A DNA stretch of 64,000 nucleotides from Oscillospiraceae bacterium (GTDB taxonomy: Bacteria > Bacillota > Clostridia > Oscillospirales > Oscillospiraceae). This document shows, in pieces, positions 1 to 64,000 of this stretch. The DNA is taken from NCBI GenBank assembly GCA_021769865.1, contig JAETSB010000015.1, forward strand, positions 1 to 64,000. Reading direction: 5' to 3'. Below the pieces are notes generated by a model. That model was not told the origin of the DNA and ran no database searches. It worked only from the letters and a program-made list of their open reading frames with translations. The translations under genes were made by a program, and so were the position numbers. Each line of letters begins with the position of its first letter. Position 1 is the stretch's first letter.

Positions 1-145
1 CATCAAAGCAGGTGTCCATGAGGTCCACCCGCACCCGCAGATCCTTTCCCAGTGTCCCGAAACAGCTTTTGCCGGCATAAAAGGGGCTGCCAATGATCTT
101 CCCGTCATCAAACAGCTTCCTCAGTTCCTGCTCAAAGAAATTCAT
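1..145 (-). CDS. Unknown small protein of the integrated element, C-terminus cut by window edge
   Basis: The reading frame starts at an ATG at 145 and runs off the left edge, giving about 48 residues beginning MNFFEQELRKLF. The start overlaps the stop of the upstream gene as ATGA, so the two are translationally coupled. The segment is hydrophilic with no membrane span. Its opening resembles small uncharacterised proteins I associate with clostridial conjugative elements, but I cannot name a family with confidence. The position inside the tRNA-Pro-linked element fits cargo of a mobile element. Confidence 0.55.
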   Translation of the reverse strand, partial: MNFFEQELRKLFDDGKIIGSPFYAGKSCFGTLGKDLRVRVDLMDTCFD

Positions 146-777
146 CGGTCCATCCCCTTTCGTCTGGGCTGCTTCTCCTGTTTTTCGGGTAGCTGAGGGT
201 TCGGCTTCAGCACATCCCTGGACAGATTGCGGACTATGGTGCGCTTCTGACCGTCAAGGACGAGCGTATCCTGGCTGCTGTTGCGGATTTTTTCTTCCCA
301 GAGGATCACCGCAGTACCAGAAGCCCGTACATCTCCCGCCACCGTGCCGTAAACGACGCACTGTCCGCTGAGCTTTGGGTATTTTCCGGCATCCTTGTTA
401 TCAAGGACCATTGCGGTGCCGGAAGCCCTGGCCTGTTCGCTCAGGACCGATCCCCGAATATAAGCGGAGTCCTCCGCCCTGGCGCAGCCGGACAGCGCGC
501 TCCGCTGGGTCACATACGCCTGATCGCAGGCAACGGCCTCATCCCGCAAGCAGGAATCCTTGTCCACGGAGGTGGCCCCGGCGGCGATGGCGTCATCGAA
601 AATCCAGGAGGCGTCATCGTCCTCCTGGGAGAGATTACACTCCGCCTCCACAAAGCCGCCCAGGTCCCCGGCCCGCACCTCAATGCCGACGTCCCGCAGG
701 GCGCGGATGCGGTGGAGAAAGGGGTACTTTTCGTGGGCGATATCGGTGATCTCAAATTTTTTTCTGCTCGTTTTCAT
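142..777 (-). CDS. Unknown element-borne protein, possible left-handed beta-helix
   Basis: About 211 residues. The middle part, roughly 40-160, has a quasi-repeating pattern of short hydrophobic/small-residue strands (AGDLGGF, CARAEDSAYIRGSVLS, SGQCVVYGTVAGDVRASGTAVI) like the hexapeptide-style coils of phage and mobile-element 'polymer-forming' proteins; the C-terminus is Lys/Arg/Gln-rich. An AAGAGGAG ribosome site lies directly before two consecutive ATGs; I chose the second (777), which has the better spacing. The stop overlaps the next gene as ATGA. No function can be assigned. The beta-helix reading is inference from pattern only. Confidence 0.6.
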   Translation of the reverse strand: MKTSRKKFEITDIAHEKYPFLHRIRALRDVGIEVRAGDLGGFVEAECNLSQEDDDASWIFDDAIAAGATSVDKDSCLRDEAVACDQAYVTQRSALSGCARAEDSAYIRGSVLSEQARASGTAMVLDNKDAGKYPKLSGQCVVYGTVAGDVRASGTAVILWEEKIRNSSQDTLVLDGQKRTIVRNLSRDVLKPNPQLPEKQEKQPRRKGMDR

Positions 778-797
778 CATCTCCTCTTTGCGTGAAG

Positions 798-829
798 CAG
801 GGGGACTGCCCATCAGGACAGTCCCCCTG
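798..829 (-). repeat. Inverted repeat between two element genes
   Basis: Eleven-base arms CAGGGGGACTG and CAGTCCCCCTG with a ten-base loop. There is no T-run on the minus-strand side, so it is more likely an mRNA processing or stability hairpin than a terminator. Confidence 0.5.
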
Positions 830-849
830 TTGTAAGTAAAATCGTGTTT

Positions 850-1278
850 TCACGCCTTTGCCGGACCACACGCCTCAATCCAGTCATCCAGGTTCAGGCT
901 GTCCGCCATCAGAATCGCCAGATCGTGGATTGCCGCGCGATCCTGGGCATCCGCCAGCTTGATTGCCGTCTCGAACAGTCCCCAGAGCAGCTCGACGATC
1001 ATGGGGCCGTCGTAGCTCTCCAGACACTCGTCTCGGGGCAGAACCTCCTCTCCATTGCCGCTGAGGATGTTCTGCTTCTGGCGCTGGATCAGATCGACAC
1101 TGTTTTGCAGGGCCTCCTGAGACAGCCCCCACGCTTTTGCGATGAGTCCAACTCCAGTTTCCAGTATGGCGATGGACGGGTGGTCAGGCTGTCCGCCCAG
1201 CCCCAGGGCGTCAATTGTTTCCGTGGTGATCTGCCGGAGCAGCTTCTCCGGTGCGGGGTGTTTTTCAATTTTTGTCAT
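850..1278 (-). CDS. Unknown 142-residue helical protein of the integrated element
   Basis: The start is ATG at 1278, nine bases after AAGGAGG; an in-frame longer reading has no ribosome site. The protein is predicted largely helical and acidic (runs such as EALQNSVDLIQRQ and IVELLWGLFETAIKLADAQDRAA), with no signal peptide, membrane span or cysteine motif. It sits in the same direction as its neighbours and is probably co-transcribed. I do not recognise the family. Confidence 0.6.
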   Translation of the reverse strand: MTKIEKHPAPEKLLRQITTETIDALGLGGQPDHPSIAILETGVGLIAKAWGLSQEALQNSVDLIQRQKQNILSGNGEEVLPRDECLESYDGPMIVELLWGLFETAIKLADAQDRAAIHDLAILMADSLNLDDWIEACGPAKA

Positions 1279-1409
1279 GTCATCGAACCTCCTTGATACT
1301 TTTTTGCCAGGGTTCCTGCCCACAACAATACCCGATTATTTGGGAGAAAGCCATCACGATATCCAACGAAAAAACAGGCGGAATCCCGGCGAAACCAACA
1401 GGGGCAGGG

Positions 1410-2195
1410 CTATCTGTCTCTTGACTTGCCCTGTTTTTTAGGACTCGCCTTCCGGCGGAGCGGGGCCTTGTCCCGGTGAAACGCCTCCGCAAACCGCCGC
1501 TCCGCCAGTTCCCGCCAGAGGGGGTTGTAATCGATCTGAACACGGTTTTCTTCCGCCGCGAAAGTAATGTGGGCGGCAACGGCAGGGCAGGTTTTGAAAA
1601 TGGCGGTCATGGCCTGGGTCATCTCCGAGTCATTGCTCATGAACAAACGGTGGGAGGAATCGTCGGTCTTGGCAGGGCAAGAACTTTTGTCATTCCATAG
1701 CAGCGCGACGGCGTTGGTTACGGGGATTGCGTGTTCTTTGGCGAAGGTTCTTGCCTGCAGCAGGATTTTCTCCGGCTGGAAGCTGCCGAAATCCACCGTG
1801 TAGAAGGTTTTCACGTTCCCATTCTCCTGGACCGAAAGCAGGGCCAGGGGGCTGTTCTCGTCCGCCGACCGCGGCGTGTGAAAGCACATCAAATGGCCCT
1901 GGTCCGCCAGCGCGGCCACCTGCGGTGCTGTCCCGCCGTGCTGCATATAAACGGCGGCGGCGACCAATTCGGAGGGCAGGATTTCGGCGTATGAAATGAC
2001 GCCATAAACAGCCTGTACGGTTTCTGGGCTGAAATTGTGTTTGAGAAAGCCGAAGGACGTTATCATCATTTGTAAAAAGCTATCTGAAAACTCGTCGCAC
2101 ATATCCAGACCGTAGCCGTACCAAGCCTCCGTCGTTTTGACGTCCGGGCAGGGGACAACCTGCCGGATCAACTGCTCAAACTTTTCTTTTGTCAG
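1410..2195 (-). CDS. Unknown 261-residue protein of the integrated element, likely CTG start
   Basis: No ATG lies near the ribosome site. AGGAGG at 2205-2210 is followed nine bases later by an in-frame CTG at 2195 (reading MTKEKFEQLIRQ), with a TTG eight codons further in as alternative. The body is soluble and mixed alpha/beta, with a Lys/Arg-rich C-terminus (RRKASPKKQGKSRDR). The ribosome site overlaps the stop of the upstream gene fragment, so the pair is coupled. Function unknown. Confidence 0.55.
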   Translation of the reverse strand: MTKEKFEQLIRQVVPCPDVKTTEAWYGYGLDMCDEFSDSFLQMMITSFGFLKHNFSPETVQAVYGVISYAEILPSELVAAAVYMQHGGTAPQVAALADQGHLMCFHTPRSADENSPLALLSVQENGNVKTFYTVDFGSFQPEKILLQARTFAKEHAIPVTNAVALLWNDKSSCPAKTDDSSHRLFMSNDSEMTQAMTAIFKTCPAVAAHITFAAEENRVQIDYNPLWRELAERRFAEAFHRDKAPLRRKASPKKQGKSRDR

Positions 2196-2208
2196 AGAGA
2201 ACCACCTC

Positions 2209-2760
2209 CTATGCGGCGCTCTGGAGCGCGTCCTGGTCCTCCTGCCGGAAGAGGGCGTCGATGTCCGAGAACTTCTGCTTGCGATTGAGCTTTTCCGTTG
2301 CCTTGCCGGGGATGGCCTGGAGCTTCAGCATTCTGGCCCACAGGTCCGGGTGGTGATCGTAGAGGTGCCGCAGCTCCGCCCGCCTGGCGTTGGGGCAGAA
2401 CCAGCAGCCGCCCCGGTCGGTGAAGGCGTAGACAGGAGAAAGCAGCCCCGCATCCTCGCAGAGCTGCCGTGCATCCTGTTCTGTGAAATTGTACTTTTCC
2501 AGCAGGGAAACCTGTCTGCCGCACTTCAGCCGGAGAAGCCGGTCCTGTTCATCCTGCGCAATGCCCACATACTGTACCGTCTCAGAGGGCAGGGTTTTCT
2601 GGTATCGCTCAATAGGGCGGACCTTGCAGTCCCGCTGGACCGCGCACTTCCCGCACAGGGGGAAAGAGCGGGCCATCCCCTGCATTTGCGAGATGGCGAG
2701 CTGCTTCCCACGGTGGCTTGCGAGGAAGTCAACAAGGGAGTTTATGACATCAAAGTAACG
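2209..2760 (-). pseudogene. PAPS-reductase-like protein, N-terminus lost
   Basis: The C-terminal part matches the phosphoadenosine-phosphosulfate reductase-like family carried by clostridial mobile elements: CAVQRDCKVRPIERY, then VSLLEKYNFTEQ, then the cysteine motif GGCWFCPN and HLYDHHPDLWARM. Relatives are usually near 300 residues with an N-terminal PP-loop (SGGKDS-type) for ATP; that half is absent. An open frame continues to about 2760, where it meets the truncated integrase, so the gene appears fused at a deletion junction. An internal ATG at 2685 could still give a 158-residue peptide, but without the nucleotide site it is unlikely to work. Confidence 0.65.
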
Positions 2761-3311
2761 GCTATCTCTTGTTTTTCCGCATACTCAAAGATTACATTCA
2801 GCGTTACATACTGGTGACGGATAGACTTGGGAGAAAGCGGCTTGCCCAGCTTGCTTTTATGCTCCGTCCGCAAGTAGATAAAATACCGTTGAATGTCTGC
2901 GGGGCTGATTTCTTGCAAGACCGCGCCTTGGAAATACTCTGTAATAGTTTTGGACATGTACTCGTAAAAGGCCACAGTGGAGGGCTTCGCGTTGCCGCCG
3001 CGAATTTGCAGGGTCAGCCAGTTGTCATTTACAAAGCTGACAAAATCATCGTGCCGTTTCTCCGGCGGGAGCATGTAGGCGCGGCCCTGGGCTTTCGCTT
3101 CCTTCTCCTTTTGATATTCCGCCCGGGCTTCGTTCTCCCATGCGTCCGCCGCACGTTCAGCGGCTTTTCTTGCTTTTGTTGGCGCTAATCCTTCCGGCGG
3201 GGTCCAGGTGGTGTAACGCCTTATCTGCTTGCCGTTCGCATCTCGTTCCAGGCAGACAGTGAAGCGGAAGGAAACCGTTTTCCCGTTCTTTTGATTCTCT
3301 CTGATAGTAGC
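2742..3311 (-). pseudogene. Tyrosine integrase, catalytic domain missing
   Basis: N-terminal half of a Tn916/phage-type tyrosine recombinase. An arm-type DNA-binding region (residues about 1-60, FRFTVCLERDANGKQIRR) is followed by the SAM-like core-binding domain (about 85-185, MSKTITEYFQGAVLQEI and LSPKSIRHQYVTLNVIFEYA). The family is normally about 380 residues; this copy stops near 189, before any R...HxxR...Y catalytic residues. The frame ends VTLMS-stop at the junction with the PAPS-reductase-like fragment. It lies 170 bases from the 3' end of tRNA-Pro in the orientation expected for a tRNA-targeting integrase. Confidence 0.8.
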
Positions 3312-3479
3312 CATTTGATACACCTTTCTTTCCGGCGTATCAAGGGCTTGCGGCCTCTTTTTTCGCGGTTGTGCGCTTTTTTGTGCGCTTTTGCCCTTTT
3401 GATGGATTCTCGAAGGGCTGTAAACTGCTTAAAAAGTAACGAAAAAGCCTTGAAACTTATCGTTTCAAGGCTTTCCCTG

Positions 3480-3555
<76 letters not shown>

Positions 3556-3585
3556 ATTTTTGCGCTTACTCATGTCAGCTTGTAT

Positions 3586-3614
3586 AGATTAGCACACTTC
3601 GCCAGGAAATGCAA
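3586..3614 (-). promoter_or_regulatory. Sigma-A promoter of tRNA-Pro
   Basis: On the minus strand TTGCAT, 17-base spacer, TAATCT, ending about 30 bases upstream of the mature tRNA 5' end. Confidence 0.6.
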
Positions 3615-3648
3615 GACCTATTTTCAAATTTTTTCTTAAAATTTTGTG

Positions 3649-3950
3649 TTATACTTTTGATAGTATACTTGACGTTTGCGTTGCGCCCAAAGCGCAGAAA
3701 CCCTCCAGCGGCTCGTAATAATGGCCCTCCTCCAGCGGGATAAACGGCTCCTGCGCCAACAGCTCCAGAATTCCACCGATTCGGTTTTAATCCGCTCTTG
3801 AATGGACGTATCGCCCCCCTGATGGATCACGAACTCCACGCTGGGATACCGGGACTGAAAATCCCGCAGCAGCCTCCGCAGCCAGTGAGCGGAGATGCTG
3901 TCCAGCGTTTCCACGCGGACCACGCCGCCCGGGTCATTGGCGGCGGCCTA
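3649..3950 (-). pseudogene. LysR-type regulator fragment
   Basis: Only the start of a LysR substrate-binding domain survives: VVRVETLDSISAHWL and FQSRYPSVEFVIHQGG in one frame, then ELLAQEPFIPLEEGHYYEPL in another frame up to a TAA at 3649. The HTH domain is missing and a stop lies just upstream of the fragment. At least one frameshift and deletions at both ends make it a relic. Confidence 0.75.
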
Positions 3951-4047
3951 TGGCTCCGGTTTTGCCGGCGGAAGCCCTGTTGAGCGACTTTACAGCTGTC
4001 CTCAGCTTTAACATTCGAGAGAGCCGGAAGATTCCATAAACGTTGAA

Positions 4048-4086
4048 CCCAGGGCCCCAGAGGATTTTCCCCCGGAGTCCTGGGTT
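4048..4086 (-). terminator. Terminator-like hairpin after the CheY-like gene
   Basis: Long GC-rich stem CCCAGGACTCCGGGG / CTCTGGGGCCCTGGG with few mismatches, eight bases after the last gene of the signalling operon. The T-run is weak. Confidence 0.55.
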
Positions 4087-4093
4087 TGAGCGC

Positions 4094-4456
4094 TCATGAC
4101 AACGCCTCTCCAAACACCTTCAAAAGCTGTTCCTGGTGGAACGGCTTATCCACGAACCCCTTGGCGCCGATCGCCTTGGCCCGTTCAAACGTATCCTCAT
4201 AGGCCAGGGAGGAGATCATCACGATCCGCGCGTCCGGGTGGTCTTTCAGAATGATTTCCGCGGCGTCCAGCCCGTCCATCCCCTGCATGATGATGTCCAT
4301 GGTCACCAGGTCGGGCTGTACCTCGGCGTAGCGCTCAATGGCGTCCTCACCGCTGCGGCAGTGCGCCGTGATCTCGTAATCCGTACCCTTCAGAACATCC
4401 TCCAGCTGGACCCGGACCAGCCGGGAATCGTCCACTACCATAATTCGCCTGCTCAT
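4094..4456 (-). CDS. Single-domain response regulator, CheY-like
   Basis: 120 residues, one receiver domain. It has the acidic pair in MVVDDS (residues 6-11), phospho-acceptor Asp in LVTMDIIM, Ser/Thr switch in IVMISS and Lys in VDKPF, the full set for phosphorylation and signalling. There is no output domain, as in CheY, so it should act by protein-protein contact, plausibly at the flagellar switch or as a phosphate sink. It is last in an operon whose upstream gene encodes a CheX-like phosphatase, which suggests that protein may dephosphorylate this or the other receiver. An AGGAGGGG site precedes the ATG. Confidence 0.85.
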   Translation of the reverse strand: MSRRIMVVDDSRLVRVQLEDVLKGTDYEITAHCRSGEDAIERYAEVQPDLVTMDIIMQGMDGLDAAEIILKDHPDARIVMISSLAYEDTFERAKAIGAKGFVDKPFHQEQLLKVFGEALS

Positions 4457-4474
4457 TTGCTGTACCCCTCCTGT

Positions 4475-4963
4475 TTAGGTCTCGTCCGGAACGGCCCCGC
4501 CCTCATGGGCGCTGGGCACGTGATGGATCAGCTGCGCGCCCTCCCTGTGCTCGTCGGAGTAAGTGAGGATGAACTGCGCCTCCTGCCCCTCCGGCTCATA
4601 GCGCCCATGGTAAAACACCGGGGCGCCGAAATGGGCCGAAACCTGCGTGGCCCGGAACATCGCTCCCACGACTTTGCCGCAGAGCACATTAAAATACTCT
4701 TTGCTGAATTCCTCCACATCCTCCGGCGTCACCGCATCCTCGTGGAAGGAATTGCGGGCCATGCGGGCCAGCAGGCTGGTATCCGCGCACAAGGTGAGAC
4801 TGGTGCCGAACCCCTTGTCAAACGTGATGTGGACCGTGCAGAGATCCTCTCCCAGCGGCTGTTCTCCCTGGTGCAGGCGGACCCCGGCGGTCCGCTCCGT
4901 CACGTCCTGGAGGGCCTGGTCCAATATCTGTTCAAGCTCTTCTCTTGTTGCGGCCGTATTCAT
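4475..4963 (-). CDS. CheX-like chemotaxis phosphatase-type protein
   Basis: 162 residues from ATG at 4963, behind GGGGGGAG; a longer frame exists without ribosome site. The fold features fit the CheC/CheX/FliY group: a beta segment (DLCTVHITFDKGFGTSLTLCAD), a helix with the ExxN-type motif seen in EEFSKEYFNVLCGKVVGAMF (Glu and Asn in place for phosphatase action), and a second beta repeat at the end. CheX dephosphorylates CheY-P in the cytoplasm. It lies between two single receivers, which supports that role. The assignment to CheX rather than CheC is from length and a single motif; family membership is fairly secure, the target is inferred. Confidence 0.7.
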   Translation of the reverse strand: MNTAATREELEQILDQALQDVTERTAGVRLHQGEQPLGEDLCTVHITFDKGFGTSLTLCADTSLLARMARNSFHEDAVTPEDVEEFSKEYFNVLCGKVVGAMFRATQVSAHFGAPVFYHGRYEPEGQEAQFILTYSDEHREGAQLIHHVPSAHEGGAVPDET

Positions 4964-4985
4964 AAAGCAAACTCCCCCCGGCGGT

Positions 4986-5399
4986 TCAGTACTGAATGGG
5001 GCTCTGCTTGCCCGGATCGAACACCCGCTGGATCCGTTCCAGCAGGTCGTCGGGAGCAAAGGGCTTCAAGACATAATCGCAGATCCCCAGCTTGATGCCT
5101 TCCATGACGGACTTCCGGTCCTCCTGTCCGGTCAGCATGATCACCGGAATATCGGCCCGGTCCTCCATAGCGCGGATCTCCCGCAGGGTCTCAAAGCCGT
5201 CCTTGGGGATCATACGGATGTCCAGCAGGATCAGGTCCGGCTTCTCCTGCTCCAGGAACCGCAGCGCCCGCGCGCCGGAATTGACCGTGACCACGTCGTA
5301 GTATTTTTCCAGGGTATCCGTGATCCTCAGTAAAATCGTAGCCGCGTCGTCTACTGCTAAAATGCGCTTGCGATAGCTTTTTCTTCTCACTTGAGTCAT
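4986..5399 (-). CDS. Single-domain response regulator
   Basis: 137 residues. Receiver domain with acidic pair LAVDDA (about 15-20), phospho-Asp in LILLDIRMIP, Thr in VIMLTG and Lys in VLKPF, followed by a short basic/polar tail and no DNA-binding domain. The ATG overlaps the stop of the upstream hybrid kinase as ATGA, so kinase and receiver are translationally coupled; the coupled kinase carries an Hpt domain that can pass phosphate to a free receiver such as this one. It differs in sequence from the CheY-like protein two genes downstream, so the operon has two diffusible outputs. Confidence 0.85.
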   Translation of the reverse strand: MTQVRRKSYRKRILAVDDAATILLRITDTLEKYYDVVTVNSGARALRFLEQEKPDLILLDIRMIPKDGFETLREIRAMEDRADIPVIMLTGQEDRKSVMEGIKLGICDYVLKPFAPDDLLERIQRVFDPGKQSPIQY

Positions 5400-8248
5400 C
5401 TGCTTCCCGTCTCCTTTTCAAGTTTGCTCAGAAGCTGGTTCAACAGGGCTTCCGCGTTGTCGTCCTCGTACAGCTTCAACTGTCCCTGGATTTCCCCGAG
5501 ACTGTTCGCCGCGTCCTGCGGCAGCTCGTGGCTCAGGAGCTCCTCCACGATTCCGGCGCATTCCTTTGACCGGAAATGCGCCAATTCATCCAAAGCCGCC
5601 CCGGCCCGCTCCTTCAGCTCCTGGGGAGTCAGGGGAGGAAGCTTTTCCGCCTGGGGCGCGTCTTGTCGGCGCTGTTCCAGGAACAGGCCGATGTTCTCCA
5701 GAAGCTCCTCATAGCTCTCCATCAGCGCGGGGAACTGGCGGGCGATAAAGTCTGTGTCGCCCTGCGCGGCAGCGTTCTCCTGGGCGCGGGCCATATTGGA
5801 GACCTCCATGGCCCCGATATTGGCGGACGCGCTCTTGAGGCCATGCACCTCCACCTGGTAGCGGGGAATGTCGGACACGGCAAGTTCCCGCAAGAGCCCC
5901 GTTTTGCGGCGGCCGTCCATATGGTAGAGCTCCAGCAGATCGGCAAAGCCCTCCGCGTCGCCGGCATAATAGCGGGACGCGGCGTCCGTATCAATTCCCT
6001 TGATTTGAAAAACGCTCAAGTCCACAGCGCCGGACGGCGCCTCCTCCCCTGCGGCCTGACGGCGTTCCTCCGGGACCCAGCGGTCCAGAAGCTGGCCCAG
6101 CTCTCTCCGGTCCAGAGGCTTGGCGATGAAGTCCTGGAAGCCCCGCTCCAGGAATCGCTCCCGCATGCCCGACATGGCGTTGGCGGTCAGGGCAATGATG
6201 GCGGGGGCGGTTCCGTTCTCCCCGCAGTCCCGGCGGATGATCTCCGCCGCCTCGATGCCGTCCATGACGGGCATCATATGATCCATAAAGATGATGTCAT
6301 ACCGGTTTTTGCGCACCAGCTCAATGGCCTCCGGCCCGCTTTCGGCCTCCGTGAGGTCGAAGGCATAGCTCTTTAAAAAGCCCCGCGCCACCTTTCGGTT
6401 GATCAGGTTGTCGTCCACAAGGAGGACCTTCACTCCGGGGGCGGTAAACGTCTCCGTGCCCTCCAGCTCCGCCATGGGGCCCTCCCGGACCTCCGCGATG
6501 GGGCGGCGGTCCACGATCTTCTGGGGAATGGTGATGGACACCGCGGTCCCCTCTCCATAGACGCTCTCCACGTTGATGGAGCCGCCCATCAGCTCTACCA
6601 TGTGCTTGACGATGGCCAGCCCCAGGCCGGTGCCCTCCACGCTGCGGTTGCGCTTGGCGTCCACCTGGCGGAAGTCCTCGAAGATCTTTTCCAAGTCCTC
6701 TTCCCGGATGCCGCAGCCGGTGTCCTCCACCCGGAAGGTGATCAGCTCCTCATCCTCCCGCCCGCCGGGCTTTCCGGTGACGCAGGCCTTCACGTAGCCC
6801 TCTTTCGTGAACTTGACGGCGTTGTTGAGTATGTTGATCAGGATCTGCTTGATTCGCCCCTCGTCGCCGCTGTACCGGCAGGGAAGCGCCTCGTCGCACT
6901 CGTATTTCATGATCAGCCCGCGCTTGGAGGCAGCCAGGTCCATCATGCCCACCACCTCGTCCACAACGGTCTTCAGATAATAGTCCGCGTATACCAGCTC
7001 CATCTTGCCCGCCTCCACTTTGGACAGGTCCAGGATGTCGTTGATGATGGCCAGCAGGTTCTTGGCGGCGGACTTCACATCCTTGGCGTGGGCGTATATG
7101 GAGGGGTCCGCGGTCTCCTCCATGATGATGTCGTTCAGCCCGATGATGGCGTTCATAGGGGTCCGGATCTCGTGGGACATGTTCGCCAGAAACTCGCTTT
7201 TGGCGATATTGGCCTTCTCCGCCTGCTGGCGCACCCGCTTGATCTCATTGATGTAGGCCTTGATGTCCGTCATGTCCAGGATCAGGATGACGCAGCCCTG
7301 TTTCCGGCCGTTTTCGTCGACGATCTGTTTGCTGTGGCATTCATAGTGCTGCCCATTGATGGAAAAGCTCCAAGGGATATTCTCGTTGAGCATCTCCTCC
7401 CGGAAATCCTCCACCACCCGGATGTCCTCCCCCAGCTTGTGGGAGGGCAGGCTGACGAAGATATGGGCGGCGGCCCGGTTGTAGCTGACCAGCCTGTCGT
7501 GGTCGTCCAGGGCGATGACCCCGTCCCCCAGGCTCTCCAGCACTTTTTCCGCCGCCAGATGCCGGAAGTCGTAGTTCCGGCGGCTCCATACTACGATGAC
7601 CACCATGGACATGGAGATGGCAAGCGTCACCGGGGTCAGGTCGAACACCCTTGTGAGCTTGCACACGTAGGCCGCCAGCATAATAATGGGCATAGTGGAA
7701 ATGGCCAGGATCGACTTATACTGGCGGTTGATCCGCTGGTCTGAGCGGAGGCGGACCGCCCGCACCAGGGTATGTATGCAGAGAGCATAGGGAATAACAA
7801 TGCGGGTCATCATAAAAAGCGCGTACAGCGGCCCATAGGCAATGCTGATATAACAGAAACCGTTCTCGGCGGCCAGCCATTGAAATTCCCGGTAAAAAAG
7901 CCCATTCCAGTTAAAAAACACGGTGGGAAGCACCAAAAAATTGATGACGCCGAGGAGGCCAAGCAGCTTCTTGGGCGGGGCCGCGTAACAGTAGGTGTAA
8001 ATAAACCAGCAGTAACAAAGCGGCACAAATGCGGATCCCACATTTTCCACCGTCACCGCAGCCACGGCGGCTTCCAGCGTAGGGGCGGTCAGCTCCAGCA
8101 GATAGCCCGCGTTCTGCACCAGAGTGCCGCACATAATGAGGATCAGCAGTTTCTGCTCCTGAGCCCCGGCCCCGTTGATCAACAGAAGCAGGGCGACAAA
8201 AATCAGGCATATGCCGAAGCATGTCAACACTATAACAAAATTTTCCAT
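5396..8248 (-). CDS. 7TM hybrid sensor histidine kinase (PAS-HisKA-HATPase-REC-Hpt)
   Basis: 950 residues from ATG at 8248, six bases after GGAGG; an ATG four codons upstream lacks spacing. Residues 1-225 hold about seven hydrophobic helices (histidine kinase N-terminal 7TM type). A PAS-like domain spans about 235-335. HisKA has the phospho-His in NMSHEIRTP (H359), and HATPase has N and G boxes (NILNNAVKF, DTGCGI, GTGLGL). The receiver phospho-Asp is D656 (FMDHMMP). A C-terminal Hpt has His802 in VEVHGLKSAS. It can therefore run a full His-Asp-His relay and hand phosphate to the coupled receivers downstream. The ligand of the 7TM sensor is unknown. Confidence 0.9.
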   Translation of the reverse strand: MENFVIVLTCFGICLIFVALLLLINGAGAQEQKLLILIMCGTLVQNAGYLLELTAPTLEAAVAAVTVENVGSAFVPLCYCWFIYTYCYAAPPKKLLGLLGVINFLVLPTVFFNWNGLFYREFQWLAAENGFCYISIAYGPLYALFMMTRIVIPYALCIHTLVRAVRLRSDQRINRQYKSILAISTMPIIMLAAYVCKLTRVFDLTPVTLAISMSMVVIVVWSRRNYDFRHLAAEKVLESLGDGVIALDDHDRLVSYNRAAAHIFVSLPSHKLGEDIRVVEDFREEMLNENIPWSFSINGQHYECHSKQIVDENGRKQGCVILILDMTDIKAYINEIKRVRQQAEKANIAKSEFLANMSHEIRTPMNAIIGLNDIIMEETADPSIYAHAKDVKSAAKNLLAIINDILDLSKVEAGKMELVYADYYLKTVVDEVVGMMDLAASKRGLIMKYECDEALPCRYSGDEGRIKQILINILNNAVKFTKEGYVKACVTGKPGGREDEELITFRVEDTGCGIREEDLEKIFEDFRQVDAKRNRSVEGTGLGLAIVKHMVELMGGSINVESVYGEGTAVSITIPQKIVDRRPIAEVREGPMAELEGTETFTAPGVKVLLVDDNLINRKVARGFLKSYAFDLTEAESGPEAIELVRKNRYDIIFMDHMMPVMDGIEAAEIIRRDCGENGTAPAIIALTANAMSGMRERFLERGFQDFIAKPLDRRELGQLLDRWVPEERRQAAGEEAPSGAVDLSVFQIKGIDTDAASRYYAGDAEGFADLLELYHMDGRRKTGLLRELAVSDIPRYQVEVHGLKSASANIGAMEVSNMARAQENAAAQGDTDFIARQFPALMESYEELLENIGLFLEQRRQDAPQAEKLPPLTPQELKERAGAALDELAHFRSKECAGIVEELLSHELPQDAANSLGEIQGQLKLYEDDNAEALLNQLLSKLEKETGSR

Positions 8249-8320
8249 TTTCGCCTCCATCCGCCCGAGCCCGCCGCTTTATGCCCGAACAGGGGAACGT
8301 AATGGGCTCTAATTGTATTT

Positions 8321-8349
8321 ACAATAGTACATTTCCCCCATGATGTCAA
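8321..8349 (-). promoter_or_regulatory. Sigma-A promoter of the kinase/CheX operon
   Basis: Minus strand TTGACA, 17-base spacer, TATTGT, about 75 bases upstream of the kinase start codon. Confidence 0.65.
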
Positions 8350-8404
8350 GGAATTCATATTTTCGGATCGTCCCTTCCCGCGCGGCTGGTTTTCCGGGAA
8401 GCGA

Positions 8405-8442
8405 AACCGCCGCGCCGCCGTGGACGGCGGCGCGGCGCGTCA
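8405..8442 (-). terminator. GC-only hairpin between the PEP-mutase relic and the kinase promoter
   Basis: Near-perfect arms CGCCGCGCCGCCG and CGGCGGCGCGGCG with a four-base loop. It would stop minus-strand transcription coming from the relic gene, but no T-run follows in either direction. Confidence 0.5.
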
Positions 8443-8443
8443 T

Positions 8444-8744
8444 CAAAAAACAGCATTGCGGAAATATGCTGACGACCATCGCTTTTTCAACACCCGTTTT
8501 TTCGGCGATGAGGGATTTTCCTGGGTCAGCTTCAAGCGTGAGGGACTTCGAGCTATGCTGCGCGAGGCTGAGGCCGGGAACATGGCGGCGTTCATAATAA
8601 GCGGCTTCCAGAATCAAGAAGTCGATTCCTTCTTCGATCTCATCCGGCCATGCCGCAAGCGTATGTCCTGAAAACAGGCGCAGTGCCGTTGCCGCTTCTG
8701 TCTGTACAATCTTTTGCGGACGATATAATCGTCCGCTCCATCGC
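8444..8744 (-). pseudogene. Possible remnant coding stretch, unidentified
   Basis: This gap has no intact gene. On the minus strand an open frame without start codon reads protein-like text (RLFSGHTLAAWPDEIEEGID, FLILEAAYYERRH) from about 8744 to the GC hairpin, preceded by an in-frame TGA. It may be the decayed tail of another gene of the flagellin neighbourhood. No family recognised. Confidence 0.3.
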
Positions 8745-9673
8745 TCAAAGATCCGCTGGAATCATTCGAATAATTTCCTGAAACGGCAGCAAGGTCTCAT
8801 CTGCCTCCAAGGCTCGGTGATTCTTCAAAACCGTCTCCGCCGTCCGGCGCATAGCGGGAACCTGGCTGCGCATCAGATGATTCGCATAGATTACAATGTT
8901 CACGCCTCGCCGCTTAAACTCCTCCTCGGTTACTGCGTGGAAAGCAGTCGGAACCACGATCAAAGGCGTGGCTGCATCTTGTTTTCGGAACCGCTCTATA
9001 AACGCAAATATCTCGTCCGGCTCCTGTTCCCGGGAGTGAATCATGATACCGTCCGCTCCGGCCTGGACAAAAGACGACGCCCATACGAGAGCATCCTCTA
9101 AGCCCTTTTTCAAAATCAGGCTCTCAATCCGGGCTATAATCATAAAATCGGAGGATTTCTGCACCCGTTTCCCGGCGGCAATCTTCGCGCTGAAATTTTC
9201 GATGCTGTCCTGCACCTGCGCCGCTTCTGTGCCAAACAGAGAGTTTTTCTTCAACCCCTTTTTGTCCTCGATAATCACCGCAGATACGCCAAGCTTTTCC
9301 AAAGAGCGGACTGTATACACAAAATGCTCCGCTAACCCGCCGGTGTCGCCGTCGTTCTGGATCACAATGCTGGAATGACCGGGCTCGTCCCACGGCAGGT
9401 CCACGTCCACTTTCCGGTCCTCGGTGGTATAGCGGTCTTCCAGCACCACCGCGCCCTCCGCCGTGCTGAGGCCCGCCGCAAGACGCGCCTGATCCCCATC
9501 GATCAAAACTGTGTAGGAAATCCGGTAGTCGCCCCCGGATTGGAAGATATAGACCGCCGCCTCCATCTGTTCGGTGGGGTCTGCCCCCGCTCTATGGCGA
9601 GGGCGTAGGCATCCCGGGCCTCCCGGACCTGTCCCAGCCCGGTCAGACGCCGGGCTGGCTCCATTGCGTCCAT
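8745..9673 (-). pseudogene. Chimeric relic: TPR-like start joined to PEP-mutase end
   Basis: A plausible start (ATG 9673 after AAAGGA) opens MDAMEPARRLTGLGQVREAR, TPR-like, then loses frame in the C-run at 9584-9588; reading continues one frame over as DPTEQMEAAVYIFQSGGDY. The C-terminal 190 residues match phosphoenolpyruvate mutase / isocitrate-lyase superfamily enzymes: GDTGG, VSAVIIEDKKGLKKNSLFG, FMIIARIESLI and ADGIMIHSR. The N-terminal active-site part of that enzyme is missing. PEP mutase makes phosphonopyruvate for phosphonate-decorated glycans; here only a dead fragment remains. It follows the flagellin terminator. Confidence 0.65.
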
Positions 9674-9695
9674 ATCCGCTGTCCTTTCTTCGGAA

Positions 9696-9726
9696 AGAGG
9701 GCCGGGCGAAACGCCCGGCCCCCTCG
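9696..9726 (-). terminator. Flagellin terminator
   Basis: Stem GGGCCGGGCG / CGCCCGGCCC with a three-base loop followed on the minus strand by TCTTTCC, 38 bases after the flagellin stop codon. Confidence 0.8.
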
Positions 9727-9763
9727 TTGGTTTTGCGGAACAACTTTATGCCGTATTCCAGGA

Positions 9764-12109
9764 TTAGCCCAGCAGCTGGAGCACGCCCTGGGGAACCGCG
9801 TTGGCCTGGGCCAGCATCGCCTGAGCGGACTGGATCAGGATGTTGTTCTTCGTGTAAGCCATCATCTCTTCGGCCACGTCCGTGTCGCGGATGGTGGACT
9901 CGGCGTCCTGGATGTTCTCCGCCATGACGCTCAGGTTCTTCTGAGTGTGCTCCAGGCGGTTTTGGACAGCGCCCAGGTCACCGCGGATCTCGGAGACATA
10001 GTTGATGGCGTTCTTGATGACGCCGATGGCCTCCTGTGCGCTTTCCAGGTTGGAGATGTCGATGTCGGCGATGGTCTTGGTGACCTCGATCTCCTTGCCG
10101 TCCAGGGTGGTCTTGCCGGTGCCCATGGCCTTGGTGTGCATGTCGCCCACGTTGACCCGCAACTGGTTCCAGGTGTCGGCGGTGTCGCCGATCTGGAGGG
10201 TCAGGCCGCCGGACTTCACGGTTTCGGCGTTGGCGGGAGAATCCACGAAGCGCAGACCGTCGCCGCCCTTGAGCAGAGTGCTCTCCACGCCGTTCTTCGC
10301 CAGGGCTTTCTGGAGGTTCTTCCAGGTGTCCTTGGCGGTGTCGCCGATAGCAACCTTCTCGATGCCCTCTTCCACGGACGCGCCGGTGTCGGACATAAAC
10401 TGATAGGTCTTGCCGTCAATGGTGATCTTGTCGCCGTTGCGGATGCTGTCCTGATACTTGGTGGTGCCGTCCTTCTTGACCAGCGTGTTAGTCTTCAAGG
10501 TCTTACCGGTGTCCAGAGGGTCGGTGATGTTCATCTCATCGTTCGCGACCTTCAGATCGTCGGAGGACAGACCGATCACATAACCGGCCCCTTCCTTGCT
10601 GCCGCTGCCCCGGCTCTCAATGGTCAGCTTGCCGCTAGCATTCGTAGCCTTGAACAAATCCCCCAACTCAGAATCGTTGTTGATGGCGGAGGCCAATGCT
10701 TTGCCAATGCCATCAGCATCAGCCGTAGTACCCGTGGGGATGTTCACGGTCAATTCCTTGCTGGCCCGCTTGCCCTCGGCGTTGATGTAGTTCAGAGTGT
10801 ACTTGTAGTCCGTATCATTCGCAGCGGCAGTGCCGGCATTATCATTGGCGTCGATTTTGAATACGGACTTGCCCTTGGTGCTGGGATCGGCGGTCACGGC
10901 CCAGCGGTCCGTGGTGGTGTTGACGATCTGCACGCCCTTCTGGGCCTCCTGGAGATTCTTAATCACGATGGTCTTCTTGTTAGTATCATCGGGGTCAAGA
11001 GAAGCGTCATAGCCGTCCGCCCGGAGCGCCTTGATCAACTCGTTGGCGATCTCGGTTTCGGTCATGGTGTCCTCAGCCGTATTGACCTCATAGGTGGTGC
11101 CGCCGACCTTGATCGAAGTCTTTTTGTTCGCAGCCGTCACCTCGACCTTGACCTGGGGACCCGCTGCGGAAGCAGACTCGCCGGAAGCGGTGGTGTAGGT
11201 GATGGTGGCCAAATCATTCGCGGTGCCTTCGATGCCCTTCTCCACCTTAGTGACCTTGGCGCTGCTCTCCGCGTCTCGGGCGATGAAGGAGACCTTGCCC
11301 TCAGCGTTGGCGTCTACCTTGATGTCGAACAGGTCCTTGAACTCGGCCAAAGCCGTCGCAGAGTCGGTGTCCAGGTCGCTGGCAACGAATGCACCACTAT
11401 CAAAACCGGTCTTGAAATCAGTACCGCCCTTGCCTGCCTGTTTGGTCACACCATCTATCTTATCCTCGATCAGGGTCAAAGTCCGCTCCACGCCGTCCGC
11501 GTTGGTGAATGTGATCTTGAAGGCATCCCGTTTAGTATCGTCGAAATCCGTGATTGTCGCCGTAAAGGAGGGACCCTTGGCCGCGATCTCGGTAACGGGG
11601 TCAGTCACATTCTCACCAGCCGTCACCTTCAGGTCCTGCATCTCGGTGCCGTCGACGCCGCTGGCGGCCTCCGTCTCCTTGGCGGCCAGAGAGCCGTCCA
11701 GGAGCTTGATGCCGTTGAAGTTGGCAGAGTCCGCGATACGGTTGATCTCGGCACGGAGGGCGTCGACCTCCTTCTGGAGGTTCTTGCGGTCCACGGGGTC
11801 GTCATAGGTGCCGTTGGCGGACTGAGTGGCCAGGTAGTCCATGCGGTTGAGCATGTCCTGGATCTCCTGCATGGCGCCCTCGGCGGTCTTCACCAGGGAG
11901 ATGCCGTCCTTGACGTTCTTCTGGGCGGCGTTCAGGCCGGTGATCTGCGCGCGCATCTTCTCGGAAATGGCCAGGCCCGCGGCGTCGTCGCCGGCGCGGT
12001 TGATCTTGTAGCCGGAGCTCAGCTTCTCCAGGTTCTTGGCAAGAGCGCTGGTGTTCGTGTTGTAGTTCCGGTAGGCATTCATTGCCATAATATTATGCTG
12101 AATACGCAT
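9764..12109 (-). CDS. Flagellin with very large central insertion
   Basis: 781 residues from ATG at 12109, eight bases after AAGGAG; upstream in-frame codons lack spacing. The N-terminal D0/D1 part (about 1-150) has MRIQHNIMAMNAYRNYN and LEKLSSGYKINRAGDDAAGL; the C-terminal D1/D0 part (about 677-781) has NRLEHTQKNLSVMAENIQ and ends NAVPQGVLQLLG. Ordinary flagellins are 270-500 residues; here about 520 extra residues form surface D2/D3-type domains, Thr/Asp/Lys-rich and beta-like, with segments such as KITIDGKTYQF. No HExxH metalloprotease motif is present. Export is by the flagellar type III system, so no signal peptide is expected. It is followed by its own terminator. Confidence 0.95.
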   Translation of the reverse strand: MRIQHNIMAMNAYRNYNTNTSALAKNLEKLSSGYKINRAGDDAAGLAISEKMRAQITGLNAAQKNVKDGISLVKTAEGAMQEIQDMLNRMDYLATQSANGTYDDPVDRKNLQKEVDALRAEINRIADSANFNGIKLLDGSLAAKETEAASGVDGTEMQDLKVTAGENVTDPVTEIAAKGPSFTATITDFDDTKRDAFKITFTNADGVERTLTLIEDKIDGVTKQAGKGGTDFKTGFDSGAFVASDLDTDSATALAEFKDLFDIKVDANAEGKVSFIARDAESSAKVTKVEKGIEGTANDLATITYTTASGESASAAGPQVKVEVTAANKKTSIKVGGTTYEVNTAEDTMTETEIANELIKALRADGYDASLDPDDTNKKTIVIKNLQEAQKGVQIVNTTTDRWAVTADPSTKGKSVFKIDANDNAGTAAANDTDYKYTLNYINAEGKRASKELTVNIPTGTTADADGIGKALASAINNDSELGDLFKATNASGKLTIESRGSGSKEGAGYVIGLSSDDLKVANDEMNITDPLDTGKTLKTNTLVKKDGTTKYQDSIRNGDKITIDGKTYQFMSDTGASVEEGIEKVAIGDTAKDTWKNLQKALAKNGVESTLLKGGDGLRFVDSPANAETVKSGGLTLQIGDTADTWNQLRVNVGDMHTKAMGTGKTTLDGKEIEVTKTIADIDISNLESAQEAIGVIKNAINYVSEIRGDLGAVQNRLEHTQKNLSVMAENIQDAESTIRDTDVAEEMMAYTKNNILIQSAQAMLAQANAVPQGVLQLLG

Positions 12110-12534
12110 GATGTTGACTCCTTTCAATCTATTAATGTGCCTCGGAACATCCTTTTACCCAGGCACAGGTCTGTGGAGCGCCGTTCCCCCGGGCGCTGTG
12201 GCCACAGCATTCCGGACGTCAAGCGCGGGAACATATTTCAACCGGCCTAGGACCGGGTGAAACCAAGGTCAAATAAGGTCCTGCTTCAAAACAATTAAAA
12301 TAATATTGTGTTGGAGAAATCACCCCAAAAAATTTCGGACGGCATCTTCTGGCGGCCCGGGAAACGCTGATTTCATTTTCCCGGACTTACGCACAACTCC
12401 GTCCAGCTGTCTCCGGTTTTCCCAACCGCTTTCATTACTACATATCGGCGGCATTCTGCCAAAAATAATAGCCCGAATAAAAATATTTTCCTATCCGGAA
12501 TCGTGCACAACCCCGGACAAATCCTCTCTTCTCA
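12110..12534. other. Intergenic region upstream of flagellin
   Basis: About 425 bases holding the flagellin leader and presumably its promoter. I looked for a sigma-28 signature (TAAA-N15-CGATAA) on the minus strand and did not find a convincing one. An AT-rich block at 12280-12330 is the best place for one. No coding signal seen. Confidence 0.5.
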
Positions 12535-12572
12535 AAAAGATACACCCTCGTGGCTTACGAGAGTGTATCTCT
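12535..12572 (-). terminator. Terminator of the kinase-DegV operon
   Basis: Thirteen-base arms GATACACTCTCGT / ACGAGGGTGTATC (one mismatch) followed on the minus strand by TTTTTGAG. Confidence 0.85.
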
Positions 12573-12684
12573 CCCAGCGGTTTTCGCCAGCCCTAGGGAA
12601 AGGGCCGGCGTTCCGCTTCCGATTCACGACCTGCAGGCTCAGAAGGACCTCCGTCGATTCGCAAGGGCGCTGATCGGATTGGGT

Positions 12685-15390
12685 TTAAAACCGCGCCGTC
12701 CCATCCTGGCCGGATGTCTGGAAGAACGGAATTGCCGCGTCGCCCCTTCTCATGAACAGCAGGCCAAACGAACCCGGGCCGCAGTTGCTCGCAATGGACG
12801 ACGACGCCTTTTGCAGGTAGACCCGTTCAAACGGACAATATTGCCGCACTAGGTTTTGAATGTACTGGAGCTTCTTTTCATCCATTCCGGAATAGGTGAT
12901 GAACAAGATGCGCCGGTCAATGTTTTTGACGTCCTGAAGCGTCTTCTTGACATACTTTTTCGCCGCGTGCAGGAAATTGCCCGACTCCACGCGGCTGACC
13001 ACCATTCGGCTCTTTTTCAGTACAAGCACCGGATGCAGCAGCAGTGCGTCGCAGAGGACTTCGATGTGTTTTGGTATCCGCCCGGACTGGCACATCATAT
13101 GAGTGCTGTTGATGATGAAAGCGGAGGAAATGAAACGCTCCATCCGTCTCACCGAGTCCAGGATATCCTCCTTCGCGGCGTGGTGCTCCGCCATGTAGGC
13201 CGCGCACAGCACCGTCAGGCCCATGCTGCTGGAGAGGTGCCCGGAGTCGATCACCGTGACGTTTTCAAAGGACTTCGCCGCCTCCAGGGCGTTTTGATAC
13301 CCCTCGCTGACATGCCTTGCCATCGTAATGTGAATGACGTTCTGGGCCTCCGTCAGCTTTTCCGCAAAGAACCTCTCGTAATCCTCCACATCGGGAGGCC
13401 GGGAATAGCCCCTCCGCCCTTCGGAGATGTGCGCCAGCAGCTCATCGGGATTCAGCTCCTGACCATCCAGGAAGCGCCCCTCGTCCGTGCAGACATAGTA
13501 GGGGCATACGGAAATGCCAAGCTCCTTTTTGAGGGATTCCGGTAAGTCGCACACGCTGTCCGTCGTGACCAGGATGAAGCGCCTTTGCGTCTGCTCGAAA
13601 ATCAGGATATCCTTTTCGATGTCGGCCTGACGGGCTTCCTCGTTCAGCCGTATCAGACCCTTTGGAAGGATGCTCAGCACAGCCGCCTCCAGCAGCGCGC
13701 CGCTGACCGGCTTGGCGAGATACCCGCTGAAGCCCTCCTTGCGGTAGAGGAGCTGGTTGTCGCTGCCCGCGTTGGCGGTCAGCGCAACGACGGGCGTATC
13801 CTGGCACAGTCCGCCCGGCTGCACGCGCAGAGCGTGGAGGCATTGGATCCCGTCCATCTCCGGCATCAGGTGGTCCATGAGAATGCAGTCGTAATGGTGG
13901 TTTTGCGTCAACGCCAGGCACTGCGCCCCGCTGGAAGCCGCGTCGATCTGGATTTTCGTCGCCGACAACAGCTTGCGCACCACCATCAGATTCATATCGT
14001 TGTCGTCCACCACGAGAATATGGGCGTCCGGCGCCTCAAAGCTCTGCCGGTACGACTCCCCGTCATGAACGCTTGTGCGGGTGGCCAGCGTGAACGTCCC
14101 CAGCTCCTTGCCGTCGACGATATCCTGATCCAGCCTGACGATGAACTTGGAGCCTTTGGTATAAACGCTGTTGACGCTGATCTCGCCGCCCATCAGCTCC
14201 ACCAGCTGCTTGACAATGCTGAGCCCCAGCCCGGTCCCCTCAATATAGCGGTTTTTTTCCTCATCCACCCGGCGGAAGGCGTTGAAAAGGTAAGGAATAT
14301 TTTCCTTCTTCACCCCCTGCCCGGTATCCTCCACGGAGTACCAGACGCGTACCCGGTTGACCCCCAGGCGTTCACTCCGGACCGAGAGGGTGACGGAGCC
14401 TTCGCCGGTGTATTTCACCGCGTTGTTCAGCAGGTTGATCAGGATCTGCTTGATGCGGACCTCATCCCCGCAGAGCATGCTTGGAATGGAGGAATCGATA
14501 TGGAGCTTAAACTCCAGGCCCTTTTCCTTTGCTTTGACCCAGATCATGTTGACAATCTCCGAAAAGAGGGCGCCCGTCTCATACGAAACATTGACAATCT
14601 CCATCTTCCCGGATTTGATCTTAGAGATGTCCAGGATGTCGTTGATCAGCGAGAGCAGCAGCCTGCTGGCCCCCTGGATGTTTCTGGCGTTCTCCGCCAC
14701 TTCCTCCGAAATGTTCTCCCGCAGGATGATCTCGTTTAGCCCGATGATCGTGTTGATGGGCGTGCGGATCTCATGGCTCATGCTGGAAAAGAAATGGTTT
14801 TCCGCCCGGTTTAACTCCTCAATCTCTTTTTTCTGCCGCTGGGTGAGGGCGTTTTCCTCCTCGTACATCCGGCTCAAAAACAGGAGCAGCACGCTGGTGA
14901 GCAGCCCCACCACAATCATGGAGAACGCAGAATCGAACAGGGCGTTATGATGGACGTTGAGCACGGCGAGCTCCGGGTGATAGTAAGCGGCGCCGTAGCA
15001 CAGCAGCGTCTCCGCCGTGCACAAGCCGAAGAATATGATCCTGCGCCTTCCGCTCAAGGTGATGCAGACGTAAATGAAGCAGAGGACAAACCACTCCGGC
15101 ACACCGCTGTAAAATCCGCCCGCGGAAAAAAAGGTGATGGGGAACAGGACCAGCAGCAGCATCGCGATGGCCGTGGCTCCCGCGTGAATGCGCTGCTTGC
15201 GAATGCTGAATCTCACGATCAACGCCATCGCGGCGAGGCTCACGATCAGAAGCGCGATATTCAACGAGCTCCTGCCCATGGGAAGGGTGAACGTGATGGC
15301 AATCATGCAGATGCCCGTCACAATGCGGAACATACGCTCGCGCAGGCCGATTCTGTGATCGGCGATGATCTCAAACCATTTTTTTATCAC
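12685..15390 (-). CDS. Hybrid histidine kinase fused to a DegV fatty-acid-binding domain
   Basis: 901 residues, GTG start behind GAGGGG. Order: membrane region with 5-6 helices (about 20-175); HisKA with H206 in SMSHEIRTP; HATPase (NLLNNAVKY, DTGQGV, GTGLGL, about 300-425); receiver with acidic VVDDND and phospho-Asp D506 (LMDHLMP); then about 604-883 a complete DegV/EDD domain: TTDSVCDLPESL, YSRP where DegV proteins have TSQP, VIDSGHLSSSMGL, SGRI, and NCGPGSFG where the family usually has HxGPG. DegV/FakB proteins bind fatty acyl chains for FakA kinase or transport. The loss of the usual His suggests lipid sensing or binding rather than FakA partnership, which is inference. Third gene of a receiver-kinase-kinase operon. 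Confidence 0.9.
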   Translation of the reverse strand: MIKKWFEIIADHRIGLRERMFRIVTGICMIAITFTLPMGRSSLNIALLIVSLAAMALIVRFSIRKQRIHAGATAIAMLLLVLFPITFFSAGGFYSGVPEWFVLCFIYVCITLSGRRRIIFFGLCTAETLLCYGAAYYHPELAVLNVHHNALFDSAFSMIVVGLLTSVLLLFLSRMYEEENALTQRQKKEIEELNRAENHFFSSMSHEIRTPINTIIGLNEIILRENISEEVAENARNIQGASRLLLSLINDILDISKIKSGKMEIVNVSYETGALFSEIVNMIWVKAKEKGLEFKLHIDSSIPSMLCGDEVRIKQILINLLNNAVKYTGEGSVTLSVRSERLGVNRVRVWYSVEDTGQGVKKENIPYLFNAFRRVDEEKNRYIEGTGLGLSIVKQLVELMGGEISVNSVYTKGSKFIVRLDQDIVDGKELGTFTLATRTSVHDGESYRQSFEAPDAHILVVDDNDMNLMVVRKLLSATKIQIDAASSGAQCLALTQNHHYDCILMDHLMPEMDGIQCLHALRVQPGGLCQDTPVVALTANAGSDNQLLYRKEGFSGYLAKPVSGALLEAAVLSILPKGLIRLNEEARQADIEKDILIFEQTQRRFILVTTDSVCDLPESLKKELGISVCPYYVCTDEGRFLDGQELNPDELLAHISEGRRGYSRPPDVEDYERFFAEKLTEAQNVIHITMARHVSEGYQNALEAAKSFENVTVIDSGHLSSSMGLTVLCAAYMAEHHAAKEDILDSVRRMERFISSAFIINSTHMMCQSGRIPKHIEVLCDALLLHPVLVLKKSRMVVSRVESGNFLHAAKKYVKKTLQDVKNIDRRILFITYSGMDEKKLQYIQNLVRQYCPFERVYLQKASSSIASNCGPGSFGLLFMRRGDAAIPFFQTSGQDGTARF

Positions 15391-15440
15391 GAAGTCTTCT
15401 ACCCCTCAGAACTTGGTATTTATAAAAACCCCGGAAAGTC

Positions 15441-17951
15441 CTATTGTCCGGCAATGCGTGCGCAGAGCTCTTTGTACGCGCGCATCAATGGGGAGTGGTG
15501 CGCGCGGATATAGCCGACGTCGCCCGCTTTTCCCGCCTGTTCCAGCTCCTTTGCCTGGGCCGAAAACGCCTCCGCGCCGATGGTCAGGGAGGTGCTTTTC
15601 AGGGCGTGGACCTTCACCGCGTAGTCCGCCCAGTTGGCGCTTTCATAGAGGGAGGCGATCTCCGCCCGCTTCTCCGCGCCCTGGGCACAGAACATCCGCA
15701 GCATTTCCCGGTAAAACTCCTCGTCCCCGGCGCAGTAGTCCAGCCCCAGCTCCACATTGACGCCGGCTTCGGCAAGCCGGTCATAGGGAAGCGCCGGGCT
15801 TCCGTCCTCCGGCAAAACGGCTGCCGGGACTTCCGTACCTTCCACCGTGGAAGCGGACTCCGCGCTGCCCACAGGCTCGCCGCCGCTGGGCGTCGTGCTG
15901 TACTGGATGCAGCTTGGGGGAAGCACCTTTCGCAGCACCCGCTCTAAGACGGTGCGCTCAATGGGCTTGGGTATAAATTCCGTAAATCCCTCGCTGCGGA
16001 ACATCTCCCTGGCGCCGCTGACCGTGTTGGCCGTCAGCGCCACCACCGGCAGATCCTGATACAGGCCGTTTCGGAGCTCGCGGATCCTTTTCAGGGTCTC
16101 CACGCCGTCAAATCCCGGCATCATGTGGTCCAAAAAGATGATATCATAGGAACCGCTGCCGCACAGCGCGATTGCTTCCCGTCCGCTCAGGCAGGTGTCC
16201 ACCTGGATCCCATAGCTTCCCAAAACCCCCTTGGCGACCACCAGGTTCATCTCCTCGTCGTCCACCGCCAGGGCGCGGACGCCCGTGCAGAGGAAGGGCT
16301 TCCGGCCCACGGCCTGGTCCTCCGCGAACCCGCGCTCCCCCATCTCCCCGTTCAGCAAATTTGCGACGGAAAGCGCGGAAAACGGCTTGTGAATGACAAG
16401 CAGGCGGCTGCCATTGCCGGGGACGAACTCCTTCTCCGCAATCAAAACGACCCGGAGCGTACCGGCCAGATCCTCATAATACGCCGGGTTCTCCTCATAT
16501 TCCGTCTGGGCGATGAAGACATGGGTCAGTTTTTGGCTGCGCTGCAATTTGAGCAGGGCCTCAAAATTATGCGCCTGATGGCCCTGGATTCCAAGACCCT
16601 CCACCAGATTGAAGATCAGCCCGTCATAATATTCCCGAACCGCGTCGCAGCTGTATTTTTCCGGCCGGAAGTAGCACGCGATGCAAAACTGGTCCGGATG
16701 GTTGAGCACAATGCACGGCTGTTCGTCCGCGACGCCCTGGGGAATCACGATATGGGCAGACAACCCCTGGTCTTCGTTGACAAAATGAATGAACCCGCCC
16801 ATCGAGTCCAAAAGCCCCCGCGCGATGGGAAGCCCAAGTCCAAGCCCTCCCGTAAAACGGCTGCTTCCGGGATCCGCCTGATAAAAGAGGTCATACATCT
16901 TTGTCAGCTGGGAATCCGTCATGCCAATGCCGGTATCCCGGATAACGATGATCAAATTGAGGCCGTAACTTTCCCGGCGGCATTTTATGCGGACGTTTAC
17001 GCCGCCCTCCTCTGTAAATTTCATGGCGTTTTCCACCAGAATTTTGAGCACGTGGGAAATTTTTTCCGCGTCCCCGACGAGGACCGCCGGCATTTTCGGA
17101 TCGATGTCGAATACAAGCTCCAGGTGCTGCCGGTTGCTCTGCAGGGCGGTCATGGTAATCACGTCGTTCAGCACCGAGGTGATCATGTATTCCTTCTTGG
17201 CCGGAGTCAGCGTGCCTTCCATGATCTCCGTATAGTCCAGCATATTGCTGATTTGGTTCGACAGGCGCTTTCCCGCCATTTTTATGGACGTCATATCCGC
17301 CCGGATATCCGGGGAGAGCTCTTTGCCAAGGGCCACTTCGCTGATGCCGATTACCATATTAATGGGCGTGCGGAGCTCATGAGATACATTTGATAAAAAT
17401 GCGGCGTTCTGCTTTCCCGACGTCTCCAGCTCCGTAAATACGCGTTCGTACCAATTCCGCTGTGTGCTGCGCCGGTCAATCCAGTATCGCGCAAGGGCCA
17501 CCCCGCCGAAGGTCACAAGGACGCCGAGACCCAGACGGAACAAATCCTCGTTTCCCATCCGGATGAAAATGGTGTGAAGGATTAAGCCGTGATACAGCAG
17601 GATCAGTCCATACAAGGACGCGATCACGTACATGATCCATTTTTTATTCAGCATAAACAGCGAAAGGATCAGGATGCAGGCCACGGCGGGGGCGTCAAAA
17701 AGGCTGGATCTATGTACCCCAAAGAAAAAGAATTCGGTCAGCATCAATCCTGCGCACAGGTTTTCATAAAACGTATCCGAGCCAAACCGCCCGATGTGCA
17801 GCAGCCACACGCTGAAGCAGCCCGCCGTCACCAGCAGGATCATCCAAAATTCCCATGCCCGGATCAGCGTGACCATGCTCAGCATGCCGCTGAACACCGT
17901 TGCGATGACGGCCAGCAGCAGGTGCCTGCTTGCCTGTTCCTCCGCCCTCAT
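15441..17951 (-). CDS. Hybrid sensor histidine kinase with pseudo-receiver, receiver and Hpt
   Basis: 836 residues. Five or six membrane helices (about 8-155), HisKA with H191 in NVSHELRTP, HATPase (VENAMKF, DTGIGM, GLGLGL). Next comes a receiver-like stretch (about 415-545) lacking an evident phospho-Asp, which I read as a pseudo-receiver. A true receiver follows with AVDDEE and phospho-Asp D608 (FLDHMMP), and a C-terminal Hpt with H782 in KVHALKS. The start overlaps the stop of the upstream receiver gene as ATGA. It ends 50 bases before the DegV-fused kinase, so both kinases and the free receiver are one operon and probably one relay. Confidence 0.88.
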   Translation of the reverse strand: MRAEEQASRHLLLAVIATVFSGMLSMVTLIRAWEFWMILLVTAGCFSVWLLHIGRFGSDTFYENLCAGLMLTEFFFFGVHRSSLFDAPAVACILILSLFMLNKKWIMYVIASLYGLILLYHGLILHTIFIRMGNEDLFRLGLGVLVTFGGVALARYWIDRRSTQRNWYERVFTELETSGKQNAAFLSNVSHELRTPINMVIGISEVALGKELSPDIRADMTSIKMAGKRLSNQISNMLDYTEIMEGTLTPAKKEYMITSVLNDVITMTALQSNRQHLELVFDIDPKMPAVLVGDAEKISHVLKILVENAMKFTEEGGVNVRIKCRRESYGLNLIIVIRDTGIGMTDSQLTKMYDLFYQADPGSSRFTGGLGLGLPIARGLLDSMGGFIHFVNEDQGLSAHIVIPQGVADEQPCIVLNHPDQFCIACYFRPEKYSCDAVREYYDGLIFNLVEGLGIQGHQAHNFEALLKLQRSQKLTHVFIAQTEYEENPAYYEDLAGTLRVVLIAEKEFVPGNGSRLLVIHKPFSALSVANLLNGEMGERGFAEDQAVGRKPFLCTGVRALAVDDEEMNLVVAKGVLGSYGIQVDTCLSGREAIALCGSGSYDIIFLDHMMPGFDGVETLKRIRELRNGLYQDLPVVALTANTVSGAREMFRSEGFTEFIPKPIERTVLERVLRKVLPPSCIQYSTTPSGGEPVGSAESASTVEGTEVPAAVLPEDGSPALPYDRLAEAGVNVELGLDYCAGDEEFYREMLRMFCAQGAEKRAEIASLYESANWADYAVKVHALKSTSLTIGAEAFSAQAKELEQAGKAGDVGYIRAHHSPLMRAYKELCARIAGQ

Positions 17952-18310
17952 AGTTCTTCAAACTCCTGCGCGACCCGCTTCAAAAGCTCCTGCGGCCGGT
18001 AGGGTTTTTTCAGGTAATTCACCGCGCCCATTTTGATTGCGTTGTGGACGTCCTCTTCCAGCCCCGACGCCGTTAGAAAGATCACGGGAATATCGGCGGC
18101 AAATTCCTTCATACGCTCAAAGGTCGTGATACCGTTCATTCCAGGCATATCAATATCTAAAAGGACCATATCCACCTTTCCGCCCTTCAGCTTAACCAGG
18201 GCTTCTATGCCCGAGTCCGCCAAAAGCACGTCATACTCTTTCCCCAGGATGATCTTTGTTCTGGTCAGGTTCATGCTGTCGTCATCCACAACCAAAATAC
18301 GCTTTTTCAT
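17948..18310 (-). CDS. Single-domain response regulator
   Basis: 120 residues, receiver only: acidic VVDDDS, phospho-Asp in VLLDIDMPG, Thr in IFLTAS, Lys in LKKPY. No output domain. First gene of the operon with two hybrid kinases, coupled to the next gene by ATGA. It may carry phosphate between the two kinases' Hpt and receiver domains or act on an unlinked target; which one cannot be told from sequence. GGGAGG precedes the ATG. Confidence 0.85.
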   Translation of the reverse strand: MKKRILVVDDDSMNLTRTKIILGKEYDVLLADSGIEALVKLKGGKVDMVLLDIDMPGMNGITTFERMKEFAADIPVIFLTASGLEEDVHNAIKMGAVNYLKKPYRPQELLKRVAQEFEEL

Positions 18311-18336
18311 AAAAATGCCTCCCTGTTTCGCTGCTG

Positions 18337-18391
18337 AAGGCTTAAAAAGCCTTATAAAATTTATTCTACTGGAAAGTCAGAGGAAAATCAA
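18337..18391 (-). promoter_or_regulatory. Sigma-A promoter and leader hairpin of the receiver/kinase/DegV operon
   Basis: Minus strand TTGATT (18386-18391), 17-base spacer, TAGAAT (18363-18368). The leader then forms AAGGCTT-TTT-AAGCCTT (18337-18353) before the ribosome site. Confidence 0.6.
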
Positions 18392-18468
18392 GCCCGCATT
18401 TTCGCCTCTCTTATACACTTATACGCTAAAAATGTACTGTACCGCAAATCAAAAAACTTTCCTCAGCT

Positions 18469-18477
18469 ATGTGGTAC
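18469..18477 (+). promoter_or_regulatory. Candidate ECF-sigma promoter element ATGTGGTAC
   Basis: The nonamer lies 63 bases before the sigma gene and recurs exactly before the secreted paralogue (20382-20390), each time preceded by a TTTC-containing tract 6-7 bases upstream. Shared placement suggests the promoter of this sigma factor; experimentally unproven. Confidence 0.4.
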
Positions 18478-18540
18478 TTTTTGATTTCTAAACGTTTAAT
18501 AAGAAGCAGCCATAAATTCAACGCAAAGGAGGGGAGCCGA

Positions 18541-19074
18541 ATGCTTGTGATGTTTCTTTCCATGCTGGAAACGGAAGAAGATCAGCGCCGGTTCACAAAG
18601 CTGTTCGAGGCCCATGAGAAAAAAATCTACGGGGTGGCCCTGCATATCCTGGGAGACCGGGACCGGGCGGAGGACGCCGCCCAGCAGACCTGGCTCAAGC
18701 TGGTACAGAATTGGGAGCGGGTTTCCGCCCTGCTCTGGGAGGAAACGGAGGGGTATGTGGTCACAGTCGCGAAAAACGCCGCGCTGGACATCCTGCGCGC
18801 GGAGCGCAGGTTCGCCGCCTTCCCGGAGGACTGGGACCCGCCGGCCCCGGAGAACCGCCAGGACGAATACGACTACCTGGTTTCCCTGATCCGGGCGCTG
18901 CCGGAGGGCTACCGGCGAATTCTGGAGCTCAAGTGCGTGGAGGAGGAGACAAATAAGGAGATTGCCCAACGGATGGGGCTCAAAGAGTCCGCGGTCTCCA
19001 TGCGGGTGCTGCGGGGACGAAAGCTGCTCCGGGAGCAGCTGGAAAAGGAGGGATATTTTCATGACGCCGTTTGA
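18541..19074 (+). CDS. ECF-type RNA polymerase sigma factor
   Basis: 177 residues from ATG 18541 after AAAGGAGGGG. Sigma region 2 (about 20-90: HILGDRDRAEDAAQQTWLKL) and region 4 (about 120-172: LPEGYRRILELK, EIAQRMGLKESAVSMRVLRG) are clear, separated by a short linker as in ECF sigmas. The stop lies inside the next gene, whose start overlaps by 14 bases; that neighbour is a single-span membrane protein with a cytoplasmic N-terminus, the usual anti-sigma arrangement. The signal is therefore probably sensed at or outside the membrane. Probably autoregulated (see the shared nonamer). Confidence 0.9.
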   Translation: MLVMFLSMLETEEDQRRFTKLFEAHEKKIYGVALHILGDRDRAEDAAQQTWLKLVQNWERVSALLWEETEGYVVTVAKNAALDILRAERRFAAFPEDWDPPAPENRQDEYDYLVSLIRALPEGYRRILELKCVEEETNKEIAQRMGLKESAVSMRVLRGRKLLREQLEKEGYFHDAV

Positions 19075-20353
19075 AGAGTACCTGCGCCGGGGAATGATGG
19101 ACGCCAACGTGGCACAGTATGAACGTGTCATCCAAAAGGCGGAATCCCAGAAACTGGACACCTCCCCCAAATACTACCGGGAACGAATGCGCCTGCTGGC
19201 GGACCCATGGAGTTGGGCAAAGCGGCGGGCCGGGATTCGCAGGAAACGCCTGGACTGGCGGTTAATCGCCATTGTCGCGGCGCTGCTGCTTCTCTCCGCC
19301 TGCGCCGTGGCTGCAGTCACCGGGCAGTTCGCCCAGTGGTTCCCTGGAATTTGGATGGACCCGAACGCGCCGGAGGTCTCGGAGGAGATCGTGGGCCGCA
19401 TGGGCACGGTCATCGGGGTGCCTCAGACCGTGGACGGCGTGTCGGTGACTCTGAACGCCGCCGTGTGGGACGGGCAGGAGCTGCGGCTGTCCCTGACGAC
19501 GGACATCCCGGACCTGCCGGAGGACTTCAACCCCGACGCCGCGTTCTACGACCTGGAGTGCCATCTGACGCTGGCGGAGAACCAGCGGGAGGCGTATCTG
19601 CGTAAGGAAACCGCCCGGATTCACGATGTGAGCCATATAGACTCCACCGCGGAAGAGCGGGAGGCGCTGGTCCAGTCCGACCTGGAGGACCCCTTCATGC
19701 CCTACCTCCGGCCGGTTATCCGGGCGACCCGTCAGGAGGACGGCACCCTCACCCTGGCGGTGTACGCGAACCTGTACGACTACGTGGAGACGCCGGAGCT
19801 GACGCTGCACATCGAAAACCTGTCCACCTACCAGGAGGGGCAGGAGGAGGACGGCTTCTTCGTCTCGATCTCGGAGATCAGCCCCGACGGAACCGTCACC
19901 ACCGACCGGGAGGTAAACGAGCCGTTCCTCCCCGGCCCCTTCGACTTCACCTTTACCCTGGACAAGAAGCTCTCGCCCGTCAGCTATAGCGGAGACATAG
20001 ACGCCACCTATGAGAACATCCCCGTGCGGCTTTCGAAGATCACGGTCAGGGCCTTCCAGGTCGACGCCTATGGTGAGGTCCTGGCCCCGATGGACCCCAC
20101 CGGGGAGGACCCGGACAAGCTGTATGTCAGCATGGAGCAAAGCATTGCCATGAGCGTCAACGGACTTTGGACAGAGGACGGGGACTACGTGGAAACCGTC
20201 GGCGCGACGGCGTTCCCTATCGCGGAGGACGGACAGTCCGACTGTGAGATGCACAACTCGCCCCTCCACGTGGTGGACCCCGCCACTGTGACGGCGCTGA
20301 ACATCGGCGGGAAGCGGGTGGAGCTGAGCGAGCTGGAGCGCCTGAGCGAGTAA
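19061..20353 (+). CDS. Membrane anti-sigma factor with large extracellular domain
   Basis: 430 residues from ATG 19061 behind AAAAGGAGGG, overlapping the sigma gene. A cytoplasmic segment of about 65 residues should bind the sigma factor, a single membrane helix follows (LIAIVAALLLLSACAVAAV), and then about 340 extracellular residues beginning QFAQWFPGIWMDPNAPE. The ectodomain resembles DUF4179-type regions of clostridial anti-sigma proteins, with beta-rich text (LTLAVYANLYDYVETPELTL). The next gene encodes a secreted protein homologous to this ectodomain. Sigma binding is inferred from order and topology. No known protease-site motif is evident. Confidence 0.78.
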   Translation: MTPFEEYLRRGMMDANVAQYERVIQKAESQKLDTSPKYYRERMRLLADPWSWAKRRAGIRRKRLDWRLIAIVAALLLLSACAVAAVTGQFAQWFPGIWMDPNAPEVSEEIVGRMGTVIGVPQTVDGVSVTLNAAVWDGQELRLSLTTDIPDLPEDFNPDAAFYDLECHLTLAENQREAYLRKETARIHDVSHIDSTAEEREALVQSDLEDPFMPYLRPVIRATRQEDGTLTLAVYANLYDYVETPELTLHIENLSTYQEGQEEDGFFVSISEISPDGTVTTDREVNEPFLPGPFDFTFTLDKKLSPVSYSGDIDATYENIPVRLSKITVRAFQVDAYGEVLAPMDPTGEDPDKLYVSMEQSIAMSVNGLWTEDGDYVETVGATAFPIAEDGQSDCEMHNSPLHVVDPATVTALNIGGKRVELSELERLSE

Positions 20354-20381
20354 AAAATAGTTTTCAAGTTTTTTCAAAATC

Positions 20382-20390
20382 ATGTGGTAC
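20382..20390 (+). promoter_or_regulatory. Second copy of ATGTGGTAC before the secreted paralogue
   Basis: Exact repeat of the nonamer before the sigma gene, 83 bases before the next start codon and immediately before a strong hairpin. Confidence 0.4.
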
Positions 20391-20392
20391 AA

Positions 20393-20440
20393 TGCCCTCC
20401 CCCTCCGTTTAGAAAATAGAACGGAGCGGGGAGGGCGTTT
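20393..20440 (+). terminator. Hairpin between anti-sigma and secreted paralogue
   Basis: Arms GCCCTCCCC-TCCGTT and AACGGAG-GGGGAGGGC with an A/T-rich loop, followed by GTTTCTCC. It could end the sigma/anti-sigma transcript or attenuate the next gene. Confidence 0.6.
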
Positions 20441-20473
20441 CTCCTTCCCGCCGGAAAAGAAAGGAAGATCACC

Positions 20474-21568
20474 ATGAAAACTTGGAAACGATTAGTAACC
20501 GGCCTGCTCAGCCTGACGCTGGCTGCGTCCCTCACCGGCACCGCCCTGGCGGCGGAGACCGCCAAAACGACGGAGGAAACCTCTAAGACTGCCGCCGCAG
20601 AAACCGCGAAGCCCGCGGGGCCGTTCTCCCAGTGGTTCCCCAGATTTGAGGTGAACCCGGAGGACCCCACGGCGTCGGAGGCCGTCCTGGCCAAAATGGG
20701 CACCGCCATCCAGCAGACCAAGACTGTGGGCGGCGAGACGCTGACCCTGAACGGCGCCGTGTGGGACGGGGGCTTAGTTCAGCTGTCCCTCACCGCCAAG
20801 AGCCCGAGCCTCCCGAAGGTGGTGGACAACTATACCTGGCTGAACTCGGACGGATGCACCGCCAGGATGCCGGAGGAGCAGTGGAAGGCATACGTGGAAA
20901 ACAAGGTCGAGCGTGAGACCGCCGGAGAGAAGCTTTCCAAAGAAGAGCGGGACCAACGGCTCCAGTCCCTGATGGAGCGGGCGCAGATGCAGTTGGATCC
21001 GAATCTCAGCGTTGTCAGCCGGGAGGGAAATACCGTCCGGCTGGCGGCGACGATGATTCTGGACGACTATCTGGAAAAGCCGGAGCTGACGCTGCGCATT
21101 GAGAATGTGGAAATTACGGGCCAAGCCATGGAACAGCCCGGCACCAGGTCGGGCGAATACGTGCTGAAGGGACCGTTTGAATTCACCTTCACGCTGGACA
21201 ACATGCTCCCGTCCATGAACTACCAGGGAGACGTCAAAATGACGTTCGATAAAATTCCCGTGCGGATCACCGCGGTCAGTGTCTCCCCCAAGCAGATCAC
21301 CGTGGGCTATACCCTGGATACGAATGATCCGGCCGTGGAGAGGAAACTGTCCGCGTACGTGAAGGGCATCTGGACGAAGGACGGCAAATATGTGGACTGC
21401 GCCGGCTCCTTTGGCATCAGAGGTATGCTGATCTCGGGAGATGGGAAACCCATGACCGGTGACTGGAACCGGAGCTTCCCCTACCCCATCGACCCCGCCG
21501 CGGTAACGGCGGTGGACATCAGCGGCACCCGGGTGGAGCTGGGGAAACTGAATTTGGCAACAACCTAA
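20474..21568 (+). CDS. Secreted paralogue of the anti-sigma ectodomain
   Basis: 364 residues after AAAGGAAGATCACC. A Sec signal peptide is clear (MKTWKR, hydrophobic LVTGLLSLTLAASLTG, cleavage near TALAAE). After a Thr/Ala/Glu linker the mature part aligns with the upstream anti-sigma ectodomain: PFSQWFPRFEVNPEDP against QFAQWFPGIWMDPNAP, then KMGTAI, LTLNGAVWDG, PELTLRIENV and FTFTLDN. No membrane span follows, so it should be released or held at the wall. It may compete for or present the same ligand as the anti-sigma factor. This role is inference; the paralogy is visible. Confidence 0.8.
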   Translation: MKTWKRLVTGLLSLTLAASLTGTALAAETAKTTEETSKTAAAETAKPAGPFSQWFPRFEVNPEDPTASEAVLAKMGTAIQQTKTVGGETLTLNGAVWDGGLVQLSLTAKSPSLPKVVDNYTWLNSDGCTARMPEEQWKAYVENKVERETAGEKLSKEERDQRLQSLMERAQMQLDPNLSVVSREGNTVRLAATMILDDYLEKPELTLRIENVEITGQAMEQPGTRSGEYVLKGPFEFTFTLDNMLPSMNYQGDVKMTFDKIPVRITAVSVSPKQITVGYTLDTNDPAVERKLSAYVKGIWTKDGKYVDCAGSFGIRGMLISGDGKPMTGDWNRSFPYPIDPAAVTAVDISGTRVELGKLNLATT

Positions 21569-21770
21569 CATCCTCGGCCGGCCTGATGATGATGAGGTGT
21601 ATCAATCGTGGGGGTGGACTGTACCCGTATAGGGACACTCACGGAATCACCGCAGCTGGCAGGGCCGACAAATGCTTTAAAATTAGCCTATCTCCCGCTA
21701 ATTTTAAATGCTGCTGCCCTGGGGGAAGACCGGGAGTCTATTCGCGTTTTTCGGTCCTCGTTCATATTCA
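21569..21770. other. Intergenic region with imperfect stem
   Basis: Non-coding. It holds a 12-base perfect stem TTTAAAATTAGC / GCTAATTTTAAA (about 21678-21715) inside longer imperfect arms. It lies upstream of the mntP promoter, so it is probably the 3' end of the preceding transcript rather than an mntP leader. Confidence 0.4.
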
Positions 21771-21800
21771 TTGACAGCCGGAATATGGATATGGTATTAT
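21771..21800 (+). promoter_or_regulatory. Sigma-A promoter of mntP
   Basis: TTGACA, 18-base spacer, TATTAT, with about 25 bases of leader before the ribosome site GGGAGGA. Confidence 0.6.
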
Positions 21801-21832
21801 CTAACAACTACATCAATTAGGGAGGATTTCCC

Positions 21833-22402
21833 ATGGATCTTTTGGAGTTGTTCCTGATCGCCGTCGGCCTTTCAATGGACGCCTTTGCCGTCTCCGTCTG
21901 CAAGGGCTTATCCGTTCAGCGGCTGATGCCCCGGCATTACCTTCTCACCGGCGCCTGGTTCGGCGGCTTTCAGGCCCTGATGCCCTCCATCGGGTTCCTG
22001 CTGGGCTCCGCCTTCGAGCGGTACATCGTCTCCTTCGACCACTGGGTCGCCTTTGTCCTCCTGGCCCTCATCGGCGGGAACATGGTCAAGGAGAGCTTTT
22101 CCGGGGATGAAGCGTGTCACGACGACTCCTTTTCCGTCCGCACCATGTTCCTCCTGGCGGTGGCCACCAGCATCGACGCGCTGGCGGTGGGCGTCACCTT
22201 CGCCCTGCTGCCGGACGTGCATATTGCCTCCGCCGTGTCCCTGATCGGCGTCACAACCTTCCTCCTCTCCGCCGCGGGGCTGAGAGTGGGCAATGTCTTC
22301 GGCCTGCGGTACAAGGCCCGGGCGGAGTTGGCGGGCGGCGTCATCCTGATCCTCATGGGCTTGAAGATCCTCCTGGAGCACTTGGGGATCCTGGCGTTTT
22401 GA
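21833..22402 (+). CDS. mntP: Manganese efflux pump MntP
   Basis: 189 residues, usual family length, six membrane helices in two homologous halves. The half-repeats show the family's conserved acidic signatures GLSMDAFAVSVCKGL (about 12-26) and ATSIDALAVGVTFALL (about 106-121). MntP exports Mn2+ across the cytoplasmic membrane to relieve manganese excess. It is monocistronic: its own promoter lies just upstream and a strong bidirectional hairpin follows. No Mn-sensing riboswitch can be recognised between promoter and start. Confidence 0.93.
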   Translation: MDLLELFLIAVGLSMDAFAVSVCKGLSVQRLMPRHYLLTGAWFGGFQALMPSIGFLLGSAFERYIVSFDHWVAFVLLALIGGNMVKESFSGDEACHDDSFSVRTMFLLAVATSIDALAVGVTFALLPDVHIASAVSLIGVTTFLLSAAGLRVGNVFGLRYKARAELAGGVILILMGLKILLEHLGILAF

Positions 22403-22419
22403 GCGCCTCTTATGGATAT

Positions 22420-22459
22420 GGAAACGGGAAAGGACCCCAAGGGGCCCTTTCCCGTTTCC
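22420..22459. terminator. Bidirectional terminator, mntP / DUF4397 gene
   Basis: Perfect arms GGAAACGGGAAAGG and CCTTTCCCGTTTCC with an inner ACCCCAAGGGGC loop, placed between convergent genes. Confidence 0.85.
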
Positions 22460-22473
22460 ATTATCCGAAGGCT

Positions 22474-23469
22474 TTACCGGTCCATCAGAATCAGGTTCTG
22501 GATGTTGTTCCGGCCGCTGCCGCTTTGGAGCAGGTAGACGCTGTAGATGGCGTTGCTGGTCACGTCCAGATACAGCGAACCGAAGGTCTCGTGAGGCGGG
22601 TAGACCCCCAGCCAGGCGGAGTCCAGGGTCTCGATGTCCAGACCGGCGGGCATGGCCATCAGGTTCGTGTCCGCGTAGAAGAACTGGTAGGTGCCGGGCA
22701 TGATGCGCTTAAAGGCGGGGACCTCTTTGAACCGCAGGTCCGACCAAACCACCCGGCCGTCGCTCATGATCACGTCCAGGGGGCCGCTGTTGTAGGCCAG
22801 GTTGCCGATGCGGAAGCTGGAGAATCCGTTGGTGGGCGGGCAGCAGCTGTCGGTAATCTGCATTAGGTCCAGGCCCCCGGCGGTGTTGATGATGGCGATG
22901 GTGGTGATGCTGTTGGACTGGAAGGGCATCGTCTTCTGGATGTAGACATATCCGTCGGTTCCGGTGACGGTCACCGTTTGAAAACCGGCGCTGACTTGAC
23001 CGTAGGTGGTGGCGGAGGCATAGTTCAGCAGGTTTACAAACCGGCGGTTTCCGATGAAAATACGGAAGGCGGGATAGCCGTAGCCCGCGTTCAGGAAGCG
23101 CACCTTGGCAGCCCCGGGCCACACCCCGCCGATGACGCCGGGCAGGACGATGATCCCGCCGCAGTTCCCGCTGGGACAGGTCCAGCCGCCGTTGTTATTG
23201 CCGGGGTAAACCGGGCCTCCCTCGCCGGGACTGGGCAGGGGAATGACGGGCTCCACAGCCGTGCCGCCGTTCATATCGCCGGGATACACCGGGCCCCCCT
23301 CGCCGGGATTGGGCAGGGGAATCACAGGCTCCTGGCCGGCGCCGCTGTCCATGTTGCCGGGATAGACGGGCCCGCCCTCGCCCACGTTGGGCAGGGGAAT
23401 CATGGGCTCATCGGCATTGACCATTCTCCCCGCGGGGGAGGCGTATTGCCGAGTCATGTTTTGTTCCAT
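22474..23469 (-). CDS. DUF4397-domain protein with Pro/Gly repeat tail
   Basis: 331 residues. Residues 21-92 hold three 26-residue repeats of the form EPxIPLPxxGEGGPVYPG. A Gly/Cys patch (WTCPSGNCGG) and a hydrophobic stretch (IIVLPGVIGGVWPG) follow. From about 120 on come DUF4397-like beta modules (KVRFLNAGYGYPAFRIFIGN, YVYIQKTMPFQSNSITTIAI, LDVIMSDGRVVWSDL). DUF4397 domains occur in surface-exposed proteins; no Sec signal or LPXTG is present. The start ATG is separated from AAAGGAGG by a seven-pair hairpin (23477-23495) that would bring the two to nine bases. Function unknown. Confidence 0.8.
   Translation of the reverse strand: MEQNMTRQYASPAGRMVNADEPMIPLPNVGEGGPVYPGNMDSGAGQEPVIPLPNPGEGGPVYPGDMNGGTAVEPVIPLPSPGEGGPVYPGNNNGGWTCPSGNCGGIIVLPGVIGGVWPGAAKVRFLNAGYGYPAFRIFIGNRRFVNLLNYASATTYGQVSAGFQTVTVTGTDGYVYIQKTMPFQSNSITTIAIINTAGGLDLMQITDSCCPPTNGFSSFRIGNLAYNSGPLDVIMSDGRVVWSDLRFKEVPAFKRIMPGTYQFFYADTNLMAMPAGLDIETLDSAWLGVYPPHETFGSLYLDVTSNAIYSVYLLQSGSGRNNIQNLILMDR
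23191..23409 (-). repeat. Tandem 78-base coding repeats
   Basis: Three copies of a 26-codon unit (EPxIPLPxxGEGGPVYPG core) within the DUF4397 gene; the first two cores differ by only a few residues. Confidence 0.85.
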
Positions 23470-23476
23470 ATTCACA

Positions 23477-23505
23477 GCCGGAAAAAGGTTCCGGCATCCT
23501 CCTTT
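23477..23505 (-). promoter_or_regulatory. Ribosome site, hairpin and start codon arrangement
   Basis: Minus strand AAAGGAGG, AT, then GCCGGAA-CCTTT-TTCCGGC, then TGTGAAT-ATG. Linear spacing is 28 bases, but folding leaves about nine. A GTG two codons earlier is the alternative start. Confidence 0.65.
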
Positions 23506-23772
23506 CATAATGGGGCTATGACAGTCTATGCCCGGGACCACGCCGCCGTTCCAGCCGGGACTCGGGAGAGGAGCTTCGATTTCCCCAAACGGCAGGGTGA
23601 ATTTTCTGCGTGCGTTGTTTGGAAACAGGCGGAGGTGAATATTATCCGGTTTTAACCTGTTTTATCCTATTTATTCACTTCGGGGCGCACCTCATCAGGC
23701 TGCGGTTCAGCGTGTTTTTCTTGGCAATTGTCCGGGTCTCTGCCGGCATCGGGCATTTTTTGTCGCTTTTAT

Positions 23773-23793
23773 CACAATTTTTCCATTTTTGTG
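23773..23793 (+). promoter_or_regulatory. Candidate activator site (UAS) for the sigma-54 promoter
   Basis: Inverted repeat CACAA-N11-TTGTG, 57 bases upstream of the -24 element, in the range used by enhancer-binding proteins. Binding partner inferred to be the activator encoded at 27893. Confidence 0.4.
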
Positions 23794-23849
23794 TCTTTTC
23801 ACAAGGCGGGGAAAACCAGCGGCGGCTTTTTTTGGCATTTCGCCATATG

Positions 23850-23865
23850 TGGCACAAAAATTGCT
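23850..23865 (+). promoter_or_regulatory. Sigma-54 (-24/-12) promoter of patB
   Basis: TGGCAC, five bases, TTGCT: an exact match to the RpoN consensus, about 85 bases before the patB start codon. Together with the local sigma-54 activator this is strong contextual support. Confidence 0.85.
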
Positions 23866-23950
23866 AGCTATTTTGGCAGATGCGGTTCAAAATCGCGTGG
23901 AGAACCCCGACGAGCCAAAATTGAGAATATGATTTGAGAGGAGAAAACGT

Positions 23951-25123
23951 ATGGCTTATAAGTTTGATGAGATCGTAGACCGCTCGCAAAACTATGCGGC
24001 CAAGTTCGAGGAGGCTGAGCTCCACTACGGCACGAACAACGTCATACCCCTTTGGATTGCCGATATGGATTTCCGCACCGCCCCCTGTATCGTCGAGGCC
24101 ATCAAGGCCCGGGCCGACCAGGGCATTTTCGGTTATACCTGGCGGACGCCCAAATACTTTGAGGCCGTGGCGGATTGGCAGAACCGCCGCAACGGCTGGC
24201 GGCCCGATATTGAAAAAATGGCCTTCGCCCCCGGCGTGGTACCCTGCATGCGGATGATTCTGACCATGTTCACCCGGCCCGGAGACAAAATCATCATCCA
24301 GCAGCCGGTCTACCATCCCTTCGCCGACGTGATTGAGAACACCGGACGGGAAATGGTCGTCAGCCCCCTGAAACGGGACGAAGACGGATATTACACCATG
24401 GACCTGGAGGACTTCGAGTCCAAAATCGACGGCGTGAAGTTCTTCATTCTCTGCAACCCCCACAATCCCGTGGGCCGGGCCTGGACGCCGGAGGAGCTGA
24501 AAGCCGTGGGGGATATCTGCGTCCGTCACGGCGTGGAAATCCTCTCCGACGAGATCCATTCCGACCTGATGCTGAACGGCCACAGGCACACCTGCATGGC
24601 CTCTGTCTCCTCGGAGATTGCCGCCCTTACCACCACCTGCATCGCCCCCAGCAAAACCTTCAACTTGGCGGGGCTCCAGTCCTCCACCGTGATTTTCAAC
24701 ACCGTGGAGCGGAAGGACGCCTATGTCGCCGAGCTGAAGCGGATGGACATTGCCCGCAACAACTGCTTCAGCCTGGTAGCCACTATGGCCGCCTACGAGC
24801 GGGGCGAGGACTGGCTGGAGGAACTGAAGGTCTACTTGGCGGACAACATGCGCTTCATCAACGACTTCTGCCGGGAGCGCCTGCCGGAGCTGAAGCCCAA
24901 CCTGCCCGAGGCTACCTACCTCAACTGGATCGACGCCCGGGGCCTGGGGATGGACGACGCCGCCCTCCAGCGTTTCTGCGTGGAAAAGGCCGGCGTGGCC
25001 TTCGGCAAGGGCACCGACTTCGGCGTGGGCGGCAGCGGCTTCCTGCGGCTCAACGCCGCCTGCCCCCGGGCTACCATCGAGAAGGCCCTGACCCAGATGG
25101 AGAAGGCCGTCCGGGCCCGCTGA
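23951..25123 (+). CDS. patB: PatB/MalY-family PLP C-S lyase (cystathionine beta-lyase type)
   Basis: 390 residues, normal for class I/II fold-type-I aminotransferase relatives of the MalY/PatB group. Visible signatures are LWIADMDFRTAP near the N-terminus, NPHNPVGRAWTPEEL, SDEIHSDL and the PLP-lysine segment APSKTFNLAGLQ. Such enzymes cleave C-S bonds of cystathionine or cysteine, giving pyruvate, ammonia and a thiol or sulfide. The start follows GAGAGGAGAAAACGT. A sigma-54 promoter drives it, and an antiporter and a D-cysteine desulfhydrase-like gene follow, so a role in thiol amino-acid catabolism fits better than methionine biosynthesis. Substrate not provable here. Confidence 0.88.
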   Translation: MAYKFDEIVDRSQNYAAKFEEAELHYGTNNVIPLWIADMDFRTAPCIVEAIKARADQGIFGYTWRTPKYFEAVADWQNRRNGWRPDIEKMAFAPGVVPCMRMILTMFTRPGDKIIIQQPVYHPFADVIENTGREMVVSPLKRDEDGYYTMDLEDFESKIDGVKFFILCNPHNPVGRAWTPEELKAVGDICVRHGVEILSDEIHSDLMLNGHRHTCMASVSSEIAALTTTCIAPSKTFNLAGLQSSTVIFNTVERKDAYVAELKRMDIARNNCFSLVATMAAYERGEDWLEELKVYLADNMRFINDFCRERLPELKPNLPEATYLNWIDARGLGMDDAALQRFCVEKAGVAFGKGTDFGVGGSGFLRLNAACPRATIEKALTQMEKAVRAR

Positions 25124-25257
25124 GAGGAAAGCGTCACTTTCGTATCAAAACGGCCGTTTTGCCGGTGCGGAACATTCCGCCCCGGAGAAGCGCCTGCCGA
25201 TTTGATAAATACCTGTGCGAAAAAAGCACGCTGTGCAAAATGAGAGAGGAGAACAAC

Positions 25258-26598
25258 ATGGAAAACCAGAAAAAACTAGGCCCCATCGCATTCTTACCCC
25301 TCATCGTGTTCCTGGTCCTGTATGTGGGCTGCGGCATCACCTTTACCCTCATGGGGGCGGAGAGCCCCTTCGGGCAGTTCCCCCGCCACGTGGCCCTGCT
25401 GGCCGGCGTCGCCGTGGCGCTGCTGCTGGCCCCCGACGTGAAAGTGGGCAAAAAACTGGACCTCTTCTGCGAGAGCATGGGCAACTCCGGCGTCATGATG
25501 ATCATTCTGATCTACTTGATGGCCGGCGGTTTCCAGGGCGCGGCGGCGGCCATGGGCGGCAAGGATTCCGTCATTAACCTGGCCCTGCACTTCATTCCCG
25601 CCTCCCTGCTGATTCCCGGCGTGTTCCTCATGTGCTGCTTCATCTCCACCGCCATCGGCACCTCCATGGGCACCATCGCGGCCATGGCCCCCGTGGCCAT
25701 CGGCGTAGCCCAGGGCGCGGGCCTGAACGCCGCCATTGTGGGCGCGGCGGTCATCGGCGGCTCCTATTTCGGCGACAACCTGTCCATGATCTCCGACACC
25801 ACCATCTCCGCCGCCCAGGGCTGCGGCTCCGAGATGAAGGACAAGTTCCGCATGAACTTCTTCATGGCCCTGCCCGCCGCCATTGTCGCCATCATCATTT
25901 ACGGCATCCTGGGCAGCAGCGGCGCGGGCAGCGTGGAGGCCGGTTCCTACAGCGTCATCCAGGTCCTTCCCTACCTGGTGGTCCTCGTCACCGCCCTGAT
26001 GGGTATTAATGTGGCGGTGGTCCTGTTCGTGGGCATCCTGATGACGGGCATCATCGGCATCGCCATGGGCACCGTGGGCTTCTTTGAGTGGGTCCAGGCC
26101 ATCGGCGGCGGCATGAGCGACATGTTCTCCATCTCCATCGTGGCCGCCCTGATCTCCGGCATCATCGGCCTGGTCCGCTACTACGGCGGCGTGGAGTGGG
26201 TGGTCAACGCCATCACCTCCCGCATCAAGAACCGCCGGGGCGCGGAGTACGGCATCGGCCTTCTCTCCGGCGTCCTCTCCGCCGCGCTGGTGAACAACAC
26301 CATCGGCATCATCGTCACCTGCCCCCTGGCCAAGGAGATCGGCGGCAAGTACGGCATCGCTCCCAAGCGGCTGGCCAGCCTGGTGGACATCTTCGCCTGC
26401 GCGTTCCTGTCCCTGATGCCCCACGACGGCGGCATCCTTATCGTCACGGAGCTGGCAGGCTGCACGCCGCTGGACGTTCTGCCCTACTCCTTCTACATGT
26501 TCGCTCTGATCATCTTTACCTGCGTCACCATTCAGTTCGGCCTGCTGCGGACTCCCGAGGAGAAGGCCGCGGCGGAAAAGGACCCCGCCCTGCGCTGA
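25258..26598 (+). CDS. NhaC-family Na+/H+ antiporter-like transporter
   Basis: 446 residues from ATG 25258 after AGAGGAG. About eleven to twelve membrane helices; family-typical text includes TAIGTSMGTIAAMAPVAIG, GGSYFGDNLSMISDTT and LVNNTIGIIVTCP. NhaC relatives exchange Na+ for H+ or for organic acids such as malate/lactate. Its place between a C-S lyase and a D-cysteine desulfhydrase-like enzyme suggests it may move an amino acid or organic acid product (cysteine/pyruvate related) rather than only ions; that is inference. A terminator follows, and the downstream gene has its own sigma-A promoter. Confidence 0.85.
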   Translation: MENQKKLGPIAFLPLIVFLVLYVGCGITFTLMGAESPFGQFPRHVALLAGVAVALLLAPDVKVGKKLDLFCESMGNSGVMMIILIYLMAGGFQGAAAAMGGKDSVINLALHFIPASLLIPGVFLMCCFISTAIGTSMGTIAAMAPVAIGVAQGAGLNAAIVGAAVIGGSYFGDNLSMISDTTISAAQGCGSEMKDKFRMNFFMALPAAIVAIIIYGILGSSGAGSVEAGSYSVIQVLPYLVVLVTALMGINVAVVLFVGILMTGIIGIAMGTVGFFEWVQAIGGGMSDMFSISIVAALISGIIGLVRYYGGVEWVVNAITSRIKNRRGAEYGIGLLSGVLSAALVNNTIGIIVTCPLAKEIGGKYGIAPKRLASLVDIFACAFLSLMPHDGGILIVTELAGCTPLDVLPYSFYMFALIIFTCVTIQFGLLRTPEEKAAAEKDPALR

Positions 26599-26611
26599 TT
26601 CTCCCGACTGC

Positions 26612-26646
26612 GGAACGGACCGCCGGCCTCCGGCGGTCCGTTTTCC
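26612..26646 (+). terminator. Terminator after the NhaC-family gene
   Basis: GGACCGCCGG-CCT-CCGGCGGTCC followed by GTTTTCC. Confidence 0.85.
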
Positions 26647-26672
26647 GGCACCCATTCCCAAGGCGGGCTTCA

Positions 26673-26701
26673 TTGACAAGCGGGCCCGCCGCCGGTATAA
26701 T
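26673..26701 (+). promoter_or_regulatory. Sigma-A promoter of the D-cysteine desulfhydrase-like gene
   Basis: TTGACA, 17-base spacer, TATAAT, 14 bases before the start codon: perfect consensus. Confidence 0.8.
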
Positions 26702-26715
26702 GAAAGGGACACGTT

Positions 26716-27813
26716 ATGAACATTGGAACCCTGAAACGGGCCCCAGTGGGCTGTGTAAACACCCCGCTGGAGTACATGCCCCGCCTGTCCCGGGAGCTGG
26801 GAGGCGGGCGGCTCTATATCAAGCGGGACGATCTCACCGGCCTGGCCCTGGGCGGCAACAAGGCCCGGAAGCTGGACTACATCGTTCAGTACGCCCTGGA
26901 GAACGGCTACACCGCCTTGATGACCTTCGGCGGCGTGCAGACCAATCACGGGCGTCTTACCGCCGCCGCCGCCATCCGGTACGGGCTCAAGCCCATTCTG
27001 GTGCTGAAAGGACCGCGGCCGGACTACCTGTCCGGGAATCTGCTGCTGGACCGGCTGATGGGCTGCGACCTCTATTTTGTGGATACTGAAGCCGCGGAGG
27101 TCCTGCCGGAGGCAGAGCGGGAGGCCGCGAAGCGGCGCTACCTGGAGGACTGCGCCCAGGCCATTATCGCCGACTACGAGGCCCGGGGGGAGAAAGTCCT
27201 CTCCATCCCTGTGGGCGGGCAGACCGTCCACGGCTCTGCCGGGTACATCCAGGCCATCCCGGAGCTTATGGCCCAATGCGAGGCCCAGGATATCCACCCC
27301 AAATACCTGGTGGTGGGCTACGGCTCCACCGGCACCTTCGCCGGGCTCTGGGCCGGGGCGGCTTACTACCACGCTCCTTTTGAGGTGGTGGGCATCCCCA
27401 TTGAGCCGGACTACCGCCCCCGGGAGGAGACGGCGGCCTTCATCAACCGACTCAGCGAGACCTTTGCGCTGGGCTTCACCTGCCGGGCGGAAGACCTGCG
27501 CCTGGAGACCGGCCCGGCGGAAGCCCCATACGGCGGCATAGGCTACAACGAGCCGGACCCTGTTACGCAGGAGCACATTGCCCTGCTGGCCCGGATGGAG
27601 GCGGTTTTCCTGGACCCCTGTTATACGGGGAAAGTTTTTTATGGCTTTACGGACCTGGTGCGCCGGGGCGTTCTCGCCGGGGACGCGGTGTTCCTGCATA
27701 CCGGCGGCGCGCCGGGGCTCTGGAGCAGAGAGCACCTGGACGCCATGCAGTCTTCCCTCTGGTCCGGCAAGGCGGAGGACCGGGTCCACGTCATGAAGCT
27801 GGAGATCCCCTGA
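26716..27813 (+). CDS. dcyD: D-cysteine desulfhydrase / ACC-deaminase family PLP enzyme
   Basis: 365 residues, fold-type-II PLP enzyme. It has the family start (LYIKRDDLTGLALGGNKARKLDY, with the PLP lysine in GGNKARK), FGGVQTNHGR, the Gly-rich phosphate loop in GYGSTGTFAGLW, and FLDPCYTGK near the end. Family members turn D-cysteine into pyruvate, ammonia and H2S, or deaminate ACC; D-cysteine activity is favoured by the sulfur-related neighbours. Very short leader after a consensus sigma-A promoter, so it may be expressed independently of the sigma-54 unit. Confidence 0.82.
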   Translation: MNIGTLKRAPVGCVNTPLEYMPRLSRELGGGRLYIKRDDLTGLALGGNKARKLDYIVQYALENGYTALMTFGGVQTNHGRLTAAAAIRYGLKPILVLKGPRPDYLSGNLLLDRLMGCDLYFVDTEAAEVLPEAEREAAKRRYLEDCAQAIIADYEARGEKVLSIPVGGQTVHGSAGYIQAIPELMAQCEAQDIHPKYLVVGYGSTGTFAGLWAGAAYYHAPFEVVGIPIEPDYRPREETAAFINRLSETFALGFTCRAEDLRLETGPAEAPYGGIGYNEPDPVTQEHIALLARMEAVFLDPCYTGKVFYGFTDLVRRGVLAGDAVFLHTGGAPGLWSREHLDAMQSSLWSGKAEDRVHVMKLEIP

Positions 27814-27833
27814 TCTTCCGGACCCCAGACGAT

Positions 27834-27863
27834 GAAAAGAGGCCGCCCCGGCGGCCTCTTTTC
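27834..27863 (+). terminator. Terminator before the sigma-54 activator gene
   Basis: Thirteen- to fourteen-pair arms GAAAAGAGGCCGCC / GGCGGCCTCTTTTC, ending in TTTTC, 20 bases after the dcyD stop. Confidence 0.8.
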
Positions 27864-27892
27864 GGTATATGCCGAAGGAAAGGAGCCCGTCC

Positions 27893-29899
27893 ATGAAAAA
27901 GACCCTGGGGATCATCTCGAAGAGCAGGCGCATGGCCGATTTTTACGCCGGACTGCTGAGCGGTCTGTTCGGCGGCATGGCGGAAATATACGCTTCCAGC
28001 CTGGAGGACGGAAGCATCCGGAAGCTCCGGGACTGCGACCTTTACCTGGTCAGCGTCACCAGCTACGACCTGATCTACCACAGCTGGGCCAAGGAGTTTC
28101 TGCCCCCGGAGGCCCGGACGGTCCAGGCATCCGTCACTTTCAGCATGAAGACGGTGGAAGCCTTGCGGGCTTACCCCGAGGGGACGAAGGCCCTGCTGGT
28201 AAACCAGACCCGGCACATGGCGATGGAGAGCATCTCCCAGCTCTACCACCTTGGAATTTCCAACATTGAGTTCCTTCCTTACTACCCCGGCGCGGAGAAT
28301 CCTCCGGACATTTCCGCTGTGTTCACTCCCGGCGAGGCGGAGCTGGTCCCGCCCGGGGCGGATGTGGTGGACCTGGGCCACCGCCGCCTCACCGCCAACA
28401 CCGTCTGCGAGCTCGCCCTGCGCCTGGGGAATCCGGCCTTTCTGGAAAGCCGGGAGTTTGCCGCCTACACCGCGTCCCTGGCGGACGTGGACTACTCTCT
28501 CCAGACCCTTTCCTACAACAGCCTGACCATGGAGAGCAAGCTGGAGCTCATCCTCAACGCCCTGGACGCGGGCATCGTCTGCGTGGACGAGGAAGGGCTC
28601 ATCACCCTGGTAAACCGGGCCGCGGAGGAGCAGCTCTGTTCCCGGGGAGAGGAGCTGCTGGGCCGTTCCGCGGCGGAGGCCCTGCCGGAACTCTCCTTTG
28701 CCAAGGGCCCCAGGCTGGCCAGCATCCTGGGACGGGATTTCAGCGTCACCACCGCCCCGCTGTACATCCGGGAGCGGCCTCTGGGCACCTTCGCCATTCT
28801 GCGCCCCTTCCAGGAGGTGGAGGAGCAGCAAGCGACGCTGCGCCTCCAGAAAACGCCCAAGAGCCATCACGCCAAGTACACCTTCCAGGACATTGAGGGC
28901 GTCAGCCCCGCCATCCGCAGGACCCGGGAGATCGCCCGCCGCGTGGCGGGCAGCAGCGCCTCCATCATGCTGGACGGGGAGAGCGGCACCGGAAAGGAGC
29001 TCTTCGCCCAGGCCATCCACAACGCCTCTCCCCGAAGAGACCGGCCTTTTATTGCCGTCAACTGCGCGGCGCTGTCGGAGACCCTGCTGGAGAGCGAGCT
29101 CTTCGGCTATGAGGAAGGCGCGTTTACCGGCGCGAAGAGGGGCGGGCGGGCCGGCCTCTTCGAGTGCGCCCATCAGGGCACGCTGTTCCTGGATGAGATC
29201 GAGACCATCAGCCCCGCCTTTCAGTCCAAGCTTCTCCGGGTCCTCCAGGAACAGGAGGTGGTCCGCATTGGCTCCGTGAGCCCGATTCCCGTAGACGTGC
29301 GGATCCTCTCCGCTACCAATGAGGACCTGTCCGAACGCGTCCGGCAGGGCAGCTTCCGCCGGGACCTCTATTACCGGCTCAACGTCATCCCCCTCCACAT
29401 TCCCGCCCTGCGGGAGCGGAGGGAGGACATCCTCCTCTTAGCTGAGAGCTTTCGCCGCCAGTTTCGGGCCTCCTTCACCCTGAGCAAGCCCGTCCAGGAG
29501 GCCCTGCTTCGCCACAGGTGGACCGGCAATATCCGGGAGCTGCGCAATTGCATGGAGTATCTCCACCACATGGGCCTGAAAGAGGTGACCCTGGAGGATC
29601 TGCCCGGGCAGTTTTCCGACCGCGCTCCCACCCGGTTTCGGGACAGGCCCGGCGTCTCCGGCAGGGAGTGGGCCGTCTGGCGGGTGCTGGGGGACCTCTA
29701 TCCTCAGGGCCGGGGCATTGGCCGCCAGGGACTGGTCCGGGCCTGTGGAAGTTTGGGCGTCTGCCTCTCCGAGCATGAGGTTCGGGAGGAGCTGCGCCGC
29801 TTTCAAGGCGCGGGCTGGCTGGCGGTGTCCCAGGGCCGGAGCGGCACCCGCCTGACCGAAGCGGGGTATGCCCGCTATTTGGAGCTGCTGGACCCGTGA
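27893..29899 (+). CDS. Sigma-54-dependent transcriptional activator (PrpR_N-PAS-AAA+)
   Basis: 668 residues from ATG 27893 after AAAGGAG. The N-terminal sensor (about 1-200) resembles the propionate-activator receptor domain, and a PAS-like domain lies at about 213-315. The AAA+ domain has Walker A GESGTGKE (362-369), GAFTGA loop (409-414) and Walker B LFLDE. The GAFTGA loop is intact, so contact with sigma-54 is expected. The C-terminus reads as a winged-helix-like DNA-binding region (REELRRFQGAGWLAVSQGR) rather than a clear Fis-type HTH. The only RpoN promoter seen in the window is at patB, four genes upstream, making that its likely target; ligand probably cysteine-related, by inference. 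Confidence 0.88.
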   Translation: MKKTLGIISKSRRMADFYAGLLSGLFGGMAEIYASSLEDGSIRKLRDCDLYLVSVTSYDLIYHSWAKEFLPPEARTVQASVTFSMKTVEALRAYPEGTKALLVNQTRHMAMESISQLYHLGISNIEFLPYYPGAENPPDISAVFTPGEAELVPPGADVVDLGHRRLTANTVCELALRLGNPAFLESREFAAYTASLADVDYSLQTLSYNSLTMESKLELILNALDAGIVCVDEEGLITLVNRAAEEQLCSRGEELLGRSAAEALPELSFAKGPRLASILGRDFSVTTAPLYIRERPLGTFAILRPFQEVEEQQATLRLQKTPKSHHAKYTFQDIEGVSPAIRRTREIARRVAGSSASIMLDGESGTGKELFAQAIHNASPRRDRPFIAVNCAALSETLLESELFGYEEGAFTGAKRGGRAGLFECAHQGTLFLDEIETISPAFQSKLLRVLQEQEVVRIGSVSPIPVDVRILSATNEDLSERVRQGSFRRDLYYRLNVIPLHIPALRERREDILLLAESFRRQFRASFTLSKPVQEALLRHRWTGNIRELRNCMEYLHHMGLKEVTLEDLPGQFSDRAPTRFRDRPGVSGREWAVWRVLGDLYPQGRGIGRQGLVRACGSLGVCLSEHEVREELRRFQGAGWLAVSQGRSGTRLTEAGYARYLELLDP

Positions 29900-29949
29900 G
29901 AATGGAGCTGCAATTTTGTGGAATTGGAAAAGATAGTAAAACTCTTTTC

Positions 29950-29978
29950 TTGACAGTCTGATGTCTGCGTGCGATAAT
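29950..29978 (+). promoter_or_regulatory. Sigma-A promoter of the PFOR gene
   Basis: TTGACA, 17-base spacer, GATAAT, 62 bases before the start codon. Confidence 0.8.
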
Positions 29979-30040
29979 AGACGTATGAATTTTACGTCCC
30001 GGAATCGCGCGGACCGGGCGGATCAGAGAAGGGGGATTTT

Positions 30041-33000
30041 ATGAAACGCAAGACCATGGACGGCAACGAGGCCGCCGCCTACGCCAGCTACGCCTTTACC
30101 GAGGTCGCGACCATCTATCCCATCACGCCCTCCAGCCCCATGGCGGAGCATGTGGACACCTGGGCCGCCAACGGCATGAAGAACCTCTTCGGCCAGCCTG
30201 TCAGGCTCATGGAGATGCAGAGCGAGGCCGGGGCCTGCGGGGCCATGCACGGCTCTCTGGAGGCCGGGGCCCTCACCACCAGCTACACCGCCAGCCAAGG
30301 TCTGATGCTGATGGTGCCGCCCCTGTACCGCATCGCTGGACAGCTGCTCCCCGGCGTCATCCACGTGGCCGCCCGGACTGTGGGCACCAGCGCCTTCTCC
30401 ATCTTCGGCGACCACTCCGACGTCATGGCCTGCCGCCAGACGGGCTTTGCCCAGCTGGCCTCCTCCTGCGTCCAGGAGTGCATGGACCTGGCGGCGGTGG
30501 CCCACCTGTCCGCCATTCGCTCCCGGGTGCCCTTCATGCACTTCTTCGACGGCTTCCGGACCTCCCACGAGATCCAGAAGATCGACGTGCTGGACTATGG
30601 CGACCTGGCCGGCATGGTGGACCGGGAGGCCCTGGACCGCTTCCGGGGGAACGCGCTGAACAGCGAGCACCCCCTGATGCGCTCCACCGTCATCAACCCG
30701 GACACGGCCTTCCAGCTCCGGGAGGCGGTGAACCCCTACTACGACGCCGTCCCCGGCATCGTGGAGGATTACATGGTTCAAATGTCCGCTCTGACAGGGC
30801 GGGACTACCGGCTCTTCAACTATTACGGCGACCCTCAGGCGGAGCAGGTGGTCGTAGCCATGGGCAGCGTCTCCGGCTGCCTTCAGGAGGTGGTCCGGTA
30901 CCTGAACGCCCAGGGCCGCAAGGTGGGATTCCTCCAGGTCCGACTGTACCGGCCCTTCAGCGCAAAGCACTTCCTGGCCGCCCTGCCGGAGAGCTGCAAG
31001 CTGCTGACGGTCCTGGACCGGACCAAGGAGCCCGGCGCGGGGGGCGAGCCCCTCTATAAGGACGTGTGCTCCGTCCTCCAGCACGGCAGCCGCCAGGTCC
31101 AGGTGCTGGGGGGCCGCTACGGCCTCTCCAGCAAGGACACCACCCCTGCCCAGATGATCGCCGTTTACGACAACATGGCAGGAGAGCAGAAGGACCACTT
31201 CACCGTGGGCATCACCGACGACGTGGCCCACCACTCCCTGCCCATCGGGGAAAACGTGGTCACCGCCGACGCCCGGACCATCAGCTGCAAGTTCTGGGGC
31301 CTGGGGTCCGACGGCACCGTGGGCGCCAACAAGAATTCCATCAAGATCATCGGGGACAACACGGACCAGTACGTCCAGGCGTACTTTGAGTACGACACGA
31401 AAAAGTCCGGCGGCGTGACGAAAAGCCACCTCCGCTTCGGGCATACGCCGATTCTCTCTACGTACTATGTCACCATGGCGGACTTCATCGCCTGCCACAA
31501 CCAGAGCTACATTTCTAAATATGACATTGTCAACGAGCTGAAGGAGGGCGGGACCTTCCTGCTGAACTGCAACTGGGCCGACGCCGACCTGGAGACCCAT
31601 CTCCCCAACAAGGTCAAGCGCCTCCTGGCGGAGCGGAAGGCGAAGTTCTACACCATTGACGCCAACGCCGCCGCCGAGGCCATCGGCCTGGGGAACCGGA
31701 CCAACAGCGTCCTCCAGGCCGCTTTCTTCAAGCTCTCCGGCGTCCTGCCCGTGGACCAGGCGGTGGACTACATGAAGGCCGCCATTCAAAAGACCTACGG
31801 CCGCAAGGGCGATAAGGTGGTCAGCATGAACTGCGCCGCCGTGGACGCGGGGCTGACCGGCCTTCATGAGATCGCCGTCCCCGCCGCCTGGGCGAACCTC
31901 GCCGACGAGCCGGAGGCGGTGGATACCACCTCTCCCTGGTACGTCCGCACGGTTATGCGGGCCGTCAACGCTCAGAAGGGCGACAGCCTCCCCGTCAGCG
32001 CGTTCAAAGACGCGGCGGACGGCAGTGTGCCCATGGCCACCTCGAAATACGAGAAGCGGGGCTTCGCCTCCCACGTGGCCAGCTGGCTCCCGGAAAACTG
32101 CATTGGCTGCAACCTTTGCTCCCTCATGTGCCCCCACGCCGCCATCCGGCCCTTCCTGCTGAATGAGGAGGAGGTCCAAAAGGCCCCGGCGGGCTACGTG
32201 ACGAAGGAGGCCAAGGGCAAGGGCTTCGAGGGTCTCCGCTTCCGCATCCAGATCGATCCCCTGGACTGCACCGGCTGCGGCACCTGCGCCGCCGCCTGTA
32301 TCGCGAAGGAAAAGGCCATCGTCATGCGGCCCATCGAGGAGGAGCTGCCCCAGCAGCTGGGCTGGGACTATAGCCTCTCCCTCTCCCCCAAGCCCAACCC
32401 CATGAACAAGTTCACCGTCAAGGGAAGCCAGTACGAGCAGCCCCTGCTGGAGTTCTCCGGGGCCTGCGCAGGCTGCGGCGAGACGCCCTATATGAAGCTG
32501 CTGACCCAGCTCTTTGGCGAACGCATGGTCGTCGCCAACGCCACGGGCTGCACCCAGGCATGGGGGTTCAGCGTCCCCAGCTACCCCTACACCACCAAGT
32601 CCAACGGAAGGGGCCCGGCGCTGTCCAACTCCCTCTTTGAGAACAACGCCGAGTACTCCCTGGGCATGGTGCTGAGCGTCCGCCAGCAGCGGCTTCGCCT
32701 CCAGCGGGAGGCCCGGGAACTCCTGGAGGAGACGGGAGACGAGGCCCTGAAAGCGGCCCTCTCCGCCTGGCTGGACGGCTTTGAGGACAAGGAGCGAACC
32801 ATCGAGCTCAGCGACGCGGTGATAGCCGCCCTGAAAAACACTGCCGAGACCGGGGAGAAGGTCGAGGCCGTCCGCAAGGCCCAGGACCATCTGGTGAAAA
32901 AGAGCATGTGGATGTACGGCGGCGACGGCTGGGCCTATGACATCGGCTACGGCGGCCTGGACCACGTGCTGGCCTCCGGGGAGGACGTGAACATCCTGGT

Positions 33001-33607
33001 GGTGGACACCGAAGTCTACTCCAACACCGGCGGCCAGTCCTCCAAGGCCACGCCCTTCGGGGCCGTCGCCCAGTTCGCCGCCGCGGGCAAGCGGACGGAG
33101 AAGAAGGACTTAGGGATGCTGGCCACCCAGTACCAGAACGTGTATGTGGCCTCTGTTGCCCTGGGGGCGGACCCCGCCCAGTACATCAAGGCCCTCCGGG
33201 AGGCGGAGGCCCACGACGGGCCGTCTCTCATCGTGGCCTACGCCCCCTGCATCAACCACGGCATCGTCAAGGGCATGGCCTGGGCCCAGGAGGAGGCCAA
33301 GCTGGCCGTCCGCAGCGGCTACTGGGTCCTCTACCGTTACGATCCCAAGCGGAAGGCCGAGGGCAAGAACCCCTTTATGCTGGACTTCAAAGAGCCCCGC
33401 TACGACCTCCGGGAGTTCTTCATGGGCGAGGTCCGGTTCAACTCCCTGCAAAGAACCTTCCCCGAGGCGGCGGAGGCCCTGCTGGTGGAGGCCCGGAACC
33501 AGTGCCGGAACCGCTGGGCCCGGTACACCCACCTGGCGGCTCAGGATTACTCCCGCCTGCTGGACGTGCTGGAGGACTATCCCATCAACGCCCAGGAGAA
33601 GGTATAG
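30041..33607 (+). CDS. nifJ: Pyruvate:ferredoxin (flavodoxin) oxidoreductase
   Basis: 1188 residues, the usual single-chain PFOR length. Domain I has TEVATIYPITPSSPMAEHVD; domain III/IV motifs include GFLQVRLYRPF and KNSIKIIGDN; a two-cluster ferredoxin domain (about 685-760) shows CIGCNLCSLMCP and CTGCGTCAAACIA; a further cysteine set is in CAGCGETPY; the TPP/Mg site is GDGWAYDIGYGGLDH. It decarboxylates pyruvate to acetyl-CoA and reduces ferredoxin in the cytoplasm, the main catabolic step of anaerobes. Pyruvate made by the adjacent C-S lyase and desulfhydrase could feed it. Ribosome site AGAAGGGGG. It is monocistronic between a consensus promoter and a terminator. Confidence 0.97.
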   Translation: MKRKTMDGNEAAAYASYAFTEVATIYPITPSSPMAEHVDTWAANGMKNLFGQPVRLMEMQSEAGACGAMHGSLEAGALTTSYTASQGLMLMVPPLYRIAGQLLPGVIHVAARTVGTSAFSIFGDHSDVMACRQTGFAQLASSCVQECMDLAAVAHLSAIRSRVPFMHFFDGFRTSHEIQKIDVLDYGDLAGMVDREALDRFRGNALNSEHPLMRSTVINPDTAFQLREAVNPYYDAVPGIVEDYMVQMSALTGRDYRLFNYYGDPQAEQVVVAMGSVSGCLQEVVRYLNAQGRKVGFLQVRLYRPFSAKHFLAALPESCKLLTVLDRTKEPGAGGEPLYKDVCSVLQHGSRQVQVLGGRYGLSSKDTTPAQMIAVYDNMAGEQKDHFTVGITDDVAHHSLPIGENVVTADARTISCKFWGLGSDGTVGANKNSIKIIGDNTDQYVQAYFEYDTKKSGGVTKSHLRFGHTPILSTYYVTMADFIACHNQSYISKYDIVNELKEGGTFLLNCNWADADLETHLPNKVKRLLAERKAKFYTIDANAAAEAIGLGNRTNSVLQAAFFKLSGVLPVDQAVDYMKAAIQKTYGRKGDKVVSMNCAAVDAGLTGLHEIAVPAAWANLADEPEAVDTTSPWYVRTVMRAVNAQKGDSLPVSAFKDAADGSVPMATSKYEKRGFASHVASWLPENCIGCNLCSLMCPHAAIRPFLLNEEEVQKAPAGYVTKEAKGKGFEGLRFRIQIDPLDCTGCGTCAAACIAKEKAIVMRPIEEELPQQLGWDYSLSLSPKPNPMNKFTVKGSQYEQPLLEFSGACAGCGETPYMKLLTQLFGERMVVANATGCTQAWGFSVPSYPYTTKSNGRGPALSNSLFENNAEYSLGMVLSVRQQRLRLQREARELLEETGDEALKAALSAWLDGFEDKERTIELSDAVIAALKNTAETGEKVEAVRKAQDHLVKKSMWMYGGDGWAYDIGYGGLDHVLASGEDVNILVVDTEVYSNTGGQSSKATPFGAVAQFAAAGKRTEKKDLGMLATQYQNVYVASVALGADPAQYIKALREAEAHDGPSLIVAYAPCINHGIVKGMAWAQEEAKLAVRSGYWVLYRYDPKRKAEGKNPFMLDFKEPRYDLREFFMGEVRFNSLQRTFPEAAEALLVEARNQCRNRWARYTHLAAQDYSRLLDVLEDYPINAQEKV

Positions 33608-33629
33608 CCATTATAAGACAATCCTTTCA

Positions 33630-33664
33630 GCGGCCCCGCGCTATTGGCGCGGGGCCGCTTTTTT
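33630..33664 (+). terminator. PFOR terminator
   Basis: GCGGCCCCGCG-CTATTGG-CGCGGGGCCGC followed by TTTTTT. Confidence 0.95.
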
Positions 33665-33691
33665 GACGTTTTCCCGGGCCTGGCGTACAAT
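33663..33691 (+). promoter_or_regulatory. Sigma-A promoter of the second ECF sigma operon
   Basis: TTGACG, 17-base spacer, TACAAT, 89 bases before the start codon. Confidence 0.55.
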
Positions 33692-33780
33692 CCAACCGCG
33701 GGAAAAATTTTTTTCACCGGCGCGTCACATTCTGACCCGCCGGTTCGTTTAGGAGTATAGAGACGAAGGGAGGCGGCGGG

Positions 33781-34299
33781 ATGCTGATTTACTTGCAGTC
33801 AATTGAAGACCCCGAGGACCGGACGCGGTTTGAGGCGATGTACAGCGCCTACCGGGGACTGATGTTCCACGTGGCCAATCGCATCCTGCAAAACCCCCAG
33901 GACGCGGAGGACGCGGTGCACCTGGCCTTCCTCAGTCTCGCGAGCTGCCGCCTTCTCCCGGAGCTGGGGCCCCAGGCCCGGCACCTGGCCGCCGTCACGG
34001 CGGAGCGGAAGGCCATTGACCTTTACCGGGCCCAAAAGCGGCGGCCGGAGGTGGAGCTGGAGGATGAGGAACACATCCCCGGCTGTGCCCCGCCGCCCTC
34101 CGACGGGACCCTGGCGGGGGCCATGGCGGCCCTGCCTCCCCGGTACCGGGAGGCCCTGCTGCTGAAGTACTACAACGGCTATTCCGCCGCCGAGGTGGCT
34201 GAGCTCCTGGGGACCACGGCGGCCAACGTGCGCCAGATTCTCGCCAGAGCTAAGCGCAAGCTGGCCGAGGAGCTGGCGGAAAGGGGGGAAATCGTATGA
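33781..34299 (+). CDS. ECF-type RNA polymerase sigma factor
   Basis: 172 residues behind GAAGGGAGG. Region 2 is at about 15-85 (YRGLMFHVANRILQNPQDAEDAVHLAF) and region 4 at about 115-165 (LPPRYREALLLKYYNGYSAAEVAELLGTTAANVRQILARAKRKL), with a short Pro-rich linker. The start of the next gene overlaps the stop (ATGA). The neighbour is a DUF4367-like single-span protein, so this is a sigma/anti-sigma pair. It differs from the other two ECF sigmas in the window in linker and region 2 text. Confidence 0.88.
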   Translation: MLIYLQSIEDPEDRTRFEAMYSAYRGLMFHVANRILQNPQDAEDAVHLAFLSLASCRLLPELGPQARHLAAVTAERKAIDLYRAQKRRPEVELEDEEHIPGCAPPPSDGTLAGAMAALPPRYREALLLKYYNGYSAAEVAELLGTTAANVRQILARAKRKLAEELAERGEIV

Positions 34300-34949
34300 A
34301 CATCACCGACGAGATGCTGTCCGCCGCGGCCCGGTCGGCGGCGGAGCGCTGGCTGAATACCCTCCCGGGACGGGAGGACTGCGGGCATGACTTTTCCCTG
34401 ACCTTTGAGGCATCCATGACCGCCCTGCTGAGGCGGCGGCGGAGGCGGCGCTGGAAGACCCTGGCCCTGCTGGCGGCGGTGATCGGGGTCCTGGCGGCGC
34501 TGCTGGTGGGCGTGGGCGCGGAGCGAAAGGACGACTACCGGGTCTACGCCGCTCAGGACGACGGCTTTGTCACCTATGTAATCCGGCCCAGGGAGGACCC
34601 CTTTTCTCATGGGCCCCACCGGATGACGCCGGGCTGGCTTCCGGAGGGCTACGTTATTGAGGAATCCGTTGACCTTGACCTCGGGTTTCGCACACGTTAT
34701 GTCCACAGCGGCGACGAGACAAAGTATATCACCCTGTATCAGCGCTGCGCCGGAGACGACGTCGGCACGCTGCTAGGCGATTACGAAATCGAGGACGTTC
34801 AAGTGGACGGAAAGGACGCCCTCCTGCTCTCGGAGGCCGACGGCGAGCGCCTTCTGCTGTGGTCCAACGGCCCCAACGTCTATAAGCTGTTCAGCGGTTC
34901 CCTGGAGAAGGAGGACCTGCTCCACATCGCGAACAATTTGAAATGGTAA
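34296..34949 (+). CDS. DUF4367-type membrane anti-sigma candidate
   Basis: 217 residues. A cytoplasmic N-terminus of about 50 residues ends in an Arg cluster (RRRRRRRWK), then one membrane helix (TLALLAAVIGVLAALLVGVG), then an extracellular domain of the DUF4367 kind (PGWLPEGYVIEESVDLD, ITLYQRC, VQVDGKDALLLSEADGERLLLWSNG). DUF4367 domains are common on clostridial anti-sigma proteins. Coupled to the sigma gene by ATGA. Its length and topology fit sigma sequestration; the stimulus is unknown. Confidence 0.78.
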   Translation: MNITDEMLSAAARSAAERWLNTLPGREDCGHDFSLTFEASMTALLRRRRRRRWKTLALLAAVIGVLAALLVGVGAERKDDYRVYAAQDDGFVTYVIRPREDPFSHGPHRMTPGWLPEGYVIEESVDLDLGFRTRYVHSGDETKYITLYQRCAGDDVGTLLGDYEIEDVQVDGKDALLLSEADGERLLLWSNGPNVYKLFSGSLEKEDLLHIANNLKW

Positions 34950-34962
34950 AGGAGAACGAAAC

Positions 34963-35840
34963 ATGCGTCACGGCAAACGAGAGATGAGAAAGAACTACAC
35001 CCCCTTCGCGGCGGGCATGGTCACCATGGTCCTGTTGATCGGGCTGATCTCCGCATCCTTCGCGGCGAACGGCGACGCCAAGGACCAGTCTTCCGGCGGG
35101 GCAGAGCCTGCCCAGGTCGGCGTGGGCATCTTCCTGAAGCAGCAGATCGCCCCCGGCGAGACCTTGACCACGGAACAGGGCGGTACAGCCCCCAAGGTCT
35201 TGTCCTATGCCGACAGTAGAGGGGAGACCCATTACTACATTGAGGCCGCCGCCGTAGCGGAATTGTTCGACGTGACCGGCGGCGTCAACTTCCATGAGGA
35301 GGCCAACCAGCTGGAATTTGGAGCCGCCCCCCGCAAAAGCAAGGACGGCCAGGAGGATTGGAGCAACGAGCTGTATACCATCCGGGAGCGGACCGACTTT
35401 ATGCTTGCCGTCGTAACCGACGGCAAGGGAAACAGCGTGCTGACCGGAGGCAACCTCCCCAGCAGCAGCGGCGCATTTACCATCAACTACACGGATACGC
35501 CTTTGGAGGAGAAGGCGCGGACATGGGAGAAGCACAAGGAATACCTCCAGGCCGCGCCGTCCTATGGGGAGACCGGCGGTATGTTCACCGAGGTGGACCC
35601 GGCGGAAATCAACATCGGAAGCCTTTCCGGCATTGCCATCAAGGAGCGGGAGTACACGGACCCCGAGGAGGTCGACCGGACCATTCACTTTACCTCCCGG
35701 CGGGGCAGAAAATCACCCGGGCCTTCCGCATCGACGAGAACAAGCCCCTGGAAAACCAGCTCCAGGTTCTGGCCACGCCCCTGGGCCCCGGCGGCGTCAG
35801 CGTCAAGCTGACCGCGGAGCAGTACCGCAGCGGCCAGTAA
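34963..35840 (+). pseudogene. Secreted/anchored protein of the sigma operon, C-terminally frameshifted
   Basis: The start ATG 34963 follows GGAGAACGAAAC. N-terminal signal/anchor (FAAGMVTMVLLIGLISASFAA), then an extracellular region with copper-amine-oxidase-like or adhesion-like beta text (HYYIEAAAVAELFDVTGGVNF). The frame stays sound to about 35697, then leaves register; one frame over, the natural end reads PAGQKITRAFRIDENKPLEN and stops at 35840. A single-base loss in the C/G run near 35696-35705 explains this. As read, the product is 282 residues with a nonsense Ser/Pro/Arg tail. It could be a true mutation or a base-calling error. Third gene of the operon, function unknown. Confidence 0.65.
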
Positions 35841-35911
35841 AAGCGCTGTTAAAATTTTGTGCAGAGTGTATAAATTTTCCAGCTGAACCTAAAGGTATCA
35901 CCTTTTTCCCC

Positions 35912-35940
35912 TTGCCTTTTTTGGGCGGTTATTGTATACT
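35912..35940 (+). promoter_or_regulatory. Sigma-A promoter of the LytTR regulator
   Basis: TTGCCT, 17-base spacer, TATACT, 34 bases before the GTG start. Confidence 0.6.
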
Positions 35941-35974
35941 ATTGTTACAAGAATCACAAAGGGGAGGGAGTTCC

Positions 35975-36769
35975 GTGAGCGGTACGTTGGAAGACACCGT
36001 GGCCATCAGCCGTGAAATCACCCAAGCCTATTTCGCCGGAAACATGGAGCCCTACCTGTCCCGCCTCTGCTCGAAAAGCGTGTGGCTGGGTACCGGGGGG
36101 CGGGTGCTGATCGGCGGCGATATTATCCGCGCCCGGCTGGAGGCCGGGGTGGGGAAACGGAAGCAAACCTATCAAATCACCCAGGAGGAGTACACCCCCC
36201 TGTATCTCACGCCTCGCTGCCAGGCGGTAATGGGAGAGGTGCGGGCCGTTCTCCCCGAACATCCGGAGGAAGATTCCGTCATTGCCTCTTATACCTTTTT
36301 GTATCAGCTCATCGGCACGGAGACCAAGCTGGTGCTGCTCCACGCCAACTATGAGTTCCTCCACCCCTTCGCCCTGAACGAGGACGGGCCCAAGCTGGAG
36401 ATGTCCGCCTATCAGTTTGTCCGGGACGTGCTGATCGAGATCCCGCCCAAGAAGCGACTGGCCGTCCCCTGCGGAAACACGACGCTGTTCGTCCAGCCGG
36501 ACATGATCTTTTACATCCAAAGCCGGAACCGGAAGGCGGAGCTTCACTGCGTGGACAAGATCATTCAAAGCGACCTGAGCATCAACGAAGTCAACGCCAT
36601 GCTGCCGGAGACCTTCTGCTCCATCCACCGCTGCTACACGGTGAACAGCCGCTACGTGATGTCCGTCCGCCGCTACGAGGCCGCCCTCATCACCGGGGAG
36701 GTCCTGCCCATTCCGTTCCACAACTACATGCAGGTCAAGGCGGATCTGGAACGGATCATCACCGGATAG
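35975..36769 (+). CDS. LytTR-domain regulator with NTF2/SnoaL-like sensor
   Basis: 264 residues from GTG 35975 after GGGGAGGGAG. The N-terminal 145 residues look like a SnoaL/NTF2-fold ligand pocket (ISREITQAYFAGNMEPYLSR, VWLGTGGRVLIGGDIIRARL, VIASYTFLYQL). The C-terminal 100 residues form a LytTR DNA-binding domain (MIFYIQSRNRKAELHCVDK, MLPETFCSIHRCYTVNSRYV, ALITGEVLPIPFHNYMQVK). There is no receiver domain, so it is a one-component regulator that may sense a small molecule directly. It is alone between its promoter and a terminator. Confidence 0.8.
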   Translation: MSGTLEDTVAISREITQAYFAGNMEPYLSRLCSKSVWLGTGGRVLIGGDIIRARLEAGVGKRKQTYQITQEEYTPLYLTPRCQAVMGEVRAVLPEHPEEDSVIASYTFLYQLIGTETKLVLLHANYEFLHPFALNEDGPKLEMSAYQFVRDVLIEIPPKKRLAVPCGNTTLFVQPDMIFYIQSRNRKAELHCVDKIIQSDLSINEVNAMLPETFCSIHRCYTVNSRYVMSVRRYEAALITGEVLPIPFHNYMQVKADLERIITG

Positions 36770-36778
36770 AACCGTAAA

Positions 36779-36817
36779 ACACGCCGGGAGGTCAGCCTCC
36801 CGGCGTGTTCTATTTTT
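36779..36817 (+). terminator. Terminator of the LytTR regulator gene
   Basis: ACACGCCGGGAGG-TCAG-CCTCCCGGCGTGT followed by TCTATTTTT. Confidence 0.9.
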
Positions 36818-36830
36818 GGGGTTCCCCCTC

Positions 36831-36881
36831 TTGACATTTGGCCTACAACGTGTTATCTTATATTTAGCCTACAACATGTAG
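36831..36881 (+). promoter_or_regulatory. Promoter and BlaI-type operators of the blaI-M56 operon
   Basis: TTGACA (36831-36836), 17-base spacer, TATCTT (36854-36859). A degenerate box CTACAACGTGTTA lies across the -10, and a perfect dyad CTACA-ACA-TGTAG (36869-36881) sits just downstream, matching the TACA/TGTA style of BlaI/MecI operators. Autorepression is the expected mode. Confidence 0.75.
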
Positions 36882-36898
36882 TCAAAGGAGGGCCTTTT

Positions 36899-37282
36899 AT
36901 GAACGTGCCGCAGATTTCCGATTCCGAGCTGGAGCTGATGAAAATCGTCTGGTCCGCCGGAGGGACCGCCCTGTACGCCCAAATCATGGAAGCTCTGGCG
37001 GAGGCGGGCCGGACCTGGCAGAAGAATACCGTCATTACCCTGCTGTCCCGGCTGGTGGACAAGGGCTTCCTGACGGTCCGCAAGCTGGGACGGCGCAACG
37101 AGTACGCCGCCGCCGTCTCTGAGGCGGACTACCAGGCCGCCCAGACCCAGGTGCTGGTGAACAAGCTCTACGCCGGCAGCGCCAAGGGCCTGGTGGCCGC
37201 GCTGATCCGCCGGGAGGCGATTTCCCCCGGGGACTATGAGGAGCTGAAACGGTTCTGGGAGGAGGGGGACGGCCATGCCTGA
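36899..37282 (+). CDS. BlaI/MecI/CopY-family repressor
   Basis: 127 residues after AAAGGAGGGC. Winged helix of the family: ISDSELELMKIVWSAGG at the N-terminus, recognition helix around WQKNTVITLLSRLVDKGFL, wing VRKLGRRNEY, and a C-terminal dimerisation helix ending EELKRFWEEG. These repressors are cleaved or released when the partner membrane metalloprotease senses a wall signal. The start of the partner gene overlaps its end. Operators typical of the family lie in its own promoter. Confidence 0.92.
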   Translation: MNVPQISDSELELMKIVWSAGGTALYAQIMEALAEAGRTWQKNTVITLLSRLVDKGFLTVRKLGRRNEYAAAVSEADYQAAQTQVLVNKLYAGSAKGLVAALIRREAISPGDYEELKRFWEEGDGHA

Positions 37283-39725
37283 GTGCTTAAAGGTCCTGGC
37301 CTCCCTGTCCCTCTCCGGGTCCCTGGCGATTGTGGCCCTGCTGCTGCTCCGGCCCCTTCTCCGGGGATGGGTCAGCAGCCGCTGGCAGTACTACGTCTGG
37401 CTTATCGCCGTGTTCCGGCTGCTGCTGCCCCTCTCGCCGGAGGCCAGCCCCATGGGGGCGCTGTTCCGGGAGGCGGAAACGCCGCCGGCCGTCCGGGCCG
37501 CGATTCCCTATGCGCCCCATGCGGCCTCCCCGGAGGCCGGGACCACCGTGAATCCGGGGAACCCAATTCCGCCGGAGGCCCCCGGAGTTTCTGAACCGGA
37601 TTCGGAGCCCTCCGCTCTGCCGGACCCGGCGGAGGCGCTGGTTTTGCTCTGGCTGGCTGGAGCGCTGCTCCTGCTGGCGTGGCGGGTCACCAGCTTCCGG
37701 GCCTTTTCCCGCTGTCTCCGGGCGGGATGCCGGACCGTGGATGATCCCGCCCTGCTGGACCTGCTGGCCCGGGCCGAGGAGGAGCTGGGGGTCCGGCGGC
37801 CTGTGGAGCTGTACGAGAACCCCCTGGCGGCCTCTCCCATGCTGCTGGGGCTGTTCCGGCCCTGCATTATCCTGCCCTCGGCGGCGGTCTCGGAGGAGGC
37901 GTTCCGCCACACGGTTCTTCACGAGCTGACTCATTACCGAAGGCGGGACCTGCTCTACAAGTGGCTGGTTCAGGTCACGGTGTGCGTCCACTGGTTCAAC
38001 CCCCTGGTGTGGCTCATGGCCCGGGAGATCGACCGGGCCTGTGAGCTGGCGTGCGACGAGGCGGTACTCCGCCTTCTGGAGCCGGAGGAGCGGCGGGCCT
38101 ATGGGAACACCCTCCTCCGGGCCCTGGAGGCCGGGGGCGGATACCGTGCCGCCCGGGGCTCCGTGTCCCTGGGGGAAAACGCGGAATTTTTGAAAGAGAG
38201 GCTGACGGCGATCATGAAGTTCAAGAAACCATCCAAATGGGCGGCCCTGCTGTCCCTGGTCCTGGCGGCGGCGCTGACCACCGGTGCCGCGGCGGCGGGG
38301 GCCTATACCGGCCCCGCCAGGGGAAACGCGGTTGCGGGAAGCGGAAAGGGCCTGACGGCGGTTTCCGGCCGCGCGGACCCCGCTGTGCCCAGCGAAAACC
38401 TCCGGCTCCGGTCCGCCCTTCTGGCAAAGCAAGCTTATGAGGACAGCGACATCGTCGCCTTCTCCGTCGCGATTCCCTTCCTCAGCCAGGAGGAACAAAC
38501 TGCGTGGCTGGAGCGGTGCTATGAGGACGGGAATATCGCCTTTTTCAACAGCGTCCTGTCCCAGGCGTGGGAGTGGGAGGACGGTGTTGTGACCGCCTTC
38601 CTGGAGCGGGCCTATGAGGACGAGGACGCCGCCTTCTTCTCTGTTCTGGTGAACTTCCTGGATTGGGACAAGAAGGCGCTGGACGCCTGGATTGCCCGGG
38701 TTGCCAACAAGAACGCCGCCCTTCTCTCCATCCTGCTGGAGGCGGCGGGCCAGGACGGGGAACGGGACGCCCTGGAGGAAACGCTGACGGCCCGGCAGAT
38801 GGAGGAGTATAAGGCCGCCGGCATCACCAAGGAGGGCCGAGCCTACTATTATCAGGAAAAGCTGGTCCGCGTTTTCCTGGACCTCCGCCCCGACAGCTCT
38901 TTTGTAACGCTGGACATGAATCCCCTGGGCGTGCTGGATATCAAGGTAAAGCGGGACCCGGACGGCAGAATCCGGTCCGTTGAGGGGATGACGGAGGCGG
39001 AAGTGGCCGAACTCTTCGGCGATTGGAAAGACCCGGAGGTCGGCTTGGACGGAGACGGCCCTGTGGTTGTGGTGCCTGTGGATTGGGACAGCCTGCGAAA
39101 AAACACTTGGTGCTGGCTGGGAGAATTTACCCTGTCGGAGGGGGACCGCATTCAATACGACGTGTCGGCGGAGACGGGGGAATGTATGTCCATCGGGTTT
39201 GCCGATCTGGAGCACAGCCCCGAGGAGGTGAGCTATTGCACCGTCTCCAGAGCCCGGCGGGAAAACGGGGTCCTTCGCTGCGGGGCGGACTTTACAATCC
39301 GCGGTGAAACCGTGAAGCCGGGGCGCTACCGCCTCTTCCTCCACGCCCCGGAGGGTCTGGGGAACGTCCAGGGCAGCGTGATCCTGGAGCTCCAGGAGGT
39401 AGACCCTCTCCCCGACCCGCCGATTGGAGACGCAACCTCCATGCTGAAGGAAGAGACTTCCGCCGCCGTTCAGAAGGCCATGGAGGAATGTGCCGCTCAG
39501 ACGTGGTATCTCATTCACTCGGAGGGACGGCAGTACCTCTTTTACGACGGCTTCCCCCAGCGTTGGTTTTACCAGCCCGTTTGGGAGGACGGGGCCTGGC
39601 AGGTGGAAATCCGGCCCCGTCAGAAGCAGGGCATTGGCTATATCCTTCTCTCCTTCCAAGACGGTGTGCCGCTCCATGTGACCCTGGAAGGGGAGGCGCT
39701 CCGGCTGACAGATATCCGGGCATAA
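37275..39725 (+). CDS. BlaR1-like M56 membrane metallopeptidase with repeat-bearing sensor
   Basis: 816 residues. Membrane helices near 10-30, 37-55, 120-137 and 230-248 flank a cytosolic gluzincin domain with the zinc motif HELTH (216-220) and the downstream Glu in REIDRACELACDEA. A fourth span (about 322-342) leads to an extracellular region. In BlaR1 this would be a penicillin-binding domain; here no SxxK/KTG set is seen. Instead residues 387-493 form four tandem helical units (AYEDxDxxAFSVxxxFL type), followed by a beta-rich domain to the end. The expected role is signal-induced cleavage of the coupled BlaI repressor. Ligand unknown, probably not a beta-lactam. Confidence 0.85.
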   Translation: MPECLKVLASLSLSGSLAIVALLLLRPLLRGWVSSRWQYYVWLIAVFRLLLPLSPEASPMGALFREAETPPAVRAAIPYAPHAASPEAGTTVNPGNPIPPEAPGVSEPDSEPSALPDPAEALVLLWLAGALLLLAWRVTSFRAFSRCLRAGCRTVDDPALLDLLARAEEELGVRRPVELYENPLAASPMLLGLFRPCIILPSAAVSEEAFRHTVLHELTHYRRRDLLYKWLVQVTVCVHWFNPLVWLMAREIDRACELACDEAVLRLLEPEERRAYGNTLLRALEAGGGYRAARGSVSLGENAEFLKERLTAIMKFKKPSKWAALLSLVLAAALTTGAAAAGAYTGPARGNAVAGSGKGLTAVSGRADPAVPSENLRLRSALLAKQAYEDSDIVAFSVAIPFLSQEEQTAWLERCYEDGNIAFFNSVLSQAWEWEDGVVTAFLERAYEDEDAAFFSVLVNFLDWDKKALDAWIARVANKNAALLSILLEAAGQDGERDALEETLTARQMEEYKAAGITKEGRAYYYQEKLVRVFLDLRPDSSFVTLDMNPLGVLDIKVKRDPDGRIRSVEGMTEAEVAELFGDWKDPEVGLDGDGPVVVVPVDWDSLRKNTWCWLGEFTLSEGDRIQYDVSAETGECMSIGFADLEHSPEEVSYCTVSRARRENGVLRCGADFTIRGETVKPGRYRLFLHAPEGLGNVQGSVILELQEVDPLPDPPIGDATSMLKEETSAAVQKAMEECAAQTWYLIHSEGRQYLFYDGFPQRWFYQPVWEDGAWQVEIRPRQKQGIGYILLSFQDGVPLHVTLEGEALRLTDIRA
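38433..38753 (+). repeat. Tandem helical repeats in the BlaR-like sensor
   Basis: Four units of 28-31 codons, each with Y/N-E/K-D/N followed by A-F-F-S-V-L and ending W-L/I-E/A-R (AYEDSDIVAFSV, CYEDGNIAFFNS, AYEDEDAAFFSV, VANKNAALLSIL). Confidence 0.75.
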
Positions 39726-39727
39726 GA

Positions 39728-39754
39728 AGGCGGCGGGCCTTTCGGCCCGCCGCG
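39728..39754. terminator. Hairpin between convergent M56 and kamA-family genes
   Basis: GCGGCGGGCC-TTTC-GGCCCGCCGC; the T content after it is modest on both sides. Confidence 0.7.
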
Positions 39755-39775
39755 TTGTCTTCTCCCTCTCCGCTT

Positions 39776-40885
39776 TTACACGCCCTGCAGCTCCCCGTCC
39801 AACCAAGTGTCCGTGGGGGACAGGGGGACGGTGAAGACTCGGGAGCGGTCCTCCGGGTACTTGTTCTGGTGGAACTTGAAAAGGGTCTCCCCGTTCTCCA
39901 GCTCACAGATGATCTCGATCTTGCCCCGGGGGTGACTCATGGCGTAGCGCACCGCCTTGCCCAGGCCGTTCTGCCGGGACTTGGCTTCGTCCACGATTTT
40001 GATTCCCTCCGTGAGAGGCACCTGGAAGCGGCCCTTTACCCCGGTGACCGGGCGGCACTGGAAGATATAGTAGGGCATAACCCCCAGCCGGGTGAGGCCG
40101 GAGAGGAGCTTTCCCAGGGTCTCTCCGTCGTCGTTGACCCCTTTGGTTAGGACCGTCTGATTCCGCACCGGCACGCCCCGCTCGATCATGGCACGGAGGG
40201 CCCGGGCCGCCTGGTCCGTCAGCTCCCGGGGGTGGTTGAAGTGGGTCACCAGGACCAGGGTCTTCCGCTTCCCGTACTCTTCAAAGAGGGCCAGGAACTC
40301 CGGGTCGCCGTAAATGCGCTCCGGCAGAGTCACCGGCACCCGGGAGCCGAAGCGGATCAGGTCCAGGTGTTCCATGGCGGTGAGTTCCCGGAGGTAGCGC
40401 TCCAGAATGTGATTGGGATTCATGAAGGCGTCGCCGCCGGAAACCAGGACGTTGTTGACCTCCTTGTGGGCGGAGACGTAGGCCACGGCCTCGTCCACCC
40501 GCTTGTTCAGCTCCGCGTCGGTGAGGCCCACCATCCGCTTGCGGAAGCAGTGGCGGCAGTACATGGCGCACTGGTTCGTGGACAGCAGCAGCGCCGTCTG
40601 GGTGTACTTGTGCTGCAGACCCTCGATTTTGGTGTTGTCCGCCTCGCCGCTGGTGTCTGTCTCTCCTCCGGCTTCCAGCTCCGCCAGAGAGGGTACGCAC
40701 AGCCGGGCGATGGGGTCCTCCGGGTCCTCGGGGTCCACCAGGGACAGGTAATAGGGTGGGATCAGCATAGGATACCGCCGGATGACCTCCGCGTAGCGGG
40801 CGGTCTCCTCCGGCGTCCATCCCAGGATGGGCGCCAGCTCTTCTGCTGTCCGGTATCCGTTTCTCCATTCGTCCTGCCAGCTCAT
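39776..40885 (-). CDS. KamA-family radical SAM aminomutase-like protein
   Basis: 369 residues from ATG 40885 behind AAAGGTGG; two GTG codons further upstream overlap that site. It has the radical SAM cluster motif CAMYCRHC (CxxxCxxC) and the SAM/PLP-family text NVLVSGGDAFMNP, VRNQTVLTKGVND, YYIFQCRPVTGVKGRFQVPL. Lysine 2,3-aminomutases are about 415 residues; this is shorter and its motif lies between lysine- and glutamate-aminomutase types, so the substrate amino acid is open. Such beta-amino acids serve as osmolytes or catabolic intermediates. It is monocistronic with a 200-base leader that carries a terminator-like hairpin. Confidence 0.82.
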   Translation of the reverse strand: MSWQDEWRNGYRTAEELAPILGWTPEETARYAEVIRRYPMLIPPYYLSLVDPEDPEDPIARLCVPSLAELEAGGETDTSGEADNTKIEGLQHKYTQTALLLSTNQCAMYCRHCFRKRMVGLTDAELNKRVDEAVAYVSAHKEVNNVLVSGGDAFMNPNHILERYLRELTAMEHLDLIRFGSRVPVTLPERIYGDPEFLALFEEYGKRKTLVLVTHFNHPRELTDQAARALRAMIERGVPVRNQTVLTKGVNDDGETLGKLLSGLTRLGVMPYYIFQCRPVTGVKGRFQVPLTEGIKIVDEAKSRQNGLGKAVRYAMSHPRGKIEIICELENGETLFKFHQNKYPEDRSRVFTVPLSPTDTWLDGELQGV

Positions 40886-40914
40886 TCGCTGCACCACCTT
40901 TCTAAAAATATAAA

Positions 40915-40957
40915 AACGCGCAGGCCCGGTCCTGACCGTCCGGCTCCTGCGCGTTAC
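40915..40957 (-). terminator. Terminator-like hairpin in the kamA-family leader
   Basis: Minus strand AACGCGCAGG...CCTGCGCGTT with an inner CCGGACGGTC/GACCGGGC arm, followed by TTTTTATATTTTT, 30 bases before the ribosome site. Placed between promoter and gene, so an attenuator. Confidence 0.75.
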
Positions 40958-41094
40958 ATAAACGTTGTTTCGATCTTTTCAAATCAGATAAGACGCTTTA
41001 AACGATGTTCATATAATGCCGAATGGTCCTCCCAAATGATGCGGCCCGCCGCCGGGGCGCCGGAAAACAATACGCCGCAGATGTTGTTTTATTT

Positions 41095-41123
41095 ATTATA
41101 ACCGAAAATCCCAGGAATTTCAA
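41095..41123 (-). promoter_or_regulatory. Sigma-A promoter of the kamA-family gene
   Basis: Minus strand TTGAAA, 17-base spacer, TATAAT, leaving a leader of about 200 bases. Confidence 0.7.
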
Positions 41124-41199
41124 GTCCATTTTTGTACTGTTCGCCGCCTGGCGCTTTTGCGGGACCCGGGACGGCCAAAAAGTAACTGGATTTCCGCCC

Positions 41200-41228
41200 T
41201 TGACATTTTTCCCGCCGGGTGTTATAGT
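41200..41228 (+). promoter_or_regulatory. Sigma-A promoter of the thrS T-box transcript
   Basis: TTGACA, 17-base spacer, TATAGT, just ahead of the T-box leader. Confidence 0.8.
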
Positions 41229-41234
41229 GACCCT

Positions 41235-41475
41235 GTCAAATTGGCTGTGACGGAGACGGGGCCGCCGGAGGCGCTCAGAGAGGGATGCGCATGCTGAGAG
41301 CATCCCGCGCCGGACGCGGAACCTCCACCACTCCCGAGCCGCCCGGGACGACCGGGCCGGGCCCTCCCGTTACAGGGGACGCGAGCGGCGCTCCGGCGGG
41401 GCGCAAGCAGGGTGGAACCGTGGAATACGTTTTTCGTATCTCACCCCTGATTACTCATCAGGGGTGGGTTTTTTT
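41235..41475 (+). promoter_or_regulatory. T-box riboswitch (Thr)
   Basis: The T-box core AGGGTGGAACCGTG is at 41409-41422, complementary to the tRNA acceptor end; it precedes the terminator CACCCCTGA...TCAGGGGTG with a T7 run (41442-41475). Stem I lies upstream with candidate Thr specifier ACC in the segment GGAACCTCCACCACT. Uncharged tRNA-Thr should favour the antiterminator and thrS expression. Confidence 0.93.
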
Positions 41476-41507
41476 GTCCCCGCCCCGCAATACAAGGAGG
41501 ATTCATC

Positions 41508-43268
41508 ATGAGCGAGGAAAGCAATCTGTATACCTTCGAAAACGAGACCTACCGCAAGACCTACTGGCACACCTGCTCCCACATCCTGGCCCAGGCGGTG
41601 AAGCGCCTGTACCCGGAGGTGAAGCTGGCCATCGGCCCCTCCATCGACGAGGGCTTCTACTATGACATGGACTCCCCCTTTCCCTTCACGCCCGAGATCA
41701 TGGAGAAGATCGAGGGCGAGATGCGGAAGATCTGCAAGGAGAAGCTGAAGCTGGAGCGCTTCGAGCTGCCCCGGGAAGAGGCGGCCAAGTTCATGGAGGA
41801 GAAGGGCGAGCCCTTCAAGGTGGAGCTCATCAACGACCTGCCGGAGGACGCTGCCATCAGCTTCTACAAACAGGGCGAGTTTACGGACCTCTGCGCCGGA
41901 CCCCATCTGGATTCCACGGGCCGTGTCAAGGGCAACGCCATCAAGCTCACCGCCTGCAACGCCGCCTACTGGCGAGGAGACTCCAACCGGGAGACCCTCC
42001 AGCGCATCTACGGCATCGCCTTCCCCAAGAAGGACGAGCTGGACGCCTACCTTCAGCGGATCGAGGAGGCCAAGAAGCGGGACCACCGGAAGCTGGGCCG
42101 GGAGCTGGGCCTGTTTATGCTCCGGGACGAGGGCCCCGGATTCCCCTTCTTCCTGCCCAAGGGCATGACGCTGAAGAATACCCTGCTGGATTACTGGCGG
42201 CAGGTCCACAAGAAGTACGGCTACGTGGAGATCTCCACCCCCATCATGCTGAACCGCCAGCTGTGGGAGCGTTCCGGCCACTGGGACCACTACAAGGACA
42301 ACATGTATACCACCGTCATCGACGACGTGGACTTCGCCGTCAAGCCCATGAACTGCCCCGGCGGCATGCTGGTTTACGCCAGCGAGCCCCACTCCTATAA
42401 GGAGCTGCCCCTGCGGGTGGGAGAGATCGGCCTGGTGCACCGGCATGAGCTGTCCGGCGCGCTCCACGGCCTCTTCCGGGTCCGCTGCTTCAACCAGGAC
42501 GACGCCCATGTCTTCATGACCCGGGACCAGATGCAGGACGTGATCCAGGAGACGGTCCGCCTCTTCGACGAGGTGTATTCCACCTTCGGCCTCAGCTACA
42601 CTATTGAGCTCTCCACCATGCCGGAGGACCACATCGGCACCGTGGAGGAGTGGGAGAAAAACCAGGACATCCTGAAGGCCGCCATCACCGACATGGGCAA
42701 GGACTTTGTTATCAACGAGGGCGACGGCGCCTTCTACGGTCCCAAGCTGGACTTCCACCTCTCCGACTCCCTGGGACGGACCTGGCAGTGCGGCACCATC
42801 CAGCTGGACAGCCAGCTGCCCGAGCGCTTCGAGCTGGAGTACACCGGCGAGGACGGCCAGAAGCACCGCCCCGTCATGATCCACCGGGTGGTCCTGGGTT
42901 CCATTGAGCGCTTCATCGGCGTCATCACGGAGCACTTCGCCGGGGCCTTCCCCCTGTGGCTGAGCCCCGTCCAGGTGAAGATCCTCACTGTCACCGACCG
43001 GGCGGACGCTTACGCCGCCGAATTGGCCAAGGCCCTGGACGAGAAGGGCTTCCGGGTGGAGACCGACGTCCGCAACGAGAAGATCGGCAAGAAGATCCGG
43101 GAGGCCACTCTGGAGAAGGTCCCCTACATGCTGGTGGTGGGCGACCGGGACGTGGAGAACCGGACCGTCTCCGTCCGCACCCGCGGCGGCGAAGACCTGG
43201 GGGCCATGAGCCTGGAGGCGTTTGCCGCGAAGCTGAAAGGGGAAGTGGACACCAAGGCAATTCAATAA
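41508..43268 (+). CDS. thrS: Threonyl-tRNA synthetase
   Basis: 586 residues after CAAGGAGGATTCATC. The usual N-terminal TGS domain (about 60 residues) is absent; the protein begins at the editing domain (HTCSHILAQAVKRLYP, DLCAGPHLDSTG with the HxxxH/C metal-like residues), then the class II core with motif 2 (RHELSGALHGLFRVR), the zinc-site Cys in NCPGGM, and motif 3 (GSIERFIGVI), then the anticodon-binding domain. It charges tRNA-Thr in the cytoplasm. Expression is controlled by the T-box immediately upstream. TGS-less forms occur in clostridia and the editing site looks intact. Confidence 0.95.
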   Translation: MSEESNLYTFENETYRKTYWHTCSHILAQAVKRLYPEVKLAIGPSIDEGFYYDMDSPFPFTPEIMEKIEGEMRKICKEKLKLERFELPREEAAKFMEEKGEPFKVELINDLPEDAAISFYKQGEFTDLCAGPHLDSTGRVKGNAIKLTACNAAYWRGDSNRETLQRIYGIAFPKKDELDAYLQRIEEAKKRDHRKLGRELGLFMLRDEGPGFPFFLPKGMTLKNTLLDYWRQVHKKYGYVEISTPIMLNRQLWERSGHWDHYKDNMYTTVIDDVDFAVKPMNCPGGMLVYASEPHSYKELPLRVGEIGLVHRHELSGALHGLFRVRCFNQDDAHVFMTRDQMQDVIQETVRLFDEVYSTFGLSYTIELSTMPEDHIGTVEEWEKNQDILKAAITDMGKDFVINEGDGAFYGPKLDFHLSDSLGRTWQCGTIQLDSQLPERFELEYTGEDGQKHRPVMIHRVVLGSIERFIGVITEHFAGAFPLWLSPVQVKILTVTDRADAYAAELAKALDEKGFRVETDVRNEKIGKKIREATLEKVPYMLVVGDRDVENRTVSVRTRGGEDLGAMSLEAFAAKLKGEVDTKAIQ

Positions 43269-43285
43269 ACCAACGGTATAACAGC

Positions 43286-43318
43286 AAGGGACGTATCCGA
43301 AACGGATACGTCCCTTTT
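43286..43318. terminator. Bidirectional terminator thrS / glgP
   Basis: AAGGGACGTATCCG-AAA-CGGATACGTCCCTT, with TTCT on the plus side, between convergent genes. Confidence 0.9.
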
Positions 43319-43330
43319 CTGCGAGCTCAA

Positions 43331-45757
43331 TTACTTGTGCGGAACATGCCAAATGTTGTCGGCATACTGGGCCACGGCACGGTCAGCGGCGAAAATGCCG
43401 CTGCGGGCGATGTTATGCAGGCTCATGCGGTTCCACTTGACGGGGTCCTTGTAGGTCTCCACCATGCGCTTCTCCGCCTGGCAGTATGCGTCAAAGTCCG
43501 CCAGAAGCAGGTACTCGTCGGCGGGGCTGCCGCCCATACCCAGGAGGAGCCGCTGATAGAGGTCGTCATAGGCAACGCCGTCCCGGAAACCGGTACGCAG
43601 GGCGTTCATGGCCCGGCGGAGCTTTTCGTCCCGGTTGTACCAGCGCTGGGGCACGTAACCCTCCCGCTTCAGGGCCTCCACCTCGTCGGCGTGCAGGCCG
43701 AAGAGGAACATGTTCTCGTCTCCCAGCACCTCGTGCATCTCCACATTCGCGCCGTCCAGGGTGCCCACGGTCAGGGCGCCGTTCATCATGAACTTCATGT
43801 TTCCGGTGCCGCTGGCCTCCTTGCCGGCGGTGGAGATCTGCTGGCTCACCTCGCTGGCGGGCATCAGCACCTCCGCCAGGGAGACCCGGTAGTTCTCCAG
43901 GAAGACCACCTGCAGTTTATCCTTGCAGATGGGGTCGTGGTCGATCTGGTCCGCCAGGGAGTTGATGAGGCGGATGATCCGCTTGGCCACCTCGTAGCCC
44001 GGGGCTGCCTTCGCGCCAAAGAGGAAGGTATGGGGCTGGACGATGGCGTTGGGGTCGTCCCGCAGCTTCTGGTACAGGGCGATGATGTGCAGCACGTTCA
44101 AAAGCTGCCGCTTGTACTCATGCAGCCGCTTGGCCTGCACGTCAAAGATGGCGTCGGGGTTCAGAATGACGCCCCTGCTCCGCTTGGCGTGGACGGCGAA
44201 GGCCTCCTTGTTCTTCCGCTTGATCTCCGCCAGCCGGTCCAGGACCGTTTTATCGTCGGCGTAGGCATCCAGCTTCTGGAGGACGGAGGCGTCGGCAAGG
44301 TAGGCGTCCCCGCCGGTCAGCTCCTTGATGAGGCCGTCCAGGCCGGGATTGATCTCGCTAAGCCAGCGGCGGTGGTCAATGCCATTGGTGACGTTCTGGA
44401 ACTTCTTGGGCTCCATGCCGCAGGCGTACTTGAAAACGTCGTTCCGCAGGATGTCGGAATGGAGGGCGCTGACGCCGTTGACCGCCATGCCGCCGGCAAT
44501 GCACAGGTTCGCCATGCGGACCTGTCCGTCCCAGATGATAGCCATTTCCTTCGTCTTGGCGGGGTCGTGGTAGAAGTCCTCCACCCGTTTCTGCCAGCGG
44601 TTGGAAATCTCCTGGATGATCTGCCAGACACGGGGCAGGCGGCGCTCCATCAGGGTCTGGGGCCAGCGCTCCAGGGCCTCGGCCAGGACGGTGTGGTTGG
44701 TATAGGCCACGGCATGGGTGGTGATATACCAGGCGTCATCCCAGTTCATGCCGGTGTCGTCGATGAGGACCCGCATCAGCTCCGGGATAACCAGGGTGGG
44801 ATGGGTGTCGTTGATCTGAATGACGTTTTTCTCGTGGAAGTTTTTCAGGGTCCCGTAGGTGTCCAGGTGCTTGGCGGTGATGGACTGGACGGTGGCGGAG
44901 ACAAAGAAATACTGCTGCTTGAGGCGGAGGGACTTTCCCTCAATATGGTTGTCATCGGGATAGAGGACCTTGGCGATGGTCTCCGCCATGGTCTCCTCCT
45001 CCGCGGCCTTCAGATATTCGCCCTGACCGAAGAGGCTCATGTCGATGGCCTTGGTGGGCCGGGGGTCCCACAGGCGCAGGACGTTGACGTGGTCCGTGCC
45101 GTATCCGGCGATTTCCATGTCGTAGGGGATCGCCTGGATGGTGGTGGCGTTTTCATTGACGGTGTGGAGGTGCCCGTCCGCCCAGAACTCCCGGACGGTG
45201 CCGCCAAAGGAGACCATCTGGGCCTCGGCGGGCTTGGGCAGCAGCCAGGCCGCGCCCAGGTCCTTCCAGTGGTCGGGGAGCTCCACCTGCTGGCCCTCCA
45301 CGATCTTCTGCTTAAAAAGACCCAGCTCGTAGCAGATGGAGTAGCCGGTGGCGGGAATCTCCAGGGTAGTCATGGAGTCCAGGTAACAGGCGGCGAGACG
45401 GCCAAGGCCGCCGTTGCCCAGGGCGGCGTCGGGCTCCATCTCGAAGATGTCCGCGGCCTTGAAGCCCAGGTGCTCCAGGGCCTCCTTGAGCTGAGGCAGC
45501 AGCCCCAGGTTGTAGGCGTTCTTCATCAGGCTCCGGCCTATGAGGAACTCCATGGACAGGTAATGGACCTGCTTTTTCTTGTTCTGCCGGGTCCGTTTCC
45601 GGGTTTCTACCTCCCGGAGGGCCATCATGTCCCGGAGGACTAAGGCGCTGGCCCGCATCATCTCGCCTTCGGTGGCCTCGTCGGCGGCTTTGCCGAAGTT
45701 GGTCATCAGCTTGGCGGACAGGGCTTCTTCCAGTTCTTTCGTCGTAATCGATGCCAT
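43331..45757 (-). CDS. glgP: Glycogen/starch phosphorylase
   Basis: 808 residues from ATG 45757, whose GGAG site lies inside the end of glgA. Family signatures: YLSMEFLIGRSL, DAALGNGGLGRLAACYLDS, NDTHPTLVIPELMRVL and the PLP-lysine motif EASGTGNMKFMMNGALT. It phosphorolyses alpha-1,4-glucan ends to glucose-1-phosphate. It is translated from the same transcript as glycogen synthase, so synthesis and degradation enzymes are co-expressed, as in many clostridia. No extra domains. Confidence 0.96.
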   Translation of the reverse strand: MASITTKELEEALSAKLMTNFGKAADEATEGEMMRASALVLRDMMALREVETRKRTRQNKKKQVHYLSMEFLIGRSLMKNAYNLGLLPQLKEALEHLGFKAADIFEMEPDAALGNGGLGRLAACYLDSMTTLEIPATGYSICYELGLFKQKIVEGQQVELPDHWKDLGAAWLLPKPAEAQMVSFGGTVREFWADGHLHTVNENATTIQAIPYDMEIAGYGTDHVNVLRLWDPRPTKAIDMSLFGQGEYLKAAEEETMAETIAKVLYPDDNHIEGKSLRLKQQYFFVSATVQSITAKHLDTYGTLKNFHEKNVIQINDTHPTLVIPELMRVLIDDTGMNWDDAWYITTHAVAYTNHTVLAEALERWPQTLMERRLPRVWQIIQEISNRWQKRVEDFYHDPAKTKEMAIIWDGQVRMANLCIAGGMAVNGVSALHSDILRNDVFKYACGMEPKKFQNVTNGIDHRRWLSEINPGLDGLIKELTGGDAYLADASVLQKLDAYADDKTVLDRLAEIKRKNKEAFAVHAKRSRGVILNPDAIFDVQAKRLHEYKRQLLNVLHIIALYQKLRDDPNAIVQPHTFLFGAKAAPGYEVAKRIIRLINSLADQIDHDPICKDKLQVVFLENYRVSLAEVLMPASEVSQQISTAGKEASGTGNMKFMMNGALTVGTLDGANVEMHEVLGDENMFLFGLHADEVEALKREGYVPQRWYNRDEKLRRAMNALRTGFRDGVAYDDLYQRLLLGMGGSPADEYLLLADFDAYCQAEKRMVETYKDPVKWNRMSLHNIARSGIFAADRAVAQYADNIWHVPHK

Positions 45758-45765
45758 AAGCGTTC

Positions 45766-47664
45766 TCACTCCGCGGACTTCTTCTTGCCGGCGGTTCCTT
45801 TCTTTGCGGTTGTCTTCTTCTCGGTTTTCTTCTCCGTTTTCTTTTCCGTCTTAGCGGCTTTCGCCGTGGTCTTGGAGGCGGCCTTTCGAGTCTTCTTGGC
45901 GGGCTTTTCCTCAGCAGGGACGGCCTCCACGGCAGAAGCGGGCTCCTCAGCGGGGGCGGCTTCCACAGCGGGCGCGGCCTCCTCGGCAGGGGCGGTCTCC
46001 ACGACGGGCGCGGGCTCCTCAGCGGGGGCAGCTTCCACAGCGGGCGCGGGCTCCTCGGCAGGAGCGGCCTCCTCAGCAGGGGCGGTTTCCACAACGGGCG
46101 CGGCTTCCTCAGCAGGGGTGGGCTCCTCGGCAGGAGCGGCCTCTTCGACGGGCGCGGCTTCCTCAACAGGCGCAACGGCCTCCTCGGGGGCTTCCGCCGC
46201 CCGGCAGGTGTCGTTGTGAATGGGCCAGGCCTGACCGGTGATGGTGGCGTAGATGCGCAGATACTCCCGGGCGCTGCGGGCCCAGCTGAAATCACAGGAC
46301 ATGGCCCGCTGGCGCAAGCGGCCGAACACGTCGGGATAGTCCTTGTACAGGTACACGGCCTCCCGGATGACGTGGAGCATGTCGCCGCTGGAGTAGTTGG
46401 CGAAGCTGAAGCCGTTGCCGGCGTCCCGCCAGGACTCGCAGGGCTGTACGGTGTCCTTCAAGCCGCCGGTCTCCCGGACGATGGGCACCGTGCCGTAGCG
46501 CATGGCGATCATCTGGCTCAGGCCGCAGGGCTCGCTCTTGGAGGGCATGAGGAACAGGTCCGCGCCGGCGTAGATGGCCATGGACAGGTCCTCGTTGTAG
46601 TCCATGCGGACGGACATCCGGCCGGGATACTGCTGGGCGGCCCAGCGGAAGAAATCCTCATACCGCTGGTCGCCGGTGCCCAGGACCACCAGCTGCATCG
46701 GAAGCTCCATCATGTCGTGGAGCACCTCACAGATCAGGTCCAGGCCCTTGTGGGAGACCAGGCGGCTCACCATGGCCACGATGGGGGTATGGGGCTCCTC
46801 CCGCAGGCCCACCATACGCTGAAGCTCGGCCTTACAGGCGTCCTTGCCGGTCATGTCCTCCAGGGAGAAGTTCGTCGCGATGCGCTTGTCGGTCCGGGGA
46901 TCATAGAGCTTCATATCGATGCCGTTCAGCACGCCGGAGAGCTTGTTGGAGCACTGGCGCATGACGCCCTCCATCCGGTGGGCGAAGTAGGGCATTTTCA
47001 GCTCGTTGGCGTAGGTGGGGGAGACGGCGTTGACCGCGTCGGCGCAGAGGATGGCGCCCTTGAGCAGGTTGGCGTCCCCGTCCAGCAGGATGGTGCCGTC
47101 CTTGGCCCAGCCGGCGTCCAGGCCGAAGAGCTCGCCCAGGACGTAGGGATTGTACCGGCCCTGATACTCGATGTTGTGGATGGTGACCACGGTCTTGATG
47201 GAGCGGTAGCGGTCCTCCCGGACGCCGTCGTCCTTCAGGTAGATGGGCACCAGGGCGGACTGCCAGTCGTTGCAGTGGACGACCTCGGGCCAGAACTTGA
47301 AGTGGTCCAGCATCCGCACCACGGCCCGGGAGAAGAATGCGAAGCGCTCGCCGTCGTCGGCCTGGCCGTAGAGGGTGCCCCGGTTGAAGTACTGCTCGTT
47401 GTCCAGGAAGTACCAGGTCACCCCGTCCTTCTCCATGGAGAACAGGCCGCAGTAATTGTGCCGCCAGGCAAGATCCACATAGTCATAGCACTCGAATTTC
47501 AGCTGGCTTCCGAACCGGTCCCGGACCCGCTCATAGAGGGGCAGAACCACGGCCACCTCGGCGCCCTGCTCCGCCAGGGCGGGGGGAAGGGAACCGGCCA
47601 CGTCGGCGAGGCCGCCGGTTTTGCAGAAGGGGACCGCTTCGCTGGTCACATACAAGATTTTCAT
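45766..47664 (-). CDS. glgA: Glycogen synthase with long acidic/basic C-terminal tail
   Basis: 632 residues from ATG 47664 after AAAAGGAG. The GT5 core (1-489) has the ADP-glucose site KTGGLADV, EVVHCNDWQSAL, SRLVSHKGLDL and the C-terminal PSKSEPCGLSQMIAMRYG. Normal GlgA is about 480 residues. Residues 490-632 are an added low-complexity tail: about 97 residues of repeated AAPAEEPAP/VVETAPAEE, then about 46 Lys/Ala/Thr-rich residues (KKTEKKTEKKTTAKKG). The tail could bind glycogen particles, other enzymes or nucleic acid; unknown. It has its own sigma-A promoter and is followed by glgP. Confidence 0.95.
   Translation of the reverse strand: MKILYVTSEAVPFCKTGGLADVAGSLPPALAEQGAEVAVVLPLYERVRDRFGSQLKFECYDYVDLAWRHNYCGLFSMEKDGVTWYFLDNEQYFNRGTLYGQADDGERFAFFSRAVVRMLDHFKFWPEVVHCNDWQSALVPIYLKDDGVREDRYRSIKTVVTIHNIEYQGRYNPYVLGELFGLDAGWAKDGTILLDGDANLLKGAILCADAVNAVSPTYANELKMPYFAHRMEGVMRQCSNKLSGVLNGIDMKLYDPRTDKRIATNFSLEDMTGKDACKAELQRMVGLREEPHTPIVAMVSRLVSHKGLDLICEVLHDMMELPMQLVVLGTGDQRYEDFFRWAAQQYPGRMSVRMDYNEDLSMAIYAGADLFLMPSKSEPCGLSQMIAMRYGTVPIVRETGGLKDTVQPCESWRDAGNGFSFANYSSGDMLHVIREAVYLYKDYPDVFGRLRQRAMSCDFSWARSAREYLRIYATITGQAWPIHNDTCRAAEAPEEAVAPVEEAAPVEEAAPAEEPTPAEEAAPVVETAPAEEAAPAEEPAPAVEAAPAEEPAPVVETAPAEEAAPAVEAAPAEEPASAVEAVPAEEKPAKKTRKAASKTTAKAAKTEKKTEKKTEKKTTAKKGTAGKKKSAE
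45769..46197 (-). repeat. Low-complexity coding repeat, GlgA tail
   Basis: Irregular repeats of a 7-10 codon unit encoding Ala-Pro-Ala-Glu-Glu and Val-Val-Glu-Thr-Ala, then Lys-rich codons. The nucleotide repeat is strong enough that length variation between strains is likely. Confidence 0.85.
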
Positions 47665-47759
47665 ACACGTACTCCTTTTCATATCATGCCCGGCGCTGGG
47701 GTGGAACCAGGCGGGAGATCGGCGGGTGGAAGGGCCGCCGGGACGGCGGTTCCGCCTAT

Positions 47760-47788
47760 ATTATACCAAATCCCGAGGCCGGGGTCAA
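47760..47788 (-). promoter_or_regulatory. Sigma-A promoter of glgA-glgP
   Basis: Minus strand TTGACC, 17-base spacer, TATAAT, about 96 bases before glgA; it follows the glgBCD terminator, so glgAP is a separate unit. Confidence 0.75.
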
Positions 47789-47797
47789 TCCGGCCTT

Positions 47798-48808
47798 TCA
47801 ATCATAAAAGGGGGACGGAGACGCCCCCCTTTTATGAAACTTTATACCTTGCTGCCCTTGGCCAGGACAATGGGGTAGGTGACGGAGGATGGAGTTCTCC
47901 ACCACGCCCTCGATGGAGCAGCCGTCCCCGAAGAGGGAGTTGATGCACTTCCCTCCGGGGCCGATGTAGGTGGAGCTGAGGTCCGCGTTCTTGGCCCGGA
48001 CAGGGCGCTGCGCGCAGAACAGATCCGCCCGGATAGCGGGGTCCAGCAGCTGCATGCTGCGGTCGTAGTACTCCTGAACGGAGCGGATCTGGGCGGCGTA
48101 GCCCTTCCAGATGTAGCTCTGGATCTTCAGCTCGCCCTTCCGGGCCTGGAGCACGTCCCCCCGCCAGCTGAGCTGGTCCTTGGCGGCGCAGTCCTCCACC
48201 AGCTCCAGCAGCAGCTTCTTGGAGACCACGTAGGTTCCCAGCCCCCGGAGGCCCCGGGGGGTGTGGAGATTGTAGAAGACCTCGGTGATCCGGCCGCCCT
48301 CGCCCACCTGGAAGTAGGTGCCGTCCTCGGTCATGAAGCTGTCGTTGGCGCAGACCACGGTAATGTCCGCCCCGGACTTCAGGTGGTTTTCGTAGACGTC
48401 GCTCAGGGGCAGGTTCGCCACCAGATCGCCGTCCATCATGACCACGTAGTCCTGGCGGATGTCCTCCAGATAGGTCCGCACGGCGGTCAGAGCCTCCATG
48501 TGGCCCCGGTAGGGCATGGCGCCCCAGTCGCCCTTGTAGTTGAAGGGGGGCAGGAGGCGCAGTCCGCCCCGCTTGCGGCTCAGGTCCCAGTCCTTGCCGG
48601 TGCCCAGGTGGTCCAGCAGGCTCTGGTAGTGGCCGTGGAGAATGATGCCCACGTCGGTAGCCCCGGCGTTCACCAGGCTGCTGAGGGCAAAATCCACCGC
48701 CCGGAACCTCCCGCCGAAGGGAATGGAGGCGGAGGAGCGGATGGAGCCCAGCTCCTGGAGGTTGCCGCGGCGCTCATAGGTGAAAATGATTCCATGCAGT
48801 CCGTTCAT
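47798..48808 (-). CDS. glgD: GlgD-type glucose-1-phosphate adenylyltransferase subunit, C-terminus frameshifted
   Basis: 336 residues. The nucleotidyltransferase core resembles GlgC ([48 protein letters not shown]) but the N-terminal effector/catalytic residues differ, as usual for GlgD, which is regulatory to GlgC. The left-handed helix is short: after [13 protein letters not shown] the reading becomes [12 protein letters not shown] and runs through the terminator hairpin. In a neighbouring frame the text [13 protein letters not shown] ends at TAA 47842-47844, right before the hairpin, which looks like the original end. So a small deletion and frameshift are likely. The start overlaps glgC (ATGA). 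Confidence 0.85.
47803..47836 (-). terminator. Terminator of glgBCD
   Basis: Minus strand CATAAAAGGGGGG / CCCCCTTTTATG with a short loop; the current glgD frame reads through it. Confidence 0.8.
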
Positions 48809-50010
48809 TTGGACACCTCCTCACCGTTGCGGTTCAGCATGACGCCGGCCTTGGCGTCCTTGCCCTCGGGCAGCTGGCAGCCCGGGGCCAGCACCGTCAG
48901 GCCCCAGCCCTCCGGCGTGTTTTCCGGCGTGCCGCCCACGTGGCAGCCCGGGCCGATTTTGCAGCCCTCGCCCAGGATGGCGTATTCCACCACCGCGCCG
49001 GGGGCTACCTCGACGTTGGGGAAGAGGACGGAGTAGCGGACCGTGGCGCCCTCGCCCACGGTGACGTTCTGGGAGAGAACGGAGTTTTCCACCACGCCCT
49101 CCAGTACGCTGCCCCGGTTCACGGCGCTGTGGGTCACCGTGGAGTTCTCGCCCAGGAAGGCGGGAGGGGCGCTGACGGAGCGGGCGTAGATGGGCCAGGA
49201 ACGGTCCCGCAGGTCCAGGCCGGACTCGGGGGCCAGCATGTCCATATTGGCGTCCCAGAGGGACTCCAGGGTGCCCACGTCCTTCCAGTAGCCGGCGAAG
49301 CGGTAAGCGGCCATGCGCTCCTGATTGGCCAGCATGTTGGGGATGATGTTCTTGCCGAAGTCGTTTTCGGAGCCCGGGGTGTTCTCGTCGTCGATGAGGT
49401 ACTGCCGCAGGGCCTTCCAGGAGAAGACATAGATGCCCATGGAGGCCAGGTTGCTCTTGGGCTCCTTGGGTTTCTCGGCGAACTCGGTGATCATGTCGTC
49501 TTCGTCCACGCTCATGATGCCGAAGCGGGGAGCCTCAGACCAGGGCACCTCCATGACGGAGATGGTGCAGGCGGCGTTCGCCGCCTTGTGGCGGGCCAGC
49601 ATGTCGGAGTAGTCCATCTTATAAATGTGGTCGCCGGAGAGAATGACCACATACTCGGGGTCGTGCATATCGATGAAGCCCAGATTCTGATAAATGGCAT
49701 TGGCGGTGCCCTTGTACCAGGTGCCGCCCTTGGCGCCCTGGTAGGGGGGCAGGATGTGAACGCCGCCGGTGGAGCCGTCCAGGTCCCAGGGCTGGCCGCT
49801 GCCGATGTAGCTGTTCAACTCCAGGGGGCGGTACTGAGTCAGCACACCCACGGTGTCGATGCCGGAGTTCGTGCAGTTGGAGAGGGGGAAGTCGATGATG
49901 CGGTACTTGCCGCCGAAGGGAACGGCGGGCTTTGCCATGTCTCCGGTGAGGACATAAAGGCGGCTGCCCTGTCCTCCGGCCAGCAGCATGGCAATGCATT
50001 CTTTCTTCAT
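48805..50010 (-). CDS. glgC: Glucose-1-phosphate adenylyltransferase
   Basis: 401 residues, normal length. Signature loops: [34 protein letters not shown] at the N-terminus (catalytic Arg/Lys region), [23 protein letters not shown] with the metal Asp, and [11 protein letters not shown]; the C-terminal left-handed beta-helix has [19 protein letters not shown]. It makes ADP-glucose from ATP and glucose-1-phosphate, the committed step of glycogen synthesis. ATGA overlaps couple it to glgB upstream and glgD downstream, so the BCD proteins are made together. Confidence 0.96.
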
Positions 50011-52121
50011 GTCTCTTTCAGCTCCTTTGCCTGTTTTTTCGCTCTGGGCTTTTTGTCGGGTTTCTCAGCCGGGTCCGCCTTGGAGGCTTTCCCCTCCTTG
50101 GCGGAGGACTTGACGGTTTTGACCAGGGTCTTGGCGGAGGCTTTGGCGGTCTTTCCAACAGCCTTGGCGGTCTTTTCGGCCGTCTTTCCCACGGCCTTGA
50201 CGGTCTTTTCGGCGGCCTTCACCGCCTTGGGCGTCTTGGCCTTGGGAAAAGTTCCCTCGCCCCGCAGGAACACCGCACCGAAGGCGGGGATGCGGATGGC
50301 GGCGGAGTGCTCCTTCCCGTGGGACTCGATCGCCTCTACAGGGACGGGCTCGGTGTCGCCGAAGCCGTCGCCGCCGTATTCCACGGCGTCGGTGTTGAAG
50401 ACGGGGGTGTACTGCTTGTGGGCGGGGACGCCCATGCGGTAGCCCTCGTAAGTATTGGGGGAGAAGTTGACGGCGCAGAGAAGATCCCGGCCCTTCTTGT
50501 CCTTGCGGAGGAAGACCACCACGTTGTTGTGGTTGTCGTCCACCACCAGCCACTCGAAGCCCTCCCAGTCGAAGTCGATCTCCCACAGGGCGGGTTCCTT
50601 CTTGTAGAAGGCGTTGGCCTCCTTGAAGAAGCGGTGGATCTTCTGATTCTCCTCGTTGTCCAGGAGGTACCAGTCCAGGGACTCCTTGTCGTTCCACTCG
50701 TGCCACTGGCCCAGCTCCGCGCCCATGAAGAGGAGCTTTTTCCCCGGGTGGGCCAGGAGGTAGGCATAGAAGCCCCGGGTGCAGCGAAGCTGGTTGTGAT
50801 AGTCGCCGGGCATCTTGCCCACCACGGAGCCCTTCATGTGGACCACCTCGTCGTGGGAGATGGGCAGCACGAAGTTCTCGGAGAAGGCGTACATCATGGA
50901 GAAGGTGATGTCCTTGTGGTGGTCCTGGCGGAACCAGGGGTCCAGCTTCAGGTAGTGGCACATGTCGTTCATCCAGCCCATGTTCCACTTGAGGTTGAAG
51001 CCCAAACCGCCGATGTCGGCGGGGCGGCTGACCATGGGCCAGGCGGTGGACTCCTCGGCGATCATCATGGCGCCGGGCTTCACGGAGAAGGCCATGGCGT
51101 TGAGCTCCCGGAGGAAGTCGATGGCCTCCAGGTTCTCGTGGCCGCCGTACTTGTTGGGGGTCCAGGCGCCGCCCTGGCGGCTGTAGTCCAGGTACAGCAT
51201 GGAGGCCACCGCGTCCACCCGCAGTCCGTCGATGTGGCACTCCTCCAGCCAGAAGCGGGCGGAGGAGAAGAGGAAACTCTTCACCTCGGGCCGGCCGTAG
51301 TCGAAGACCCGGGTGCCCCAGGAGGCGTGCTCCCACTTGTTGGGGTCGCTGTACTCGTAGCAGCAGCCGCCGTCGAACTCATAGAGCCCGTGGGAGTCCT
51401 TGCAGAAGTGGGCGGGGACCCAGTCCAGAATGACGGCGATGCCGTTTTTGTGCATGTGGTTCACGAACCAGAGGAAGTCCTTGGGGGTACCGTACCGGGA
51501 GGTGGGGGCGAAGTAGCCGGTGCACTGGTAGCCCCAGGAGCCGTCGAAGGGGTGCTCCAGCACGGGCAGCAGCTCGATGGCGGTGTAGCCCATCTCCTTG
51601 ACGTAGGCGGCCAGCTCCTTGGCCATATCCTTATAGTCGTAGAAGTCGCCGTTGGGGCGCTTCTTCCAGGAGCCCAGGTGCACCTCGTAAATGTTCAGGG
51701 GGGAGTCGTAAACCTGGTGCTTTTCCTGCTTGGCCAGGAATGCGGCGTCGGTCCACTTGAAATTTTCAATGTCGTAGAGCTTGCCGGCGGTGGCGGGCCG
51801 AGTCTCGCAGTGGAAGGCGTAAGGGTCCGTTTTCAGCCGGGTCTCCCCGTCGGGGCCGGTGATGGCGTATTTGTAGGACGTGTACTCGGTCAGTCCGGGG
51901 ATGAAACCCTCCCAGATCTCGCCGTTCCGAGCGAGAGGGTGGACACCGTTGGTCCAGTTGTTGAAGTCGCCCACGACGGAGACATTCTGGGCATGGGGAG
52001 CCCAGACCCGGAAGGTCCAGCCCTCCGCGTTCTTCTTTTTATCGGGATGGGAGCCGAACCAGCGCCAGCCGTCCGTCAGGGTCCCGGCATGAAAACGTTC
52101 AGCCTGATCGTGTTTTGCCAT
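50007..52121 (-). CDS. glgB: 1,4-alpha-glucan branching enzyme with Lys/Ala-rich C-terminal tail
   Basis: 704 residues from ATG 52121 after GGAGG. An N-terminal CBM48 ([21 protein letters not shown]) is followed by a GH13 barrel with [10 protein letters not shown], the nucleophile region [12 protein letters not shown], acid AEESTAW and SHDEVVH. The C-terminal beta domain ends near FLRGEGTF; then about 80 residues rich in Lys, Ala and Thr follow ([20 protein letters not shown], histone-H1-like). Ordinary GlgB of this type is about 630 residues. It creates alpha-1,6 branches. First gene of glgBCD, with a 160-base leader. Confidence 0.95.
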
Positions 52122-52285
52122 AGTCAACCTCCGTGCATAGCCGCGGGCACTCTCCAAGCCCCCCGGCTGCCGCCTATAGGCGGACGGCCCGCCGATTTCC
52201 CGGGCGGCCCTGCCGGGACGCCCCGCCCGCCGTCCAGACGCGGCGGGCTGTGCATGATCCATACAGCGTCTGGCTATTCTGGAAT

Positions 52286-52314
52286 ATTATACTTCTTTTC
52301 AAAAATAGCGTCAA
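52286..52314 (-). promoter_or_regulatory. Sigma-A promoter of glgBCD
   Basis: Minus strand TTGACG, 17-base spacer, TATAAT. The leader to glgB (52122-52279) is GC-rich and self-complementary but matches no riboswitch I know. Confidence 0.75.
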
Positions 52315-52463
52315 GGACGGTCCTGTCGAAAAAAGCGGCTGTCTTTTAGCATGTTCCCCCAAATCTGCTTCAAGATTCACAATCTTTTTTGGTGACCTTC
52401 GGCAAAATGTTCAAAGGATAGGAAAAAACTGGAAAAGTCTGCTGATAAAAATTGGACACCCGT

Positions 52464-52492
52464 TGATTTTGACGCCGGGTTGTTGTATCATA
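52464..52492 (+). promoter_or_regulatory. Sigma-A promoter of the TauE/racemase pair
   Basis: TTGATT, 17-base spacer, TATCAT, 35 bases before the start codon. Confidence 0.5.
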
Positions 52493-52527
52493 TCCATCTA
52501 CCACAACTGTTTCAGGAGGACCTTCCT

Positions 52528-53340
52528 ATGCTCGAATTTCTGACGGCCCCGCGGATCGACGGCTTCCCCCTCTGGGTGGTGCTGCTGGTCTGCGCGGGCG
52601 TGTTCCTGGCGTCCTTTATGGACGCCATTGCCGGCGGGGGCGGCATCATCTCCGTTCCCACTCATCTCATCGCGTTCGGCAACCTCCCGGTGCCCTACGC
52701 CTTGGGGACCAACAAGGTCTCCGCCGCCATCGGCTCCTGCTTCTCCACGGGCCGGTTCATCAAAAACGGCTACGTCGACTGGCGGCTCTTCGGCCCGTCC
52801 ATCGCCTTCGCCCTGGCGGGCTCCGCCATCGGCACCTGGCTCCAGCATCTGACGCCGGACGCGGTGCTGAAGTACTTACTGCTCCTTGTGCTTCCGGTGG
52901 TGGCCTTCCTCACCCTCCGGGGCCGGGAGTGGCCCGACGAGCCGGGGGAGATCGACCCGAAAAAGCGGATGGCCATCGTCTGGGCGGCGGCCTTCGTCAT
53001 CGGCGGCTACGACGGCTACTACGGCCCCGGCACGGGGACCTTTCTCATGATCATTTTCATCCGGGCGGCGAAGATGGACACCCGCCACGCGGCGGGAGGC
53101 GTGAAGGTCATCAACCTCTCCTCCAACATCGGCAGCCTGGTGACTCAGATGGTCTCCGGCTACGTGTATTGGGGCGTGGGGCTCATCGCCGCCGTGGCCT
53201 CCATCGCCGGGCATTATCTGGGGTCCGGCCTCGCCATCAAAAACGGCAGCAAGATCGTCCGTCCCACAGTCATCGTCGTGCTGATCCTGCTGACGGTGAA
53301 GGTGGGCAGCGAATTGCTGTTCCCGGATTTCTGGGGGTGA
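52528..53340 (+). CDS. TauE/SafE-family membrane exporter
   Basis: 270 residues from ATG 52528 after CAGGAGGA. About eight helices; family text FMDAIAGGGGIISVP near the N-terminus, NKVSAAIGSCFSTGRF, and the second half-repeat GGYDGYYGPGTGTFLMIIF. TauE/SafE proteins export small sulfonates, sulfite or organic acids; the substrate is not fixed by sequence. It is followed after four bases by an Asp/Glu racemase-like gene, with which it shares a transcript. Confidence 0.85.
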   Translation: MLEFLTAPRIDGFPLWVVLLVCAGVFLASFMDAIAGGGGIISVPTHLIAFGNLPVPYALGTNKVSAAIGSCFSTGRFIKNGYVDWRLFGPSIAFALAGSAIGTWLQHLTPDAVLKYLLLLVLPVVAFLTLRGREWPDEPGEIDPKKRMAIVWAAAFVIGGYDGYYGPGTGTFLMIIFIRAAKMDTRHAAGGVKVINLSSNIGSLVTQMVSGYVYWGVGLIAAVASIAGHYLGSGLAIKNGSKIVRPTVIVVLILLTVKVGSELLFPDFWG

Positions 53341-53344
53341 GCGG

Positions 53345-54055
53345 ATGAAAAAGACCATCGGCATTTTAGGCGGCATGGGCCCCATGGCCACGGCGGACCT
53401 GTTTCAGAAGATTACGGCCTTCACCGACGCCGCCGGAGACAACGACCATATCCGGGTTTACATTGACAGCAACGCCTCCATCCCCGACCGCACCGCCGCC
53501 ATTTTGAACGGCGGGGAGGACCCGGTCCCCGCCATGGCGGACGCCCTGCGGCACCTGGAGCTCTGCGGGGCGGACTGCGTGATCATGCCCTGCAACACCG
53601 CCCACTATTTTCTTCCCCGGCTGGAACCCCTGACGAAGCTGCCCTTCCTCAGCATGATCGAAGCGGCGGCAAAAGCCTGCCGGGTCCGGTTCCCGGGGGA
53701 GACCGTGGGAATCCTGGCCACCACCGGCACTTTAGCGGCGGAGCTGTATCAGAAGGCCCTGGCGGCGGCAAGCGTACCCTTCCTGGTCCCGGACGAGGGG
53801 GAGCGGGCGGCGCTGATGGAGGTCATCTACCAGGGCGTGAAGGCCGGTGCCCCGCCGTCCCGGTACCGGGATGCGTTCCGCTCCGTCACGGAGGGCATGA
53901 CGGACCGGGGTGCGGCGTGCTTCCTCCTGGCCTGTACGGAGTTGCCTCTGGCGGTCCAGGCCCTGGGGCTGGAGCTGCCCTGCGTGGACCCCACAGAAGA
54001 GCTGGCGAAGGCCGCCGTCCGCTTCTGCGGCTATCCCGTCCGCGCGCAATCATGA
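53345..54055 (+). CDS. Aspartate/glutamate racemase-family protein
   Basis: 236 residues, usual length for the YgeA/aspartate racemase group. N-terminal IGILGGMGPMATADLF, the first catalytic cysteine in MPCNTAHYF and the second in LACTELPLA, the pair needed for cofactor-free racemisation. The substrate is probably aspartate or a broader amino acid set. Its start lies four bases after the TauE stop, so the two are translated together. It supplies D-amino acids for wall or catabolic use; an Asp/Glu-type symporter gene lies just downstream. Confidence 0.88.
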   Translation: MKKTIGILGGMGPMATADLFQKITAFTDAAGDNDHIRVYIDSNASIPDRTAAILNGGEDPVPAMADALRHLELCGADCVIMPCNTAHYFLPRLEPLTKLPFLSMIEAAAKACRVRFPGETVGILATTGTLAAELYQKALAAASVPFLVPDEGERAALMEVIYQGVKAGAPPSRYRDAFRSVTEGMTDRGAACFLLACTELPLAVQALGLELPCVDPTEELAKAAVRFCGYPVRAQS

Positions 54056-54146
54056 AAAAGGAGGCAGGATGTCTGGTTACATTGTATGACATCTTGCCTC
54101 TATTCACGCTTTTTTCATAGTTTTTTCACAAAATTTCCATTTCCCC

Positions 54147-54175
54147 TTTACATTTCCGGACTGCTTTGGTATAAT
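54147..54175 (+). promoter_or_regulatory. Sigma-A promoter of the dicarboxylate symporter
   Basis: TTTACA, 17-base spacer, TATAAT, about 97 bases before the start codon. Confidence 0.75.
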
Positions 54176-54272
54176 GTAGCCAATTTGGAGAGGATTTCAG
54201 GCGGGGCATTTGTCCAAAACACAGACGCGCCGCCGGAGGGCCCCAAAGATTTTATTTTTATGAGGTGAGTGT

Positions 54273-55487
54273 ATGAACAAGAAACTCAGCCTGCCGATGC
54301 AAATTCTAATCGCGCTGGTCCTGGGTATCGTCGTCGGCCTGATCTGCTATTTCGGCGGGTTTGCCGACGTGACGACCAACTACTTAAAGCCCTTCGGCGA
54401 CATCTTCGTCAACCTGCTGAAATTCATCGTGGTGCCCGTGGTGCTGCTTTCCATGATCGACGGCATCATCTCCATGAACGACATGCGGAAGGTGGGGTCC
54501 GTAGGCATCAAGACCGTGGCCTACTTCCTGGTGACCACCGCCATCGCCTGCGTCATCGGCCTGGTGTTCGCCAACATCTTCAAGGGCGCGGGCCTGTTCC
54601 CCATTCTGGACCCCGAGAGCGCCGAGTACGAGGCCAAGGAGTTCAGCGGCTTCATGTCCACCCTGGTGTCCATCTTCCCGACGAACATGTGGAAGTCCTT
54701 CACCGACGCCAACATGCTCCAGGTCATCGTGATCTCCCTGTTCTTCGGCGGGTCCATCCTGGCCGCCGGGGAGAAAGCAAAGCTCTGCCGGGATTTCGTC
54801 TCCTCCGCCTATGCCGTGATTGAGAAGCTGATGGGCTTCATCATCAGCCTGGCCCCCATCGGCGTGTTCACCTACATGGCTTGGGTCGTGGCGACCCAGG
54901 GCTCTGAGATCCTGGTGTCCCTGCTGCTGGTCATCGTCTGCGCCTATCTGGGCTACATCGTCCACGCCGTGCTGGTCTACTCCGCCTCGGCCCAGATCTT
55001 CGCCGGCATGAGCCCCATCAAGTTCTTCAAGGGCGCCTTCGCCGCCATGATCTTCGCCTTTACCTCCACCTCCTCCGCGGCCACCCTGCCGGTGTCCAAG
55101 GAGTGCGCCGCCGAGCTGGGCGCGGAGGACGACATCGCCTCCTTCGTCCTGCCCCTGGGCTCCACCATCAACATGGACGGCACCGCCATCTACCAGTGCG
55201 TGGCCACTGTGTTCCTGGCTTCCTGCGCCAACATCAACCTGACGATCGGGCAGATGGTCATTATCGTGGTCACCGCCACCCTGGCCTCCATCGGCACCGC
55301 CGGCGTCTCCGGCGCGGGCATGATCATGCTGGCCATGGTGCTGGAGGCCCTGGGTATCCCCGTGGCCTACATCGGCCTCATCGTGGCCGTGGACCGGATC
55401 TTCGACATGGGCCGCACCTGCCTGAACGTCACCGGCGACATCGCCTGCTCTGTCTGCGTCACCAAGTGGGAAGGCAAGAAAAAGTGA
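54273..55487 (+). CDS. Dicarboxylate/amino acid:cation symporter (DAACS family)
   Basis: 404 residues, the usual length for GltP/GltPh-type carriers. Conserved features: FVNLLKFIVVPVVLLSMI, the HP1 tip serine-rich loop in FTSTSSAATLP, the NMDGTAIYQ motif of helix 7, the HP2 region GTAGVSGAGMIM, and the helix 8 signature DRIFDMGRTCLNVTGD; the Arg and Asp of the latter suit acidic amino acids. It imports glutamate/aspartate with Na+ or H+. The start follows TATGAGGTGAGTGT. A short palindromic terminator follows. Upstream Asp/Glu racemase gene suits the substrate. Confidence 0.92.
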   Translation: MNKKLSLPMQILIALVLGIVVGLICYFGGFADVTTNYLKPFGDIFVNLLKFIVVPVVLLSMIDGIISMNDMRKVGSVGIKTVAYFLVTTAIACVIGLVFANIFKGAGLFPILDPESAEYEAKEFSGFMSTLVSIFPTNMWKSFTDANMLQVIVISLFFGGSILAAGEKAKLCRDFVSSAYAVIEKLMGFIISLAPIGVFTYMAWVVATQGSEILVSLLLVIVCAYLGYIVHAVLVYSASAQIFAGMSPIKFFKGAFAAMIFAFTSTSSAATLPVSKECAAELGAEDDIASFVLPLGSTINMDGTAIYQCVATVFLASCANINLTIGQMVIIVVTATLASIGTAGVSGAGMIMLAMVLEALGIPVAYIGLIVAVDRIFDMGRTCLNVTGDIACSVCVTKWEGKKK

Positions 55488-55489
55488 TA

Positions 55490-55514
55490 CTTTTCTTGAA
55501 AGAAAAGTATCCAA
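55490..55514 (+). terminator. Hairpin after the symporter
   Basis: ATACTTTTCTT-GA-AAGAAAAGTAT directly after the stop codon; AT-rich, without a strong T-run. Confidence 0.5.
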
Positions 55515-55717
55515 AAGAACTTTATCCCGCTCTGACAGTCCGGTGATAAACCAGGCTCTGGAGCGACGGCAACGGAACATTCGCTGACTGGGGGGCCCGA
55601 AACGGGTCTCCCGGTTTTTTTTGAGGAACTTTTCAGGTTGGTGAGATATTCTGCCTTTGTAATGGATATCCATGACAGAAGGGCCCTTCCAAACCAACGT
55701 AAAGGAGGTGAGACGCG

Positions 55718-56194
55718 TTGACGGACCAGCGGTTTCGGGAGGCCGTGGAGCAGTACGGCGACATGGTGTTCCGGCTGGCGTACAGCTATCTGAAAAACCG
55801 GGCGGACGCGGAGGACGTGATGCAGGAAACCCTGCTGAAGTTCTACGTGGAGCCCCGGGAATTCGAGTCGGCGGACCACGAGAAGCACTGGCTCCTCCGG
55901 GTGGCGGCCAACGAGTGCAAAAAGCTCCTCCGCTCCCCCTGGCGGCGGCGGACCGATCCCCTGGATGAGGCGGCAGAGGCCGCGGCCTTCGACCGCCCCG
56001 CCCAGTCGGAGCTGTTCCGGCAGGTGATGGCCCTGCCCCCCAAGTACCGGGCGGCGGTGTACCTCTACTACTACGAGGGCTATTCCGTGAAGGAAACCGG
56101 CGAGCTGCTGGGGGCCAAGGCGTCCACCGTGCAGACCTGGCTCATGCGGGCCAGGGGACAGCTCAAAAACAAACTGAAGGAGGCGGAAGCCTGA
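55718..56194 (+). CDS. ECF-type RNA polymerase sigma factor
   Basis: 158 residues from TTG 55718 after AAAGGAGGTGAGACGCG. Region 2 (FRLAYSYLKNRADAEDVMQETLLKFY) and region 4 (LPPKYRAAVYLYYYEGYSVKETGELLGAKASTVQTWLMRARGQL) are clear. Its stop is overlapped by the next gene (TGATG), which encodes a single-span anti-sigma-like protein. The third such pair in this window. The promoter was not recognised. Confidence 0.9.
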   Translation: MTDQRFREAVEQYGDMVFRLAYSYLKNRADAEDVMQETLLKFYVEPREFESADHEKHWLLRVAANECKKLLRSPWRRRTDPLDEAAEAAAFDRPAQSELFRQVMALPPKYRAAVYLYYYEGYSVKETGELLGAKASTVQTWLMRARGQLKNKLKEAEA

Positions 56195-56757
56195 TGATGG
56201 ACGAGAGATTATATCGCGAGACCTTTTCCCGGCTCCGGGCCTCCGACGAGGCGAAGAAGGAGGTCCTTGTAAAAATGAACGAGACAAAGAAGACGAGACG
56301 GCCCTTGAAGGCCCTGCGGGCGGTGGCCCTGGCCGCCATGCTCACCCTGGCCCTGGCGGTGACCGCCAACGCCGCCAGCAACGGGATGCTGTTCGAGAAC
56401 CTGCGGGTTGTCTGGCAGAACGGCTCCCAGATCATGCTGGAGGACGACCAGGGGAACCAGGTGCTGGTCACCGGCGTCTATGCCGACGCGGAGATGAAGG
56501 ACGGCAAGTTGATGCTGACGGTGGACGACGAGGAGTACGACATCACCGCCGACATGAAGGAAAACGGAGTGTTCAGCGCCACGGTGGAAAACGCCGAAGG
56601 CCGGGCGGTGGACGTCAGCGTCACCGGCTCCCTGGAGGACTGGGAGATCGCGACCTCCTTTGAGGAGAGCGGCGTGGATTACAACACTGCGACGGAGCAG
56701 ACCGGAAGAGTTTCCACGATCACGAAATCCTATACCACCGTCACCACCGGCGAATAA
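56194..56757 (+). CDS. Single-span anti-sigma-like protein
   Basis: 187 residues. Short basic cytoplasmic part (KKEVLVKMNETKKTRRPLKAL), one membrane helix (AVALAAMLTLALAVTANAAS) that could also be a signal peptide, and a small extracellular domain of about 115 residues with beta text (VVWQNGSQIMLEDDQGN, MLTVDDEEYDI). Overlap with the sigma gene and topology suggest an anti-sigma role. No catalytic motif. If the helix is cleaved the protein would be secreted instead; the sequence does not settle this. Confidence 0.7.
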   Translation: MMDERLYRETFSRLRASDEAKKEVLVKMNETKKTRRPLKALRAVALAAMLTLALAVTANAASNGMLFENLRVVWQNGSQIMLEDDQGNQVLVTGVYADAEMKDGKLMLTVDDEEYDITADMKENGVFSATVENAEGRAVDVSVTGSLEDWEIATSFEESGVDYNTATEQTGRVSTITKSYTTVTTGE

Positions 56758-56760
56758 GCA

Positions 56761-56796
56761 AAAAACCGGCGGACCATTTCGGTCCGCCGGTTTTCT
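56761..56796. terminator. Bidirectional terminator anti-sigma / glnS
   Basis: AAAACCGGCGGACC-ATTTC-GGTCCGCCGGTTTT between convergent genes. Confidence 0.92.
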
Positions 56797-58484
56797 CATT
56801 TCTTGAAACTGTCCTTCAAGCTGACGCTCCGGTTGAATACCAGGTGTCCCGGCGCGCTGTCCTTGCTGTCCAGGCAGAAATACCCCTGCCGCAGGAACTG
56901 GAAGTTCGCCGGGGCCTGGGCATCCGCCAGGCTGGCCTCCACCTTGCAGCCCGTCAGCACCTCCAGGGAGTTGGGGTTCAGGCATTCGATGAAATCCTTG
57001 CCGGCGGCGTCCGGGTCCGGGTCGGTGAAAAGGTTGTCGTAGAGCCGGACCTCCGCGTCCACGGCGGTGGCGGCGTCCACCCAGTGGATCGTCGCGCCCT
57101 TGACCTTCCGGCCGTCGGCGGGGTCGCCGCCCCGGCTCTCCGGGTCGTACTCGCAGAGAATCTCCGTCACGTTCCCCGCCGCGTCCTTCTCGCAGCCGGT
57201 GCAGCGGATCAGGTACGCCCCCTTGAGGCGGCACTCCGGACCGCCGGGATAGAGGCGCTTGTACTTGGGCACGGGGACCTCTAAAAAGTCCTCCGCCTCC
57301 ACCCAGAGGGTGCGGGAGAAGGGGACCTCCCGGGTCCCGGCGGCGGGGTCCACGGGGTTGTTCTCCACCGTGACGGTCTCCGTCTTGCCTTCGGGGTAGT
57401 TGGTGATGGTGAGCTTCACCGGCCGCAGGACGGCCATGACCCGCTCCGCCGTGGCGTTCAGATCCTCCCGGAGACAGTGCTCCAGAAAGCCGTACTCCAC
57501 CACGTTGGCGGACTTGGCCACGCCGATGCGCTCGCAGAAATTCCGGATGGACCGGGGGGTGTAGCCCCGGCGGCGCAGGCCGCAGAGGGTGGGCATCCGG
57601 GGGTCGTCCCAGCCGGAGACCCGGCCCTCCTCCACCAGGCGGCGGAGCTTCCGTTTGCTCATCACCGTGTGGTCGATGCCCAGGCGGGCGAACTCGATCT
57701 GCCGGGGCTTGGCGGGCAGGTCGCAGTGCTCCACCACCCAGTTGTACAGGGGCCGGTGGGCCTCAAACTCCAGAGAGCACAGGGAGTGGGTGATGCCCTC
57801 CAGGGCGTCCTGAATGGGGTGGGCGAAGTCATACATGGGGTAGATGCACCACTTGTTCCCGTGGCGGTGGTGGGGCAGGTGGTTAATCCGGTAGAGCACC
57901 GGGTCCCGCATGTTGAAGTTGCCGCTGGCCAAATCGATCTTGGCCCGGAGGGTCATGGCCCCGTCGGGGAACTCCCCGGCCCGCATCCGGCGGAAGAGAT
58001 CCAGGCTCTCCTCCATGGGGCGGTCCCGGTAGGGGCTCCGGGCGGGCACGCCCACGCCGCCCCGGTACTCCTTGAACTCCTCCGGGCTGAGCTCACAGAC
58101 GTAGGCCAGGCCCTTCTGAATGAGCAGCTCCGCCTGGCGGTAGTCCTCCTCGAAGTAGTCGGAGCCGAAGAAGAAGCGGTCTCCCCAGTCGAAGCCCAGC
58201 CAGTGGATGTCCTCCTGGATGGCCTCCACAAACTCCTCGTCCTCTTTGGTGGGGTTCGTATCGTCCATGCGGAGGTTGCAGAGGCCGCCGTACTTCTCGG
58301 CGGTGCCGAAATCGATGGTCAGGGCCTTGCAGTGGCCGATGTGGAGGTAGCCGTTGGGCTCCGGGGGAAAGCGGGTGTGGACCGTCATCCCCTCGTATTG
58401 TCCGCCGGGGGCGATGTCCTCCTCGATGAACGCGTGGATAAAGTTCCGGCTTTCCAGCTCCGGCGCTTTGATGTCGTCCGCCAT
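56796..58484 (-). CDS. glnS: Glutaminyl-tRNA synthetase
   Basis: 562 residues from ATG 58484 after GGGAGG. Class I signature FPPEPNGYLHIGHCKAL (HIGH), GlnRS-type LRMDDTNPTKEDEEFV, catalytic-core text DPVLYRINHLPHHRHGNKWC, KMSKS-like VMSKRKL, and the C-terminal beta-barrel anticodon domain (LRPVKLTITNYPEGK). It charges tRNA-Gln directly; many Firmicutes rely on GatCAB instead, so glnS presence is a lineage marker rather than universal. Monocistronic with its own promoter. Confidence 0.95.
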   Translation of the reverse strand: MADDIKAPELESRNFIHAFIEEDIAPGGQYEGMTVHTRFPPEPNGYLHIGHCKALTIDFGTAEKYGGLCNLRMDDTNPTKEDEEFVEAIQEDIHWLGFDWGDRFFFGSDYFEEDYRQAELLIQKGLAYVCELSPEEFKEYRGGVGVPARSPYRDRPMEESLDLFRRMRAGEFPDGAMTLRAKIDLASGNFNMRDPVLYRINHLPHHRHGNKWCIYPMYDFAHPIQDALEGITHSLCSLEFEAHRPLYNWVVEHCDLPAKPRQIEFARLGIDHTVMSKRKLRRLVEEGRVSGWDDPRMPTLCGLRRRGYTPRSIRNFCERIGVAKSANVVEYGFLEHCLREDLNATAERVMAVLRPVKLTITNYPEGKTETVTVENNPVDPAAGTREVPFSRTLWVEAEDFLEVPVPKYKRLYPGGPECRLKGAYLIRCTGCEKDAAGNVTEILCEYDPESRGGDPADGRKVKGATIHWVDAATAVDAEVRLYDNLFTDPDPDAAGKDFIECLNPNSLEVLTGCKVEASLADAQAPANFQFLRQGYFCLDSKDSAPGHLVFNRSVSLKDSFKK

Positions 58485-58521
58485 AGCGAAGTCCTCCCAA
58501 TGTAAAATAAAATGACAATTT

Positions 58522-58550
58522 ATTATACAGGACGGAGGGAGGGATTGCAA
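58522..58550 (-). promoter_or_regulatory. Sigma-A promoter of glnS
   Basis: Minus strand TTGCAA, 17-base spacer, TATAAT, 37 bases before the start codon. A perfect 12-base palindrome GTGAATATTCAC lies at 58594-58605, upstream. Confidence 0.7.
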
Positions 58551-58640
58551 GGGGGATTTTTGTGCGGGTGCGGCGTGCGGCGTGTGGCGTCGCGTGAATA
58601 TTCACAAAAATTCCTCCCTGCGCAAATGCTTTCATGGATG

Positions 58641-58658
58641 GGTTAGTAGATTCTAACC
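58641..58658 (+). promoter_or_regulatory. Candidate iron-regulator operator, copy 1
   Basis: GGTTAG-TAGATT-CTAACC, six-base arms, 29 bases before the -35 of the feo promoter. Confidence 0.6.
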
Positions 58659-58686
58659 AAAACAGCAGATTTTTCTTTTCAGGGGC

Positions 58687-58715
58687 TTGACATTTGCGGT
58701 TAGTCATAGTAAACT
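58687..58715 (+). promoter_or_regulatory. Sigma-A promoter of the feo operon
   Basis: TTGACA, 17-base spacer, TAAACT; a GGTTAG half-site lies inside the spacer. Confidence 0.7.
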
Positions 58716-58728
58716 AATGCCGATTTCA

Positions 58729-58748
58729 GAGTTAGAAGCTTCTAACTC
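58729..58748 (+). promoter_or_regulatory. Candidate iron-regulator operator, copy 2
   Basis: Perfect 20-base palindrome GAGTTAGAAGCTTCTAACTC just downstream of the -10, well placed to block transcription. A DtxR/IdeR-like or other metal repressor is a guess. Confidence 0.7.
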
Positions 58749-58769
58749 ACCGAAAAGGGAGGCGGAGAG

Positions 58770-58982
58770 ATGATGCCGCTGACAATGGCAAAGTCAGGAG
58801 AGCCCGTCACGATTCGCAGGATTTCCGGAAAGGACGAGGCGCGCCAGCATCTGGCGGAGCTGGGCTTTGTGGTGGGCAGCGATGTGACGGTGGTCAGCGA
58901 GATCGCGGGAAACCTGATCGTGCAGGTAAAGGACAGCCGGATTGCGCTGGACAAGGCCATGGCAAACCGCATCATGGTCTGA
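58770..58982 (+). CDS. feoA: FeoA-domain protein
   Basis: 70 residues, one SH3-like FeoA domain: LTMAKSGEPVTIRRISGKDE, HLAELGFVVGSDVTVVSEI, NLIVQVKDSRIALDKAMANRI. FeoA is a small cytoplasmic partner of the FeoB ferrous iron channel. The start is the first of two ATGs after GGGAGGCGGAGAG. It is first in a feoA-feoA-feoB run behind metal-type operators. Confidence 0.92.
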   Translation: MMPLTMAKSGEPVTIRRISGKDEARQHLAELGFVVGSDVTVVSEIAGNLIVQVKDSRIALDKAMANRIMV

Positions 58983-59006
58983 GAAAACAGGAAGGAGGAA
59001 TGTATT

Positions 59007-59228
59007 GTGAAAACGTTGAAAGACGTAAAAGTGGGTGAGACCGTCACCGTGGCGAAGCTCCACGGCGAGGGCCCGGTGAAGCGCCGGATTATGGACATGG
59101 GCATCACCAAGGGCGTGGAAATTTTCGTCCGCAAGGTGGCCCCTCTGGGCGACCCGATGGAATTGAACGTCCGGGGCTACGAGCTGTCTGTCCGCAAGGG
59201 CGATGCGGAGATGATCGAAGTACAGTAA
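59007..59228 (+). CDS. feoA: FeoA-domain protein, second copy
   Basis: 73 residues from GTG 59007 after GGAAGGAGGAATGTATT. FeoA domain with VTVAKLHGEGPVKRRIMDMGITKGVEIFVRKVAPLGDPMEL and YELSVRKGDAEMIEV, closer to the canonical FeoA pattern (RRRxxxMGIxxG, APLGDP) than the first copy. Twin FeoA genes ahead of feoB are common in clostridia. It is separated from feoB by 74 bases that hold another operator-like dyad, so feoB may have extra regulation. Confidence 0.93.
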   Translation: MKTLKDVKVGETVTVAKLHGEGPVKRRIMDMGITKGVEIFVRKVAPLGDPMELNVRGYELSVRKGDAEMIEVQ

Positions 59229-59266
59229 AGGAACGCGGCGGAAAGCCGCTGTTATTTGCATCATGA

Positions 59267-59282
59267 GTTAGCTGTCTCTAAC
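59267..59282 (+). promoter_or_regulatory. Candidate iron-regulator operator, copy 3
   Basis: GTTAG-CTGTCT-CTAAC directly before the feoB ribosome site; same arms and spacing as copies 1 and 2. Confidence 0.6.
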
Positions 59283-59302
59283 ATTTGAAAGGAGAGATCC
59301 TA

Positions 59303-61513
59303 ATGGATATCAAAATTGCCCTGGCGGGCAATCCGAACTGCGGCAAGACGACGCTGTTCAACGCCCTCACCGGCTCCAGCCAGTATGTGGGCAACTGGCC
59401 GGGGGTCACGGTGGAGAAAAAGGAGGGCAAGCTGAAAGGGCATAAGGATGTCGTCATTCAGGACCTGCCCGGCATCTACTCCCTGTCCCCCTACACCTTG
59501 GAGGAAGTGGTGGCCCGCAGCTATCTGGTGAACGAACAGCCGGACGCCATCCTCAACATCGTGGACGGGACCAACATCGAGCGGAACCTGTACCTCACCA
59601 CGCAGCTGATCGAACTGGGCCTTCCCGTGGTGGTAGCGGTGAATATGATTGATTTGGTGCGGAAAAACGGCGATAGCATCGACCTTGCCAGGCTGGGGCA
59701 GGCCCTGGGCTGCGAGGTCGTTGAGATGAGCGCCCTCAAGGGAGAGGGCGGCCTGGAGGCCGCCGAAAAGGCCGTGGCCCTGGCGCAGAAGAAGCGGGCG
59801 GCAGAGCTCCCCCATGTATTCACCGGCAGCGTAGAGCACGCCCTGGCCCACATCGAGGAGTCCATCCAGGGCAAGGTGGCGGACGGGTACCTCCGCTGGT
59901 ACGCCATCAAGATCTTCGAGCGGGACGGGAAGGTCCTGGAGGAGCTGAACCTTTCCGCGGACCTGAAAGCCCATTTGGAAGAGCACATCGCCGACTGTGA
60001 GCGGGAGCTGGACGACGACGCGGAAAGCATCATCACCAACCAGCGGTACTCCTACATCAGCGGCGTGGTCACCAAGGCGGTGCGGAAGAAAGCTGTCAAA
60101 GGAGATCTCTCCGTCTCCGACAAGATCGACCAGATCGTCACCAACCGCATTCTGGCCCTGCCGATCTTCGCGGTGATCATGTTCTGCATTTACGCCGTCG
60201 CCATGGGAACCTCCGTCGCGGACGGCGGTGTGGGCATTGGCACCTTTGGGACCGATTGGGCTAACGACGTGCTCTTCGGAGAGCTCGTCCCCAATTTCTT
60301 TGACGGCATTCTCACCTCTCTGGGCGTCAGCGGCTGGCTCTATGGCCTGATTCAGGACGGCATCGTCGCCGGCGTAGGCGCGGTGCTGGGCTTTGTGCCT
60401 CAAATGCTGGTGCTGTTTCTGCTGCTGGCCATCCTGGAGGACGTGGGCTACATGGCCCGGGTCGCCTTCATTATGGACCGGATCTTCCGCCGCTTCGGCC
60501 TCTCCGGCAAGAGCTTCATCCCCATGCTGGTGGCCACGGGCTGCGGCGTGCCCGGCATCATGGCCTCCCGGACCATCGAGCAGGACCGGGACCGGAAGAT
60601 GACCATTATGACCACCGGCTTCATTCCCTGCGGGGCCAAAATGCCCATCATCGGCCTGTTCGCCGGGGCGGTGTTCGGCGGGTCCGCCCTGGTGGCGGTG
60701 TCGGCCTTCTTCATTGGTATCGCCGCCGTGGTGATCTCCGGCATCATGCTGAAGAAGTTCAAGGCCTTCGCCGGCGAGCCCGCCCCCTTTGTCATGGAGC
60801 TGCCCGCCTATCACGCACCCTCCGCCGGAAACGTCCTGCGGGCAACTTGGGAGCGGGGCTGGTCCTTCATCAAGCGGGCCGGAACCATCATCCTGCTCAG
60901 TTCTATCGTTCTCTGGTTCCTCATGGGCTATGGCGTTGTGGATGGCGTGTTCCAGGCCGTGGAGGACAACAACGATTCCCTGTTGGCCATGATTGGCAGC
61001 GGCATCGCCATCATCTTCGCTCCCCTCGGCTGGGTGGGAGACATGGCTTGGAAGGCCACCACCGCCACGTTCACCGGCCTGATCGCCAAAGAGGAAGTGG
61101 TGAACTTCTTCGGCGTGGCCTACCACTACGCCGGTGAGGCGGACCTCATGGATGACGCCAGCGGCATCTACGCCGCCATCAGCGCGGATTTCGGGGCCAT
61201 GGCCGCCTACTCCTTCATGATCTTCAACCTGCTCTGCGCCCCCTGCTTCGCCGCCATGGGCGCCATCAAGCGGGAGATGAACAACACCAAGTGGACCTTG
61301 GGCGCCATCGGCTATATGTGCGGCTTTGCCTATGTGGCATCTTTGATTGTATTCCAGATCGGCGGCTTGTTTACCGGCGAAGCGGTTCTGGGTATTGGCA
61401 CCATCGCAGCGGTCATCCTGCTGGCCGGTATTCTCTATCTGCTGTTCCGCAAGGGCTGCCAGGGCGAGGAAGCGTCCCGCCGCCTGACCTCCGTGGCTGC
61501 CGCCGCGCGGTAA
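59303..61513 (+). CDS. feoB: Ferrous iron transporter FeoB
   Basis: 736 residues from ATG 59303 after AAAGGAGAG. N-terminal G domain with G1 GNPNCGKTT, G2 VGNWPGVTVEKKEG, G3 DLPG, and G4 VNMID; a helical insertion domain (about 180-270); then membrane helices with Gate motifs around GCGVPGIMASRTIE and GLIAKEEVVNFFG, and PCFAAMGAIKREM. It takes up Fe2+ across the cytoplasmic membrane, powered or gated by GTP. Its position after two feoA genes and before a Cys-rich FeoB-associated peptide gives a complete clostridial Feo system. Confidence 0.96.
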   Translation: MDIKIALAGNPNCGKTTLFNALTGSSQYVGNWPGVTVEKKEGKLKGHKDVVIQDLPGIYSLSPYTLEEVVARSYLVNEQPDAILNIVDGTNIERNLYLTTQLIELGLPVVVAVNMIDLVRKNGDSIDLARLGQALGCEVVEMSALKGEGGLEAAEKAVALAQKKRAAELPHVFTGSVEHALAHIEESIQGKVADGYLRWYAIKIFERDGKVLEELNLSADLKAHLEEHIADCERELDDDAESIITNQRYSYISGVVTKAVRKKAVKGDLSVSDKIDQIVTNRILALPIFAVIMFCIYAVAMGTSVADGGVGIGTFGTDWANDVLFGELVPNFFDGILTSLGVSGWLYGLIQDGIVAGVGAVLGFVPQMLVLFLLLAILEDVGYMARVAFIMDRIFRRFGLSGKSFIPMLVATGCGVPGIMASRTIEQDRDRKMTIMTTGFIPCGAKMPIIGLFAGAVFGGSALVAVSAFFIGIAAVVISGIMLKKFKAFAGEPAPFVMELPAYHAPSAGNVLRATWERGWSFIKRAGTIILLSSIVLWFLMGYGVVDGVFQAVEDNNDSLLAMIGSGIAIIFAPLGWVGDMAWKATTATFTGLIAKEEVVNFFGVAYHYAGEADLMDDASGIYAAISADFGAMAAYSFMIFNLLCAPCFAAMGAIKREMNNTKWTLGAIGYMCGFAYVASLIVFQIGGLFTGEAVLGIGTIAAVILLAGILYLLFRKGCQGEEASRRLTSVAAAAR

Positions 61514-61538
61514 CCCGCCTGGAAAGGAGCGATTGATA

Positions 61539-61679
61539 ATGCCCGTCGTGTTGGGAAACATTATTGTAATTGCCGTGCTGCTTGCGGCCGCGGCGCTGGC
61601 TGTCCGGTCCCTGTGGAAGTCCCACAGGTCCGGCGGAGGCTGCAACGGCGACTGCGGAAACTGCCGCGGCTGTCACTAA
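61539..61679 (+). CDS. FeoB-associated Cys-rich membrane peptide
   Basis: 46 residues, easily missed. One N-terminal membrane helix (NIIVIAVLLAAAALAV) followed by a short basic linker and a cysteine cluster CNGDCGNCRGC ending in His. This matches the small FeoB-associated Cys-rich proteins found after feoB in Firmicutes, thought to deliver or sense Fe2+ or help FeoB. GGAAAGGAGCGATTGATA precedes the ATG, 25 bases after the feoB stop, so it is part of the operon. Confidence 0.9.
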   Translation: MPVVLGNIIVIAVLLAAAALAVRSLWKSHRSGGGCNGDCGNCRGCH

Positions 61680-61765
61680 CAGTTCAAATCCACACAAGGG
61701 AGCGGGACGGCCCGGCTTGGCGGAAGCCTTGCGCCGCTGTGCCGCCAGGAGGTAAGGGTGAGGAA

Positions 61766-62548
61766 ATGACCAGACGCGTATTGACGGAACTGCTCCTCCC
61801 GTTTTTAGGAACTTCTTTGGGAGCCAGCTGCGTGTTTTTTCTGAAAAAAAGCATGAATCCGCTGGTGCAGCGGGCTTTGACCGGCTTTGCGGCAGGCGTC
61901 ATGACAGCGGCGTCCGTCTGGAGCCTGCTGATTCCCGCTATGGAACACGCGGAGAATATGGGACAGCGGGCCTTTCTCCCTGCGGTGATTGGGATTTGGC
62001 TGGGCGTTGCGTTCCTGCTGATTCTGGACCGGACAGTTCCCCACCTGCACCAGAACAGCAGCCAGCCGGAGGGGCCCCGCACACCACTGAGGCGGACGAC
62101 CATGCTGGTGCTGGCGGTCACCCTCCACAACATCCCGGAGGGGATGGCGGTGGGGGTGGTCCTGGCGGGCTGGATAGCCGGAGACAATGGCATCACCGCC
62201 GCCGGAACACTGGCCCTGTCTCTGGGGATTGCCCTTCAGAATTTCCCGGAGGGCGCGATTATTTCGATGCCCCTCCGGACAGAGGGCGTGAGAAAAGGGC
62301 GCGCTTTTTTATATGGCGCCCTTTCCGGAGGAGTGGAACCGCTGGCCGCCGCGCTGACCATTTGGGCGGCGGGCCTGGTCCTCCCGGCACTTCCTTATCT
62401 GCTCAGTTTTGCGGCGGGGGCTATGATCTATGTGGTGGTGGAGGAACTGATCCCGGAGGCGTCCGCCGGGGCGCACTCCAACGTCGGAACCCTGTTCTTT
62501 GCGGCGGGTTTTACCGTCATGCTGGCGCTGGATACGGCGCTGGGCTGA
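61766..62548 (+). CDS. ZIP-family metal transporter
   Basis: 260 residues from ATG 61766 (GTGAGGAA before it). Eight helices with the ZIP metal-site motifs VTLHNIPEGMAVG (helix 4) and ALQNFPEGAIISMPL (helix 5), and a short His-containing loop (VPHLHQNSS). ZIP proteins import Zn2+, Fe2+ or Mn2+; the HNIPEG/QNFPEG set is of the GufA/ZupT group. It lies 86 bases after the feo operon in the same direction, so iron or zinc import in the same response is plausible. No terminator separates them clearly. Confidence 0.88.
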   Translation: MTRRVLTELLLPFLGTSLGASCVFFLKKSMNPLVQRALTGFAAGVMTAASVWSLLIPAMEHAENMGQRAFLPAVIGIWLGVAFLLILDRTVPHLHQNSSQPEGPRTPLRRTTMLVLAVTLHNIPEGMAVGVVLAGWIAGDNGITAAGTLALSLGIALQNFPEGAIISMPLRTEGVRKGRAFLYGALSGGVEPLAAALTIWAAGLVLPALPYLLSFAAGAMIYVVVEELIPEASAGAHSNVGTLFFAAGFTVMLALDTALG

Positions 62549-62630
62549 GAGAAAAAATGTAAGAAAGCAGGGGGGAATTGCAACGCTGAAAATCACAGTA
62601 CAAATTTGTATGGGGGCCTGGGACGCGGCC

Positions 62631-63500
62631 TTAAGGCTTCCCCGCTTCCCTGCGATAATACAGGAACAGCAGCACCGACGCCAGGATGATCAAGAAATAA
62701 GCGATCCAGCTCATAGAATCCGGGATCTGACCGAACAGCAGATACCCAAGCAGACCGGAAAAGAGAATCTGGGTGCTGTCATAAATGGAAATATCCTTCG
62801 GCGGCGCGTAGCGGTAGGCGTTGGTCAACGCGTACTGCGCCGCCGCGCAGGAGGAGCCCGCCAGCAGCAGACACACGAGCTGCCCGGCGGTCACCGGCGT
62901 CCAATACAACAGATTCGGCGGCAGCACCACCAGGGTGGAAACGGCTGAGAAGACAAAGACGATGGTGGAGCCGTCAATCCCGCTGTTTCGCCGCAGGGCC
63001 CGGAGGGCCACATGGGCCCCGCCGGACATCACGCCGCCCAGGAGTCCCACGGCCGCCGAGAGGCCCAGGGCCTCCATATTGGGGAAAATCAGGAACAGGC
63101 TGCCGGTCAGGGCCAGGGCGATGCACGCCAGCTGCCCCCTGTCCACCCGCTCCCCCAGGAACAGCGCCGCGAACAGGATGGCGAAGAAGGGGCTGAGCTT
63201 GCTGAGGGAGTTGGAATTGGCCAGCATCAGGTGGTCGATGGCGTAGTAGTTGCAAAAGACCGAGACCGTACCGCAGAAAACCCGCAGGGCCAGCGGAACG
63301 CCGCAGCCCTTGGGCACCCGCAGGGGAATCCGCCGGTTCAGCAGCACCCCGCCCGCCACCACAGCGGACACGGCGTTGCGGAACAGGACCTTCTGAAAGA
63401 ACGGCAGGTCCCCGGACAGCCGGACGAAGGCGCTCATCAGGGCAAAGCAGAAGGAGGACAGCACCAGCAGCAAGATGCCCTTACGTTTTTCCGAGGTCAT
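62631..63500 (-). CDS. EamA/DMT-family transporter
   Basis: 289 residues, ten helices in two EamA halves: SSFCFALMSAFVRLSGDLPF at the start, SLSKLSPFFAILFAALFLGE closing the first half, and ISIYDSTQILFSGLLGYLLFGQIPD in the second. Members export metabolites or amino acids; the substrate is unknown. It begins eight bases after the VOC gene stop, so the two form an operon. It is convergent with the ZIP gene; the 80 bases between contain only a small GCCTTAAGGC palindrome. Confidence 0.85.
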   Translation of the reverse strand: MTSEKRKGILLLVLSSFCFALMSAFVRLSGDLPFFQKVLFRNAVSAVVAGGVLLNRRIPLRVPKGCGVPLALRVFCGTVSVFCNYYAIDHLMLANSNSLSKLSPFFAILFAALFLGERVDRGQLACIALALTGSLFLIFPNMEALGLSAAVGLLGGVMSGGAHVALRALRRNSGIDGSTIVFVFSAVSTLVVLPPNLLYWTPVTAGQLVCLLLAGSSCAAAQYALTNAYRYAPPKDISIYDSTQILFSGLLGYLLFGQIPDSMSWIAYFLIILASVLLFLYYRREAGKP

Positions 63501-63508
63501 AGCGTCTC

Positions 63509-63856
63509 TTATTTCCGCAGAATATGGATGGCAAAGCCGCCGAATTCACCGTCCAGGTAGATGTTTTTCAGCTTGCCGTCCTCCGTGTAGGCGGCGGTCT
63601 CCATGTTGAAGGAGAACCCCTTTTCCTTCAGCTCCTCCACGGCGGCGTCCAGATCTGGCGTCCTCATGGCGATGTGTCCGTTTCGCCCCAGGAAGGGTGA
63701 TTTCATGCACTCAAAATAGGCTCCGGCAAACTCCGATTTCTGCCCGTGACGGGGCGTCAGATGGAACATCCCGCTCAGAAGCAGGGCCAGGCGCTCCGCC
63801 TCCTCCGGGCTGGCGGTGTTGACGCCGATATGCTCCAACTCAAATTCACACTGCAT
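63509..63856 (-). CDS. VOC (glyoxalase-fold) family protein
   Basis: 115 residues, one vicinal-oxygen-chelate unit: FELEHIGVNTASPEEAERLA with the first metal-type His, FECMKSPFLGRNGHIAMRTPDLDAAV, and IYLDGEFGGFAIHIL. Proteins of this subtype often stand beside sugar-acid (KDG/KDPG) aldolase genes in clostridia; no aldolase is visible here. Enzymatic role unassigned. AAAAGGAGAATCGCT precedes the ATG. Confidence 0.82.
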   Translation of the reverse strand: MQCEFELEHIGVNTASPEEAERLALLLSGMFHLTPRHGQKSEFAGAYFECMKSPFLGRNGHIAMRTPDLDAAVEELKEKGFSFNMETAAYTEDGKLKNIYLDGEFGGFAIHILRK

Positions 63857-63878
63857 AGCGATTCTCCTTTTTAGAGAG

Positions 63879-63913
63879 AAACGTCTGTCATAGACGGGGA
63901 AATGACAGACGTT
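63879..63913 (-). terminator. Hairpin after the truncated membrane-protein gene
   Basis: AACGTCTGTCAT / ATGACAGACGTT arms with a short loop, 18 bases after the partial gene's stop. Weak T-run (TTTCTCTC). Confidence 0.6.
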
Positions 63914-63930
63914 CCTTTTTTATACGGGCT

Positions 63931-64000
63931 TTAAACGGCGGCAGCCTTTTGCCGCTTGGCGAACATCAGGCACCAGGCCACCAAAACGACGCCCAGCGCC
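63931..64000 (-). CDS. C-terminus of a membrane protein, cut by window edge
   Basis: Only the last 22 codons are present: a hydrophobic helix (LGVVLVAWCLMFA) and a basic tail KRQKAAAV before TAA. It looks like the last span of a transporter. No family can be named. Confidence 0.55.
   Translation of the reverse strand, partial: ALGVVLVAWCLMFAKRQKAAAV

Follow-up and report, generated by a model that had tools for sequence, protein, structure and literature searches.

A conserved histidine kinase-receiver-DegV fusion encoded behind a free receiver and a hybrid kinase in Clostridia

DegV proteins are carriers for fatty acid kinase and are usually free proteins. In hybrid kinases of the usual layout, a domain located behind the receiver (REC) is an output and not an input. 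The membrane kinase RpfC has the layout HK-REC-Hpt (HK, histidine kinase) and RpfG the layout REC-HD-GYP. RpfC is reported to be a membrane kinase that is activated by a fatty acid and senses via a 22-residue N-terminal region (PMC5391125). In FakB, Arg173 is needed for catalysis and a Thr62-Ser95-His270 network holds the fatty-acid carboxylate (PMC8892158, PMC9136124), Arg205 is the FakA docking residue and is described as fully conserved in FakB (PMC8892158), and a bulkier residue at position 158 of FakB1 opened the protein. The C-terminal domain of FakA (PF13684) is described as DegV-like and joined to other domains (PMC10146087, PMC9136124). In the open-licence PMC literature we found no description of a DegV tied to histidine kinases or c-di-GMP output, and passages of PMC3146951 and PMC10146087 do not describe an HK-REC-DegV fusion.

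We analyzed a 64,000-nucleotide stretch of DNA from an Oscillospiraceae bacterium (contig JAETSB010000015.1), referred to as the window. The features relevant here are:

12490..12521, minus strand: terminator-like hairpin in the gap separating flagellin from the fusion (supported by a pattern match only)
12685..15390, minus strand: HK-REC-DegV fusion, 901 aa, GTG start, conserved at full length in relatives
12751..13575, minus strand: DegV (PF02645), residues 606-880, Pfam 130.8 bits against a cut-off of 27, kinase-linked subfamily
13678..14019, minus strand: Response_reg, residues 458-571, Pfam 81.6 bits, phospho-acceptor D506, with D462, D463, T538, and K560
14125..14469, minus strand: HATPase_c, residues 308-422, Pfam 95.2 bits, with N323, D355, and G385
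14608..14799, minus strand: HisKA, residues 198-261, Pfam 58.1 bits, phospho-acceptor H206
14842..15390, minus strand: N-terminal membrane sensor part, residues 1-183, no Pfam family matched
15441..17951, minus strand: HK-REC-Hpt partner hybrid kinase, 836 aa (Pfam)
17948..18310, minus strand: stand-alone receiver, 120 aa, D52, REC only (Pfam)
18363..18391, minus strand: sigma-70-like promoter pattern upstream of the receiver gene (pattern match; two such patterns in the region against 3.6 expected in shuffles)

The DegV domain of the fusion belongs to the same Pfam family as Staphylococcus aureus FakB1 (PF02645/TIGR00762) and matches nearly the full profile, but it is fused to a kinase, Arg205, His270, and often Arg173 are changed in the linked DegVs, and the membrane-helix positions are often polar. 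FakA joins its DegV-like domain to a DhaL-type kinase domain, the fusion to a histidine kinase instead. The HisKA-HATPase_c-REC core is held in common with BarA, ArcB, and TorS; the best NCBIfam matches of the fusion, BarA (299.9 bits) and TorS (298.2 bits), are far under the cut-offs of 890 and 676.5, and unlike in these kinases the C-terminal domain is DegV. The operon resembles RpfC/RpfG in its HK-REC-Hpt kinase, to which many distant relatives add REC-HD-GYP, whereas a second hybrid kinase with DegV is present here and HD-GYP is missing from the operon of the window. The proposed sensor would be DegV, unlike the N-terminal region of RpfC. The analogy is one of layout, not of membership.

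The earlier note on this DNA had described a single frame joining a membrane kinase (H206), a receiver (D506), and DegV. Pfam and the alignment showed that frame and residues were correct, and the frame holds no internal stops. All four domains scored above their Pfam cut-offs, and a profile search proposed for the DegV part placed it far over the family threshold. The match spans profile positions 2-278 of 280 and is thus near full length; TIGR00762 gave 148.7 bits against a cut-off of 99.7. In the sensor part four segments passed the Kyte-Doolittle threshold, and about six helices are guessed. The nine residues H206, N323, D355, G385, D462, D463, D506, T538, and K560 were identical in 75 of 75 aligned full-length fusions (window included). 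Median identity to the window fusion was 89.1% for HisKA and for HATPase, 88.6% for REC, 76.9% for DegV, 67.6% for the variable linker (residues 572-605), and 67.5% for the sensor part. From these values DegV is clearly constrained, but less so than the kinase core, and conservation within the domain is spread across it. The altered DegV hallmarks that had been pointed out, YSRP and NCGPG, were present with the residues as given. Alignment of YSRP with TTSQP of FakB is ambiguous by one column; in the clade of the window (199 sequences, counting near-copies and the window itself) the Ser of this motif is followed by Q in 174 and by R in 12.

The fusion had also rightly been placed third in an operon behind a free receiver and another hybrid kinase. 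The first two genes overlap by 4 bases and the third follows after 50. H191, D608, and the Hpt residue H782 of the HK-REC-Hpt protein were identical in 71 of 71 aligned sequences (window included), and D52 of the free receiver was conserved in 69 of 70. Scanning genome contigs gave 148 relatives, 80 of which were retained (DegV identity 69-90%). The record titles of these are mostly Oscillospiraceae, Lachnospiraceae, or uncultured Clostridia, with cultured strains among them; many titles of loci L035-L114 denote what we take to be isolates or bins of a mouse-gut series. Of the 80 loci, 71 had the three genes complete and adjacent. Among the nine incomplete operons, six were truncated by contig ends (L067, L068, L071, L083, L088, and L102), the HK-REC-Hpt gene was broken or partial in L040 and L056, and no receiver was recognized in L107. 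The commonest other neighboring gene cluster occurred in 13 of the 80 loci, on both strands. Flagellin lies beside the fusion in the window, as the earlier note said, but it was the neighbor in none of the 80 loci, with at least 3 kb following the gene in 67 of the 78 loci with long ORFs. A functional link to flagellin was therefore rejected. Since no other neighbor recurs in more than 13 loci, the three-gene module appears self-contained and flagellin incidental.

Directly past flagellin the window carries a PEP mutase-like ORF (8745-9743, minus strand), for which the profile matched only from position 69; the start of this ORF might be truncated or lie in a different frame. Window positions 5396-8260 (minus strand) encode a further hybrid kinase with HisKA_7TM, a receiver, and an Hpt whose weak score stays below the cut-off. 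In L083, L084, and L100 the fusion is followed by relatives of this kinase (72-73% over the 7TM part).

The DegV part matched 1211 proteins of fitting length (E ≤ 0.001). The best 120 of these were nearly all kinase-receiver-DegV proteins of about 899 aa, a few being shorter, so that the suggested search for other kinase-DegV fusions found many. Among 241 proteins, each representing a 90% cluster, 215 were 880-920 aa long. The long fusion ORFs were 870-935 aa in 73 of 78 cases; of the other five, three have their start at the end of a contig or close to it, L108 exceeds this range, and L056 is N-terminally shortened. A frameshift revealing two genes in close relatives had been named as a possible refutation, and none of the 80 close loci was split between receiver and DegV. 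In L007 (genome G030) the stop just behind the DegV domain is the natural end. The fusion is conserved and real, and its architecture is beyond chance.

Of 200 genomes sampled from the GTDB family of the window, with four candidates scored in each so that absence is not proof, at least seven showed the fusion (G000, G086, G030, G184, G106, G057, and G139), which is cut in G184 and in two pieces in G106. Among the four candidates per genome it was not seen in two other genomes of the window's genus. For 391 genomes across the class, frames of more than 700 aa fell in three families among the matches listed. For the family of G400, matches in open frames of 780 aa or longer came from at least 45 of 299 genomes, and among the matches listed for the family of G256, 67 of 115 genomes had one of at least 334 bits; in both families kinase domains were checked only in frames fetched later. 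This patchy distribution fits transfer or loss. The three genes stay together across many Oscillospiraceae and Lachnospiraceae species. Uncultured Oscillibacter is the label of both the nearest named protein and the nearest record. Plasmid or phage cargo was considered and rejected, as the window DegV matched, in 22 plasmid and 38 phage records, only DegVs of less than 60% identity, at best 26.4% and 30.6% among the ten matches listed for each.

A single branch splits 85 kinase-linked from 30 free DegVs (99% SH-aLRT) in a tree from a quick search without bootstrap, to which a long-branch warning applies, FakB1 having joined to a free row. Residues were counted in the 85 linked and in 28 free DegVs, the latter being ORFs from chosen genomes. 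At the position of FakB Arg205, all 28 free DegVs have Arg against one of the 85 linked (L127); the window has Gly or a hydrophobic residue there, the column differing by one between two alignments. Arg173 is found in 28 of 28 free against 34 of 85 linked DegVs, and in 175 of 199 sequences in the clade of the window. Ser95 is present in 26 of 28 free, 50 of 85 linked, and 199 of 199 clade sequences. Arg173 and Ser95 are kept in the window, and at the Thr62 position it has S or Y depending on the alignment. Position 270 is His in 25, Tyr in two, and Asn in one of the free DegVs, whereas it is Asn in 81 of 85 linked ones (T, S, H, or L in the others; L131 keeps His), and Cys follows in 71 of 85. 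In the two best-sampled clades, Asn270 was found in 318 and the next Cys in 316 of 319 sequences, an alignment of 241 proteins and 78 locus ORFs that includes near-copies and some proteins twice. The window DegV therefore departs from the carboxylate network of FakB by the change of His270 to Asn, and it lacks Arg205 while keeping Arg173.

Position 158 is T or S in 76 of 85 linked DegVs. The membrane-helix positions 177 and 180 of FakB1 are hydrophobic in 89% and 93% of the 28 free DegVs against 39% and 36% of the 85 linked, and positions 38, 121, 181, and 185 stay hydrophobic in linked DegVs. The changes at 158, 177, and 180, as read from the alignment, speak against ordinary fatty-acid exchange. 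That FakB's residues at the carboxylate site and in the membrane helix are not retained makes it doubtful that the ligand is an acyl chain, as the earlier note had suggested. The conserved Asn270 and Cys, together with the positions that stay hydrophobic, suggest a conserved rather than a dead pocket. By sequence, the closest PDB relatives of the window DegV are 2dt8, then 4x9x, 1pzx, and FakB1 (6mh9). The linked subfamily, named only "DegV family protein" in source databases, should not be read as FakB.

Linked DegVs also occur in other layouts. In L214 (5431-8304, plus strand; 958 aa) DegV is N-terminal and is followed by a membrane part, HisKA, HATPase_c, and a receiver. L127 (2672-6106, minus strand) and L204-L208 carry an extra C-terminal Hpt behind DegV (1114-1152 aa). 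In L225-L227 a separate DegV gene directly follows HK-REC-Hpt without a second hybrid kinase, and in L226 REC-GGDEF comes next. L233 has HK-REC, then DegV-Hpt, then REC-GGDEF. L230 (4790-7375, plus strand) and L231 (4451-7060, plus strand) keep HATPase_c and DegV; Pfam found neither HisKA nor a receiver in them at E ≤ 0.001, and they are perhaps degenerate kinases. In L224 HK-REC and DegV are overlapping ORFs with a change of frame where REC meets DegV; the locus was therefore not accepted as a clean split gene and may be a broken fusion. It was counted among four companions in the linked-DegV tree and the residue counts, and the conclusion does not depend on it. An input or regulatory role fits this mobility of DegV among layouts, often beside a receiver protein with an output of its own. 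As L225-L227 branch off first among linked DegVs, the association of DegV with the kinase appears to have preceded the fusion. In L127, L204, L205, and L207, receiver proteins of about 250 aa, the first half without an assigned domain, stand after the fusion gene.

We further annotated with phmmer 47 distant stretches, hand-picked from match lists and thus non-random, eight of which belong to the clade of the window. The order receiver gene, HK-REC-Hpt, fusion recurs in the distant loci. The receiver protein of the operon bears HD-GYP in 20 of the 47, in some also GGDEF, and the HD..GYP motif is intact in 20 of 20. Pfam agreed for all eight HD-GYP or GGDEF receivers scanned and confirmed HD-GYP in seven (L132, L133, L194, L201, L210, L219, and L223). 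REC-GGDEF without HD-GYP was found in L204, L208, and L218, and a separate GAF-GGDEF gene in L127. Eleven loci have a bare REC (L129, L131, L184-L191, and L203). HD-GYP and GGDEF were absent from the fetched stretch in 12 further loci, of which some start or end with the contig (e.g., L197 and L215) and L128, L205, and L207 have only receivers without a known output; the fetched stretches of L130, L192, L206, L209, L215, and L216 contained no receiver protein.

No HD-GYP or GGDEF domain was found by Pfam in the 120-aa receiver of the window. L223, from the same GTDB family as the window, has REC-HD-GYP, and L194, also with REC-HD-GYP, is sister of the window clade in the DegV tree (support 100). 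The best matches of the window receiver outside its clade were the REC-HD-GYP receivers L133 and L195 (93.2 bits, 43-45%), followed at 90 bits by a 121-aa receiver ORF in L213 and by L193 and L194. Based on the sister position of L194 and these matches, the window's clade probably acquired its bare receiver by loss of the output domain; this direction is inferred, and the tree needs three changes over 52 labelled rows.

Mis-assembly, or read-through joining two genes, could in principle have produced the fusion, and the two ORFs of L224 would fit this. It is refuted, and its probability negligible, because the relatives are full length, cultured strains included, and their operons complete. 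It is also very improbable that DegV, here tethered to a kinase, still acts as a FakB and supplies FakA with fatty acid. The domain is full length, Arg173 and Ser95 are kept in the window, and all 14 related genomes searched gave FakA-like_C matches, 13 of them over the cut-off. However, FakA was not found in the metagenome-assembled genome (MAG) of the window (2.13 Mb, 80.8% complete), Arg173 is missing from many linked DegVs, and the three further, free DegV genes of the same genome keep Arg173 and Arg205 (position 270 being His in one and Tyr in two). We reject such a supply of FakA on the loss of Arg205 in the linked DegVs. Its absence from 84 of 85 of them supports the earlier preference for a sensor over a substrate carrier for FakA.

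We lean toward DegV being the cytosolic ligand-sensing domain of an RpfC/RpfG-like phosphorelay and no longer a FakA substrate carrier, a reading of the sequence that we hold to be somewhat probable. It is favored because DegV accompanies these kinases in several arrangements and many operons already hold a c-di-GMP enzyme. If DegV were instead the output, phosphorylation of the receiver would open or close it and cause lipid uptake, release, hand-on, or protein binding. DegV indeed sits behind the receiver, the place usual for output domains, which counts against a sensor, as does the missing output domain in the receiver of the window and in the 11 distant loci with a bare REC, along with the 12 further loci whose fetched stretch lacks HD-GYP and GGDEF. 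In the window's clade, moreover, the three genes encode only phosphotransfer and membrane parts apart from DegV, and a variable linker separates DegV from the conserved REC. An output role is nevertheless unlikely: at least 20 of the 47 distant operons already hold an HD-GYP output, DegV is also found before the membrane part (L214), as a separate gene by HK-REC-Hpt (L225-L227), and with no receiver by Pfam (L230/L231), and the FakA-docking and membrane-helix residues are mostly lost. The fold could also be ligand-free and serve as a dimerization or docking module between both kinases and the receiver, in agreement with the changed carboxylate-site and membrane-exchange residues and with conservation spread over the domain. 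We find this a shade more doubtful than an output role, since Asn270, the next Cys, and the hydrophobic positions are kept. A further point against the sensor reading is that the linked DegVs are not uniformly changed, L127 keeping Arg205 and L131 His270.

The conserved phosphotransfer residues and the shared operon support one phosphorelay of the three genes. With DegV as its sensor, the cytosolic DegV domain would bind a small ligand in a remodelled FakB pocket, and ligand-bound DegV would shift the kinase/phosphatase balance of its own kinase. The HK-REC-Hpt protein would relay phosphate (H to D to H) and hand it to the receiver, through which many distant relatives would break down or make c-di-GMP, in the manner of RpfC/RpfG. 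In the clade of the window the output domain was most likely lost, and the bare receiver would act by docking on another target. More tentatively, a single recruitment in Clostridia may have turned a lipid carrier of the DegV/FakB type into the cytosolic sensor of a phosphorelay that controls c-di-GMP. The carrier would first have been a free protein beside HK-REC-Hpt, as in L225-L227, and would later have become part of a second hybrid kinase. Such a sensor would let the cell detect an internal acyl chain, or another small hydrophobic ligand, independently of FakA and adjust c-di-GMP, the clade of the window acting via its bare receiver. If so, gut bacteria would have a Gram-positive counterpart of DSF sensing that relies on another ligand-binding fold. 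With its many members, cultured species among them, the family offers a testable route by which an internal ligand, perhaps a lipid, may set c-di-GMP in Clostridia.

Elsewhere the MAG of the window has one REC-HD-GYP-GGDEF gene and one REC-GGDEF gene, so that it does contain c-di-GMP genes, and the two products are candidate targets of the bare receiver. The former lies on stretch L265 (4218-9334, minus strand) and is followed by a hybrid kinase, the two being a possible partner system.
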